Shown piece after piece: positions 1 to 41,831 of a DNA stretch of 41,831 nt (positions are counted from its first letter, which is position 1; every line of letters starts with the position of its first letter). The DNA lies in IMG/VR virus record IMGVR_UViG_3300023094_000005, positions 1-41,831 of that record; one strand, given 5' to 3'. The notes below the pieces were generated by a model. The model ran no database searches and was not told the DNA's origin. It worked only from the letters and a program-made list of their open reading frames with translations. Both the position numbers and the translations under genes were made by a program. The stretch is from a virus.

Positions 1-127
1 TCCTTGATGTCATGCGCAAGAGTGCGCAGGGCGGCTTACTGATGGAAAAGTCAGCCGTTGAGGACATCAACCAGTTTGAACAGTCTTACACCGGCAATGG
101 TACGACGTGGGTTGAAGACGGCGCGCT
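1..127. repeat. Terminal direct repeat, left copy
   Basis: These 127 bases are identical to the last 127 bases of the window (41705-41831). The portal reading frame continues through the join without a break. An exact odd-length overlap is what a de Bruijn assembler leaves when it closes a circular graph, so this is more likely an assembly overlap than a true phage terminal repeat. One copy should be dropped, giving a 41,704-bp circular map. Confidence 0.93.
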
Positions 128-977
128 GGCAAACAAGCGCGTGCAGGAAAAGACCCCACCTCAGTATCCGCAGGGCATGGACAGGCTGATGGAGGTTGCG
201 GTCACGTCTATTCGTGACACGACCGGCATCAATCAGGAAATGCTAGGCCTTGCGGGGCGTGAGCAAGCGGGCGTGCTTGAACACCAGCGCAAGCAAGCAG
301 CCATGGGCATCCTTGCCCCGTTCTTTGACTCGCGCACCCGCTATCACCATGAGCAGGGCAAGCTTTTGCTCCAGATGATGAAGCTTTACATTTCCGAAGG
401 CCAGCTTATCAGGATTGTGGGTAAGGATGGATCGCCTGAGTATGTACCCCTCGTGTTCAAAGATGACACGATTGAGTATGACGTGATTGTGGATGAAGCG
501 CCGACAAGCCCGAACCAAAAGACGGCTGTCTTCCAGATCATGATGCAGCTGCTCCCTGTGCTGTCGCAAGCGGACCTTCCGGCATCGTTCTGGAGTGAGT
601 TTGCCATTTACAGCCCATTACCTGCCTCTATGGCTCAAAAGCTGGCTGCGGCGCTTAATCAGGCTGAACAGAGCAATCAAGAGGCTGAACAGGCACAGGC
701 GCAAATGCAGCAGCAAATTGGCCAGATGCAAATGCAGCTTGAAGGCATGGTCAGGGAATCGGAGGCCAACCGTAACAATGCCTCTGCTGAGCATTCCAAG
801 GCGCAAGCGGGCAATATCATGGCCGATGCGCAACGGACACAAGTCGAGACGCAAACCGGCGCTATTCAGTCTCAGTTCGATACTGAGGAGGCGGCATCTA
901 AGATACGGCTGAATAATGCCAAGGCTGGAGAATCTATGGCGAAGACGATTGAAATGATCAATGGAGGCGGAGAATGA
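1..977 (+). CDS. Portal protein, C-terminal part (partial at window start)
   Basis: This is the continuation of the portal gene that begins at 40684. The frame is open from base 3, and the segment from 12 matches the frame at 41716, so the joined protein would be about 665 residues, in the size range of P22-like portals (P22 gp1 is 725). The portal forms the dodecameric ring at the packaging vertex of the head. The last 110 residues or so are rich in Gln, Ala and Glu and look like a long coiled helix, as in the barrel of P22-type portals. The stop overlaps the next start by ATGA at 974. The product call rests on position after the terminase and on overall character; no single diagnostic motif is claimed. 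Confidence 0.8.
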   Translation, partial: LDVMRKSAQGGLLMEKSAVEDINQFEQSYTGNGTTWVEDGALANKRVQEKTPPQYPQGMDRLMEVAVTSIRDTTGINQEMLGLAGREQAGVLEHQRKQAAMGILAPFFDSRTRYHHEQGKLLLQMMKLYISEGQLIRIVGKDGSPEYVPLVFKDDTIEYDVIVDEAPTSPNQKTAVFQIMMQLLPVLSQADLPASFWSEFAIYSPLPASMAQKLAAALNQAEQSNQEAEQAQAQMQQQIGQMQMQLEGMVRESEANRNNASAEHSKAQAGNIMADAQRTQVETQTGAIQSQFDTEEAASKIRLNNAKAGESMAKTIEMINGGGE

Positions 978-1189
978 GCGAAACTGTAGATGCGCAATCA
1001 CAGCGCGACACGAGCCCGACAGCAATTGAGCTTGCTAAAGAAAAGTTGCGTGATGAGCGTGGCAAAGTGGCGGAAAAGTTGGCAACCGTGCTTCATTTTT
1101 TTAATGAGAGAGCCATTCAGCGTCCTGAGCTTCATGAGGCCGCAATCAAAATTATTGACGAATATGCTTATTTAGTGGAGGGCAAATAA
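974..1189 (+). CDS. Small hypothetical protein between portal and scaffold
   Basis: A 71-residue acidic, mainly helical protein whose start overlaps the portal stop (ATGA) and whose stop overlaps the scaffold start (TAATG). I do not recognise a family. Its place between portal and scaffold in a coupled string suggests a head-assembly or accessory role, but nothing in the sequence shows a function. Confidence 0.7.
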   Translation: MSETVDAQSQRDTSPTAIELAKEKLRDERGKVAEKLATVLHFFNERAIQRPELHEAAIKIIDEYAYLVEGK

Positions 1190-2016
1190 TGGTTACTGAG
1201 ACAGAAGGCCAATCCTACGAGGAGGAAAACGACACCGACACCGGTGTGGAAACTGACGAGGATGAAGGGGAAGGCGATGAGGAACAGCCAGAAGCTAGCG
1301 CAGAGCCTGAGATCGATTACAAGGCCAAGTATGCCGAACTCGACAAGATTAACGCTGACAAGGCCAAGGCTTTAAATGGCGAGCGCGCCCGTCGAGCCAG
1401 CGCAGAGCGACGCCTTCTGGCAATGGAAAATGAGCTAAAGGCCCTCAAGACACCTAAGCTTGACATTCCCGATCCAGCAGAAGACCCCATCGGCGCTTTG
1501 GAGGCCCTTACCAAGCTTGTTAACGAGCAGAACAAGCCAAAGGGCCTTGACCCCAAGGAACAGCATCAGGCGCGTGTGACCGAGCTTCAAACCATGGAGG
1601 CCGAATACGCGGCGGAAAACCCCGACTACACCGAGGCGTCAACTTTCTTTGGCCAGCACCTACGTGAAGAGCTGGAAACCAAGGGCTATTCAGGGGCCGA
1701 GCTTGACACCGAGTTTGGCGCTCAATTGATCAAACTGGTGGAGCGTGCCGAGAAGGCTGGTAAACATCCCGGCGATGTGGTTATGGAGTTGGCCCTCAAA
1801 AATGGCTTTAATAAGCAAAAAGTTGACAAAGGCGTTGAAAAAGTAAATACAATGAAAGCAGCCAAGGCCGCATCTGCGTCTATTGGCAACGCGCCCTCTG
1901 TAGGTAATCGCAATCTAACGGTCGAATACGTCAATTCTCTGCCCATGGGGCCTGAAAAGACAGCGGCTCGTGAAAAGCTATTTGCGATGGCTAAGCGAGA
2001 AGAGCGCCGGGCGTAA
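1189..2016 (+). CDS. Scaffold / capsid assembly protein (putative)
   Basis: A 275-residue protein lying directly before the major capsid gene. The first 45 residues are almost all acidic (Glu/Asp with Gly), residues about 48-90 form a charged coiled coil, and the C-terminus is basic with a Lys/Arg-rich tail. This is the usual layout of an internal scaffolding protein, whose basic C-terminal helix binds capsid protein. No protease domain is visible. The start overlaps the preceding stop (TAATG). The role is inferred from composition and gene order, not from a named domain. Confidence 0.72.
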   Translation: MVTETEGQSYEEENDTDTGVETDEDEGEGDEEQPEASAEPEIDYKAKYAELDKINADKAKALNGERARRASAERRLLAMENELKALKTPKLDIPDPAEDPIGALEALTKLVNEQNKPKGLDPKEQHQARVTELQTMEAEYAAENPDYTEASTFFGQHLREELETKGYSGAELDTEFGAQLIKLVERAEKAGKHPGDVVMELALKNGFNKQKVDKGVEKVNTMKAAKAASASIGNAPSVGNRNLTVEYVNSLPMGPEKTAAREKLFAMAKREERRA

Positions 2017-2105
2017 TCCCCACGAACGGGGAGCGGCGAAAGCCTCGTAGGCCTCCACGAACGGGGGCGCGGTGAGCAATCACCTCGTCACCCCTTTCAC
2101 ATATG
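2017..2105 (+). promoter_or_regulatory. Structured leader upstream of the capsid gene
   Basis: This stretch holds two copies of the 12-mer CCACGAACGGGG (2020-2031 and 2055-2066). Each can form a short C-rich/G-rich hairpin with an ACGAAC loop. They are followed by a perfect 5-bp hairpin with a GCAA (GNRA) tetraloop, GGTGA (2071-2075) paired with TCACC (2080-2084). There is no T-run, so it is not a standard terminator. It may be an mRNA stability or processing element that raises capsid expression. The capsid gene has its own ribosome site (GGAGG at about 2104-2108). Confidence 0.5.
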
Positions 2106-2115
2106 GAGGCCTTAA

Positions 2116-3171
2116 ATGGCATTTACATCCTACGGCGTTAACGCTCCCGAAGCCGTCAAGCTTTGGTCCGAAACCCTCTTCGAAGAAGCCCTGAAAGCCA
2201 CTTGGTTCGACAAGTTCATTGGCGACTCGGATTCCTCGATCATTCAGCGCAAATCGAACTTCAAGAAGAACGCGGGCGACCGCCTGACCGTTACGCTGCG
2301 TATGCAGTTGACCGGTGATGGCGTCCTCGGCGATGCGACCCTTGAAGGCAACGAAGAAGCCCTCACCACCTACACCGACAACCTTCTGATTGACCAGCTC
2401 CGCCATGCTGTCCGCTCCGGTGGCAAGATGACTGAGCACCGTATTCCGTGGTCGATCCGTGAGGAAGCCAAGGACGGTCTGCGCGACTGGTGGGCTAACC
2501 GCTTCGACACGGTTATGTTCAATCAACTGGCTGGCGTTACCTACGTCACTGATGCGCGCTACACCGGCAACAATGCGATTATCGCTCCTGCCGCTACCCG
2601 CATCTATCGCCCGAATGCACGCGCCAATGACCAATCGCTGACGACCGGCGATGAAATGAACCTGCAACTGATCGACGTTCTCGTTGCTCAGGCCAAGACG
2701 GCGACCCCTGTTTTCCGCCCGATCAACTGGAAGGGCAAGCAGTATTACGCTCTCGTGCTGCATCCGTTCCAGGTTCAACAACTGCGCACCAACACCTCGA
2801 CGGGCCAATGGCTTGATATCCAAAAGGCCGCAATGACCGGTGGTATGATTTCGGACAACCCGATCTTTACCGGCGCTCTCGGTGTCTACAACGGCGTTGT
2901 GCTGTTTGAAGACGTTCGCGTTCCGCAAGGCGTCAACTCCTCGACCGGCGCTGCTGTGGCCAATACCCGCCGCGCTGTCTTCCTTGGCGCTCAGGCTGGT
3001 ATCCTTGGCTTTGGCAAGGGCATGGGTGAGTCGTCTATGGACTGGAACGAAGAACTGTTCGACTACGGCAACCAGTTGGGTGTCTCGGCAGGCTCTATCT
3101 TCGGGTTCAAGAAGACCGTCTTCAACTCGCTGGACTTCGCTACTTACGTCCTCGCCACCTACACCCTTTAA
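2116..3171 (+). CDS. Major capsid protein, N4-gp56 family type
   Basis: A 351-residue protein that resembles the N4 gp56-type major capsid family (HK97 fold). Features that fit are an N-terminal segment on alpha-helical capsid contacts (VKLWSETLFEEA), a central DRLTVTLRMQLTGDGV segment, and a C-terminal half with the family-like YYALVLHPFQVQQLR stretch. It forms the icosahedral head shell. Codon use is strongly biased to C-ending codons compared with neighbours, as expected for the most abundant virion protein. The start has a clear GGAGG ribosome site and follows a structured leader. Confidence 0.9.
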   Translation: MAFTSYGVNAPEAVKLWSETLFEEALKATWFDKFIGDSDSSIIQRKSNFKKNAGDRLTVTLRMQLTGDGVLGDATLEGNEEALTTYTDNLLIDQLRHAVRSGGKMTEHRIPWSIREEAKDGLRDWWANRFDTVMFNQLAGVTYVTDARYTGNNAIIAPAATRIYRPNARANDQSLTTGDEMNLQLIDVLVAQAKTATPVFRPINWKGKQYYALVLHPFQVQQLRTNTSTGQWLDIQKAAMTGGMISDNPIFTGALGVYNGVVLFEDVRVPQGVNSSTGAAVANTRRAVFLGAQAGILGFGKGMGESSMDWNEELFDYGNQLGVSAGSIFGFKKTVFNSLDFATYVLATYTL

Positions 3172-3183
3172 GGAGCAAGTCAC

Positions 3184-3579
3184 ATGACTACGACTGCACG
3201 TAAAATCCATCAGTATGTGCCGAACGTTATCGGCCTTACTGTCAACTGGAATACAGCCGGTATCGTTACCGGTGTTGAGTTCCCCAACCGCATCCCTGCC
3301 GGTGCGATCATCGACAATGTGACGGTGATTAACGATGTGGCCTTCAACGGCACGACCTCGGTTGTGCTGAATGTGGGCTACACCTTGACCGGCAACGAAC
3401 TTGTCTCGGCTCTGGATGTGCGCACCGCTCGTTCACGCTCTGACACGGCTGTCGCTATCGCCTCCAACCCTTACCGCTCGGCTGACACGCAACTGTTCGC
3501 CTCGCTGGTGTTTGGCGGCACTGTTGGCACGGCTGGTACGGCCTACATCATCGTGGAATACTTCACGAGCGTAGGTTAA
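3184..3579 (+). CDS. Putative head decoration or capsid-associated protein
   Basis: A 131-residue protein, rich in Val, Thr, Gly and Asn with predicted beta strands, encoded 12 bases after the capsid gene behind the ribosome site AAGGAG. Its codon use resembles that of the capsid gene, which suggests high expression. Position and beta-rich composition fit a capsid decoration or cement protein. No family is recognised with certainty, so the role is inferred from gene order. Confidence 0.65.
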   Translation: MTTTARKIHQYVPNVIGLTVNWNTAGIVTGVEFPNRIPAGAIIDNVTVINDVAFNGTTSVVLNVGYTLTGNELVSALDVRTARSRSDTAVAIASNPYRSADTQLFASLVFGGTVGTAGTAYIIVEYFTSVG

Positions 3580-3586
3580 TGATACC

Positions 3587-3615
3587 GGGGAGGGCTTCGG
3601 CTCTCCCCACTTTCT
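3587..3615 (+). terminator. UUCG-capped hairpin after the capsid cluster
   Basis: A 9-bp stem (3587-3595 with 3600-3608, one G-T pair) closed by a TTCG tetraloop lies 7 bases after the stop of the capsid-associated gene. The following bases, ACTTTCTC, are only partly T-rich. It should act as a partial terminator or a 3' stabiliser that keeps capsid mRNA more abundant than the downstream tail mRNA. Confidence 0.7.
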
Positions 3616-3627
3616 CAAAGGTGATGA

Positions 3628-4257
3628 ATGGCTAATTTAGGCGATCTGAAAACACGCATCATCACTGAGGTAAACCGCGACGATTTGCGGGACGATCTGG
3701 CCGCAGAGCTTGATACACTTATCGCTCAGGCCATTGATTATTATGCCATTACCCCATTTTGGTTCAACACCTTCACCCGCACGGATATATCAGCCGTAGC
3801 GGGCTCTCAGTTTGTCACGATTCCAGACAATGTCAGGGATGTACAGGCCGTTTGGGTGCTGATCGGCGGCACGCGCTACATCATGAAGAAGCAGCCAGAG
3901 CAGCGCATTATCTCGCTCTACACGACGCCGATTAATGGCCAGCCGACCGACTTCTCCATGATCAACCAGACCCTTCACGTATGGCCAACGCCTAACGTAG
4001 CCTACCCCATGATTTGGGAGGTTGTGCAGGATGTTTCCCCGGCGCTTGATTACAGCGACAATACGTCCTCAAATGAATGGACAAATATCGGCCAACCCTT
4101 GATTAAGGCCTACGTTAAAAAGATGCTCTATCGTGATCAGTTCCGCGATGCGGACGGCATGCAGATGGCGGCTAATGACGAGCAAGAGGCCTATCGTAAG
4201 CTTCGGGGTGAAAGCAATATGCGCGTGGCTACAGGTCGGATGGCAGCATCATGGTAG
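3628..4257 (+). CDS. Head-to-tail adaptor protein (P22 gp4 / SU10-adaptor like)
   Basis: A 209-residue protein in the usual adaptor position after the capsid genes. The N-terminus has the helical pattern seen in short-tailed phage adaptors (TRIITEVNRDDL, AIDYYAITPFWFN), followed by a beta domain with FVTIPDNVRDVQAVWV and WEVVQDV. This type of protein forms the ring between portal and tail. It overlaps the next gene by 7 bases. The family call is from recalled pattern and position and should be checked by a profile search. Confidence 0.72.
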   Translation: MANLGDLKTRIITEVNRDDLRDDLAAELDTLIAQAIDYYAITPFWFNTFTRTDISAVAGSQFVTIPDNVRDVQAVWVLIGGTRYIMKKQPEQRIISLYTTPINGQPTDFSMINQTLHVWPTPNVAYPMIWEVVQDVSPALDYSDNTSSNEWTNIGQPLIKAYVKKMLYRDQFRDADGMQMAANDEQEAYRKLRGESNMRVATGRMAASW

Positions 4258-4490
4258 TTGTACATTATGCCAAGCCGGTTCTAGAGCCCGATACGCCTGA
4301 ATGGTTCAAGCGCTGGTATCTGCGCGCCCTACAGTTCTTTTGGCCACTGACTCCCTCTAGGCCGCAACCCCTTTACCACCTTCCAACCGCTGACTTACCG
4401 TCTGCCGCTGATTACCCATACTGCATCATGTTTGACGAGACATTGGGTGCGGTAATCTTTAGCGACGGCGCAACCTGGAGCCCGATTTAA
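4251..4490 (+). CDS. Small hypothetical virion-region protein
   Basis: A 79-residue protein starting inside the end of the adaptor gene. The C-terminal LGAVIFSDGATWSPI resembles short beta-hairpin motifs seen at the tips of phage fibre proteins. Trp and Pro are frequent. The reading frame is kept open between two structural genes with little spare space, which supports a real gene, but its role is unknown. Confidence 0.6.
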   Translation: MVVVHYAKPVLEPDTPEWFKRWYLRALQFFWPLTPSRPQPLYHLPTADLPSAADYPYCIMFDETLGAVIFSDGATWSPI

Positions 4491-4492
4491 CC

Positions 4493-5836
4493 TTGGCAAA
4501 CTCATATACTTTAAGGTTGCGTTTCGTAACTCAAGCAACCGGAGATAATCTGAACGTCTGGGGCGCGACCCTGAACAGCCAAGCCATCGCCATGATGGAC
4601 GAAGCTGTCGCGGGCGTGTCCTCATTTACCCTGTCCGGCGCAAAGGTCTTGACGTCTGCCAATGGCGCGTCGGATGAATCGCGCAGGGCTGTTCTAAATA
4701 TCACAGGCGGTACTGGGGGAACTGTGACCGCACCTAGCGTAACCAAGGCCTATCTGGTGCGCAACGCAACAAGCGGAAATGTTATTGTCACTACGGGCGC
4801 GGGGTCTACAGCGGTTATTCCGTCTGGTGATAGCTCCAACGTGTTCTGCGATGGCACTAATTTCTTTCTCGCCAAGGATTATAACTTTGCCGGAGAGCGC
4901 ATCACGGGTGTAGGCACGCCTACGGCCTCTACGGATGGGGCTACAAAGGCCTATGCCGACGCCGTGCTTGTCTCGGCTAACCAGTACACCGACGCGGTTG
5001 CTACGGCCTCCGGCAACCTGCCAAACCAAACCGGTAACTCAGGCAAGACGTTGACGACAAACGGCACGGCTGCGTCATGGGTCACGCTTTCGTCACTTGG
5101 CGGCGCTCTCGTGGCCAACAACCTGTCTGACCTGACCAATCTCATTACGGCACGCTCTAACCTGGGCCTTGGCAATTCAGCTACGCGAGACATTGGCACC
5201 ACATCGGGAACGGTCGCGGCGGGGGACGATTCCCGCATTCTGAACGCCCTGCAAAAGGGGCTTAATCTCGCTGATGTGACAAGCGCATCATCGGCCCGCA
5301 CAAACCTTGGCTTGGGTGCTGTGGCCACATTCTCAACCCTGCCTGTTGCCAACGGAGGTACGGGCTCAACTACGGCAGCAGCAGCACGTACAGCGCTAGG
5401 CCTTGGCACGGCTGCACAACAGAACTCAAGCGCCTTCCTCCAAACGGCCAATAACCTGTCTGACCTAGCCAACATTGCCACGGCCTTAACAACGCTCGGC
5501 ATGGTTTCGGGTGGTATCGCTGCGGGCTCCTTGGGCACAAGCTCGTTTGGCTTTTCCCTGCAAGACGGTGGCGCGGTCAAGACTATCATTGTCAAGATCG
5601 GCATTGTCTCCACGGTAGCGGCTGACACCACGGCAACAGTTACCTTTGCTGCTGCGTTCCCGAATGTTTGCCTTGGCCTATTTCCCTTCACCCGCGTTTC
5701 GTCGTTTAGCAGCAGCAACGATACGGCTGCGCAACTCGTAGGAACGCCAACCCGCTTTGGCGGCACCGTGGCCAATCAGGGCATGAATGGCGGGGCCTCG
5801 ACTATCGATATCCCTTATCTGGCGATTGGTTACTAA
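4493..5836 (+). CDS. Tail fibre protein
   Basis: A 447-residue fibre-like protein that appears to start at TTG, giving the typical fibre N-terminus MANSYTLRLRF...TGDNLNVWG, known from many phage fibres that begin with a capsid or tail-binding segment. The middle carries repeats of the form NNLSDLxNxxTARxNLGLG (around residues 208-226, 259-272 and 319-338), a common trimeric fibre repeat. The C-terminal 90 residues end in a beta-rich domain (ATVTFAAAFPNVCLGLF...IDIPYLAIGY), similar to gp53-like fibre tips that contact the receptor. It lies 2 bases after the preceding gene and shares a TAATG overlap with the next. Confidence 0.78.
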   Translation: MANSYTLRLRFVTQATGDNLNVWGATLNSQAIAMMDEAVAGVSSFTLSGAKVLTSANGASDESRRAVLNITGGTGGTVTAPSVTKAYLVRNATSGNVIVTTGAGSTAVIPSGDSSNVFCDGTNFFLAKDYNFAGERITGVGTPTASTDGATKAYADAVLVSANQYTDAVATASGNLPNQTGNSGKTLTTNGTAASWVTLSSLGGALVANNLSDLTNLITARSNLGLGNSATRDIGTTSGTVAAGDDSRILNALQKGLNLADVTSASSARTNLGLGAVATFSTLPVANGGTGSTTAAAARTALGLGTAAQQNSSAFLQTANNLSDLANIATALTTLGMVSGGIAAGSLGTSSFGFSLQDGGAVKTIIVKIGIVSTVAADTTATVTFAAAFPNVCLGLFPFTRVSSFSSSNDTAAQLVGTPTRFGGTVANQGMNGGASTIDIPYLAIGY

Positions 5837-7476
5837 TGGCCAAGCAAGAATTCAGCATTCCAGCGGGCATAGTGCTTGATGACACCGACCTAGAAATAGG
5901 ATCGGGCGCTTGGTCGGACTGCGATAAGGTGCGCTTCTGGCGTGGCCAAGGTCAGGTCATCGGCGGATGGGAGCGCTTTAACGAGGGTGTTCTAGACGGT
6001 TATTGCCGGTTTATCTATCCGTGGACGAACAACGATGAGCAATTGCTTGTCGGCTTTGGCACGAACACAAGCCTCTATGTCACCTACGGCGGAGGCCTTT
6101 ACGACATCACGCCTACAACCTTTGTCCCCGGCAACATCAACGGCCTTGGTGGTGCTGGTTATGGCACGGGAGCTTATGGAGCGGGTAACTACGGCGAGCC
6201 CACCACAGAGGACACCTTCGCCTTGACATGGTGCATGGCAAACTATGGTGAAAGCCTGATGGCTAATCCTAGGGGGCAAACTATCTTTTGGTGGCAGAAC
6301 AACACGGGCACGCCTGCCGCGCCCCTGACCAATGCACCTGAAAAAGTGACCTATATGCTTGTCGCTAATACGCGGCAGGTTATGGCCTTTGGCTGCAATG
6401 AGGAGGTGTCGGGCGACTTCAACTCTATGGCCATTCGCTATTCAGATATTGAAGACCCCGAAGACTGGACAACGCTTCCGTCAAACAATGCTGGCGAGTT
6501 TATCCTAGAGGGCGGCTCTCGTATTGTCGCGGCTAGGCTGATCGGTGATTACATCTTCATCTGGACAGACACGAGCCTGTTCCTAGGCTCCTTTACCGGC
6601 GATACGGCGCAGCCATGGACATTTGAGAAGCAGGCCGACCACTGCGGGCTTATGGGGCCTAATGCGGCTGTCGTGGTCAATCAACAGGCCTATTGGCTGA
6701 CCGGTGATGTGCAGTTTTTCACTTGTACGCTCGGTGGTGCGCCTCAGATCATTGTCTCCCCCATTCAAGCGGAAATGAAAAACAACATCGCCATTATTCA
6801 GCATGACAAGGTGGTGGCCTCGTCTCTGTCTACATTTGGCGAGGTCAGGTTTGATTACCCCGATCAACGCGATGATGACGGCGGCATTAAATATCTGTTC
6901 CTGGTGGAAGAAGAGGCAAGCGATAGCGATTATCTCGCGGTAGATGAAAGTCCCGATAGCGACTACCTCGCGGTGTCGATCAAACAAGAGGCCGGTGTCG
7001 AGTGTTCGCGCTACTTCGCTATGTCAACGCTTGATGGCGCTTGGTCAAAGGGCGTCATGTCCCGCACCTATTATGTTGATGCAGGCCCGCAACAATACCC
7101 ACTGGCCACTACACCAAGCGGGGTTATCTATTACCATGAGCGCGGCAACTCGGCAGACGGTGCGGCCTTTAGCTGGTATCTGGAAAGCGCTGACCAGTAT
7201 CTAGGCGATGCAGCAAGCCCGATGATGATGGTGCGCGGCATGTACCCCGACTTCAAGGATCAGCAAGGGCCGGTGTCTATTCAGATGGTGATGAAGAACT
7301 ACCCACAAGCCAACGAATACACTAAAGGCCCATACGCACTTGAGCCGAACAGAAATCAGCGTACTTTCCAAGCTACAGGACGTGTTATACGTCTTAAGAT
7401 ATCGGGTAACTCATCGCCTACGTTTATGCGCATGGGTAGATTAATTTTCGACATTTTACCTACGGGGTTACAATGA
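5836..7476 (+). CDS. P22 gp10-like packaged-DNA stabilisation / tail hub protein
   Basis: A 546-residue protein resembling the P22 gp10 type. The N-terminal half shows the family's beta-propeller-like blades: LEIGSGAWSDCDKVRFWRGQ, GWERFNEG, LLVGFGTNTSLYVTYGGGLYDITPT, then ALTWCMANYGESLMANPRGQ and IRYSDIEDPEDWTT. In P22 this hexameric protein closes the portal after packaging and connects it to the tail needle and spikes. Around residues 369-384 there is a tandem copy of a short unit (SDSDYLAVDESPDSDYLAV), an apparent local duplication. Confidence 0.8.
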   Translation: MAKQEFSIPAGIVLDDTDLEIGSGAWSDCDKVRFWRGQGQVIGGWERFNEGVLDGYCRFIYPWTNNDEQLLVGFGTNTSLYVTYGGGLYDITPTTFVPGNINGLGGAGYGTGAYGAGNYGEPTTEDTFALTWCMANYGESLMANPRGQTIFWWQNNTGTPAAPLTNAPEKVTYMLVANTRQVMAFGCNEEVSGDFNSMAIRYSDIEDPEDWTTLPSNNAGEFILEGGSRIVAARLIGDYIFIWTDTSLFLGSFTGDTAQPWTFEKQADHCGLMGPNAAVVVNQQAYWLTGDVQFFTCTLGGAPQIIVSPIQAEMKNNIAIIQHDKVVASSLSTFGEVRFDYPDQRDDDGGIKYLFLVEEEASDSDYLAVDESPDSDYLAVSIKQEAGVECSRYFAMSTLDGAWSKGVMSRTYYVDAGPQQYPLATTPSGVIYYHERGNSADGAAFSWYLESADQYLGDAASPMMMVRGMYPDFKDQQGPVSIQMVMKNYPQANEYTKGPYALEPNRNQRTFQATGRVIRLKISGNSSPTFMRMGRLIFDILPTGLQ

Positions 7477-7934
7477 GCCTTATCGATGATCTGAACAGCT
7501 TCGGTGCGGAAACGGTTCAAAAGCCCGCGCCGCTTCCCATGCCTGAACTTAAGGACGTGACGCAGGAGGTTCAGCCTATGAATCCGCAATGGGCGCGTTT
7601 CCGTGATCAGTTCGCGGAGGCTATGAAGGATAGTTTCTATTCCATTGAAGGCCTTGAGCGCTCCATTGGTCAGGGCAAGTCAATCTTTTTCCCCGGCGTA
7701 AAATCGGCCATTGTTGGGGAGCGCCAAGTCTATGAGGGCGGTAAGGTTGTCTTTCAGGTGACGTGGGCCATTGGCGATCTGGAAGAGTTGAAAAACCTGT
7801 CGTATGGCGTTGAATCTGTGGCCCGCCTCTTAGGTTGTGCCGAAATGCTGATTGAGGGCCGCGCTGGCTGGCAAAAAGAACTTAAGGCGCTTGGTTACGC
7901 CCCATTCTCTGTAACGGTAAGGAAACCCCTGTAA
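7473..7934 (+). CDS. Hypothetical virion-region protein
   Basis: A 153-residue protein coupled to the gp10-like gene (ATGA) and to the next gene (TAATG). The second half has an alternating beta pattern around WAIGDLEELKNLSYGVESVARLLG. No family is recognised. It sits where short-tailed phages place small tail or ejection accessory proteins. Confidence 0.65.
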   Translation: MSLIDDLNSFGAETVQKPAPLPMPELKDVTQEVQPMNPQWARFRDQFAEAMKDSFYSIEGLERSIGQGKSIFFPGVKSAIVGERQVYEGGKVVFQVTWAIGDLEELKNLSYGVESVARLLGCAEMLIEGRAGWQKELKALGYAPFSVTVRKPL

Positions 7935-8878
7935 TGGGCCTTTCATCGAAAACCCAAAAGACAAGCTCCACCACCACACCGACCAACCCCGGCTGGGTGT
8001 CTAGCTCTCTACAGGGCTATAACAGCGGCGTGGACGCTCTGGCTAAGACCGATCCGTCTCAGTACGTCACAGGGCCGTCTAGCCTCCAGCAGCAGGCCTT
8101 TACGGGGGCCTCTAACCTGGGCGGCAACTACACGGGGCTCTTGTCGAGCGCTAAGGGGCTCTTGGACGCTAATTCAAATGCCTATGGCAACCCCTACACG
8201 CAACAGGTCATTGACTCGTCACTGAACACCTATGATCAACAGGCGGGCATGACCAAGGCGTCAAACGCGGCGGCGGCGGCTAAGAATGGGGCCTTTGGTG
8301 GCTCTCGCTATGGCATCCAGCAGGCCCAAACAGATGCAAACCTAGCCAATGGACGTGGAGCCCTGCAATCCGGACTTCTGTCGGATGCTTATGACAAGTC
8401 CGTGGCTAATAACCTCGCCACGGCGGGCGCATATAGTGGTCTCGCGGGTCAAACAAGCGCGCTGGACATTAACAAGGTCAACACGCAGGCTAATCTAGGT
8501 GGCCAGCAGCGTGACATTGCGCAGCAACAGGCAACCGCTCCGCTCACCCTACAGCAGGTTCTTGGCCAATTGTACGGCCAGGGTCAATACGGCCTGTTCC
8601 AAGGCAATACGCAAACCGGCAAAGCATCTCAAGACCCGTCAACCATGGATCAGATCGGCACGGCCATTCAAACGGCTGGCAATCTGGCCACGCTGTTTTC
8701 AGATCGGCGCTTGAAAGAAAACATCGAGTACATCGGGACACACAAGGGCCGCAAGTGGTATAATTACAACTACCTGTGGTCACCTGAAAAGCACACTGGC
8801 GTCATGGCTGATGAAAACCCTGACATTGCTATTGAGGGGCCAAATGGCTTCAAAATGATTAACTACGGCATGGTGTGA
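7934..8878 (+). CDS. Virion protein with a short chaperone-of-endosialidase-like C-terminus
   Basis: A 314-residue protein whose first 240 residues are low in charge and rich in Ala, Gln, Gly, Asn and Ser, as in phage proteins ejected with the DNA. The last 65 residues begin with SDRRLKENIEYIG and continue with WYNYNYLW and HTGVMADE. These are hallmarks of the intramolecular chaperone (peptidase S74) family found at the ends of tail spikes. The domain is short and appears to lack the usual self-cleavage section, so it may be a remnant or a minimal form common in internal virion proteins. It is coupled to both neighbours. Confidence 0.7.
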   Translation: MGLSSKTQKTSSTTTPTNPGWVSSSLQGYNSGVDALAKTDPSQYVTGPSSLQQQAFTGASNLGGNYTGLLSSAKGLLDANSNAYGNPYTQQVIDSSLNTYDQQAGMTKASNAAAAAKNGAFGGSRYGIQQAQTDANLANGRGALQSGLLSDAYDKSVANNLATAGAYSGLAGQTSALDINKVNTQANLGGQQRDIAQQQATAPLTLQQVLGQLYGQGQYGLFQGNTQTGKASQDPSTMDQIGTAIQTAGNLATLFSDRRLKENIEYIGTHKGRKWYNYNYLWSPEKHTGVMADENPDIAIEGPNGFKMINYGMV

Positions 8879-11013
8879 TGGGCCTTTTTAGCAGCATATT
8901 TAAAGGGCCCCCTATAAGCTCCACTATGTACGGAGCGCCAAGGGGGTTGCGCCGTGACGGAACGGTTGACCTTTACAATAGGCCGCAAGTGGTAAATGAG
9001 GACGGCTCTGTCAGTACGGTGCGCAGCTTGTCATTTGGAACTGATGAGGGTGAGGTGCTTGTCCCTACGGTGTCTGATGACGGGCGCATTATGAGTGACG
9101 ATGAGGCTATGGCGCTATATGGTAAAACGGGACGCTCACTAGGCGTATTCGATACGCCGGAAAATGCCACAGCCTACGCAGAAGACTTGCACAATCAACA
9201 AGACCGCCTTTACGGCGCGGGAGCTAAAGAAATGGCTAAGGGCCTTTTTACATCGCCTACATTTGATCAATATAGCCAAACGCAACAGCTTCCGCAAATG
9301 CCGGTCACACCACAGCCCAAAGGCTTGCTTGCCTCGCTGTCTGGTCTTTTGGCCAAGGCTGATAATCCGAATGACCAAGGCCTGACGTTCTGGGACCGCC
9401 TAGGCACGGTAGGCGCTGGCTTGCGTGATGATTCCGGCATCGCTCAATTGCAGGCACAACAGAACACGGCAAAGACCGAGGGTTACCGCAAGAATAAGCT
9501 GCGTGAGGACGCTCTAACCAAGGCCAATGCTGATGCTGACGCTTTGGGCCTGACCGGACGTGAACGCCTTGTGTTCATGGCGAATCCGGAGAAGTGGGCA
9601 GAGGAGAACGCCAAGCGCTACGCTCCAGCAACCCTGGGGGCTGGTGATGCACGCATCATTCCCGGCGAAGACCCGATGTACAACGCCCGTACCTTCACGG
9701 CTGGCGATCAAATCTTTAACACGACTATGGGCGGCGCTCCTGCGCAAGTTGGCTCCGTGGCCCCTACGTTTGCCGATGAGACGGCCCGCATGAACGCCAC
9801 TAAGCCGGATTATCAGGCGGTAAACCCTGAATACAACGTCCTGCAAACAAACCCCTATGCTGGTGTGGGTGGCGGGATCGGCGGCGGCACTGCACCACAA
9901 CAACAAGGTTACGCGCCACAAGAGGGCGTTCGCTCAGATCGCAATAACAATGCTGGCAATCTGCGTTGGGACGGCAAGTCGCAATGGCAGGGCATGAAGG
10001 GTGTGGACCCGCAAGGTTTCGTCATCTTTGATTCGCCTGAAAATGGTGTGCGGGCGGCTGGCATTAACTTGGCCAATCAACAGAAGTTGCACGGCCTGAA
10101 TACCCTGTCGGATGTCATTGCAAAGTATGCCCCACAAGCCGACAATAACAATACGCAGGCCTATATCCAATCGGTTGCTCAGCAAACGGGCATTGATCCT
10201 AACCAGCCCATCAATCTGAGTGACCCCGCTATTCAGGCCAAGGTGCTGCCTGCCATGTTCAAGGTGGAGGGGGGCGGCACGCCTGCGCGTATCCCTACGC
10301 CTCCGCAGCAAGATCAGGGCTTTGCACCTCAAATCATTCAGCAGGGCAGGCCTAAAGACACAAGTGAGGTTCAGCTTAAGGCGGATCGCCAAGGGCAAAT
10401 GCAGCTCCGCAAGGAATTTGACGGCCTTCCAGATGTCAAGAATTACAATACGGTTGCGGGCCAGTATCAAAACATTCGCAAGTTTGCGGCTGATAACTCA
10501 GGCTCAAATGATATCGGCTTGATTTTCAGCTACATGAAAATGCTTGATCCTACGTCCGTTGTTCGTGAAGGCGAGTATGCAACCGCTCAAAAAACGGGTG
10601 GGATTCCCGCGTCGGTGGTCAATCAGTACAACAAGGCGCTTAACGGTCAATTCCTGACGCCCGCTCAGCGCCAATCTTACGTCAAGACGGCTAAATCTGT
10701 GCATGACAATGCCCGTCAGCGCTATGACGAGGTGCTTGGACAATATCGCGATTACGGCGCTCAGTCTGGCTATGACCCCAACTTCATTCAGTCGCGTGCG
10801 GCTCCAAAAGAAGACGAGCAGCGCGCCGCTAACGGCGGCTTGGCGGGCGCAACGGATGCGCAACACAAGCGGTATGCCAAAATCTTCAAGAGCGGCACAG
10901 CCTACGGAAGCGCAACAAACCCCTACTTGGTCAGAAGTCAGGGGGAATATGACGCCCTGAAAAATGGCCAGTGGTTCATTGATGATGACGGCGCTCTAGC
11001 TCAAAAGAAGTAG
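8878..11013 (+). CDS. Large internal virion protein with a muramidase-like segment
   Basis: A 711-residue protein, taking the ATG at 8878 that overlaps the previous stop (TGATG). Residues about 8-105 match a module common in podovirus virion proteins: NRPQVVNEDGSVSTVRS, then EVLVPTVSDDGRIMS, GKTGRSLGVFDTPENATAYA. Residues about 355-450 contain RNNNAGNLRW, a FVIFDSPENGVRAA block and IAKYAPQADNNN, resembling the RNNNPGN-type domain of virion-associated lytic enzymes. It probably travels with the DNA and opens peptidoglycan at entry. The catalytic assignment is inferred from the motif only. Confidence 0.68.
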   Translation: MGLFSSIFKGPPISSTMYGAPRGLRRDGTVDLYNRPQVVNEDGSVSTVRSLSFGTDEGEVLVPTVSDDGRIMSDDEAMALYGKTGRSLGVFDTPENATAYAEDLHNQQDRLYGAGAKEMAKGLFTSPTFDQYSQTQQLPQMPVTPQPKGLLASLSGLLAKADNPNDQGLTFWDRLGTVGAGLRDDSGIAQLQAQQNTAKTEGYRKNKLREDALTKANADADALGLTGRERLVFMANPEKWAEENAKRYAPATLGAGDARIIPGEDPMYNARTFTAGDQIFNTTMGGAPAQVGSVAPTFADETARMNATKPDYQAVNPEYNVLQTNPYAGVGGGIGGGTAPQQQGYAPQEGVRSDRNNNAGNLRWDGKSQWQGMKGVDPQGFVIFDSPENGVRAAGINLANQQKLHGLNTLSDVIAKYAPQADNNNTQAYIQSVAQQTGIDPNQPINLSDPAIQAKVLPAMFKVEGGGTPARIPTPPQQDQGFAPQIIQQGRPKDTSEVQLKADRQGQMQLRKEFDGLPDVKNYNTVAGQYQNIRKFAADNSGSNDIGLIFSYMKMLDPTSVVREGEYATAQKTGGIPASVVNQYNKALNGQFLTPAQRQSYVKTAKSVHDNARQRYDEVLGQYRDYGAQSGYDPNFIQSRAAPKEDEQRAANGGLAGATDAQHKRYAKIFKSGTAYGSATNPYLVRSQGEYDALKNGQWFIDDDGALAQKK

Positions 11014-11017
11014 GTCC

Positions 11018-12490
11018 ATGCCATACCGCAAAGAAACAGATAAGGTGCTAGCAGCGCCCGCGAAAGAAAAGAAAAAGGGTTTCTTTGATCAAATCATTGA
11101 CCCTACGATGGCGGCTGTAAAAACAGCAGGTGAGGGCTTTCAGAAAAGTCAGGACATTACATCGCGGGCGAACGCAGGCTCCCTGATTGAAAACCTGATG
11201 AACGCGCCCCGAAACATCATCGATTCGACCGCGCAGGACTTCAAAAACATTGGCAATGTCCTCAATGTTCCCGCAACAGCCGTTAATAGCGCCTTGGGAG
11301 CGGCCATAAGGCCCGTGGCTACGCCGGTGAGCAACGCGGCCTATGATGTAGGCATTAAGCCCTATAGCCCGTCCGCGCCCCTTGGTTCGGCTCCGCTAAG
11401 TCGTGAGAGCGCAGCGGAAGACCTGACGAACAACCTTGTTACAGCCGTGGGGTTAGGTGTGCCCGAAGCTGGCATTAAAGGCTCGCCTACCAAGCTTTTG
11501 AAGGCTCCCAAACAGCCTAAGGCTGCGCTTCCCTCGGTTGACGATTTGCGGGCAGCTAAAACAGCTGCGTACCAGCAAGCGGACAATGCGGGCGCGGTCT
11601 ACAATCAAAACTCCGTTGAGGCTATGCTAGATGAGCTTTCAAATAACCTGACGGCAAAGAGGCTAAATCCCAAGCTTGCACCTACAAGTTCCGGCCTGTT
11701 GGAAGAGGCTCAATCTTTGCGCGGCAAGCCAGCCAGTTTTAACGACATAGAGGAAATGCGTCAGCTTGTCGGAGAGAGCGTTGGCCCTACTGCGTCTCCG
11801 CGAGAGAAGATGTATGCCGACATGATGCGCAAGCACTTTGCGGACTTCCTAGACAATGCCGCTCCTGCCGATATGGTAACAGGCGACCCTGTGGCTCAGG
11901 CGTCGGCCATCAATAACGCCCGTGCCGCGAACGTGACATATCGCAAAGCGGAGGCCATCAACAACGCTTTGGATAAGGCTGATTTACAGGCCGCGTCCTC
12001 TGGCTCCGGTGGGAATATAGACAACGCCACGCGCCAAAAGCTGCGCACGCTTTATCAAGACAAAAAGATGAACTGGACGCCTAATGAAAAGATGGCGTTT
12101 GAGTCGGCTATTCGTGGGGGCAAGGTTCAAAACCTACTGCGGCTTGTTGGCAAGCTTTCACCGGAAGGTAACGGTCTTATGCTGGCAGGTCAATTGGCTG
12201 CGGCTGTTCCTACGGGCGGGGCGAGCGCCTTTAGTGCTTTGGCTGGCGCTGGCTCAAAGGCGGCGGCGGAAGCTATGACGCGAGATAAGGTTAACTCACT
12301 TCTCCGAACCGTTACCGGCACTACATTGCCAGCGCCTGCAAGTGTAGCCCCACAGGCTGTTCCTGTGACGCAACCTAACGGGCTTTTTGGTGCTGCACAG
12401 TTCGCAAGGCCAGTGTCGCCCGTACAGGCTCCGGCTTTCTTTGCGCCAGTCGCAGCAGAAGAAGAGTCAAAATACCAGCGTAAAAAATAG
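11018..12490 (+). CDS. Putative ejection / internal virion protein
   Basis: A 490-residue Ala-rich protein. Residues about 20-150 are helical with amphipathic stretches, the middle is a long charged helix region, and residues about 385-420 are small and hydrophobic (GLMLAGQLAAAVPTGGASAFSALAGAGSKAAAEA), which could insert in a membrane. This profile and the position after another internal virion protein fit one of the two or three ejection proteins that form a channel through the host envelope. No named family is recognised. Confidence 0.6.
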   Translation: MPYRKETDKVLAAPAKEKKKGFFDQIIDPTMAAVKTAGEGFQKSQDITSRANAGSLIENLMNAPRNIIDSTAQDFKNIGNVLNVPATAVNSALGAAIRPVATPVSNAAYDVGIKPYSPSAPLGSAPLSRESAAEDLTNNLVTAVGLGVPEAGIKGSPTKLLKAPKQPKAALPSVDDLRAAKTAAYQQADNAGAVYNQNSVEAMLDELSNNLTAKRLNPKLAPTSSGLLEEAQSLRGKPASFNDIEEMRQLVGESVGPTASPREKMYADMMRKHFADFLDNAAPADMVTGDPVAQASAINNARAANVTYRKAEAINNALDKADLQAASSGSGGNIDNATRQKLRTLYQDKKMNWTPNEKMAFESAIRGGKVQNLLRLVGKLSPEGNGLMLAGQLAAAVPTGGASAFSALAGAGSKAAAEAMTRDKVNSLLRTVTGTTLPAPASVAPQAVPVTQPNGLFGAAQFARPVSPVQAPAFFAPVAAEEESKYQRKK

Positions 12491-12534
12491 GCGCTGCGCA
12501 GTTCCACAATAAAGCCATTACCAGGATTGTTTTC

Positions 12535-12717
12535 ATGAGCGACACACTACACCAAATGGCCAGCTTAAATAAGCCTATGAATAGGTGTAAATTTGCGGTA
12601 AATATGGCCTCAACGCCTGTTTTGGAGCGGGCTAAAGGCCTCCAAGCCGCCATGTTATTTGGCTCCGTTGCTCACTGTGCGCAATCAGTGAAATTGCTCA
12701 ACAACGGTGCCCTGTAA
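12535..12717 (+). CDS. Small hypothetical protein before the tail spike
   Basis: A 60-residue basic protein with no recognised family. Its stop overlaps the tail-spike start (TAATG), which fits the coupling habit of this genome, but the ribosome site (AGGATT) is weak. The coding call is tentative. It fills an otherwise empty 226-base gap. Confidence 0.42.
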   Translation: MSDTLHQMASLNKPMNRCKFAVNMASTPVLERAKGLQAAMLFGSVAHCAQSVKLLNNGAL

Positions 12718-15629
12718 TGGCTGATGCAAAAATCACTATTAACAATCTGCCGAATGAAATCACGACGCTGGAGGACGCTGACCTCTTTGCTGCGTGGGAT
12801 GATTCGGCATCTACTACCGCTAAGGTCAGCGCGGCCACGATCAAGTCTTCTCTTGTGTCTCCTGCTATTGCCACTGAAGCGACTAACCGGATCAATGACG
12901 TTGCGGACCTACAGGCGCAAGTAGACCTAAAGGCCCCTATCGACTCGGCCGCCTTTACGGGAACGCCCACGGCCCCAACCGCCGCAACCGTCACGGATGA
13001 CGCAACACTTGCCACGACAGCCTTTGTCCACAACGTTGTGGACGCAGCAAGCGGCGCTGTTGTCTCCGTCAATGGCGAAACAGGCGCTGTGGTGATCGAT
13101 GCTGCCGATGTGGGCCTTGGTGGTTTCACTGGCCTGACGCCTGCCACACTCCCCTTGTCTACAGCTTCGGTGGGCGCTTTGGCAGCTAAGGAGCCTAGCA
13201 TCACGGTCGGCACGGTGGCGCAGTACTGGCGCGGAGATAAAACCTTCCAGCCGGTGAGCGGTCTCCCCGTCTCTACAGCACAGCAAACTGCCATAGACGG
13301 CAAGGTCGAAAACGTTATTGATTCCACACACACAGCGATAGCGCCCTCCGGTCAGGCCGTTAATGCGCAGGTAACGGGAAATACAAGCAAGCTCTATGAC
13401 GTTGACGTTCTGGATTACATGGCGGGGGCGTGGACATACCTTAACCCACTGACGGCTGTAACCGAGTCGGCACGGGCTGCGGCAACAAATATTTACACTG
13501 CCCTGCAAGCGGCTGTAACCGCTATGAGCAACCGCATTATTGCGGGCCAACGGAGCGGCTTTGTTCTTCTGCCTCCCGGTGTCAATAATGTTGAAGGCTC
13601 TATCGCGGGTGACAAAATCCTTGTTCCGAGCGGCGTGCGCATCAAGGGGCGTGGTCAGGGAGTTGCAGCTACGGCCACACATTTGCGTTGCGCGGGTGAT
13701 CTTGGCGACGTGTTTGAGTTTCAGGGCTTCAACTCTGGCATTTCCGATTGCTTGATCTATCAGGATCACGGCGGCACAAATAATTATGGCTATCAAGGCC
13801 CTGCTACCAATTACTTTATTGGTGACGGCGCTGTAACGGTCTTTGACGCACCTCAGACGCCCGCTAACCTTGCGGCTCTGTATATTCAGGTTAATGGCAC
13901 TACACTTACAGCCACCACGGATTACACATGGACTCCCGGCTCGGCTGCGGTTACCTTTGTGGTTGCGCCTGCGCTGAATGCTAAAATCTACATTGCCATT
14001 GGCCAGTTCAAGAACAAGGCCACGACCGGCTCGCTCATTCTTGCAACCAATTGCCGGTTTGGCATCTTTGAGCGCCTGAGCCTGTGGGGCAAGCCTGCCT
14101 GTCTGACCGTCAAGGGCGGGCAGGGTAATATCTTCCGCGATATCGACACGAATGGTATTTGGGACCCCGACATGTCCACTCGTCAAGAGTCGGTATATGG
14201 CGTCATTCAAGACCTCGGAACAGGCATCCCAACATGGAACCTTTATGAAAATGTGCGGACTGGTGGCTTTGGCAAGGTAACGCCTTTCTATCGCGTGGCC
14301 TCTACACTTACGGTTTGTGCCAGCGCGAACAAGGTCAAGGCTGTTTATCCTGGTGGGGGCACTCTCGACACCCAAGTCAATATCGGCTCTCAATATGGCT
14401 TCATGCAGCTGTGTGGTGAGGAAACCTATTATCGCGGGTGCAACTTCTCGGCTGCGCAAAAGTCGGAAGCTGTTATCAAGTCCAGTTCAGCAGCAAACTA
14501 TATCAATCAGGGAACAACTTACGATCAGTGCGTATTCTCACCTTGTGGCACTGACATCGCAGACGCAGGGCTTAAGTTCGAAAACGCGGACGCTGGTGGG
14601 CAAATCTCTGGTGTGGTGGTTTCCGGCTGCGAATGGCTTGGTCAGGGCAATGGCTATCGGGCTATCTCTGATTATGGCTCCACAGCGACAAATGGGTCTG
14701 TGGTTGGCCTGCACGTTACAGGAACGATTTCAACCTATGTGGGCAACGCTATCCGCCTTGAGCGGGCGCGCAGCGCTGTCATTGACGTTGCGGTGCGAGA
14801 CTATAACCGCCTGAACCTTTACACAGGCGATGATGCGTGCGCGGTGTATGCGGGTAGCAACTGTAACGGCGTGTCCGTCTTTGGCTCATTAGGTGGGTCT
14901 ACAACCGGCGCGGCTACGGGAAGCTTCTGTATAGACGGCGTGCGCGCTGCCAATGCAACGGCAAGCAATGTGCAGTGTTATGCAGCCAATACCGGCATGA
15001 GTGGAAACGTGTTCCTTTCTGCTGGCTCTCCGGTCTTACTGCCTATCAATGTTAGAAACGTCATTACCGTTAATGACGCCAGCAAAACCCTTACTTGGGG
15101 GACTGACGCGCCTGTTCAGTGGGTCATTGGTGCGGCCACAGCCACGCGGACATTTACGCTTGCGACGGTTGATAAGGACGGAGCGCCTATTCCCGATGGG
15201 GCAACCTTCACGGTTATTCATGATCCTGTCGCTGTAGGCACCTTTGGCTATATTCTCGGTGGTCAGGTTATTTATACAAACCAGTGGGCGGAGGTGTTCT
15301 GCTTTGGTGGGGCGTGGCGTCAAGGCCGCTCTGGCTTTGTTGGGAAGCCCAAGAGCGTTCTTAGCACGCCCACAACCGGCTCAACCCTCACCATAGCAGC
15401 GGGCACGGTTTATCAGAAGATTGGCGGCACAATAGCGGCGCTTACGCTGGCTGTTCCAGTAGGTTTGTACGATGGGCAGGCCCTGACAATCTCAATCGCG
15501 GACGCCATCACAACCCTGACCTATACGGGGGCAACCTTTAAGAAAACGCCCCCTGCAACCGTCTCAGCATCTGGTGTTGTTATCGCCCTTGTTTGGGATA
15601 CCGGAACTGCCTCTTGGTGGAACGCATAA
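12717..15629 (+). CDS. Tail spike / fibre with pectin-lyase-like beta-helix
   Basis: A 970-residue receptor-binding protein. The first 60 residues form a small virion-attachment head, and residues 80-110 are Ala/Thr-rich linker. Around residues 270-310 is an AGQRSGFVLLPPGVNNVEG and ILVPSGVRIKGRG segment that opens a right-handed beta-helix, as in tail spikes that degrade or bind surface polysaccharide. A beta-sandwich insert (about 365-425) interrupts the helix, which then runs to about residue 790. The C-terminal 90 residues are beta-rich and end in WDTGTASWWNA, a likely trimerisation or receptor tip. Catalytic residues cannot be assigned by eye. Confidence 0.8.
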   Translation: MADAKITINNLPNEITTLEDADLFAAWDDSASTTAKVSAATIKSSLVSPAIATEATNRINDVADLQAQVDLKAPIDSAAFTGTPTAPTAATVTDDATLATTAFVHNVVDAASGAVVSVNGETGAVVIDAADVGLGGFTGLTPATLPLSTASVGALAAKEPSITVGTVAQYWRGDKTFQPVSGLPVSTAQQTAIDGKVENVIDSTHTAIAPSGQAVNAQVTGNTSKLYDVDVLDYMAGAWTYLNPLTAVTESARAAATNIYTALQAAVTAMSNRIIAGQRSGFVLLPPGVNNVEGSIAGDKILVPSGVRIKGRGQGVAATATHLRCAGDLGDVFEFQGFNSGISDCLIYQDHGGTNNYGYQGPATNYFIGDGAVTVFDAPQTPANLAALYIQVNGTTLTATTDYTWTPGSAAVTFVVAPALNAKIYIAIGQFKNKATTGSLILATNCRFGIFERLSLWGKPACLTVKGGQGNIFRDIDTNGIWDPDMSTRQESVYGVIQDLGTGIPTWNLYENVRTGGFGKVTPFYRVASTLTVCASANKVKAVYPGGGTLDTQVNIGSQYGFMQLCGEETYYRGCNFSAAQKSEAVIKSSSAANYINQGTTYDQCVFSPCGTDIADAGLKFENADAGGQISGVVVSGCEWLGQGNGYRAISDYGSTATNGSVVGLHVTGTISTYVGNAIRLERARSAVIDVAVRDYNRLNLYTGDDACAVYAGSNCNGVSVFGSLGGSTTGAATGSFCIDGVRAANATASNVQCYAANTGMSGNVFLSAGSPVLLPINVRNVITVNDASKTLTWGTDAPVQWVIGAATATRTFTLATVDKDGAPIPDGATFTVIHDPVAVGTFGYILGGQVIYTNQWAEVFCFGGAWRQGRSGFVGKPKSVLSTPTTGSTLTIAAGTVYQKIGGTIAALTLAVPVGLYDGQALTISIADAITTLTYTGATFKKTPPATVSASGVVIALVWDTGTASWWNA

Positions 15630-15654
15630 TGACAAATAACAAAGGATTTGAATA

Positions 15655-15897
15655 ATGGCCGCTGAAATTACAATCTTCACAAACGCTGGCACGGCTGGCG
15701 GTAATGACTTGCAGGTGGCGAAGACGCCTGTTTCGTCACAGAGCGGCACGTTCACATCTGCGTTTAGCGGCGTCATGCGCGTCTATGCCAATGCAGCACC
15801 GGTTGTTCTGACTATGAACACATTCACCTTCACGGTTCCATCTGGAACGGTCGAGTATTTCGGCATCACAGCCGGTCAAGCCGTAACGGTGGCCTAA
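15655..15897 (+). CDS. Small beta-rich protein between the two spike genes
   Basis: An 80-residue Thr/Val/Ala-rich protein with a predicted all-beta pattern and no charge clusters. It starts 25 bases after the spike gene behind AAAGGA and overlaps the next start (TAATG). It may be a tail-tip or spike accessory protein. No family is recognised. Confidence 0.65.
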   Translation: MAAEITIFTNAGTAGGNDLQVAKTPVSSQSGTFTSAFSGVMRVYANAAPVVLTMNTFTFTVPSGTVEYFGITAGQAVTVA

Positions 15898-18380
15898 TGC
15901 AACCTTTCGGATGGGGCATGAGGATTGCCGGAACGGGTGGGCAGGCAGGCGGCGGCGGCGGCGTTCAACCCCTTCTGACGGTTCAGTCGCCGGGGCGCTT
16001 CCCAAGCGGCCTAAACGCCTCTGCTGTGGGGGCAAACCGCACGTCGATCATGCGCTATCCTTTCTATATTGGATCTGGCGAAACGAGCGAACTTACAGCT
16101 TCAGCAGCGAATACGTGGGCCACGGCTAACAACTCATCTGCGGGGGCGTCTCGTGTCATCATAGAGGCGTACATCGAAAGCCAGACGACCGGCGTTCGCG
16201 TGCCCGTTACAGCGTCGGGCATTGGTAATCCGACAATCCCATGGGGGACCAAAAAGTTTCTCTTTGATCCGCTGTATCCCGTATCATTCGGACTGGCCAA
16301 GTTTAATCAAGGTGACCAGTTCTGGTTTATCGTGCATGAGGCTGTCCCGCTCACAACTGATAAATTCCTGACAAGCTATAACCCCATACCCCTCTTTGCG
16401 GGGCAGCAGTCCTATGTCTACGACCCCACACTGGTTACACCTCCTGTTCTTGTGGGCGGTACCGGCACCTTTAACACAACAGGTCTTACGTCTTATGCTA
16501 ACGGCCTTCCCGGCTTAATCATCCTAGGCCGCTTTGTAGACCCAAGCTCACGCTCCTATCTAGGCCGCGCCGCATCGTTTTTCCGTGGTGGAACGGGAAC
16601 GACAGCGGGCAACTATCGCAATCCGCTAAATCTCTATGCGGGTATCCTTGAAGAGTCTATGGTTGACCTAGACAAAACGTCTTGGATGTCTGGCGTTAAC
16701 GTTCCGAACGATAGTTCAAATGTTTGGGCCTGCCTGAATATGGGCGTGTTTGGCGCTGGCGTGTCTGGCTACGACCCAGCGCAGGACTACGCAGACGCTT
16801 ATTATGAGCACGCTACTGACATATGGGAACAATTCGGGGGGAATGACAGCGGCAACACGGCGGCATCTATTCAAAGCGACCTGACAAAGCTTTGGACGCA
16901 AATGAAGGTGAAGGCTCCGTCTGTTCGCATCTGGCGCTCCAAATTCACAACCCGCACGGCATCTACTGATGGGTGGCTAACTGATGTTAACCAGACCTAT
17001 ATCACTGGTTATGGCCCAGGGCAGACCATGGAGACAGTTCAAAACTGGTTCCAAACACAGGTTGGCGGGCTTCTTTATGGGATTCTTGAGTTTTCGCGTG
17101 GCGTTCGCAGCCGCACGGACTACTGGAAATTCCCGACAAACGACCTTGAAAACATTACCAACTGGCCAACGAACGATCAGGTTCACCTCTCAGTGTCCGT
17201 TTACCATTGCCTCTGTGACGAGGCGCGCCACGCCCTGTCCGTTCTTACAGCCTCGGTTCCCGGTGCAATTAGCGGCCTGACGGTCGCGCCTACCGACACC
17301 ACTATAACCCTTAATTGGACGCAGGCTGGTCACGTTGAGGGATATTTTGTCGAATATAAACCCACCGCATCCGGCACATGGTTGTCATTCTACACTTACG
17401 ACTATGTGACGACGGAGTGCCTTACCGGCCTAACAGCTTCCACAAGCTACGATTACCGCATCACGCCGATTAACCGCAATGGAAACGGAGCACTTGTCTC
17501 TGGAACGGTCTCAACCATAGCAACACCGTCGCTTGTTGGCGACAACCTCACCGTTACACTGACGGCCCTTTATAGCTCTAAGCGCTATCGTGGCGGCTAT
17601 GCTGGCGCTTCCATGCGTATGCGGCGCGACCGTGACGGCTCAGAGCGCGACATCTATTTCGCACCTACAACATGGAATCCTGATGAAGCCTTTGTCAGTT
17701 CGTGGATAGGCTCAACTGGTTATGCGCGTCTCAAGCGCCGCTATGACCAAATGACGACGCGCAGAGACATCCAAGCCTCATATACATCTGGTTCAACGGT
17801 TGGTTGGCCACGCATTGTTACGGCGGGCGTTCTGGCTAAGGGCGGTAATGCGGGCAAGACAAAGTGTTCTGAGTATTTCGCTGCGGACAATAACCAAAGC
17901 TACACGACGGCATCAACACAGACCGGCGTCTCTTCTCTGCCCCGCGACCCAACCTCGCGCTCTGTTGTGGCTGTAATCCAGGCTGATACCGTCAATGCTG
18001 TCCATGGCGTACTTGGGGGTGTAAACGGGTACGTACTACAAACGACTACTGCGGCAAAAGCGCAAGTCTTGAAGCAGGGATCGACAACGCTGATCACATC
18101 TACAGCTAGCTTGGTGGCCAATACAGCCGCTTGCGTGTCTGCGGATTGGACGGGACTAACTGAGGCGATATGGGTTAATGGCTCTGCGTCAGGCACGGCG
18201 GCGGTTACTGGCGTCACGATGTCAACAGGCCTTGCCACTGTAGGCGCTACCTTCGCCACATCATCCTCCCTGATGTTGGGCTATATCCCCGCGCTGGCCA
18301 TTTATGATACGGTGGCAACGGCGCTACCCACGGCAGACCGTCAAGCGCTTGAAACCGCCTTTATGGCAGATTGGGTTTAA
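15897..18380 (+). CDS. Tail protein with SGNH-hydrolase-like, fibronectin III and lectin-like domains
   Basis: An 827-residue modular protein. Residues about 190-460 resemble an SGNH esterase: a GGND block (about residue 320) and a late DQVHLS block (about 430) match the GxND and DxxH signatures, while the usual N-terminal GDS block is not clear. Residues about 462-545 form a fibronectin type III domain (SGLTVAPTDTTITLNW ... TSYDYRITPINRNG). The last 190 residues look like a concanavalin-type lectin domain. A likely role is deacetylation or binding of host surface glycans. The start shares a TAATG overlap. Confidence 0.7.
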   Translation: MQPFGWGMRIAGTGGQAGGGGGVQPLLTVQSPGRFPSGLNASAVGANRTSIMRYPFYIGSGETSELTASAANTWATANNSSAGASRVIIEAYIESQTTGVRVPVTASGIGNPTIPWGTKKFLFDPLYPVSFGLAKFNQGDQFWFIVHEAVPLTTDKFLTSYNPIPLFAGQQSYVYDPTLVTPPVLVGGTGTFNTTGLTSYANGLPGLIILGRFVDPSSRSYLGRAASFFRGGTGTTAGNYRNPLNLYAGILEESMVDLDKTSWMSGVNVPNDSSNVWACLNMGVFGAGVSGYDPAQDYADAYYEHATDIWEQFGGNDSGNTAASIQSDLTKLWTQMKVKAPSVRIWRSKFTTRTASTDGWLTDVNQTYITGYGPGQTMETVQNWFQTQVGGLLYGILEFSRGVRSRTDYWKFPTNDLENITNWPTNDQVHLSVSVYHCLCDEARHALSVLTASVPGAISGLTVAPTDTTITLNWTQAGHVEGYFVEYKPTASGTWLSFYTYDYVTTECLTGLTASTSYDYRITPINRNGNGALVSGTVSTIATPSLVGDNLTVTLTALYSSKRYRGGYAGASMRMRRDRDGSERDIYFAPTTWNPDEAFVSSWIGSTGYARLKRRYDQMTTRRDIQASYTSGSTVGWPRIVTAGVLAKGGNAGKTKCSEYFAADNNQSYTTASTQTGVSSLPRDPTSRSVVAVIQADTVNAVHGVLGGVNGYVLQTTTAAKAQVLKQGSTTLITSTASLVANTAACVSADWTGLTEAIWVNGSASGTAAVTGVTMSTGLATVGATFATSSSLMLGYIPALAIYDTVATALPTADRQALETAFMADWV

Positions 18381-18382
18381 TC

Positions 18383-18601
18383 ATGACCGACATTACTATA
18401 GGCACTCCCTACATGGTTCAAATTCACCCACGGGAGTCGGGTGCGTTAGAGCAGATCAGCGGAAGAATTGTTGTTCTTCGCGCCGATAGCGCGGAGGGTG
18501 ACGAGTTCAAAATGACCGCCATTGATGAAGAGGGGGCCGATGTTTTAAAATTGGCAGACGTGTCATTTATCATGTCTGGCGATCTAATTTTTGGTAACTG
18601 A
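18383..18601 (+). CDS. Small hypothetical protein
   Basis: A 72-residue acidic protein using the ATG at 18383, two bases past the tail-protein stop. It has alternating beta strands (IVVLRADS, FKMTAID) and could fold as a small beta barrel. It lies between the last tail gene and the lysis genes. Function unknown. Confidence 0.65.
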   Translation: MTDITIGTPYMVQIHPRESGALEQISGRIVVLRADSAEGDEFKMTAIDEEGADVLKLADVSFIMSGDLIFGN

Positions 18602-18612
18602 AAGGGCGGTAA

Positions 18613-18738
18613 ATGAACGAAGACAAGCCCATCCGTAACGGCCTGATAGTGATAGCGGTGCTTATCGCCCTGTCGGCTGCTGTATGCGCTCAAGTGTCCA
18701 ATGGACGCGGGCCGATTCCACCGGAGTATCGCAGATGA
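18613..18738 (+). CDS. 41-residue single-span membrane peptide (lysis region)
   Basis: A short gene (ATG 18613, TGA 18736-18738). Residues 1-9 are charged, residues 10-28 form a hydrophobic segment (LIVIAVLIALSAAVCA) and the tail is Pro/Arg-rich. The stop overlaps the next start (ATGA at 18735), and a GGGCGG ribosome site precedes it. It could be an exported peptide or a small holin-pathway partner. The Cys at 25 is preceded by Val, so a lipobox is not convincing. Confidence 0.6.
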   Translation: MNEDKPIRNGLIVIAVLIALSAAVCAQVSNGRGPIPPEYRR

Positions 18739-19001
18739 CCACATACCAAACGCTTGACGCTATCGTTGTCTGTTGGGTGCTTGGCATTATCAGCTTTGCC
18801 ATTTACGCCTTTGCGGTCTATGAAATCCCACAGGCCAACCTCCCCATTCTCGCGGGTTTGGTTTCTGGGCTAGTCGGAACGGTCGTAGGTGGCTATTCTG
18901 GGTTCCGTTGGGGGGCATCACAGGCCGACAAGACGCACACGCCGGGAACGGCCTCAGTGTCTATACAGGCCACGACCGACACCACGGAGACAAAGACATG
19001 A
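18735..19001 (+). CDS. Putative holin
   Basis: An 88-residue protein with two hydrophobic segments (residues about 8-29 and 36-57) and a hydrophilic Thr/Lys tail. It stands directly before the muramidase gene with ATGA overlaps on both sides. Holins of this size form the inner-membrane lesions that release or activate the endolysin. The role is inferred from topology and position. Confidence 0.68.
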   Translation: MTTYQTLDAIVVCWVLGIISFAIYAFAVYEIPQANLPILAGLVSGLVGTVVGGYSGFRWGASQADKTHTPGTASVSIQATTDTTETKT

Positions 19002-19465
19002 ACTTTGACCTAGCCTTTGAAAAACTAATCGGCCATGAGGGCGGGTATGTAAACGACCCGAAAGACCCTGGCGGCGAAACCAAATTCGGTATCAGCAAGC
19101 GGGCATATCCTAAGCTTGATATTAAGGCCCTCACGATGACATCGGCGGCTAATATCTATCTGACTGACTACTGGATTCCGGCTGGCTGTGAACTTGTGCC
19201 GGAGGCTGTTCGCTATGACCTGTTTGACGCAGCGGTTAACTCTGGCATCCGGCAGGCTATCATCTGGCTACAGCAGGCGGCGGGAACAAGCGTAGACGGC
19301 AGCATAGGGCCAAAGACGAAAGCGGCCATCGGGAGTGCGGATGGTGCGGAGCTACACGCCAAGTTTAACGGCTACCGGCTCAAGTTCATGACGGACCTGA
19401 CAACGTGGGATCGTTTCGGCAAAGGATGGGCGCGGCGCATAGCTGCGAACCTGATCAATGTCTAG
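18998..19465 (+). CDS. Endolysin, GH108 N-acetylmuramidase
   Basis: A 155-residue protein with the GH108 signature near its N-terminus: HEGGY (catalytic Glu14) followed by NDPKDPGGETKFGIS. The C-terminal half has the family's peptidoglycan-binding pattern (AAGTSVDGSIGPKTKAAI). It cuts the N-acetylmuramic acid to N-acetylglucosamine bond of the host wall. No signal peptide is seen, so it depends on the holin. The ATG at 18998 is chosen over earlier in-frame codons because it gives the family's normal start and an ATGA overlap. Confidence 0.9.
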   Translation: MNFDLAFEKLIGHEGGYVNDPKDPGGETKFGISKRAYPKLDIKALTMTSAANIYLTDYWIPAGCELVPEAVRYDLFDAAVNSGIRQAIIWLQQAAGTSVDGSIGPKTKAAIGSADGAELHAKFNGYRLKFMTDLTTWDRFGKGWARRIAANLINV

Positions 19466-19799
19466 CATCGGAATCCGCAACTCTCTATTAATCATCGCGG
19501 CCATAGCTATTGTGGCATTAATCGCAATGCTGGTTTGGTTTAATGGCCGCATAGCTGAAAAGCAGGCGAAGATATCCGAACTCAAGGGCTACGTCGCGGG
19601 ATACGAAAAGGCGCAAAAGACCGAACTGGAAATCAGGGTCAAGCAAGACGACCTAAATGTGAAGGTGCAAAATGCAAAGGCTCAAATCGTTCAACTCGAT
19701 CCGAAGTGTGCTGACGCTCAGCCTACTGTTGACGCCTTCGTTAGCGGGGTTAACAGCCTGCGCGACAAAGCCAAAGATGATCATAGCGCAGAGCCTTAA
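19458..19799 (+). CDS. Inner-membrane spanin (Rz-like)
   Basis: A 113-residue type II membrane protein: N-terminal hydrophobic anchor (residues 8-28), then a periplasmic coiled coil (about 30-80) and a flexible end. This is the i-spanin layout. It follows the endolysin, overlapping it by 8 bases, and the o-spanin begins inside it in the +1 frame. Together they fuse inner and outer membranes in the last step of lysis. Confidence 0.82.
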   Translation: MSSIGIRNSLLIIAAIAIVALIAMLVWFNGRIAEKQAKISELKGYVAGYEKAQKTELEIRVKQDDLNVKVQNAKAQIVQLDPKCADAQPTVDAFVSGVNSLRDKAKDDHSAEP

Positions 19800-19944
19800 G
19801 GAGTCATGCCAAGGGGCAAATATTAACAATGTCAAAGACATACAGACTATAGCAGTCTTTGGCCTTGAAAGCGAGAGCGCTTTGCAGTTGTGTGAATACA
19901 AGCGCAAGGCTCTTGTGGATCTAATCGAAAGTGGCCAAAAGTAA
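19672..19944 (+). CDS. Outer-membrane lipoprotein spanin (Rz1-like), overlapping the i-spanin gene
   Basis: A 90-residue protein in the +1 frame relative to the i-spanin, overlapping its last 128 bases. It has a signal peptide with a good lipobox, LTAC, with the acylated Cys at residue 30, so the mature lipoprotein is 61 residues with two further Cys. Overlapped Rz/Rz1 pairs are a known arrangement. The reading frame extends 145 bases past the partner gene. Confidence 0.83.
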   Translation: MQRLKSFNSIRSVLTLSLLLTPSLAGLTACATKPKMIIAQSLKESCQGANINNVKDIQTIAVFGLESESALQLCEYKRKALVDLIESGQK

Positions 19945-19970
19945 GCCTCCCTAACCATAAAGGAAAACCA

Positions 19971-20195
19971 ATGACCGAAATTTCCGACGAGCTAATTTTC
20001 AAGCACACCGACAACCTGCATGATCTGGAGGCCAAGATTGACCTTCTGCCGGAAAGTCCTGAAAAGCTTCTCGTGCAAGAGGCTGTCGGCACTTGGCACG
20101 CGGAACTCTATGCCGACCTGATCGCTGCTGGTGGCCCTGTTGTCGCAGCCCGTGACGGCACGCCCAAGACCCCGCCCCCTCCCGGCCCTAAATAA
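19971..20195 (+). CDS. Small hypothetical protein with Pro-rich tail
   Basis: A 74-residue acidic helical protein ending in TPKTPPPPGPK. It follows the ribosome site AAAGGA and overlaps the next start by one base (A of TAATG). Such small proteins often follow lysis genes, but no function can be given. Confidence 0.65.
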   Translation: MTEISDELIFKHTDNLHDLEAKIDLLPESPEKLLVQEAVGTWHAELYADLIAAGGPVVAARDGTPKTPPPPGPK

Positions 20196-20623
20196 TGTTT
20201 GAGCCGACCATAGATCAATACTATGGCGCGGGCGCTGTGCTGGTTTGCATGGCGTCCGCTTTGTTGCGCGTGCCTGCCCGATGGCAATATGCGGCCATCC
20301 TCATGCTCGTATCCTGGCTGATTTCCAACGTCTTCTTTGTCAATTTCACGGGCGAACAGATGGCGTATGCGCACCTTGCCCTTCACATCGGCATAGGTCT
20401 ATCCCTGACTGCCCTTTTGTTCCCCGTGTGGCACCAAGTATCAACCAAGTGCCTATTGGCCTGTAGAGCCTTCCTTGTGGCATGGGATATCATCTGCGCT
20501 CTGGTAGCCTTTCCGTTTATCGTCTATCCATTGGGCATGAACCTCGTTTTCATCCTCCAGCTTGTTCTAATCCTGATCGGTGGATATCAAGCCCACATCG
20601 CCTCCTTACGTGTGAGGGCATAA
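20195..20623 (+). CDS. Polytopic membrane protein, unknown
   Basis: A 142-residue protein with four or five hydrophobic segments (about residues 12-27, 31-50, 58-82, 92-112 and 115-135) and few charges. It is the first of a run of membrane-associated genes downstream of the spanins. It could be a holin-related, antiholin or superinfection-exclusion protein; nothing in the sequence decides. Confidence 0.7.
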   Translation: MFEPTIDQYYGAGAVLVCMASALLRVPARWQYAAILMLVSWLISNVFFVNFTGEQMAYAHLALHIGIGLSLTALLFPVWHQVSTKCLLACRAFLVAWDIICALVAFPFIVYPLGMNLVFILQLVLILIGGYQAHIASLRVRA

Positions 20624-20624
20624 A

Positions 20625-20849
20625 ATGGAACATGCTGTAACGGGCTCAAGTGATATCCTGCTGCAATACGGCGCTCTTGGCGTTCTCGTCATTGGCTCGT
20701 GGATTATAACGGTTGTCGTGTGGAAGGACAACAAGGCTCTTAGGTCTGAAAATACCGGCCTGACCCGCGAAATCATAACACTTACCGTCTCCCTTAAGTC
20801 CGTTCTCGAAAGCCTTACGGAAAACGTTAAGGAGTCTCTTCGCAAATGA
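20625..20849 (+). CDS. Single-span membrane protein with coiled coil
   Basis: A 74-residue protein with one hydrophobic segment (about 13-33) followed by a charged heptad helix (DNKALRSENTGLTREIITL). The layout resembles small holin-like or phage-shock type proteins. Its stop overlaps the next start (ATGA). Confidence 0.68.
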   Translation: MEHAVTGSSDILLQYGALGVLVIGSWIITVVVWKDNKALRSENTGLTREIITLTVSLKSVLESLTENVKESLRK

Positions 20850-21007
20850 AGCTTTTAAAAGAGATTTTAAGTGGTATATTCCCACCCAAGCCACTAGAGG
20901 CTGTGGAGGTGCGTGCGCAGGTATCCCTTGTTGTGGATCAAGCAAACCTCTTGCGGCGTCTATTGGATGAAAACAAACCGGTAACTATAGGGAAAACGGG
21001 GCGATGA
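20846..21007 (+). CDS. 53-residue hypothetical protein
   Basis: A short gene below common length cut-offs. It starts at the ATG that overlaps the preceding TGA and ends at a TGA that overlaps the next ATG (21004). The ribosome site TTAAGGAG lies about 10 bases upstream. The protein has an N-terminal amphipathic helix (MKLLKEILSGIF) and a second helix (VVDQANLLRRLLDEN). The two ATGA overlaps are the main evidence that it is real. Confidence 0.66.
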   Translation: MKLLKEILSGIFPPKPLEAVEVRAQVSLVVDQANLLRRLLDENKPVTIGKTGR

Positions 21008-21477
21008 TTCACTTTCTGAAAGACCGCGCCCTACTCTTCTTCCTCATTATCAGCCTGATTGTTTTCCTCCCGCTTTATCTCTTCCTGCCGATGGCCCTGC
21101 TTATGTCGCTGTTGAATAGCGTGCTGCTGGCAACCATTGCGGCCCTATGCGTGGCGTGGTGCAAGCTTGTCATGCGGGCTATGGATAGAAAGCCATTCGA
21201 TGACGTGTCACAACTAACTGTAGGCTCTGTTATCCCGTGGGCCGTTATCACAGGCGGGAGCATTGTCAGTGTGGTCATGATTGCCGATGGTCAAATGACA
21301 GCCCCGCACTACCTGCAATTCGTGGCCATCCTGCGCTATGTAGCCATCATGGGCGGGCTATTTCAGTTAGCGGCTCTTGGCGTCATGAAATACAACAAGG
21401 CGCTCCTGGTGGCCTCTGGCGTGCTTGCTGTGACCATCTTTGTTGCGACCTTGTTGTTTCAGTTCAGCGGGCACTAG
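21004..21477 (+). CDS. Polytopic membrane protein, last gene of the late operon
   Basis: A 157-residue protein with four or five membrane segments (about 10-30, 34-56, 74-95, 104-125, 132-154) and a cytoplasmic-looking basic loop (KLVMRAMDRKPFDD). It ends 3 bases from the stop of the opposing operon. Unknown function; a lysis-timing, superinfection-exclusion or receptor-masking role would fit the position. Confidence 0.68.
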   Translation: MIHFLKDRALLFFLIISLIVFLPLYLFLPMALLMSLLNSVLLATIAALCVAWCKLVMRAMDRKPFDDVSQLTVGSVIPWAVITGGSIVSVVMIADGQMTAPHYLQFVAILRYVAIMGGLFQLAALGVMKYNKALLVASGVLAVTIFVATLLFQFSGH

Positions 21478-21480
21478 GCC

Positions 21481-21753
21481 TCACTCTCCCTTCGTATCGG
21501 GCACGGTCCCGTGTAAATAGACCGCATCACCTGCCTTATACTTTACCTTGCCGTCCACCTTCGGGTTCAAAAAGCGGCCATCAACCTCCGGCCATTCGGT
21601 GCCATCATGCGCGATCAGCCTTATGTTTTTGATTGCATAGCTTATAGCTGGCGCGACGTGCACGCTTTCGATTTCGTCGCCAAGGACATATGGTCCCGAG
21701 ATAAATGCGCGGAGGCTTACCGAGGTGAGTGTGTTTCCGACTTGGATGATCAT
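21481..21753 (-). CDS. Small hypothetical protein, end of leftward early operon
   Basis: A 90-residue, mostly beta protein with no recognised family. The start overlaps the preceding stop (ATGA). The stretch KVKYKAGDAVYLHGTV resembles a small SH3-like strand pair. Confidence 0.65.
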   Translation of the reverse strand: MIIQVGNTLTSVSLRAFISGPYVLGDEIESVHVAPAISYAIKNIRLIAHDGTEWPEVDGRFLNPKVDGKVKYKAGDAVYLHGTVPDTKGE

Positions 21754-21977
21754 CGGTTAAACCCTTCGTGCCAGCGCCTATGTTCACTGGTTCCTTCTAG
21801 ATATGGGTTATCGCTTTCTGGCAGGTCAAAAATGTGAGCGTTAAGCCCCCTTCTATACGCAGACTCTAACCGCGTAGCTTCTGATGGTATAGTGTCGCGC
21901 TGGCAACAAGGGCCTATGTGCCTCATTCCGCTCATGTGACAGTCGCATGTGCATTGGCTGCGGTATGGTAAGGTCAT
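21750..21977 (-). CDS. Cys/His-rich small protein
   Basis: A 75-residue protein with CTCDCHMSGMRHIGPCC in the first 30 residues. This cluster could bind a metal. The C-terminal YRRGLNAHIFDLPESDNPY... HRRWHEGF pattern resembles the small phage family that ends in a 'P-Y ... W-x-x-GF' motif, related to restriction-relief or ribosome-modulation-like proteins. The family is not certain. Ribosome site GGGAGAG. Confidence 0.62.
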   Translation of the reverse strand: MTLPYRSQCTCDCHMSGMRHIGPCCQRDTIPSEATRLESAYRRGLNAHIFDLPESDNPYLEGTSEHRRWHEGFNR

Positions 21978-21978
21978 A

Positions 21979-22302
21979 TTACTCTCCCTTCGTAGCGGCT
22001 GCGGCGCGTCGGAACTTCACGCCCATAGTGAACGCTGCTGAGTTCAAGATTGCACTGGCCTTTGGATCGTTCATTTCTCCCGCTTGACTATGCAGGAACT
22101 CAATGTCGCGCTTTGTGGCAAATGCTACGCCGTCTCTGTATTCGTGGCTGCGGGTTTCGCTTCCGCCTACCGCCTCCATCTCTTCATACTGCTGTATGAA
22201 GGTGGTGAGGGTGTCTAAATCATCGCTATAATCGTAGTCCTCTTCGGCTATGTGAAGCTTGTATATCGCCTCTCTGGCTTGTGCTGGTGTGATGTGGGTC
22301 AT
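21979..22302 (-). CDS. Hypothetical protein
   Basis: A 107-residue acidic helical protein. The ATG at 22302 is preferred because it forms ATGA with the preceding small gene and has GGAG upstream. An earlier in-frame ATG at 22329 has no better ribosome site. No family is recognised. Confidence 0.6.
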   Translation of the reverse strand: MTHITPAQAREAIYKLHIAEEDYDYSDDLDTLTTFIQQYEEMEAVGGSETRSHEYRDGVAFATKRDIEFLHSQAGEMNDPKASAILNSAAFTMGVKFRRAAAATKGE

Positions 22303-22430
22303 TCGTTTTCGCTCCAATCGCGGTCGCATTTATCGCAATGATACCAATAGGTATGAAGTCCACATGGGTAATGGCTGTGGTGCTTTAGGTGAGTAAGGTG
22401 GCACCATACAGCACGGAAAAACCGCCTCAT
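22299..22430 (-). CDS. 43-residue Cys/His-rich (zinc-ribbon-like) protein
   Basis: A short gene with the ribosome site AAAGGAA and a stop that overlaps the next start (ATGA). The protein has CHLTHLKHHSHYPC and HCDKCDRDW clusters. The CxxC spacing near the C-terminus and the preceding Cys/His pairs would allow one zinc site. Short zinc-binding phage proteins often act on host enzymes, but no target can be named. Confidence 0.62.
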   Translation of the reverse strand: MRRFFRAVWCHLTHLKHHSHYPCGLHTYWYHCDKCDRDWSENE

Positions 22431-22454
22431 CTTATTCGTTCCTTTCCGTTTGGG

Positions 22455-22661
22455 CTATGCTTTTGCCTTTGAAAGGTTTGCGTCGATTTCAGTCGCAATC
22501 AGATGCGGAACGACAATTAAGCCGCCCACGCTCACCCCAGATGCCAGCCTGTTGCCTGTTTTTGGGCAAACGCGGTTAATGGTATGCCCTCCGAGTTTGC
22601 AAAGAGCCTCGGATATTGCCCGCTCCATAGTCAAAAATTCCTCTGTGGTGAACTTATTCAT
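22455..22661 (-). CDS. Small hypothetical protein
   Basis: A 68-residue protein, behind GGAAAGGAACGGAG. It overlaps the upstream gene by 8 bases. The N-terminal helix (TTEEFLTMERAISEAL) is amphipathic. No family is recognised. Confidence 0.6.
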   Translation of the reverse strand: MNKFTTEEFLTMERAISEALCKLGGHTINRVCPKTGNRLASGVSVGGLIVVPHLIATEIDANLSKAKA

Positions 22662-22998
22662 CTCCGTTCCTTTCCGTACTTTGGGCCATGCTGGATTGTG
22701 ACGCCAGCCACCGTCTAATTAAAACGTTGAGAGCGCGATGTACGCCCGCTTGGCTAACATACCGCGTGCCCCACGGCTTTCCGGTCAGAACGTTGTATGC
22801 CTCTTCGGGGCTAAGTCCCCCGCGCTCAGCCAGCCGCTTTAGGGACTGACTGTGGTTTTTGACGGCCTGCTGTTCGTGAGGAGCGATCATTGCCCAAGGC
22901 AACGCAATGACCATGGACGTGCAACCCTCGTCCGCTAGGGACTTAACGGTCTCGTCTAAGCGATATCCACCGAGCAGAAGTTTGAACATGGCGCTCAT
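22654..22998 (-). CDS. Hypothetical protein
   Basis: A 114-residue helical protein. Residues about 55-85 (LAERGGLSPEEAYNVLTGKPWG) could form a small HTH-like unit, but no DNA-binding family is recognised. Coupled to the gene upstream by ATGA. Confidence 0.62.
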   Translation of the reverse strand: MSAMFKLLLGGYRLDETVKSLADEGCTSMVIALPWAMIAPHEQQAVKNHSQSLKRLAERGGLSPEEAYNVLTGKPWGTRYVSQAGVHRALNVLIRRWLASQSSMAQSTERNGDE

Positions 22999-23201
22999 GC
23001 TCCCTCCTTATCGGGCGTGAGGGAGGAGCGGCCTAGGTCGGTTAAAGCCCACTTTACTGGACGGCCCTTGAACTCACATAGGCCCATGTGGCGGCAAGAT
23101 TGACGAACTCGGTCTTGTTTTCTGTCTGCCAGTAAAGGCCGCTCACCCTTGGCAATGCGCTCCAAAAACAAACGCTGATCTGCTGATAGATCAACCATCA
23201 C
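22995..23201 (-). CDS. Small winged-helix-like protein
   Basis: A 68-residue basic protein whose C-terminal half (VRQSCRHMGLCEFKGRPVKWALTDLGRSSL) matches the small winged-helix pattern often seen in phages ('... G W .LT..G...L'). A DNA-binding role is possible. ATGA overlaps on both sides. Confidence 0.6.
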   Translation of the reverse strand: MMVDLSADQRLFLERIAKGERPLLADRKQDRVRQSCRHMGLCEFKGRPVKWALTDLGRSSLTPDKEGA

Positions 23202-23641
23202 TCCCCTCCATATTCAGGGTAGAGGGCTTTGCGGGCAACAATCAGGACCAACTGTAAGTGTTGGCTTACATTGTATTGGTCTGTGTCCTCAAACTTCGCG
23301 GCAATGCGCTCCAACGCCACCTTGTATCGGTCACGCTCGACGGCAATCTCGTAGATATCCAATTCAAGCCAGCGACCCTCATAAAGCATTTTCGGACGCT
23401 CATTCATCAAACGTCCCCCGCTTACTTTACCAAGAGCGTGCTCGTATTTCATTTGAACGTGGCCAAGTTCAGCTTTTAAACGTTCGATCTCCGCTTGTTG
23501 CTCTTGGGATGCGGTGAGGGCGGCAGAGAGGCGTTTTGCAGCCTCAACGCCGTTACCGTCACCAGTGGCCTTGACCATCTGATTCAGCATACGGAGCATG
23601 AGCGCCACGTCTTCACGCCGTACAGGGATAAGGTCGGTCAT
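23198..23641 (-). CDS. Coiled-coil hypothetical protein
   Basis: A 147-residue protein with a long coiled coil (about 45-75, ASQEQQAEIERLKAELGHVQ) followed by a second helix pair. This form is common for unknown phage early proteins. No family is assigned. Confidence 0.62.
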   Translation of the reverse strand: MTDLIPVRREDVALMLRMLNQMVKATGDGNGVEAAKRLSAALTASQEQQAEIERLKAELGHVQMKYEHALGKVSGGRLMNERPKMLYEGRWLELDIYEIAVERDRYKVALERIAAKFEDTDQYNVSQHLQLVLIVARKALYPEYGGE

Positions 23642-23644
23642 GGT

Positions 23645-23806
23645 TTAACCTTTCGGATTAGTAATTGTGCGAACAAGAACAACAAGGCCAATGAAAGCGG
23701 CGATAATAACGGGCAGCCAAGACTTGAACGCCATTGCAGCCCAAGCTACTGCGTAGCCTAAAATGACAGTAGTGGTCAGGTCAACGATATGGGCTTTAAC
23801 TCTCAT
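23645..23806 (-). CDS. 53-residue two-span membrane protein
   Basis: A short gene with ribosome site AGGAAC and two hydrophobic segments (about 11-26 and 31-47, TVILGYAVAWAAMAF and WLPVIIAAFIGLVVLV). It fills an otherwise empty space between two early genes, and its stop lies 3 bases from the next start. Small early membrane proteins of this kind are often exclusion or holin-like proteins. Confidence 0.62.
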   Translation of the reverse strand: MRVKAHIVDLTTTVILGYAVAWAAMAFKSWLPVIIAAFIGLVVLVRTITNPKG

Positions 23807-23858
23807 TGTTTCTGTTCCTGTTGATGGTTTAAGAATGTCTCTTCGGGATGGTGCGGGG

Positions 23859-24446
23859 CTACAGCGCGCGGATCATTGAATAAACGAAGGCGGTGTAAAC
23901 GGACTCGTCAAATTCTTCCGCATAACCATACTCGTCAACCTTGCCAGCCACACAACCGGCCTCAATAAGCGGCTTGGCAAGGTCATAATCCCAACCCGAA
24001 TTGCCAAATGGGCGCTTACCGCTAAACCCCTCAGTTTCACGGAAAAGGGTTTCCAGCAATTCCTTGAGGTAGTCGCGGATAGTCAAGTCGCGGTCCAGAT
24101 CGCCGCAATGAAATTTCAGGTCAAGTGCCTCCAAAGGTGTCATGCGACAGGGCTCCAAGCCATAGCCCTCTTGGGCCGCCTTTAAGTCGTGCTCGGAAAG
24201 CATGTAGCCGCAAGAGGCATATGACTTATTCCAGCCACGGCAATACAGCCATGGCTTTTGACGGCGCTTGGCTTCGGCATACAGGAGGTCCGTTTGCCAG
24301 TGAGCGGGCGCGCGAGGGTTGTTCGCGGCAAAGGCTGATAGCCAGCACTTACGCTCCGTTTCATCGACCAAATCAGTGTCAGAAAGTTCAGCGGCATGAA
24401 CTGCGTATGCTTCCTTTTCCGCATCGACTTCAAGTTTCGTCTTCAT
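23859..24446 (-). CDS. Hypothetical early protein, full-length member of an intragenomic pair
   Basis: A 195-residue protein using the ATG at 24446 with AAAGGA upstream. Residues about 1-100 are specific to this copy (including a Cys/Trp-rich stretch RKPWLYCRGWNKSYASCGYM-like). Residues about 103-195, from MTPLEALDLKFHCGD to the end, are nearly the same as the plus-strand gene at 36492-36776. No named family is recognised. The shared part begins exactly at an internal Met-Thr-Pro-Leu, which is also the start of the short paralogue. Confidence 0.7.
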   Translation of the reverse strand: MKTKLEVDAEKEAYAVHAAELSDTDLVDETERKCWLSAFAANNPRAPAHWQTDLLYAEAKRRQKPWLYCRGWNKSYASCGYMLSEHDLKAAQEGYGLEPCRMTPLEALDLKFHCGDLDRDLTIRDYLKELLETLFRETEGFSGKRPFGNSGWDYDLAKPLIEAGCVAGKVDEYGYAEEFDESVYTAFVYSMIRAL

Positions 24447-24480
24447 TGTTTTATCCTTTGCTGATTGATAGGTAGGAAGG

Positions 24481-24717
24481 CTAAGAGGCTCGGCAAAGGT
24501 ATCCAGTGCCGTCGATTTCATAGCCATCTTCGTCGTAATCGGGAGTCTCGTATAAAACGCCATAAGACTTTAGAAGCGCCTCAAGCTGCTCAGCCAAAGC
24601 CTTTGGCACCATGATAAACTCACGGCCATCTGTCATTTTCAGGCTTGTGTCGCTGTCGCAAACGATATTAACCGACACGTCAATCAACTTGCTTTCAAGC
24701 TCCAAGGGCGCGGCCAT
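24481..24717 (-). CDS. Small acidic hypothetical protein
   Basis: A 78-residue protein. The ATG at 24717 forms TAATG with the regulator gene and is preferred to an upstream in-frame start. The C-terminus is very acidic (ETPDYDEDGYEIDGTGYL). Unknown function. Confidence 0.62.
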   Translation of the reverse strand: MAAPLELESKLIDVSVNIVCDSDTSLKMTDGREFIMVPKALAEQLEALLKSYGVLYETPDYDEDGYEIDGTGYLCRAS

Positions 24718-25181
24718 TATTCTGCTTCCTTCAACAATAGTTCCTTGCGCTTCGGTGCAGCGCGGGGAAGGGATTTCCACGGATAGTCCTTGACGGCACC
24801 GCGCCAAATCATTCTCTCGTCAATAATGTACTCATACGAGCCACCCATGCGGCGACCGCGATGAATAAGCCCCTCGCTAAGTAAGTCGCCAACGGCGCGG
24901 CTTATTTGCTGCTGCGCTGGCACCTTGAGACCGGCAGACATTTCAGCCTGCGTTTCAAAAAACCTATTCCCGTTATCCATGCGAGAAATCATGTAAAACA
25001 GGACATGAAGAGCGGTTGAGCTTTTCACAGACCTAATTGCGTCAATGTCCATATCGAGATTCAAGGCGCACCACTTTCTAAAAGGATGACGACTTTTCAC
25101 TTCGGTGTAGGCGTAAAACCCTTCCGAAATTACTTCATTCGTGTTACGATTACGCACCTCAGCGGGAATAGCCTTGACCAT
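24717..25181 (-). CDS. Winged-helix regulator or initiator-like protein
   Basis: A 154-residue basic protein with a winged-helix core: ALHVLFYMISRMDNGNRFFETQAEMSAGL, then VPAQQQISRAVGDLLSEGLIHRGRRMGGSYEYII. The helix-turn-helix followed by a Gly/Arg wing resembles RepL-type plasmid initiators and MarR-like regulators. It is the first gene behind the promoter at 25213-25240, which carries an inverted repeat over the -10, so it may control itself. Whether it works in transcription or replication is open. Confidence 0.68.
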   Translation of the reverse strand: MVKAIPAEVRNRNTNEVISEGFYAYTEVKSRHPFRKWCALNLDMDIDAIRSVKSSTALHVLFYMISRMDNGNRFFETQAEMSAGLKVPAQQQISRAVGDLLSEGLIHRGRRMGGSYEYIIDERMIWRGAVKDYPWKSLPRAAPKRKELLLKEAE

Positions 25182-25212
25182 TTTGCACTCGTTTAGTTTT
25201 ATTCACACAACT

Positions 25213-25240
25213 ACTATAACGTAGTACGCGCAAAACTCAA
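25213..25240 (-). promoter_or_regulatory. Promoter with overlapping operator
   Basis: On the minus strand, TTGAGT (25240-25235) and TATAGT (25218-25213) are separated by 16 bases. The inverted repeat ACTAC-N6-GTAGT (25210-25225) covers the -10. The start codon of the winged-helix gene is about 25 bases past the predicted start site. Confidence 0.6.
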
Positions 25241-25266
25241 GTGCTATTTCTCGCCTTCGGAAAACT

Positions 25267-25307
25267 TTTATATATAAGCCATTTGGCAAACTGCCTCTTA
25301 TATAAGA
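25267..25307. promoter_or_regulatory. Cluster of perfect palindromes upstream of the promoter
   Basis: Three dyads lie in 41 bases: TTATATATAA (25267-25276), GGCA-AAC-TGCC (25284-25294) and the 14-base perfect palindrome CTCTTATATAAGAG (25294-25307). They sit 30-70 bases upstream of the -35 box. They could be activator sites, or a replication or transcription pause element. There is no T-run of terminator type. Confidence 0.4.
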
Positions 25308-25344
25308 GAGGGCGACAAGGCAAACTCACCCTCGCCAAGCCCAC

Positions 25345-25713
25345 TTACTTCGTTGGCCATGGCCTCGAACATATTTTCCTCTTCACCGATTTATCAAACC
25401 CTCTACTCTGTATAGCCTTAACAAAGCGCTGTGGCCTTTCTCCGCGATGTTTCTTGCCAACTCTTTTCACCTTGGCTGCGTCGGTAGTGTCTCTGCGGGA
25501 TTTGGTGGCGTGGCACTCTTTCCCCCGCAGGAATATCTTATCAGGGTCGTGACGCTTAGGATCAAGCAGGTTCCAGGCTGGAACATGGTCCAGTTCTTTC
25601 CCGACTTCTCCGCACCCACAGACGCACAGAGGGCCGTCTCGCCACATCACATAGGCCTTGATAGCCTTAGGTATGGATCGACTCTCAGTGACCTTTATAG
25701 GTGGCTTATCCAT
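25345..25713 (-). CDS. HNH-nuclease-like protein
   Basis: A 122-residue basic protein with an HNH-like core: CVCGCGEVGKELDHVPAW, a gap, then CHATKSRRDTTDAAKVKR. The DH pair and the ending '...CH..KSRRD...AKVKR' resemble the small phage HNH proteins. The central Asn is not obvious, so activity is uncertain. It is coupled to the gene upstream by TAATG. Confidence 0.66.
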   Translation of the reverse strand: MDKPPIKVTESRSIPKAIKAYVMWRDGPLCVCGCGEVGKELDHVPAWNLLDPKRHDPDKIFLRGKECHATKSRRDTTDAAKVKRVGKKHRGERPQRFVKAIQSRGFDKSVKRKICSRPWPTK

Positions 25714-25919
25714 TATTCGTCGTCATCGTCTTCATCATCAGATTTTGCATATCCAACGATATCGCAAAGCTCCTCAATGATAACCGGTGCGCTTTCATAA
25801 ACGCGATCCTCAACCGCCACCTCTGCGCAGTGAATATTCTTGGTGACAATGTACCGCTGCACGGTAAGCCAAAGCTCTTGAAGCTCCTCTTGCGAAGGCG
25901 GCATGTCAATATTTCTCAC
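25713..25919 (-). CDS. Small acidic hypothetical protein
   Basis: A 68-residue protein with a run of Asp/Glu at the end (SDDEDDDDE). It overlaps the upstream gene by 4 bases. A DNA-mimic or nucleoid-protein-binding role is possible for such an acidic tail but is not shown. Confidence 0.62.
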   Translation of the reverse strand: MRNIDMPPSQEELQELWLTVQRYIVTKNIHCAEVAVEDRVYESAPVIIEELCDIVGYAKSDDEDDDDE

Positions 25920-26335
25920 CTCTCTCCCCTTTCCAGCCGTTCCCGTAGGTCGGGCGGCAAATAGTCAAATAACTTACAAGACTTCCAATACGCCACAGCC
26001 TTATCAAAGTAGGATGTAAAGCCGATCTGATCGAGCTTGGAAAAGCTGGATGAATCCGGAAACGCAAAATACTCACCTTGCGGCATGATGGCCATTCTAA
26101 CGAGGCCACACTTCAACTTTGTTGCGTCGTGCAAATCCTCGTAGCTTGTTGCCGCTCCAGCCTTGGCCATCGATTGAAGGCATTGGAAGTACAGCCGATT
26201 GTGCTTGATAGAGCGAGGCTTTTTCACCGTCACGATAAACGGCCCATTGCCAAGACCGTCTAGCTCTTCGGCTGATACCGCGTCATAGGCTACCAGATGA
26301 TGACCCATGCGAGTCATGACGATATCTACGGCCAT
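25916..26335 (-). CDS. DUF1367-like / recombination-accessory protein
   Basis: A 139-residue protein (ATG 26335 in a TGATG overlap). The pattern VKKPRSIKHNRLYFQCLQSMAK, followed by a Phe/Tyr-rich region (EYFAFPDSSSFSKLDQIGFTSYFDKAVAYWKSC), resembles DUF1367/NinB-type phage proteins that accompany annealing recombinases. The next upstream gene is a probable annealing protein, which fits. Confidence 0.58.
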   Translation of the reverse strand: MAVDIVMTRMGHHLVAYDAVSAEELDGLGNGPFIVTVKKPRSIKHNRLYFQCLQSMAKAGAATSYEDLHDATKLKCGLVRMAIMPQGEYFAFPDSSSFSKLDQIGFTSYFDKAVAYWKSCKLFDYLPPDLRERLERGER

Positions 26336-27024
26336 CACTCCCTCGCCATGTCAGCGGCTGCAATCTCTTCATAGATCGCATCGCGGCGCTTTTCGTAAGC
26401 CTCGTCAAACTGGATTTTCCATGCGTGAGGGATTTTGTTATTCGCAATGAACCAGTCATAACGGGCATCAAGACCGCCCTCGCCATCAACCGTAGTGGCT
26501 GCATCAAACTTAGCTTGCACGTCATCCCAGGTTAGCTCACGCTTAGCTTGCGCGGCCTTGGGTGCATCATCAGGAAGCTTTTCCTTCGATAGGTCGCGGA
26601 ACTCCCGCGTCACCTCGGCAACATACTTGTTGTCATCGAACTTGCCCAGGAACACGTCAGCGTTAAACCCTAGCTGGCTCAGGAGCTTTGTCAGGGCGTC
26701 CGTAGTGGCCTTCTTTGGTGCATCGCTGTCAATCTTGCCATTTGACGATCTAAGCTCTGCTGAGCCCGACATGGGGCCGTAAACGTTATCGCGTGAGCCG
26801 TGCCACAAAGACACGGGAATGACGACAAGGCCATCCATCAGGATAGGCGCTTCTGCCTTGTACCCCCAGCCAATCCCGATGGGGCCAAATTGCTCGGTTG
26901 CCTCCATGATCTGATATTGCGCTGAGATAGCCGTGAAGCCGCCGCGCTGGTTTACCTTCTTAGTGTAGGCGGGATTCGTGCGCTCCACGGCGCTCCAAAT
27001 CCGCATATTGCTGTTGTCGGTCAT
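26335..27024 (-). CDS. Putative single-strand annealing protein (Rad52/Erf type)
   Basis: A 229-residue protein. The core has KVNQRGGFTAISAQYQIMEATEQFGPIG, a beta section, then DSDAPKKATTDALTKLLSQLGFNADVFLGKFDD. The last part follows the 'A..TDAL.K....LGF.ADVF.G..DD' pattern that I associate with phage annealing proteins of the Rad52 superfamily. Annealing would serve recombination and concatemer formation. An acidic, Asp-rich C-terminal tail fits binding of a partner such as an SSB. The assignment needs a structural profile search. Confidence 0.55.
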   Translation of the reverse strand: MTDNSNMRIWSAVERTNPAYTKKVNQRGGFTAISAQYQIMEATEQFGPIGIGWGYKAEAPILMDGLVVIPVSLWHGSRDNVYGPMSGSAELRSSNGKIDSDAPKKATTDALTKLLSQLGFNADVFLGKFDDNKYVAEVTREFRDLSKEKLPDDAPKAAQAKRELTWDDVQAKFDAATTVDGEGGLDARYDWFIANNKIPHAWKIQFDEAYEKRRDAIYEEIAAADMARE

Positions 27025-27203
27025 GCCATTTCCTTTTCAGCAGCGTCATATTGCGCTATAATCTGGCGCAAGTTCTCGCGCTCGGTTTCGTTTAAAAGTG
27101 TGTCGTATTGCAGGAGGGTGGCGGCATCAGAGCGGAAGAGCCAATCATACACCCCACCGCAGAGCTTCTTGATAAACCCGTCCTCATATATGAAGGTGAA
27201 CAT
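27021..27203 (-). CDS. Small hypothetical protein
   Basis: A 60-residue protein with a hydrophobic N-terminus and a charged helix (NETERENLRQIIAQYDAAEKEM). ATGA and TAATG overlaps with its neighbours support it. Unknown function. Confidence 0.6.
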   Translation of the reverse strand: MFTFIYEDGFIKKLCGGVYDWLFRSDAATLLQYDTLLNETERENLRQIIAQYDAAEKEMA

Positions 27204-27391
27204 TAGAGAGCCTCAATAGCATCAATATCGGCAAGCACTTCCTTGAATGCCTCAGCCCTTATTTCGTTTTGAAGCGTCAAGGAGGCAAAGGCGTCCGATC
27301 CCTCGCCGCACGCATCCGCAAATGCCTGCTCACTTTCCAGATACGCTACCTTAGCAGCTACTTGAATGCGGAGGAGTTTGAGATTGTCCAT
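27203..27391 (-). CDS. Small helical hypothetical protein
   Basis: A 62-residue all-helical acidic protein, coupled on both sides by TAATG. No family is recognised. Confidence 0.6.
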   Translation of the reverse strand: MDNLKLLRIQVAAKVAYLESEQAFADACGEGSDAFASLTLQNEIRAEAFKEVLADIDAIEAL

Positions 27392-27714
27392 TAGCTTGCC
27401 TCCGAGGTTTGCGGAGGCAGCGCGGCAACTTTGGCCATTTGGGTAAAAACCTCATCAGTGGTCAGATAGCCCGCAACCATGGAAACAAAGTCCTTTTCGC
27501 CGTCGGAGCCAAACACAAACATCTTATCGTCAGCGCCCCACATGGCGATTTCAGCTTTCGTAGAATTTACATTGCGCATCGCTCGCAACTCTTCACTTCT
27601 GGCGTTATAGTTGTCGCCGTAGTTACCCGCGCCAAACTGAACCGATATCGAGTAGCCATTACCAAAGGTCATTAAGAAGCCTTTGTTGTCATTGATTTGA
27701 AAGAACGACTCCAT
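27391..27714 (-). CDS. Hypothetical early protein
   Basis: A 107-residue protein (ATG 27714, in a TAATG overlap). The stretch NKGFLMTFGNGYSISVQFGAGNYGDNYN is typical of a family of small phage proteins of unknown role. The second half, ADDKMFVFGSDGEKDFVSMVAGYLTTDEV, is a mixed alpha/beta unit. Confidence 0.64.
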   Translation of the reverse strand: MESFFQINDNKGFLMTFGNGYSISVQFGAGNYGDNYNARSEELRAMRNVNSTKAEIAMWGADDKMFVFGSDGEKDFVSMVAGYLTTDEVFTQMAKVAALPPQTSEAS

Positions 27715-27941
27715 TACCAATTCCCCTCTTCTTTTTGCTGATCGATCCATGCGTCAGCCAATTGAGCCTTCACGTCTTGCTCACGGTCAAATTCGTCCAT
27801 TTCCTCATCATCCAACACATAGAGATAATCCATGATGCGGTTGTCTTGGCGGGGAAGTGCGCCTTGCTCGTAAAGCGCATGAACGGAGCGGTTAAACTCC
27901 GCGTTGGCGCTAATAGCGGCTTCGATGATTGAGTTTGTCAT
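27714..27941 (-). CDS. First gene of leftward early operon 1
   Basis: A 75-residue acidic protein. ATG 27941 has a strong AAGGAG ribosome site inside the shared leader TCAGCAAAAGGAG. It is the first gene behind the promoter at 27964-27992, so it should be made earliest. Unknown family. Confidence 0.65.
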   Translation of the reverse strand: MTNSIIEAAISANAEFNRSVHALYEQGALPRQDNRIMDYLYVLDDEEMDEFDREQDVKAQLADAWIDQQKEEGNW

Positions 27942-27963
27942 GTCGTCTCCTTTTGCTGACCCG

Positions 27964-27992
27964 ATATAACCACGGCTGAAAACTGGCGTCAA
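27964..27992 (-). promoter_or_regulatory. Strong sigma-70 promoter for leftward operon 1
   Basis: On the minus strand TTGACG (27992-27987), a 17-base spacer and TTATAT (27969-27964). It lies 22 bases from the first start codon. With few terminators in the operon it should drive 27941 down to 21481. Confidence 0.7.
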
Positions 27993-27994
27993 GC

Positions 27995-28034
27995 ATTAAT
28001 TAATGTGGACGTTGCAATTTGTCTATGTTAGATT
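27995..28034 (+). promoter_or_regulatory. Operator palindrome and rightward promoter for repressor 1
   Basis: The palindrome ATTAATTAAT (27995-28004) sits directly beside the leftward -35. On the plus strand TGGACG (28006-28011), a 17-base spacer and TAGATT (28029-28034) form a moderate promoter for the repressor gene. One bound repressor at the palindrome could affect both directions. Confidence 0.5.
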
Positions 28035-28059
28035 GTCGATCGTCGCATAGGAGTTGCAA

Positions 28060-28284
28060 ATGACAGACGAAGAAATTGACAAGCACGTGGGTGATCGCCT
28101 GCGATTTTACAGGCTTTCCGCACGAAAGTCACAAGAGGAAACTGGCCCGTTGCTGGATATATCCTTTCAGCAGTTAGGTAAGTATGAGCGCGGCGAAAAC
28201 CGCATTAGCGCATCCAAGCTTTACCGAGCGGCTCAGGTTCTTGGTGTTCGGGTTGGTGACTTTTTTGATGGGCTCGCAGCATGA
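28060..28284 (+). CDS. Cro/CI-type (XRE) repressor 1
   Basis: A 74-residue protein with one helix-turn-helix: GDRLRFYRLSARKSQEETGPLL... FQQLGKYERGENRISASKLYRAAQVLGV. This is the XRE pattern, with recognition helix around FQQLGKYERG. The ATG at 28060 is chosen over an upstream TTG, because AGGAG is 8 bases before it. It is closely related to the protein at 36052-36273 (same MTDEEID start and DGL end). It opens the operon of region 28.06-30.57 kb. Confidence 0.86.
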   Translation: MTDEEIDKHVGDRLRFYRLSARKSQEETGPLLDISFQQLGKYERGENRISASKLYRAAQVLGVRVGDFFDGLAA

Positions 28285-28556
28285 CCGAATGGCAACCTAT
28301 AGCTAATTGCACGGCAAAGATCGGGCAGAACATTCTTGTTTATCGCCCATTAGCCCAAACAAGCGGCGACGATGTGATTGCAGTTAAACGCTACACAGGC
28401 AAGCACGAGTCTTGTTGGGATTCTACCGTTCCTGACGGACATGTGCCATGCAATCCAACCAACGGCTTGTGTCACGTTACCCACTGGCAGCCACTAACGC
28501 CGCCTCCCGAACAATCATCTTCAACCACAAAAGACAAAGAAGGGAATAGAGAATGA
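28281..28556 (+). CDS. DUF551-like protein
   Basis: A 91-residue protein with the DUF551 layout: TEWQPIANCTAKIGQNILVYRP at the start and HWQPLTPPPE near the end. The family is common in phages and of unknown function. Coupled by ATGA to the repressor gene. Confidence 0.74.
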   Translation: MTEWQPIANCTAKIGQNILVYRPLAQTSGDDVIAVKRYTGKHESCWDSTVPDGHVPCNPTNGLCHVTHWQPLTPPPEQSSSTTKDKEGNRE

Positions 28557-28792
28557 ACATATTACAAAAAGTATGGGTTGGACTGAGGAAAAAATCTCAC
28601 CGGAGGAAGCTTGAGGCTCGTTGGTGCGCTTTAGGTGTTGCCAGACAGAACGCGGCAGAGGCCAGATTTACAGCTTCCGAAGGCCTTAAACAGCCCTACC
28701 AGTCAAAAACTGTACGGGAATACAACAACAAAATCAAGGAATACCGCACAGAACAACTCCAGATCGAAGCGCTATTGAGGGATATGAAATAA
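28553..28792 (+). CDS. Small basic helical protein
   Basis: A 79-residue basic protein predicted as two long helices. It has ATGA and TAATG overlaps. No family is recognised; nucleic-acid binding is possible from its charge. Confidence 0.62.
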   Translation: MNILQKVWVGLRKKSHRRKLEARWCALGVARQNAAEARFTASEGLKQPYQSKTVREYNNKIKEYRTEQLQIEALLRDMK

Positions 28793-29148
28793 TGGGCCGG
28801 ATTTTATCACAAAAGGTACGCAACGCCATCTCCCTCGTAAAGGGCGGAGAGCCTGTTGCGCGTGCGGCACAAGCCACAGGCTGTACACCAAATGCTATTT
28901 ATGAGTTTTTCAAACGTGCTGGAACGCCTATTGGTCGCCCTGAAAAAGGAGCGCGCAGGGCGATCTCAAAGCCCAGAAAGGCCGCTAAAGGCCACCGCGA
29001 TACGGCTCGCGTACAAATTGCTGTACGATTGAGTGAGGCTAACTTCAATATTGTTTCTGGTCTGGCCTTCAAAAAGCAAGTCCCCCTGTCTCGCTACATT
29101 GACAATGCGATCTGCGTTTATCTCAAGGCCATTGGTGAGCTAAAATGA
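28792..29148 (+). CDS. HTH plus ribbon-helix-helix-like DNA-binding protein
   Basis: A 118-residue protein. The N-terminal part has a resolvase-type HTH (ARAAQATGCTPNAIYEFFKRAGTPIGRP). The C-terminal part (VQIAVRLSEANFNIVSGLAFKKQVPLSRYIDNAICVYL) follows the ribbon-helix-helix pattern, with the beta strand 'VQIAVRLS'. Two DNA-binding units in one small protein would make it a transcriptional regulator of the phage or host. Confidence 0.66.
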   Translation: MGRILSQKVRNAISLVKGGEPVARAAQATGCTPNAIYEFFKRAGTPIGRPEKGARRAISKPRKAAKGHRDTARVQIAVRLSEANFNIVSGLAFKKQVPLSRYIDNAICVYLKAIGELK

Positions 29149-29855
29149 AGCGCACAAGCCCGTTTAAATGGACCGAGGCCATCACAAAGCAATGCGTTGA
29201 TGATTGGAACGCTGGCGAGAGCGCAACTACTCTGGGCCTCAAGTTCGGCATATCTCGTAACGCTGTTGTGGGCCGTATGAACCGCCTGAAAGATAAGGGC
29301 TGGGACATCCGAGACGGTAATGCTCCTCCCAAGCCTGTAACGGTCGGTGTAAGTTCTTACGGCAAACTGCCAGACCCAACCGAACAATGGTCACACGAGC
29401 AGACCGAAAGCGTCATCACCATGTGGCGCGCTGGCAAAAGCATCTTGGAAATCAAGACCGCAACTGACCGCACTATGGGAAGTGTCCGAGGCAAGATCGA
29501 TCTACTATCTCGCAGGGGCTTGATTGTCCGCGACGGCTCAAGGCGTGCGGAAGCCATTGCCAGACCCAAGAAAACCAAGCTCCAGGAATCCTACGGCGTC
29601 AAAGCGATATCGTTCAATGAGCTACGTCAGGAGGATAGAGTGGAAGCCTACACAGTTCAGGGTCACAAGACCGTCGCTGCCTTTGAGGCGGCTATGCCGA
29701 ACACTGGTGTTCCATTGATGGAAATTCGGGCTTACCAGTGCAGGTTTCCAACCTCAAATGGTCCGTTGTGGCTGATGTGTGCCGAACCGGTTGAGGGCAA
29801 GTCAAGTTACTGTCCAAAATGTGCCGAGCGCGTTTATGGAAGGATTGCGGCATGA
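29145..29855 (+). CDS. GcrA-like cell-cycle regulator with two N-terminal HTH units
   Basis: A 236-residue protein. Residues 8-50 (FKWTEAITKQCVDDWNAG... ISRNAVVGRMNRLKDKG) match the GcrA DNA-binding segment, which ends in SRNAVxGKxxRL. Residues 80-125 are a second related unit (EQWSHEQTESVITMWRAGKS... TMGSVRGKIDLLSRRG). The C-terminal 40 residues have QCRFPT..GPLWLMC and YCPKCAERVY, close to GcrA's 'CRWPIG...FC...YC..H...AY' block. GcrA in alphaproteobacteria works with sigma-70 at CcrM-methylated GANTC sites. A phage copy could redirect host cell-cycle promoters. Confidence 0.8.
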   Translation: MKRTSPFKWTEAITKQCVDDWNAGESATTLGLKFGISRNAVVGRMNRLKDKGWDIRDGNAPPKPVTVGVSSYGKLPDPTEQWSHEQTESVITMWRAGKSILEIKTATDRTMGSVRGKIDLLSRRGLIVRDGSRRAEAIARPKKTKLQESYGVKAISFNELRQEDRVEAYTVQGHKTVAAFEAAMPNTGVPLMEIRAYQCRFPTSNGPLWLMCAEPVEGKSSYCPKCAERVYGRIAA

Positions 29856-30172
29856 CCATCATATACGCCATGTCATGCGCAGCTATACCCAAGGGCCGCA
29901 AGCCAGCGCCAAGCCTCATCACTGACCGGCCTGAGAACGTCTCCGTAGCCTGTGAGCTTGTCGGCATATCCGTAGCGGAGGCAAGAGGCTATGACCGTCA
30001 TTACCCGCTGTGCAGAAAGCGCTTTGAGGTCATGGCTATTATGCAGGGCTGGGGACGCTCCACAACGCAGATTGGCCACGCCCTGAACCGTGACCACACT
30101 ACAGTCGTTTCAGGCCTTAGACGCCTTCGCCAGCTTCAAGAGCGTGACGCCATACAGATTGCAGCAGAATGA
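29852..30172 (+). CDS. DnaA domain-IV-like DNA-binding protein
   Basis: A 106-residue protein (ATG 29852 in an ATGA overlap). Residues 33-95 follow the C-terminal DNA-binding domain of DnaA, with the diagnostic LNRDHTTVVSGL (78-89; DnaA has GRDHTTV). There is no AAA+ domain, so it cannot load helicase itself. It could bind DnaA boxes in the phage origin or compete with host DnaA. Confidence 0.8.
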   Translation: MTIIYAMSCAAIPKGRKPAPSLITDRPENVSVACELVGISVAEARGYDRHYPLCRKRFEVMAIMQGWGRSTTQIGHALNRDHTTVVSGLRRLRQLQERDAIQIAAE

Positions 30173-30570
30173 CGCAATTCACAGTCTACGGAAAGCCGGA
30201 GGTCTGGCAGCGCGCCCGACGCAACGGTAAACAATACTACACGCACGCCACACAGGAGAAGTATCAAAAGGCTGTAGCATGGTCAGCAAGGGCCGCTAGG
30301 GTTCCGCTTCATCAGGGACTTGTAGCGGTTCAAATCCTGTTTTACCTGCCGATACCCTCCACGGTGACAAAGAAGGCCTCCAGAGAGGCCCTAGAGGGCG
30401 CATGGGCACCTTCACAGAAGGACTTAGATAATCTCGCCAAGAACCACCTCGACGCCCTTAACGAGGTTGCCTACGTTGATGACAGGCAGGTTGTGCGCCT
30501 CACGTTGAGTAAGCTCTATTCCACAGAGCCTAGGGCCGTTGTCACGATCACAGAAATAGGCGTTGCTTAA
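30169..30570 (+). CDS. rusA: RusA-like Holliday-junction resolvase
   Basis: A 133-residue protein with the RusA pattern: a Lys-rich N-terminus, then PSQKDLDNLAKNHLDALNEVAYVDDRQVV with the conserved Asp residues for metal binding (DLDN and the DD of YVDD). RusA resolves crossovers formed in recombination and replication. It is coupled by ATGA to the DnaA-like gene and is the last gene of this operon. Confidence 0.84.
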   Translation: MTQFTVYGKPEVWQRARRNGKQYYTHATQEKYQKAVAWSARAARVPLHQGLVAVQILFYLPIPSTVTKKASREALEGAWAPSQKDLDNLAKNHLDALNEVAYVDDRQVVRLTLSKLYSTEPRAVVTITEIGVA

Positions 30571-30674
30571 CCACCCATCACACGCTAAAACATCACAGGG
30601 CCGCTGCTCTCCCCAAAGTCTCCGTTTTGCTGATTGATGCTATGGGATTGAGTGCGGCCCGACCAACCCAACAA

Positions 30675-30717
30675 CGCCCGCCACGCCTCTTAACAATGCG
30701 CAACAGGCGGGTTTTTT
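30675..30717 (+). terminator. Terminator after the rusA-like gene
   Basis: CCCGCC (30677-30682) can pair with GGCGGG (30706-30711), and an inner CGCCT/AGGCG stem is an alternative, followed by six T residues (30712-30717). The stretch from 30571 to 30674 has no gene that I can support; it carries one leader-like sequence on the minus strand (30620-30640). Confidence 0.65.
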
Positions 30718-30739
30718 GTGTCTTTAACTGTATAGGGTG

Positions 30740-30771
30740 TTGATAGGGAAGCGCGCATTAACTGTTAATAT
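30740..30771 (+). promoter_or_regulatory. Extended -10 promoter with a 13-base palindrome
   Basis: The perfect palindrome ATTAAC-T-GTTAAT (30757-30769) overlaps TGTTAATAT (30763-30771), which reads as an extended -10 element (TGn + TAATAT). TTGATA (30740-30745) is present upstream with a long spacer. A repressor at the palindrome would block this promoter. About 110 bases of leader follow before the first gene. Confidence 0.5.
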
Positions 30772-30882
30772 GTCTGGCGGGACTTGATTGCGCGTCGGTT
30801 TTGTGTGAAGGTAGGCGGCGGGAGAGCTTTGTGGAAATCGCTCAATCCCGCCCATTTACGGCACGAAAGGAATAATGCCGCT

Positions 30883-31239
30883 ATGAACACTATAGATAAG
30901 CCGCGCCCTAAAATCAAGGCTAGAGACGTTCCATATCTCTCCGATGATCTGCTAATGGCAGTTGCAAGAGATAAGCGAGTTAGCCTCCGATCTGTTGGGC
31001 TTTTTGCTAAGGTTCTGGCTAGTGGCCGGATGACCTTTACCATTAATTACGTCAAACAAATATGCATGATTGGTGATGCTAATGCCTATGGGTGCATCGA
31101 AGAGTTGTGCCTGCTTGGCTACCTCGACAATGTTGTGCGCATGACAGATGGGGACCCGCATGTGGTTTTGTGGGTGAAGCGAGAAACGAACGAAACTCAC
31201 GACGATAGTCAGGATCACCCGGCTTACAGAGACGCATAA
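30883..31239 (+). CDS. Winged-helix-like replication-region protein
   Basis: A 118-residue protein; the ATG at 30883 follows AAGGA at a rather long distance. Residues 24-100 (DLLMAVARDKRVSLRSVGLFAKVLASGRMTFTI... ANAYGCIEELCLLGYLDNV) look like a winged-helix fold of the type found in phage replication proteins. It is coupled by TAATG to the DUF1376 gene. Confidence 0.64.
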   Translation: MNTIDKPRPKIKARDVPYLSDDLLMAVARDKRVSLRSVGLFAKVLASGRMTFTINYVKQICMIGDANAYGCIEELCLLGYLDNVVRMTDGDPHVVLWVKRETNETHDDSQDHPAYRDA

Positions 31240-31700
31240 TGAGCGCTCAGTACATGCCTTTGTACATTGGCGATTACGCCAGAGATACAACGCACCTGAC
31301 TTGTGTAGAGCATGGCGCATACCTTCTATTGCTCATGGCTATGTGGAATGGTGGCGGTAAATTGCCGTCAGACGACATACGCCTGTCAAAGCTAACCAAG
31401 CTAACCGTTGATCAGTGGCGCGAGATAAGGCCAACGATAATGGAGTATTTTACGAAGCGCGGCGGGACTATGACGCAGAAGCGGCTCTCCAAGGAATACA
31501 AAAAATACGATGCAAAATTTGTTGCGCAATCTAAGGCCGGAAAAGAGACTGCGGTCAAAAAGCGCAACAAAAACAAAGAAAAACCGCCTAGCTTAGCATC
31601 AAAAAAAACGCAGCTAAGCTACCATAACCAGAACCATATAGAGTTATCTAAAGATAACTCTATAGAGGACGGTGATTTTGAAAAAGGATATGCGTGGTGA
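31239..31700 (+). CDS. DUF1376 (YdaU-like) replication-associated protein
   Basis: A 153-residue protein with the DUF1376 start: MPLYIGDYARDTTHLTCVEHGAYLLLLMAMWNGGGKLP, followed by a basic C-terminal tail. This family precedes replication helicases in many phages and prophages and probably acts as an initiator or loader. Its end overlaps the helicase start. Confidence 0.84.
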   Translation: MSAQYMPLYIGDYARDTTHLTCVEHGAYLLLLMAMWNGGGKLPSDDIRLSKLTKLTVDQWREIRPTIMEYFTKRGGTMTQKRLSKEYKKYDAKFVAQSKAGKETAVKKRNKNKEKPPSLASKKTQLSYHNQNHIELSKDNSIEDGDFEKGYAW

Positions 31701-33160
31701 GCCTTCTCGAAAAAGAACTAATCGGCGCAGCCCTGAACTCGCCCGACGCCTCTGGGGAGGCTCTGGGCGTGCTGCCGGAATACTTCTCAAACCCGACCTA
31801 TGCCGCTGTGTGGTCTGCTATCCAAGACTCACCTAGCGGCTACAGCTTAGCAACGATCATGTCTGACTTGCAGCACATCGATGGCGCTAGGGATTTGATA
31901 GCGGAGGCATACACTGATTGCCCTGCTGGATTTGGCACAACACGGATCACGGCTGAAAAGCTGATCGCTGATTACAAGCGTCGTCAGTCTCAGGTGATGA
32001 TCGGCTACATGTGGAATGAGATTGAAGCCGGTAAGCCGGTGGAAAAGGCTCTTTCGAAGTACGTCCCTCACATGGAGGCTCTTTCCAAGATCGGGGGTAG
32101 CAAGTCTCGCTTCCAGCCGGTTTCGGCAAGCGATATCACAACCCCGATAACGCAGTGGCTGATTAAGGGTATTATGCCGATGCACGGCGTAGGCTTCATT
32201 GCAGGCGCTTCGGGCGCTGGGAAATCATTCCTGACCCTGCACGCCGCCCTTTCAATGGCTGCTGGTCGCCAAGGCGTCTTTGGGCGCAAGTGCGCTCATG
32301 CTGGCGTTGCCTATGTGGCGGCAGAAGATTTTGAGGGCTGCAAGTCTCGCGTCAAGGCGTGGCGGCTTAGAAATCCCTCTGACGAAGAGCCGGACTTTAG
32401 CCTGATCGATGGGCCAGTTAATTTGCTTGATCCTGCTTGCGTGGAGGATTTGATCAAGGCAATTAACCTTCTGCCCAATATAAAGCTGGTGGTGATTGAT
32501 ACGTTGTCTCGCTGCCTGCCAGGGGCCGACGAAAACAGCGCGGCAAGCATGACGCAGGCAATTGATGCGCTTTACCTCATAGCGCGCCTTACGGGCGCTT
32601 TCGTGTGCGCTGTAGCTCACCACGGCAAGAGCGGCACAATGGGCGGCATACGGGGCTGGTCAGGCCAGAACGCAGCAAGTGACATGACCGTGACTGTCGA
32701 GCGTTCGGAGGATGATCCAGACTTGCGCCTCATGAACCTGACCAAGATCAAAAATGGCATTGACGGGGCAAACTTTGCCTTCCGTTTAGATCGTGTCGGC
32801 CTTGGTATTTTCGATGAGGACGGAGACGAATTAGATTCGTGCGTCTGCCAGTTTGAAAAGCTTCCAGAGCGCGCCACCAAGGCGTCTGGAAGGCCTCTAG
32901 CGCCTCACCTAGAGATCGTCATGAAGGCCATCCGGCATATAATGGATCACGGTCAATTTGAGCCGCCTACGCCTAATCTGCCTCACAAGGGCTGGAGCCG
33001 TGCGGTGTCCTTCCAAGACGTGAAAGAGCGCGCCGTAAGAACCGGCTTCTCAGGTCAGGGCGTAGCGGGGCACGACAGGCTATCGAAGGCTCTTGAGTCC
33101 TTGGTGGCCGCTAACAAGATAGTTTACGACACAGAAAAGGACACGATGTGGCTGATTTAA
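31694..33160 (+). CDS. Replicative helicase: DnaB N-domain plus RepA-like ATPase
   Basis: A 488-residue protein starting with GTG at 31694, or GTG at 31697. Residues 1-95 match the DnaB N-terminal domain (EKELIGAALNSPDASGEALG... YFSNPTYAAVWSAI). Residues 155-390 form a RecA-type ATPase with Walker A GASGAGKS (171-178), Walker B KLVVIDT (264-270) and AHHGKSG as motif H3-like. RSF1010 RepA has the same ATPase type. It would unwind the phage DNA; the phage must borrow the polymerase from its host. Confidence 0.84.
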   Translation: MVSLLEKELIGAALNSPDASGEALGVLPEYFSNPTYAAVWSAIQDSPSGYSLATIMSDLQHIDGARDLIAEAYTDCPAGFGTTRITAEKLIADYKRRQSQVMIGYMWNEIEAGKPVEKALSKYVPHMEALSKIGGSKSRFQPVSASDITTPITQWLIKGIMPMHGVGFIAGASGAGKSFLTLHAALSMAAGRQGVFGRKCAHAGVAYVAAEDFEGCKSRVKAWRLRNPSDEEPDFSLIDGPVNLLDPACVEDLIKAINLLPNIKLVVIDTLSRCLPGADENSAASMTQAIDALYLIARLTGAFVCAVAHHGKSGTMGGIRGWSGQNAASDMTVTVERSEDDPDLRLMNLTKIKNGIDGANFAFRLDRVGLGIFDEDGDELDSCVCQFEKLPERATKASGRPLAPHLEIVMKAIRHIMDHGQFEPPTPNLPHKGWSRAVSFQDVKERAVRTGFSGQGVAGHDRLSKALESLVAANKIVYDTEKDTMWLI

Positions 33161-33193
33161 CCCAACCCCTAAACAAGCAAGGAGAGAATAACA

Positions 33194-33571
33194 ATGATCG
33201 ATAAGAGCAAGAACTATACGACGAGAGACGGACGCGCTGTGCGTATCTATGAGACGGGCAGTGGTGGACAATTTCCTGTTCATGGCGCTGTGTGGTTAAA
33301 GGATGAAAACAGATGGATTTCCAATTCATGGCGTGATGACGGCTATAATTTCACCCAAGGCCAATCAGTGCTTGATTTGGTATCTGCCGATCCCCACGGC
33401 ATCATCCCAAGTCATAGGGAGTTGCTGGCTGGCGTCATCGATACTATGGGTGTTGTTTCTGCGTATTCAAAACGAATTCTGGAGCAGCCGTTTTGGGATA
33501 TGGGCTGGTGTGAACAGGCAGCTTTGCGCGCCTTGGCAAAACTAGACGAACAACATAAGGGAGGTGGGTGA
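33194..33571 (+). CDS. Hypothetical protein
   Basis: A 125-residue protein with the ribosome site AAGGAGAG. The first part is a beta unit (RDGRAVRIYETGSGGQFPVHGAVWL), as in phage proteins of the 'RDGR.ARI.....' type of unknown function. It overlaps the next gene by TGATG. Confidence 0.68.
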   Translation: MIDKSKNYTTRDGRAVRIYETGSGGQFPVHGAVWLKDENRWISNSWRDDGYNFTQGQSVLDLVSADPHGIIPSHRELLAGVIDTMGVVSAYSKRILEQPFWDMGWCEQAALRALAKLDEQHKGGG

Positions 33572-33765
33572 TGAGTTTGCACGTATTCTTAATCGGGCTT
33601 GCATGTTTCATTGGTTGGTTCGTGTGGCTTCCGGCCATGTTTGAGTGTAGCGGAAGCGGGTCTTGGAATTACCATGGGGAAGTGACGTGGGCCAAGGTCA
33701 GCGGATGGGCGACCTTTCTTTGCTTTTTCGGTGGCCTGATTTTGTATTTCGTCGCGCACGCTTGA
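33571..33765 (+). CDS. Small two-span membrane protein
   Basis: A 64-residue protein (ATG 33571) with hydrophobic segments at about 3-22 and 43-62. It is the last gene before a strong terminator. Unknown function; possibly an early membrane protein with a role in exclusion. Confidence 0.63.
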   Translation: MSLHVFLIGLACFIGWFVWLPAMFECSGSGSWNYHGEVTWAKVSGWATFLCFFGGLILYFVAHA

Positions 33766-33832
33766 CACCCTATAAAAACAAATACACACTACCCCTGCCA
33801 ATTCCCCTCGTTGGCGTGTAAGCGTATCAAAG

Positions 33833-33862
33833 CCCGTCACTCTCCCCGGTGATGGGTTTTTT
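33833..33862 (+). terminator. Rho-independent terminator of the replication operon
   Basis: An 8-bp stem (CCCGTCAC 33833-33840 with GTGATGGG 33849-33856, one G-T pair), an 8-base loop and six T residues (33857-33862). Confidence 0.88.
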
Positions 33863-33863
33863 C

Positions 33864-33892
33864 TTGCCTGTGGCGTGATTTTGGGGTAAAGT
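33864..33892 (+). promoter_or_regulatory. Promoter directly after the terminator
   Basis: TTGCCT (33864-33869) and TAAAGT (33887-33892) with a 17-base spacer. Each box matches four of six consensus bases. The predicted start site at about 33899-33901 coincides with the first base of the long stem of the structured region. Confidence 0.5.
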
Positions 33893-33898
33893 TTCCGT

Positions 33899-34048
33899 GT
33901 TGAGAACTTGGCCGGTAAGAACGGATCGGGACACGTAGGAAACTACGGGGTGGTAAAGCGCGGACGGTACGTGCGGGTTCTCACATCAGTTTCGCCAGCA
34001 ATGGCGTCCGGCAAGATGCAGATCGCGGTTCGATTCCGCGTGAATGCG
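33899..34048 (+). ncRNA. Putative structured non-coding RNA
   Basis: No credible gene lies between 33863 and 34158. This part contains a 7-bp closing stem (TGAGAAC 33901-33907 with GTTCTCA 33977-33983) around a 5-bp GAAA tetraloop hairpin (33934-33947). It is followed by a perfect 5-bp GCAA tetraloop hairpin (33993-34006) and a 5-bp stem with the loop TTCGATT (34024-34040), the form of a tRNA T-arm. The fold of 33901-33983 is cloverleaf-like. It does not complete a tRNA, because acceptor strands do not pair. The 3' end is unknown; from 34049 to 34158 there is a palindrome GGTGGCCACC (34079-34088) and a D-arm-like hairpin (34127-34141). Confidence 0.45.
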
Positions 34049-34158
34049 GAAATAAGCAAACATAATAAAACGCTCACTGGTGGCCACCTTGCGCGGAATA
34101 AAAGTAGGCTGAAATCCGAGCTAATAGCTTAGTGGAAAAGCGGCATCGCTCCCAACAC

Positions 34159-34178
34159 AAAAAAGAACCGCGCCGGTT
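34159..34178 (-). terminator. Rho-independent terminator of leftward operon 2
   Basis: On the minus strand a hairpin AACCG-GCG-CGGTT (34178-34166) is followed by C and six T residues (34164-34159). It ends transcription coming from 35901 to 34219. Confidence 0.82.
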
Positions 34179-34218
34179 AAAGCGCAGTCCCTAAAGCTTC
34201 TCAAAACAATCGGCAAGA

Positions 34219-34407
34219 TTAAGCGTTCAACAAACTAAGCCATAACCATACCAGTCCAAACACCCCTAGACAGGCCATAGAGAGGGCTACAGTGCCAAAA
34301 GGCGTGAGCCGCACACATCCCTTCGTAACCGAGAATCCGGCTTCTCTACCGCTTGCTGAGCTTGATTGACGATGGTATCTGGTAAGCCAATGGGTGTCGT
34401 TGTTCAT
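34219..34407 (-). CDS. Small single-span membrane protein
   Basis: A 62-residue protein with a basic N-terminal half and one C-terminal hydrophobic segment (about 38-60). It overlaps the upstream gene by ATGA. Last gene of leftward operon 2. Confidence 0.62.
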   Translation of the reverse strand: MNNDTHWLTRYHRQSSSASGREAGFSVTKGCVRLTPFGTVALSMACLGVFGLVWLWLSLLNA

Positions 34408-34595
34408 GATGTGGCTCCCGTGGCCTTGGCGATTAACTCGCGGGCTGCAATCAGGGCCGGATCGCTGTCTTCCATCCGCTCTACGGAATCACACTCGCCA
34501 CCTAGATCTACAATTCTGTCCCTACCGGCCTCCATGGTTCTGACGTATGCGCGATACAGGGCCTTCATGCCGTCCAAAAGTTCTTTCGTTTCCAT
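34404..34595 (-). CDS. Small hypothetical protein
   Basis: A 63-residue helical acidic protein starting at ATG 34595 with a purine-rich ribosome site (AAGAGAG). An earlier in-frame ATG at 34676 would give ATGA with the previous gene but adds 27 residues of unlikely composition and has no good ribosome site. The 77-base gap in the preferred model has nothing else in it. Confidence 0.58.
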   Translation of the reverse strand: METKELLDGMKALYRAYVRTMEAGRDRIVDLGGECDSVERMEDSDPALIAARELIAKATGATS

Positions 34596-34672
34596 TTTCT
34601 CTCTTTCTCTACAAAAACAATGAAGTGTGTTATAGTGGTCGTGTAAGCTGTTTTGAGTCTCGTCGGTGTGTT

Positions 34673-34936
34673 TCATGAGGCAATCCCAAGGTCATTGTAT
34701 GCCTTTAGGAATTGTTCGCGCTCAGATCGGCAATGAGCCTCAAGTGCCCGTTGCGCTGTGTAATGGGCTTTTTCAAGAGTGCTAAAGTTTGTCATGATCC
34801 TTTTGCATTCCTCCCAAGTGCATTTGACGCGGACGTTATGGCGAGCATCAAAGTTCACCTCTCCGTCGCGCCAGAAGCCATCTGTGGCTATAATCCAAAC
34901 CTCTTCTTTGTTGGGATCGTATGGTTTAATGTCCAT
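34673..34936 (-). CDS. Hypothetical protein
   Basis: An 87-residue protein starting at ATG 34936, behind AGGGGGATAGG. The middle (WRDGEVNFDARHNVRVKCTWEECKRIMTNFSTLEKAHYTAQRALEAH) is charged and helical. The upstream extension in the same frame is an overlap with the preceding gene and is not used. Confidence 0.6.
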   Translation of the reverse strand: MDIKPYDPNKEEVWIIATDGFWRDGEVNFDARHNVRVKCTWEECKRIMTNFSTLEKAHYTAQRALEAHCRSEREQFLKAYNDLGIAS

Positions 34937-34937
34937 C

Positions 34938-35444
34938 CTATCCCCCTGTACGAAGAGCGGCGCGGGCAAGCCAGTTCGCCTTGGCTTCTTCAATAGTTTC
35001 TTCGGCAAAGTTAAATGGCCTATTGGCCTCGATGCGTTCGCTCTGGAAACCGATGGCTTCATACATTTCAGCCATGGCGGCACTTTGCTTCTTACCGCGA
35101 TCAAGCGTGACGATGCCAGTTTCAACAGCGTAACGAAGATGGTCGTTTTCCTCCCTAAGCCTCTCGACTTCCTGTTTAAGGTTGTCACGTTCGGTGGCTG
35201 TTTCGGGAGCAGCGGCGACTAACTGCATGCGCCTCATGCCAACTTCGTCCCAATAGCGTCCGTCGCCGTCTGGATTTTCCATCGTGACGTTATCGGCATT
35301 GAAAGTATCGCAGATTGCCTTTCCTGCCTCGTCATATACGGCGGCATAATGGTCTCGAGTGCCGTTGACGTTGCACTCCACCCAATCTGAGTGCCACTTA
35401 ACCCCGTGATACCAAGGCTCTTCCGTATTTGTTTCGTTTGCCAT
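34938..35444 (-). CDS. Phage early protein with coiled coil (Ead/Ea22-like layout)
   Basis: A 168-residue protein with a Trp-rich N-terminus and a segment AAAPETATERDNLKQEVERLREEN (about 77-100), which matches the layout of Ea22/Ead-type phage proteins, where an 'AA.PE' joint leads into a coiled coil. Function unknown. Confidence 0.63.
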   Translation of the reverse strand: MANETNTEEPWYHGVKWHSDWVECNVNGTRDHYAAVYDEAGKAICDTFNADNVTMENPDGDGRYWDEVGMRRMQLVAAAPETATERDNLKQEVERLREENDHLRYAVETGIVTLDRGKKQSAAMAEMYEAIGFQSERIEANRPFNFAEETIEEAKANWLARAALRTGG

Positions 35445-35456
35445 GGGTGAAAATCC

Positions 35457-35762
35457 TTAAAAGTTGACGAGTTCAGCGGCTTCACGAAGCTTGGCGACGA
35501 CTTGTGCTTGGGTGTGAGTGTCGTTGAATTCAGCGACATCCCCACAAACCCGCGCAAGCGTATCTTCGGCACTAAACAGGACGTCCAATTGACCTTGCGC
35601 CGCCATGTCAATGGCTCCGAAAGCGCACCAGCAGCACGCTTCGGAAGACTTAGGATCAACGGACAATCCGTCTGCGTCTCTGGCGTAAAACTCTTTTGAG
35701 TGGCGGCCCTCTGGCTCTATCAGGTTGGCGGCCTCTAAGAGAACTTGCTTTGCAGTTTTCAT
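35457..35762 (-). CDS. DUF6197-like protein
   Basis: A 101-residue protein with the pattern of the DUF6197 family: LLEAANLIEPEGRHSKEFYARDADGLS, then CCWCAFGAIDMAA, and FNDTHTQAQVVAKLREA. The family is widespread in phages and of unknown function. Confidence 0.68.
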   Translation of the reverse strand: MKTAKQVLLEAANLIEPEGRHSKEFYARDADGLSVDPKSSEACCWCAFGAIDMAAQGQLDVLFSAEDTLARVCGDVAEFNDTHTQAQVVAKLREAAELVNF

Positions 35763-35790
35763 AGTCGTGTCCTTTCAGGAACGGGAGGGG

Positions 35791-35901
35791 TTAAAACAGG
35801 TTACAGATGGAACAAACAACACCCGCAAACCCCAAACAAGCTAAACCACTAAGGGTTAGGTGAGCGTAGGCGGCGATCTTGTCTTTGAGTGTGGGGGTCA
35901 T
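35791..35901 (-). CDS. 36-residue membrane peptide, first gene of leftward operon 2
   Basis: A short gene with an AAGGAG ribosome site in the shared leader ATCAGCAAGGAG. One hydrophobic segment (about 15-35) with two Cys (CSIC). It is the first gene after the promoter at 35929-35957, in the same position as 27941 in operon 1. Confidence 0.62.
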   Translation of the reverse strand: MTPTLKDKIAAYAHLTLSGLACLGFAGVVCSICNLF

Positions 35902-35928
35902 TGAGCGTCTCCTTGCTGATGTTGTCCC

Positions 35929-35957
35929 AAGCTACCACCGTTAAACGATGGTGTAAA
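35929..35957 (-). promoter_or_regulatory. Promoter with operator in the spacer, leftward operon 2
   Basis: On the minus strand TTTACA (35957-35952) and TAGCTT (35934-35929) with a 17-base spacer. The spacer is filled by the near-perfect 19-base inverted repeat ACCACCGTTAAACGATGGT (35934-35952). A repressor there would block the polymerase. Confidence 0.6.
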
Positions 35958-35994
35958 CAGAAAAGACGGGCGTTAAAAGAATTATTTTCGTCGC

Positions 35995-36023
35995 TTGACG
36001 CGGCGATAGCTGCAATCTATGCT
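35995..36023 (+). promoter_or_regulatory. Promoter for repressor 2
   Basis: TTGACG (35995-36000), a 17-base spacer and TATGCT (36018-36023). It points away from leftward operon 2 and gives a leader of about 20 bases before the repressor start. Confidence 0.68.
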
Positions 36024-36051
36024 GTCTAGGTAGTCGAAAAAGGATTTTGCC

Positions 36052-36273
36052 ATGACAGATGAAGATATTGACCGCCATATTGGCAAGCGTATGCGCAGCA
36101 TCCGTCGCGGCGCTGACATTCGCCAGTCCGAGATTGCCGCAGCGCTGGGAATTAGCGAGTCACAAGTTCAGCGTTACGAACGCGGCACTAACAGCATTAG
36201 CGTTCCAAAGCTTTTCAAGGTGGCGGCGGAGCTAAAGGTTCCTCTGGTCAGCCTTTTTGATGGCCTTTTGTAG
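36052..36273 (+). CDS. Cro/CI-type (XRE) repressor 2
   Basis: A 73-residue HTH protein (RSIRRGADIRQSEIAAALGISESQVQRYERGTNSISVPKLFKVAAEL). Its ends match repressor 1 (MTDEDIDRHIGKRMR and LFDGLL against MTDEEIDKHVGDRLR and FFDGLA). The recognition helix differs (ISESQVQRYERG against ISFQQLGKYERG), so the two probably bind different operators. AAAGGA ribosome site. Confidence 0.86.
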   Translation: MTDEDIDRHIGKRMRSIRRGADIRQSEIAAALGISESQVQRYERGTNSISVPKLFKVAAELKVPLVSLFDGLL

Positions 36274-36322
36274 GTCTGAGCGATCAAACGTACAGCATAA
36301 CCCACAGGATGGGATAAGATAA

Positions 36323-36514
36323 ATGAGTGGCATAAGGAGATTGCCCCCAGGGGGCCGCATGGTGTCTTTGCCTGAATTGAGTTCTATAATTCGAGCAAAT
36401 CAAGATTGCGACATAGTTATTTCTATGGAAAGCGGGAAGCCACTTTTTACTTTTATAGGTCGTGGCCATAACCCACATAAGGAGAGAGAAGGTGACACCT
36501 TTAGGGGCGCTTGA
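36323..36514 (+). CDS. Small hypothetical protein
   Basis: A 63-residue protein whose end overlaps the next start by 23 bases. The middle (DIVISMESGKPLFTFIGRG) is a plausible beta hairpin. The ribosome site is poor, so the call is tentative. Confidence 0.45.
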   Translation: MSGIRRLPPGGRMVSLPELSSIIRANQDCDIVISMESGKPLFTFIGRGHNPHKEREGDTFRGA

Positions 36515-36776
36515 CTTAAAATTCCACTGCGGCGATCTGGACCGCGATTTGACCATCCGTGACTATCTCAAGGAATTGCTGGAAACTCTTTTCCGAGAAA
36601 CTGAGGGCTTTAGCGGTAAACGTCCTTTTGGCAATTCCGGTTGGGATTACGATCTCGCCAAGCCCCTCATTGAGGTTGGCTGCATAGCCGGAAGGATTGA
36701 TGAGTACGGGTATGCGGAAGAATTTGACGAGGCCGTTTACACCGCCTTCGTTTATTCAATGATCCGCGCCCTGTAA
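36492..36776 (+). CDS. Short paralogue of the 23859-24446 protein
   Basis: A 94-residue protein beginning with GTG at 36492, behind AAGGAG. It is nearly the same as the C-terminal 93 residues of the minus-strand protein at 23859-24446 (differences are scattered, such as VGCIAGRI for AGCVAGKV), with many silent base changes. The start falls at the same Met-Thr-Pro-Leu that lies inside the long copy. The two copies are in opposite directions. Confidence 0.75.
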   Translation: MTPLGALDLKFHCGDLDRDLTIRDYLKELLETLFRETEGFSGKRPFGNSGWDYDLAKPLIEVGCIAGRIDEYGYAEEFDEAVYTAFVYSMIRAL

Positions 36777-36787
36777 GGCCCCAACCC

Positions 36788-37012
36788 TTGCAAACACACA
36801 TAGACCGTTATAGAGTGGAGAGGTGCGGGGGCCTGCCTCTGACCGCATTAGCAATGTCGGGCGCGCCTGCTGAAAAGATTGCAGGCAGTGGCATTAAGCG
36901 GATTTAACAGACCGAAGTGAAAAGCAACGGCCCGCACATACTCCCATCGCCAAGCCTCTTGTCTTTCCCAGCCCAACAAGATAACATCCAATCATCAGCA
37001 GGAGGCTAAGAC
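36788..37012 (+). promoter_or_regulatory. Late-operon promoter candidate and structured leader
   Basis: TTGCAA (36788-36793) and TATAGA (36809-36814) form a weak promoter (15-base spacer). Downstream, GCCTGC occurs twice (36831-36836 and 36865-36870) and either copy can pair with the single GCAGGC (36881-36886), so two alternative hairpins exclude each other. No gene that I can support lies between 36777 and 37012. Confidence 0.45.
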
Positions 37013-37183
37013 ATGACCGGACCATACGTTTTGTTCATGTCGCCAGCAGCATATAAGGCATGTGTAGCTGAAATGGGTTCACATGAGGCAATTGAGGCTT
37101 GGTATCAATCCCATTACGGCGTCAAGACGGAAGTCAGGGTAACGCGACCAATTCCCGTAGGCCCATCGCACAAAGGCATTTAG
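37013..37183 (+). CDS. 56-residue hypothetical protein, first gene of the late operon
   Basis: A short gene with a very good ribosome site AGGAGG. It carries the shared leader ATCAGCAGGAGG. The C-terminal half is basic (VKTEVRVTRPIPVGPSHKGI). It is followed one base later by the next gene. Unknown function. Confidence 0.62.
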   Translation: MTGPYVLFMSPAAYKACVAEMGSHEAIEAWYQSHYGVKTEVRVTRPIPVGPSHKGI

Positions 37184-37184
37184 C

Positions 37185-37418
37185 ATGAGTTCCCCCAGTC
37201 ACAAATCAGCATCACGTATTAACGCAGCATGGGCCGCTAACAAGGCGACCATCAACAGCGTGAAGATTCCATCAGGCCCTATTATCGAAGGTGCCTCTAT
37301 TGATCCTTACGCGGGCAGCTTTGACGTAAAGTTTCGCACACCACAGCAAACATCAACAGCGGCCCTGACTACTCCACTGTATCAAAGGCTCCTGACAAGA
37401 GAGCGGCAGGCGGATTGA
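37185..37418 (+). CDS. Small hypothetical protein
   Basis: A 77-residue Ser/Ala/Thr-rich protein. It overlaps the next start by TGATG. No family is recognised. It belongs to a run of small genes ahead of the terminase. Confidence 0.6.
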   Translation: MSSPSHKSASRINAAWAANKATINSVKIPSGPIIEGASIDPYAGSFDVKFRTPQQTSTAALTTPLYQRLLTRERQAD

Positions 37419-37741
37419 TGTCCGATTTCCACACGAATGAATTTGCTTCTCATGAGGCCTATGTAGTCCTTATACAGGATAAGTCGCTAACCTGCCCCGC
37501 ATATCTTGCACAAGTGGATGGTTTGTTTCCGCGTTACAACGCCTTCAACCACAAGCAAACGCTTTTCATCAGTGAGCGACAAGCTAGGGCAGCTATCAAA
37601 TCATTCATTGGTAGCGATACGGAGAACTTGCCAGAGATCGGCAAGAAGCCAACGCCAAAATGGCGGTTCCAAATCCTAAAGGTTGCGCCCAGTGTAGGTG
37701 GTTGGGAATATTCAAGCCAAGAGCGAGCAGATGTCCATTAA
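37418..37741 (+). CDS. Hypothetical protein
   Basis: A 107-residue protein (ATG 37418). Mixed alpha/beta with FISERQARAAIKSFIGSDTE in the middle. No family is recognised. Confidence 0.62.
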   Translation: MSDFHTNEFASHEAYVVLIQDKSLTCPAYLAQVDGLFPRYNAFNHKQTLFISERQARAAIKSFIGSDTENLPEIGKKPTPKWRFQILKVAPSVGGWEYSSQERADVH

Positions 37742-37913
37742 GTTATCACCAGATGGCGAGCGTGAGGTGTCAAATATAATGGCCTCCTTTTGCCGTGAGC
37801 AGATAGGGCTTATAGCCGCAAAGCCAGCGCCGCACAAACTAGGTGCATGGCTCAAGAAAAAGCGCATAGAGCAGTTTGCGCGATGGGTGGCTCAATACGA
37901 AGAGAAGCTTTAA
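37731..37913 (+). CDS. Small basic hypothetical protein
   Basis: A 60-residue helical basic protein (ATG 37731) overlapping the previous gene by 11 bases and the terminase small subunit by TAATG. Unknown function. Confidence 0.58.
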   Translation: MSIKLSPDGEREVSNIMASFCREQIGLIAAKPAPHKLGAWLKKKRIEQFARWVAQYEEKL

Positions 37914-38311
37914 TGCCAGCCCTACACAACAACAGACACGAGCTTTTCGCACAGGGTATCTTTAAGGGACTTACCCAAGAACAGGCATATATCGAAGCTG
38001 GCTATTCGCCTAATGGCGCTAGAGGTGCCAGTACGAAAATTCTGCAAGCAGAAGCAAGCATAATGAACCGTGTTCACGAATTACAGGAGCGTAAGGCTAA
38101 TCGCGCTGTGTGGACTAAGGTAGATGTGCTAAACAAGCTTGCGGCGCTGCATGATCAATTCGCAGCTAACGAAGACCCTGCCAGCGGATCAGTTGCCCGC
38201 GCATCGCTAATGGACTACGCCAAGCTTGAGGGAATGATCATTGATAAATCCATTACAGCCGACACGACCATAGATGACCTTCTCAAGTCTATCGCAACAA
38301 CAAAAGATTGA
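37913..38311 (+). CDS. terS: Terminase small subunit
   Basis: A 132-residue protein with the layout of phage terminase small subunits: an N-terminal HTH-like unit (RHELFAQGIFKGLTQEQAYIEAGYSP... STKILQAEASIMNRVHELQER), a coiled region and an acidic tail. It recognises the packaging start (pac) on phage DNA and brings the large subunit. The ATG at 37913 shares TAATG with the gene before. Confidence 0.84.
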   Translation: MPALHNNRHELFAQGIFKGLTQEQAYIEAGYSPNGARGASTKILQAEASIMNRVHELQERKANRAVWTKVDVLNKLAALHDQFAANEDPASGSVARASLMDYAKLEGMIIDKSITADTTIDDLLKSIATTKD

Positions 38312-39839
38312 CGCGCTTCTCAAGCTCAAGCGCGACTTCCGCTTGCATGCCGAGACATGCCTAAAGCTAAAGGCCAAGGACGGTGCGTTAAAGCCGTTCA
38401 AGCTGAACCAAGTTCAAGATTATGTACATGACCGCCTAGAGCAGCAGAGATTAGAGACTGGCAAGGTTCGCGCCCTGATCCTCAAGGCCAGACAGCAGGG
38501 TATCAGCACCTATATCAGCGCTCGGTACTACAGTAAGGCGACAATGAACACGGGCCGCTCAGTCTTCATCCTCACGCATGAGGACAAGGCCACGCAAAAC
38601 CTGTTCGACATGGCCAAGCGCTACAACGACAACAACCCCATAGCGCCAAGCACCAAGAACGATAACGCCAAGGAACTATCCTTTGCTGCATTGGATAGCG
38701 GTTATGGCGTGGGCACGGCAGGCGCTAAGGCTGTGGGGCGGTCTAAGACTATCCAGATGCTACACGGCTCTGAGGCTGCATTCTGGCCTAATGCTGCAAG
38801 CCATTTCTCCGGCGTGGTTCAAGCTGTACCTGATTTGCCTGACACGGAGATTATCCTAGAGAGCACAGCTAATGGCGTCGGTGGTGAGTTTCACGAGCGC
38901 TGGCAAATGGCTGAGCGTGGAGAGGGTGATTACATCGCCATCTTCATTCCGTGGTTTTGGTCTGACGAGTATCAGCGTCCCGTGCCTGTGGATTTCCAGC
39001 CCAACCAAGAAGAGGCCGAGGAGCAAAGGCTTTACAATCTCAGCAATGAGCAATTGGTTTGGCGCAGGGCAAAGATTGCCGAGCTAAAAGACCCACTGTT
39101 GTTCAAGCAGGAATACCCGGCGACCGCTGCTGAGGCCTTCCAGATGACGGGCCATGATGGGTTTATCAAATCTCCCATCATCATGAGCGCCCGCAAGAAC
39201 AAGACTGATGGAATCGGTCCTTTGGTCATAGGGGCTGACCCTGCGCGCTTTGGTGACGATCTGTTTGCTCTGGCATGGCGCAGGGGGCGTAAGGTTGAGA
39301 AGGTCGAGAGCAAGCCCAAGACGGACGTTGTGGAGGGTGCTAACTGGCTTCGCATGATCATTGATAGCGATGCGCCCGACGCGGTGTTTATCGATGCTGG
39401 TGGTGTTGGTGGTGGCGTATACGACATGCTCAAGAATTGGGGCAAGCCGTACTCTGATATTGTGAGAGCAGTTAACTTTGGCGGCAAGCCTCACGCGCCA
39501 CAAACTGTCGGGACTGATGGCAGATATTTGCCAGGGCCAAGTAATCGACGTGCTGAGATGTGGTCAAATAGCCGCGATTGGCTTGAGGATGTCGCGGGTG
39601 TTGATATTCCAGACATGGATGTGTTACAAGCAGATGCTTGCGGGCCATCTTATCGTTACAACACCAATCAGGAACTTGTCTTGGAATCTAAAGAGGACAT
39701 GCGCAAACGTGGTGTGAAATCCCCCGACTATTGGGACGCGATAGCCCTAACGTTTGCTGAGCCGGTGAAGGTTCGCAATTCGCTCGCACAAGACCGCTAC
39801 GGCAAGAAACCGCAACGCAGATCGGCCTGGGCATCATGA
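38274..39839 (+). CDS. terL: Terminase large subunit
   Basis: A 521-residue packaging motor. Walker-A-like KARQQGIST (71-79), a Walker-B-like segment LHGSEAAFW (163-171), and ESTANG (196-201) as coupling motif. The nuclease domain shows GADPARFGDD (Asp322), VFIDAGG (Asp374) and YWDAIAL (Asp488). It cuts the concatemer and pumps DNA into the head. It overlaps the small subunit by 38 bases, an unusually long overlap here; a later TTG (38308) would remove most of it but lacks a ribosome site. Confidence 0.93.
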   Translation: MTFSSLSQQQKIDALLKLKRDFRLHAETCLKLKAKDGALKPFKLNQVQDYVHDRLEQQRLETGKVRALILKARQQGISTYISARYYSKATMNTGRSVFILTHEDKATQNLFDMAKRYNDNNPIAPSTKNDNAKELSFAALDSGYGVGTAGAKAVGRSKTIQMLHGSEAAFWPNAASHFSGVVQAVPDLPDTEIILESTANGVGGEFHERWQMAERGEGDYIAIFIPWFWSDEYQRPVPVDFQPNQEEAEEQRLYNLSNEQLVWRRAKIAELKDPLLFKQEYPATAAEAFQMTGHDGFIKSPIIMSARKNKTDGIGPLVIGADPARFGDDLFALAWRRGRKVEKVESKPKTDVVEGANWLRMIIDSDAPDAVFIDAGGVGGGVYDMLKNWGKPYSDIVRAVNFGGKPHAPQTVGTDGRYLPGPSNRRAEMWSNSRDWLEDVAGVDIPDMDVLQADACGPSYRYNTNQELVLESKEDMRKRGVKSPDYWDAIALTFAEPVKVRNSLAQDRYGKKPQRRSAWAS

Positions 39840-40003
39840 CAAAAGAAGAGATAGACCGATTGGTTGCTGAGCATATGAAGCCCACAGGCTGTGCTTGGTT
39901 GGATACATGGACCGGTCGCGCTGCGGCCCGTCGTCAATATTTGGAGGCATACAATGACCGGGAAACGCAAATACACACGACGCAACGAGGTCAAACCAAC
40001 TGA
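39836..40003 (+). CDS. 55-residue hypothetical protein
   Basis: A short gene starting with ATGA on the terminase stop, ending 50 bases inside the next gene. It is helical and basic. The coupled start supports it, and no family is recognised. Confidence 0.5.
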   Translation: MTKEEIDRLVAEHMKPTGCAWLDTWTGRAAARRQYLEAYNDRETQIHTTQRGQTN

Positions 40004-40454
40004 CCAAACGGCGACCACTGAGCACCAGGATTTTGAGGCCAAGATGGATGAGCCTCGTACAAAGGATGGCCCCCAGCCTTCTGAGGATAGCGCAAAGGCT
40101 CCTGAGCAGACCCGCCGTCGCTCTGGCGCTGACGACAAGCCCTATGTCAACGAAGAGACCGTACAGCCTGTTGAGAAGGTAACTAGTTCACTTGGTGAGC
40201 ATGAGGCAGTCGGTCTTGTTGAAGAGGCTATTTACGCCCACGACATGCAGGATGTCATGGTGCGCTTTGACACCTTGGGCCGTAAGTGGACGTTTCGACC
40301 GGACGTTGAACAAGGCCAGACGGTGTTTTACATTGAATGCGCCATTCCCTCGGTTACGGAGAGCTTGACTATTTCCAACTCACGCTTTGGGCTGGATGGT
40401 TCGCGTGATGAGGTCAAGTCGGCCATTGAGCAGCTTGACGAGGTGGTGCGGTGA
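39954..40454 (+). CDS. Hypothetical protein with acidic linker, between terminase and portal
   Basis: A 166-residue protein (ATG 39954 with GGAGG). Residues 1-75 are charged and disordered; the second half is a folded unit (LVEEAIYAHDMQDVMVRFDTLGRKWTF). It may assist packaging, but this is only from position. Confidence 0.66.
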   Translation: MTGKRKYTRRNEVKPTDQTATTEHQDFEAKMDEPRTKDGPQPSEDSAKAPEQTRRRSGADDKPYVNEETVQPVEKVTSSLGEHEAVGLVEEAIYAHDMQDVMVRFDTLGRKWTFRPDVEQGQTVFYIECAIPSVTESLTISNSRFGLDGSRDEVKSAIEQLDEVVR

Positions 40455-40684
40455 TTGATGCTTCGGTTGATCCAATCGGAGCGATCAAGGAATTGCAGGG
40501 CGATGTCTCGCGCGGAAAGCTACAGCTTTTGCGTGACGAGATTGAAACCTGCCGTCAATGGTTTGATGCGGTTCAAGATTTAAATTCTGGCTATCTGGAG
40601 GCGAAAGATTACAAGCTTGCCGCCTCGCTGTATGATATTCTAGGGATGCGCGTTCCCAACTCAATCAAGGCAAATATAAGCTGA
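40451..40684 (+). CDS. Small helical hypothetical protein
   Basis: A 77-residue protein starting with GTG in a GTGA overlap and ending in ATGA with the portal. All-helical, acidic. It could be a packaging accessory protein; the family is unknown. Confidence 0.64.
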   Translation: MIDASVDPIGAIKELQGDVSRGKLQLLRDEIETCRQWFDAVQDLNSGYLEAKDYKLAASLYDILGMRVPNSIKANIS

Positions 40685-41831
40685 TGGAAAACGAAACCCC
40701 CGGCACCTATGATGACGAGCTAGAGCGTAAGTTCAAGGATTGGAACAAGGCCATTGATAGCCATTTTGGCCCATGGCTGAGTGAGGCTAAGGAGTGCTTT
40801 GACCTGACCGCTGGCGAACAGTGGACACAAGAAGAGCGCTCACAAATGCAGGAGATTGAGAAAATCCCTGTGACGTTTGACCGTATCGGCGTGATGGTGG
40901 ATGCTGTCTCAGGTTATGAAATCCAGACGCGGCAAGAGGTGGCGTATCTGCCTCGGACTGTGGACGATTCGGCTGTTGATGATATCCTCACCGCTGCGGC
41001 TAAGTGGGTCATGGACGGTTGCGATGGGGAGAGCGAAGAGTCCGACGCCTTCCGAGATATGATTATCTGCGGCGTGGGCTGTACTCAGACCATCGTTGAT
41101 GTGGACGAAGACAGCCATATCCTGATTGAGCGCCGCAATCCTATGGCTGTGCTGCCTGATCCCTCGGCACGTAAGGGTAACTATGCAGATCGACGTTATC
41201 AACGCCATCGCATGTCCATGTCGCGTGATGCTGCGGAGGACTTCCTTGCCAAGCTTGAGATCAATGACGAGGACGTTGATGGGTTGGAGGATGATGGTGG
41301 CAACTTCAAGCGTGCAACCATCGTAGACCCTCGTGTGCGCTATACCCACGGCATGTTAGGCCCAAATGACGACAATGAGGTGATCCTTGACGAGTGGGAA
41401 TGGTTTGAGCGTGAAAAGACTTACATGGTCAGCGTTGAAGGCGAGGCTAAACTTGTCGGTGATGATGAGTTTGGCGAGTTATTCGCTGCAAACCATGGCC
41501 TGGATCATGTTAGCACGCATACTAAGAAATATTATCGCGCCATTTGTGCGGGCAATCGTATCCTGAAAGTTATCCCGCTCAAAATGGACTCGTTTAGCTA
41601 TCGGTTCATGACCGGCAAGCGCGACCACAACAAGCGGACCTATTACGGCATTGTGCGGGCGATGAAAGACCCGCAACGGTGGGCTAACAAGCTGTACAGC
41701 CAAATCCTTGATGTCATGCGCAAGAGTGCGCAGGGCGGCTTACTGATGGAAAAGTCAGCCGTTGAGGACATCAACCAGTTTGAACAGTCTTACACCGGCA
41801 ATGGTACGACGTGGGTTGAAGACGGCGCGCT
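40684..41831 (+). CDS. Portal protein, N-terminal part (continues at base 3 of the window)
   Basis: The first 382 residues of the portal gene. The N-terminus (ERKFKDWNKAIDSHFGPWLSEAKECFDLTAGEQWTQEER) and IPVTFDRIGVMVDAVSGYEIQTRQEV match P22-type portals, where this segment is followed by a wing and stem region. The frame runs off the end and goes on in the same frame at the start of the window, giving about 665 residues in all. Confidence 0.87.
   Translation, partial: MENETPGTYDDELERKFKDWNKAIDSHFGPWLSEAKECFDLTAGEQWTQEERSQMQEIEKIPVTFDRIGVMVDAVSGYEIQTRQEVAYLPRTVDDSAVDDILTAAAKWVMDGCDGESEESDAFRDMIICGVGCTQTIVDVDEDSHILIERRNPMAVLPDPSARKGNYADRRYQRHRMSMSRDAAEDFLAKLEINDEDVDGLEDDGGNFKRATIVDPRVRYTHGMLGPNDDNEVILDEWEWFEREKTYMVSVEGEAKLVGDDEFGELFAANHGLDHVSTHTKKYYRAICAGNRILKVIPLKMDSFSYRFMTGKRDHNKRTYYGIVRAMKDPQRWANKLYSQILDVMRKSAQGGLLMEKSAVEDINQFEQSYTGNGTTWVEDGA
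41705..41831. repeat. Terminal direct repeat, right copy
   Basis: Identical to bases 1-127. See the left copy. Confidence 0.93.

What the first reader, a model, noticed from the sequence alone, without database searches (positions are those of the whole stretch)
33864..34158. Isolated structured RNA locus with its own promoter, between converging terminators
About 300 bases have no credible gene but have a promoter whose start site falls on the first base of a 7-bp stem. Two perfect hairpins with GNRA tetraloops and a T-arm-like stem-loop (TTCGATT) follow. A D-arm-like hairpin lies at 34127-34141, and GCATC (34143-34147) next to it can pair with GATGC (34015-34019) beside the T-arm. The parts look like a tRNA in the wrong order, but acceptor strands do not pair. 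It could be an unknown phage small RNA that uses tRNA-like ends for processing or protein binding, or an origin or pac element.
Basis: partly seen in the sequence, partly recalled or inferred. Interest (0 to 1): 0.65.

Follow-up and report, generated by a model that had tools for sequence, protein, structure and literature searches.

The report
Scrambled tRNA-like element in a phage
Between two converging gene blocks of a small phage lie genuine tRNA arms in the swapped order known from bacterial Y RNAs, but with no acceptor stem and no known relative, so it is either an unusual tRNA-mimicking RNA or the remains of tRNA genes.

Summary
In an essentially complete 41.8-kb phage genome, a T-arm (34024-34040) and a D-arm (34125-34141) lie in a gene-poor stretch between converging terminators. 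They score like arms of true phage tRNAs (20.4 and about 23-24 bits). With the GATGC/GCATC pairing the module scores 51.4 bits; the best of 700 shuffled genomes reached 26.9. Order and register match the circularly permuted tRNA domain of bacterial Y RNA (YrlA). It is not filed as a YrlA: no acceptor stem, Ro-type stem, TROVE gene or YrlA-model hit, and no homologue was found. The promoter is no better than 262 other sites in the window, overall RNA stability is average, and nearest-neighbour folding disfavours the D-arm and anticodon-like stem. Relatives with the same terminase carry tRNAs or odd tRNA-like RNAs upstream of it, and one carries a permuted module with intact acceptor and CCA. 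Best reading: a tRNA-derived phage element in Y-RNA order without an acceptor, possibly an elbow-mimicking RNA. The strong rival is a relic of broken tRNA genes. New variant of a known kind; function unproven.

The parts
33833..33862 (+). Terminator-like hairpin with T-run ending the upstream + strand block
   Evidence: Sequence; also aligned as the last hairpin of the weak ar14 match
33864..33892 (+).
   Evidence: 8/12 match; 263 sites at least as good in the window
33897..33902 (+). 5' strand of a possible outer stem, GTGTTG, pairs with 34153-34158
   Evidence: Pairing probability 0.98 in 33897-34158 but 0.52 in 33892-34165
33934..33947 (+). Perfect 5-bp hairpin with GAAA tetraloop
   Evidence: probability 0.98-0.99
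33993..34006 (+). Perfect 5-bp hairpin with GCAA tetraloop
   Evidence: probability 0.86-0.88
34015..34019 (+). Anticodon-stem-like 3' strand GATGC, followed by a 4-nt variable segment AGAT
   Evidence: 5/5 pairing with 34143-34147 in exact register, +8.0 bits
34024..34040 (+). T-arm CGCGG-TTCGATT-CCGCG
   Evidence: 20.4 bits, real phage tRNAs 21.8 sd 4.1
34041..34124 (+). Segment where the acceptor stem should be; its end heptamers TGAATGC and GAGCTAA do not pair
   Evidence: 4 of 7 pairs, -14.6 bits
34125..34141 (+). U8-A9 plus D-arm GCTT-AGTGGAA-AAGC
   Evidence: 22.9 to 23.9 bits, real phage tRNAs 17.6 sd 6.9
34143..34147 (+). Anticodon-stem-like 5' strand GCATC
34153..34158 (+). 3' strand of the possible outer stem, CAACAC
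34163..34192 (-). Terminator of the - strand block

Best explanation
A phage element derived from a tRNA-like domain in circularly permuted (Y-RNA, YrlA) order, read from the + strand. The anticodon-like 3' strand and T-arm come first, then an 84-nt segment in place of the acceptor stem, then U8-A9, the D-arm and the anticodon-like 5' strand. Shown: the T and D arms and their register are tRNA-grade and not chance. Inferred: when transcribed, the T and D loops dock (U8-A14, G18-U55, G19-C56 and U54-A58 are all present) into a tRNA elbow, inside an RNA of roughly 260 nt with two GNRA hairpins, which acts as a tRNA mimic for elbow-reading proteins (TruB or DusA, or PNPase as for YrlA) but can be neither charged nor used in translation. 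The confidence is for the structural claim (a tRNA-derived module in permuted order rather than two broken genes); the functional step is about 0.25.
For: T+D score 43.3 bits versus a maximum of 29.8 in 500 shuffled genomes; whole module 51.4 versus a maximum of 26.9 in 700. Both arms as good as in real tRNAs. Anticodon-like 5/5 pairing in exact register. Same layout as the YrlA model and the YrlA crystal structure (PMC11472068). Intact permuted modules exist in phages, one of them in a phage with a related terminase. Two GNRA hairpins close together.
Against: No acceptor pairing, no CCA, no Ro-type stem, no YrlA model hit, no TROVE gene. Energy folding gives the D-arm and the anticodon-like stem about 0.01 in the full RNA, and a weak T-arm, unlike intact permuted modules. 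No homologue, so no covariation. No credible promoter, and no + strand terminator was found close downstream.
Confidence: 0.47

Rival explanations
1. Relic of ordinary tRNA genes: the 3' half of one phage tRNA gene and the 5' half of a following one survive after deletion or recombination, with no present function. The anticodon-like pairing across them is then coincidence or reflects two similar tandem tRNAs.
For: Relatives often have a tRNA gene upstream of the terminase and several degenerate tRNA-like genes there. Acceptor strands do not pair, and the fold is poor.
Against: Both arms are pristine while everything around them is lost. The 5/5 register-exact pairing has about a 1-2% chance (estimated from pair frequencies). 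There is no U33 after the 5' strand and no CCA after the 3' half. One relative has an intact permuted module.
Confidence: 0.33
2. A shorter tRNA- or tmRNA-like RNA in normal order, 33892-34052: TTTCCGTGTT pairs with AATGCGGAAA as an acceptor-like helix next to the T-arm, with the GNRA hairpins as inner arms. The D-arm is incidental.
For: Best fold of 33890-34054; acceptor-like helix 0.83 and T-arm 0.89. Relatives have mini-tmRNA-like RNAs 1 kb upstream of the terminase.
Against: Two unpaired bases separate the T-arm from the helix; no CCA; stability only z -1.1. A 10-pair run in some register has roughly a 3% chance (estimated). Leaves the 23-bit D-arm unexplained.
Confidence: 0.09
3. A coding gene: the 74-codon ORF 33908-34132 (TTG start), with the tRNA likeness by chance.
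For: Open frame across most of the region; codon score like other small ORFs nearby.
Against: No match among 50,697 phages or in solved structures; negative codon score; would require the T/D arms to be coincidence.
Confidence: 0.04
4. A replication origin, pac/cos or attachment site.
For: Non-coding, between converging blocks, 4.1 kb upstream of the terminase.
Against: No iterons or notable repeats. The GC-skew change follows coding strand. No tyrosine integrase in the genome (serine recombinases were not searched).
Confidence: 0.05

Closest known systems
YrlA bacterial Y RNA (Rfam RF02553; Salmonella YrlA, PDB 6CU1)
   Same: Order and register: anticodon-like 3' strand, 4-nt variable, T-arm, (acceptor), U8-A9, D-arm, anticodon-like 5' strand
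   Different: No acceptor hairpin, no recognisable Ro-binding stem, about 84 nt between T and D arms, no model hit, no TROVE gene in the phage
Permuted tRNA-like modules in phage contigs (L015; L209, from the contig of L120)
   Same: T-arm before D-arm at comparable arm scores
   Different: Those have fully paired acceptors; CCA follows the acceptor in L209 and in one L015 unit
Phage tRNA genes and degenerate tRNA-likes upstream of the terminase in relatives
   Same: T- and D-arm sequences, general genome region
   Different: Here the arms are in swapped order without acceptor or anticodon loop
Permuted (two-piece) tmRNA
   Same: T-arm encoded before the 5' part
   Different: The D-arm is of tRNA type; ARAGORN and Rfam find no tmRNA; no tag reading frame was recognised
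GOLLD / ROOL phage RNAs
   Same: Phage-borne and tRNA-associated; GOLLD can carry tRNAs in its linker (PMC12286853), and one GOLLD here (L187) carries a YrlA-like module
   Different: Too short, no sequence or model match

Membership tests
YrlA Y RNA | tRNA-like T and D arms in permuted order and register | tested here: met
YrlA Y RNA | Acceptor-like hairpin between T and D arms | tested here: not met
   4 of 7 pairs, -14.6 bits
YrlA Y RNA | Long basal stem with Ro-binding sequence | tested here: not met
   Only a 6-bp outer stem; no match to the model's flanks
YrlA Y RNA | Rfam RF02553 match | tested here: not met
   No match even at E 10 or E 5
YrlA Y RNA | Ro60/Rsr (TROVE) partner | tested here: inconclusive
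   Absent from the phage; the host is unknown
tRNA gene | Cloverleaf with acceptor stem and anticodon loop | tested here: not met
   ARAGORN none at default; Rfam tRNA none
tmRNA | tmRNA model match and tag frame | tested here: not met
   only the T-arm matches cyano_tmRNA, E 0.46
GOLLD | Rfam RF02032 match | tested here: not met
Any expressed small RNA | A + strand transcript from this locus | not testable with these tools
   no transcriptome available

The most novel reading that the evidence does not exclude
A phage makes an acceptor-less, circularly permuted tRNA-elbow RNA: a Y-RNA-like mimic reduced to the T/D elbow and anticodon-like stem, used to bind elbow-reading host proteins during infection.
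Probability: 0.25. Interest if true: 0.65.

Novelty: new variant of a known kind. Interest (0 to 1): 0.42.

Why it matters
If the RNA is made and folds, it would show that the tRNA elbow alone, without an acceptor stem, is a module that phages deploy, and it would add an acceptor-less member to the Y-RNA-like tRNA mimics. Even if it is a relic, the comparison shows that this phage lineage repeatedly carries odd tRNA-like RNAs (permuted modules, mini-tmRNA-like RNAs), several of them upstream of the terminase, a pattern that can be tested.

Tried and rejected
Exact T-arm and D-arm patterns in 2.9 million viral contigs: only one tRNA-Lys and two apparently coding matches for the T-arm, none for the D-arm. 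blastn of the locus in phages, plasmids and about 790 Rhizobiales-type genomes: nothing credible; one 31-nt match lies in an unrelated host gene and is judged chance. Neighbour-protein searches (helicase, p125, two - strand genes) for syntenic copies: distant relatives only; L102 has no gap at the corresponding place and L128's equivalent region shows no T-arm. ARAGORN at a loose threshold: 300-400 spurious calls, uninformative. Minus-strand RNA: more stable than shuffles (z -2.4), but the T and D arms and GNRA loops read only on the + strand. Permuted hits in tRNA-rich contigs can come from tandem tRNA arrays, so they were not used as support unless the acceptors paired and ARAGORN saw no ordinary tRNA. 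Coding ORF, tmRNA, GOLLD and att site were considered and rejected; the att argument rests only on the absence of a tyrosine integrase and of a tRNA 3' end with CCA.

Full report
SETTING. The window is an essentially complete phage genome: its first and last 127 bases are identical. It carries a terminase large subunit and a major head protein, a RepA-like helicase, and a GcrA-like regulator. Its terminase is closest to those of phages or prophages in Rhizobiales (Aquamicrobium, Kaistia, Aureimonas). The finding lies between a + strand block ending at 33765 and a - strand block ending at 34219. Terminator hairpins border it at 33833-33862 (+) and 34192-34163 (-).

OBSERVATION. The two GNRA hairpins are perfect 5-bp hairpins; two within 70 nt arose in 1 of 200 shuffled genomes. 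The T-arm and D-arm were scored with matrices trained on 51 phage tRNAs taken from other contigs. The T-arm scores 20.4 bits (real tRNAs: mean 21.8, sd 4.1). The D-arm scores 22.9 to 23.9 bits depending on the loop-length term (real: mean 17.6, sd 6.9). T plus D in any order within about 200 nt gives 43.3 bits, against at most 29.8 in 500 shuffled genomes. With the GATGC/GCATC pairing in exact register the module gives 51.4 bits, against at most 26.9 in 700 shuffled genomes. In the related phage DNA searched, apart from loci with tRNA arrays or the intact permuted modules, the best score was below 19. A stricter pattern count gave zero permuted hits in 150 shuffled genomes. The tRNA resemblance is therefore real.

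WHAT FAILS. The strands in acceptor position do not pair (4 of 7; -14.6 bits). There is no CCA, and no U follows the anticodon-like 5' strand at the place of U33. The promoter matches 8 of 12 positions, and 263 sites in the window are at least as good. The + strand is not more stable than shuffles. Full-length ensembles give the D-arm and the GATGC/GCATC stem about 0.01 and the T-arm 0.32-0.44. Intact permuted modules in other phages give a T-arm of 0.8 to 1.0, though the D-arm can be low in true tRNAs too (below 0.05 in 14% of them).

WHAT THE ORDER MEANS. T-arm before D-arm, with an anticodon-like stem opening into the rest of the RNA, is the plan of the bacterial Y RNA YrlA. Its Rfam model lists the parts in this order, and its crystal structure superposes on tRNA with a circular permutation (PMC11472068). 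YrlA tethers PNPase to Ro60 and is modified by DusA and TruB (PMC8394870). The window element keeps the residues for the elbow contacts (U8-A14, G18-U55, G19-C56, U54-A58, G53-C61). It lacks YrlA's acceptor stem, Ro-binding stem and model match, and the phage lacks TROVE and RtcB genes. It is therefore not filed as a YrlA; it is organised like one.

RELATIVES. No homologue of the element was found, so covariation could not be tested. Phages with related terminases often carry a tRNA upstream of the terminase (Arg in L104, L111 and L136; Thr in L107; Met in L116; Gln in L145, L158 and L172), or odd tRNA-like RNAs. L122-L125 have a 110-nt RNA matching the tmRNA model at E 2e-10 (below the gathering score), with a G3-U70 acceptor and ACCA but only the tRNA-like ends. 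L120's phage has a permuted module with a 7/7 acceptor and GCCA (YrlA E 7e-7, below the gathering score), although its anticodon strands do not pair. Permuted and truncated tRNA-like elements are thus part of this phage group's repertoire.

EXPLANATION. The best-supported reading is a tRNA-derived element in YrlA order without an acceptor stem. Shown: arm identity, order, register, location. Inferred: transcription, elbow formation, and use as a tRNA mimic. The main rival is that these are halves of two former tRNA genes. It explains the missing acceptor and the poor fold. It leaves unexplained the intact arms and the exact 5/5 pairing, which would be a 1-2% coincidence by my estimate. A shorter normal-order tRNA/tmRNA-like RNA (33892-34052) folds better (acceptor-like helix 0.83, T-arm 0.89) but leaves the D-arm unexplained.

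VERDICT. Structure claim: more likely than any single rival, about even odds. Function: open. New variant of a known kind, moderate interest, because the case rests on one orphan sequence.

Noticed in passing
window 30677-30712 (+): abiF RNA (Rfam RF03085, 51.9 bits, above gathering) between the RusA-like resolvase gene and the gene at 30784.
   Followed up: no
window 33762-33862 (+): A consensus -35 (TTGACA) lies before two hairpins with C-rich loops, the second followed by a T-run; weak match to the alphaproteobacterial ar14 sRNA (18.4 bits, E 0.37, below gathering). Possibly a phage sRNA with anti-Shine-Dalgarno-type loops.
   Followed up: no
L015 2760-3130 (IMGVR_UViG_3300031555_003626, 233-kb contig; L082 identical over 3.9 kb): Three tandem permuted tRNA-like modules with paired acceptors (one followed by ACCA), matching YrlA at E 3e-9, 4e-6 and 9e-4 (below gathering), with repeated flanks GAGCCAATGCTTATTTCTT and TTAGCTTGGCC; ARAGORN finds no ordinary tRNA there, and the contig has no TROVE or RtcB hit.
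   Followed up: partly
L187 1448-1961 (same contig as L015): A GOLLD RNA (E 1e-42) whose variable linker holds a permuted tRNA-like module with paired acceptors; YrlA matches inside the GOLLD.
   Followed up: no
L209 1501-1581 (-), contig of L120 33409-33489: Permuted tRNA-like module with 7/7 acceptor and GCCA in a phage with a related terminase, next to a tRNA-Thr and near another mini-tmRNA-like sequence.
   Followed up: partly
L124 3764-3873; same in L122, L123, L125: A 110-nt tmRNA-like RNA (tmRNA model E 2e-10) about 1 kb upstream of the terminase: GGGGCTG...CGGCTCC-ACCA with a G3-U70 pair but no room for a tag frame, preceded in L123 by a consensus-like promoter.
   Followed up: partly
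L136 around 9085-9320 and L178 around 8430-8550: A tRNA or tRNA-like gene followed by a non-coding stretch closed by GCGAGGCGGC / CCGCCGCCTCGC, upstream of the terminase in both phages; possible shared structured RNA.
   Followed up: no
L116 8400-8530: After a tRNA-Met, a tRNA-like RNA with an 11-position closing stem, a T-arm and a long variable region; not recognised by ARAGORN or Rfam.
   Followed up: no
window 23859-24563 (-) and 36462-36776 (+): Two ORFs share a nearly identical stretch of about 90 residues (ALDLKFHCGDLDRDLTIRDYLKELLETLFRETEGFSGKRPFGNSGWDYDLAKPLIE...), an internal gene duplication in opposite orientations.
   Followed up: no
window 29145-29852 (+): Phage-encoded GcrA-like cell-cycle regulator (Pfam E 5e-16).
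   Followed up: no
window 1-127 and 41705-41831: Identical 127-bp ends: the contig is an essentially complete, circularly assembled genome although classed as linear.
   Followed up: yes
L175 1624-1721: Below-gathering matches to amino-acid leader families (Leu_leader E 1e-4, Phe_leader E 0.5) upstream of a degenerate tRNA-like sequence.
   Followed up: no
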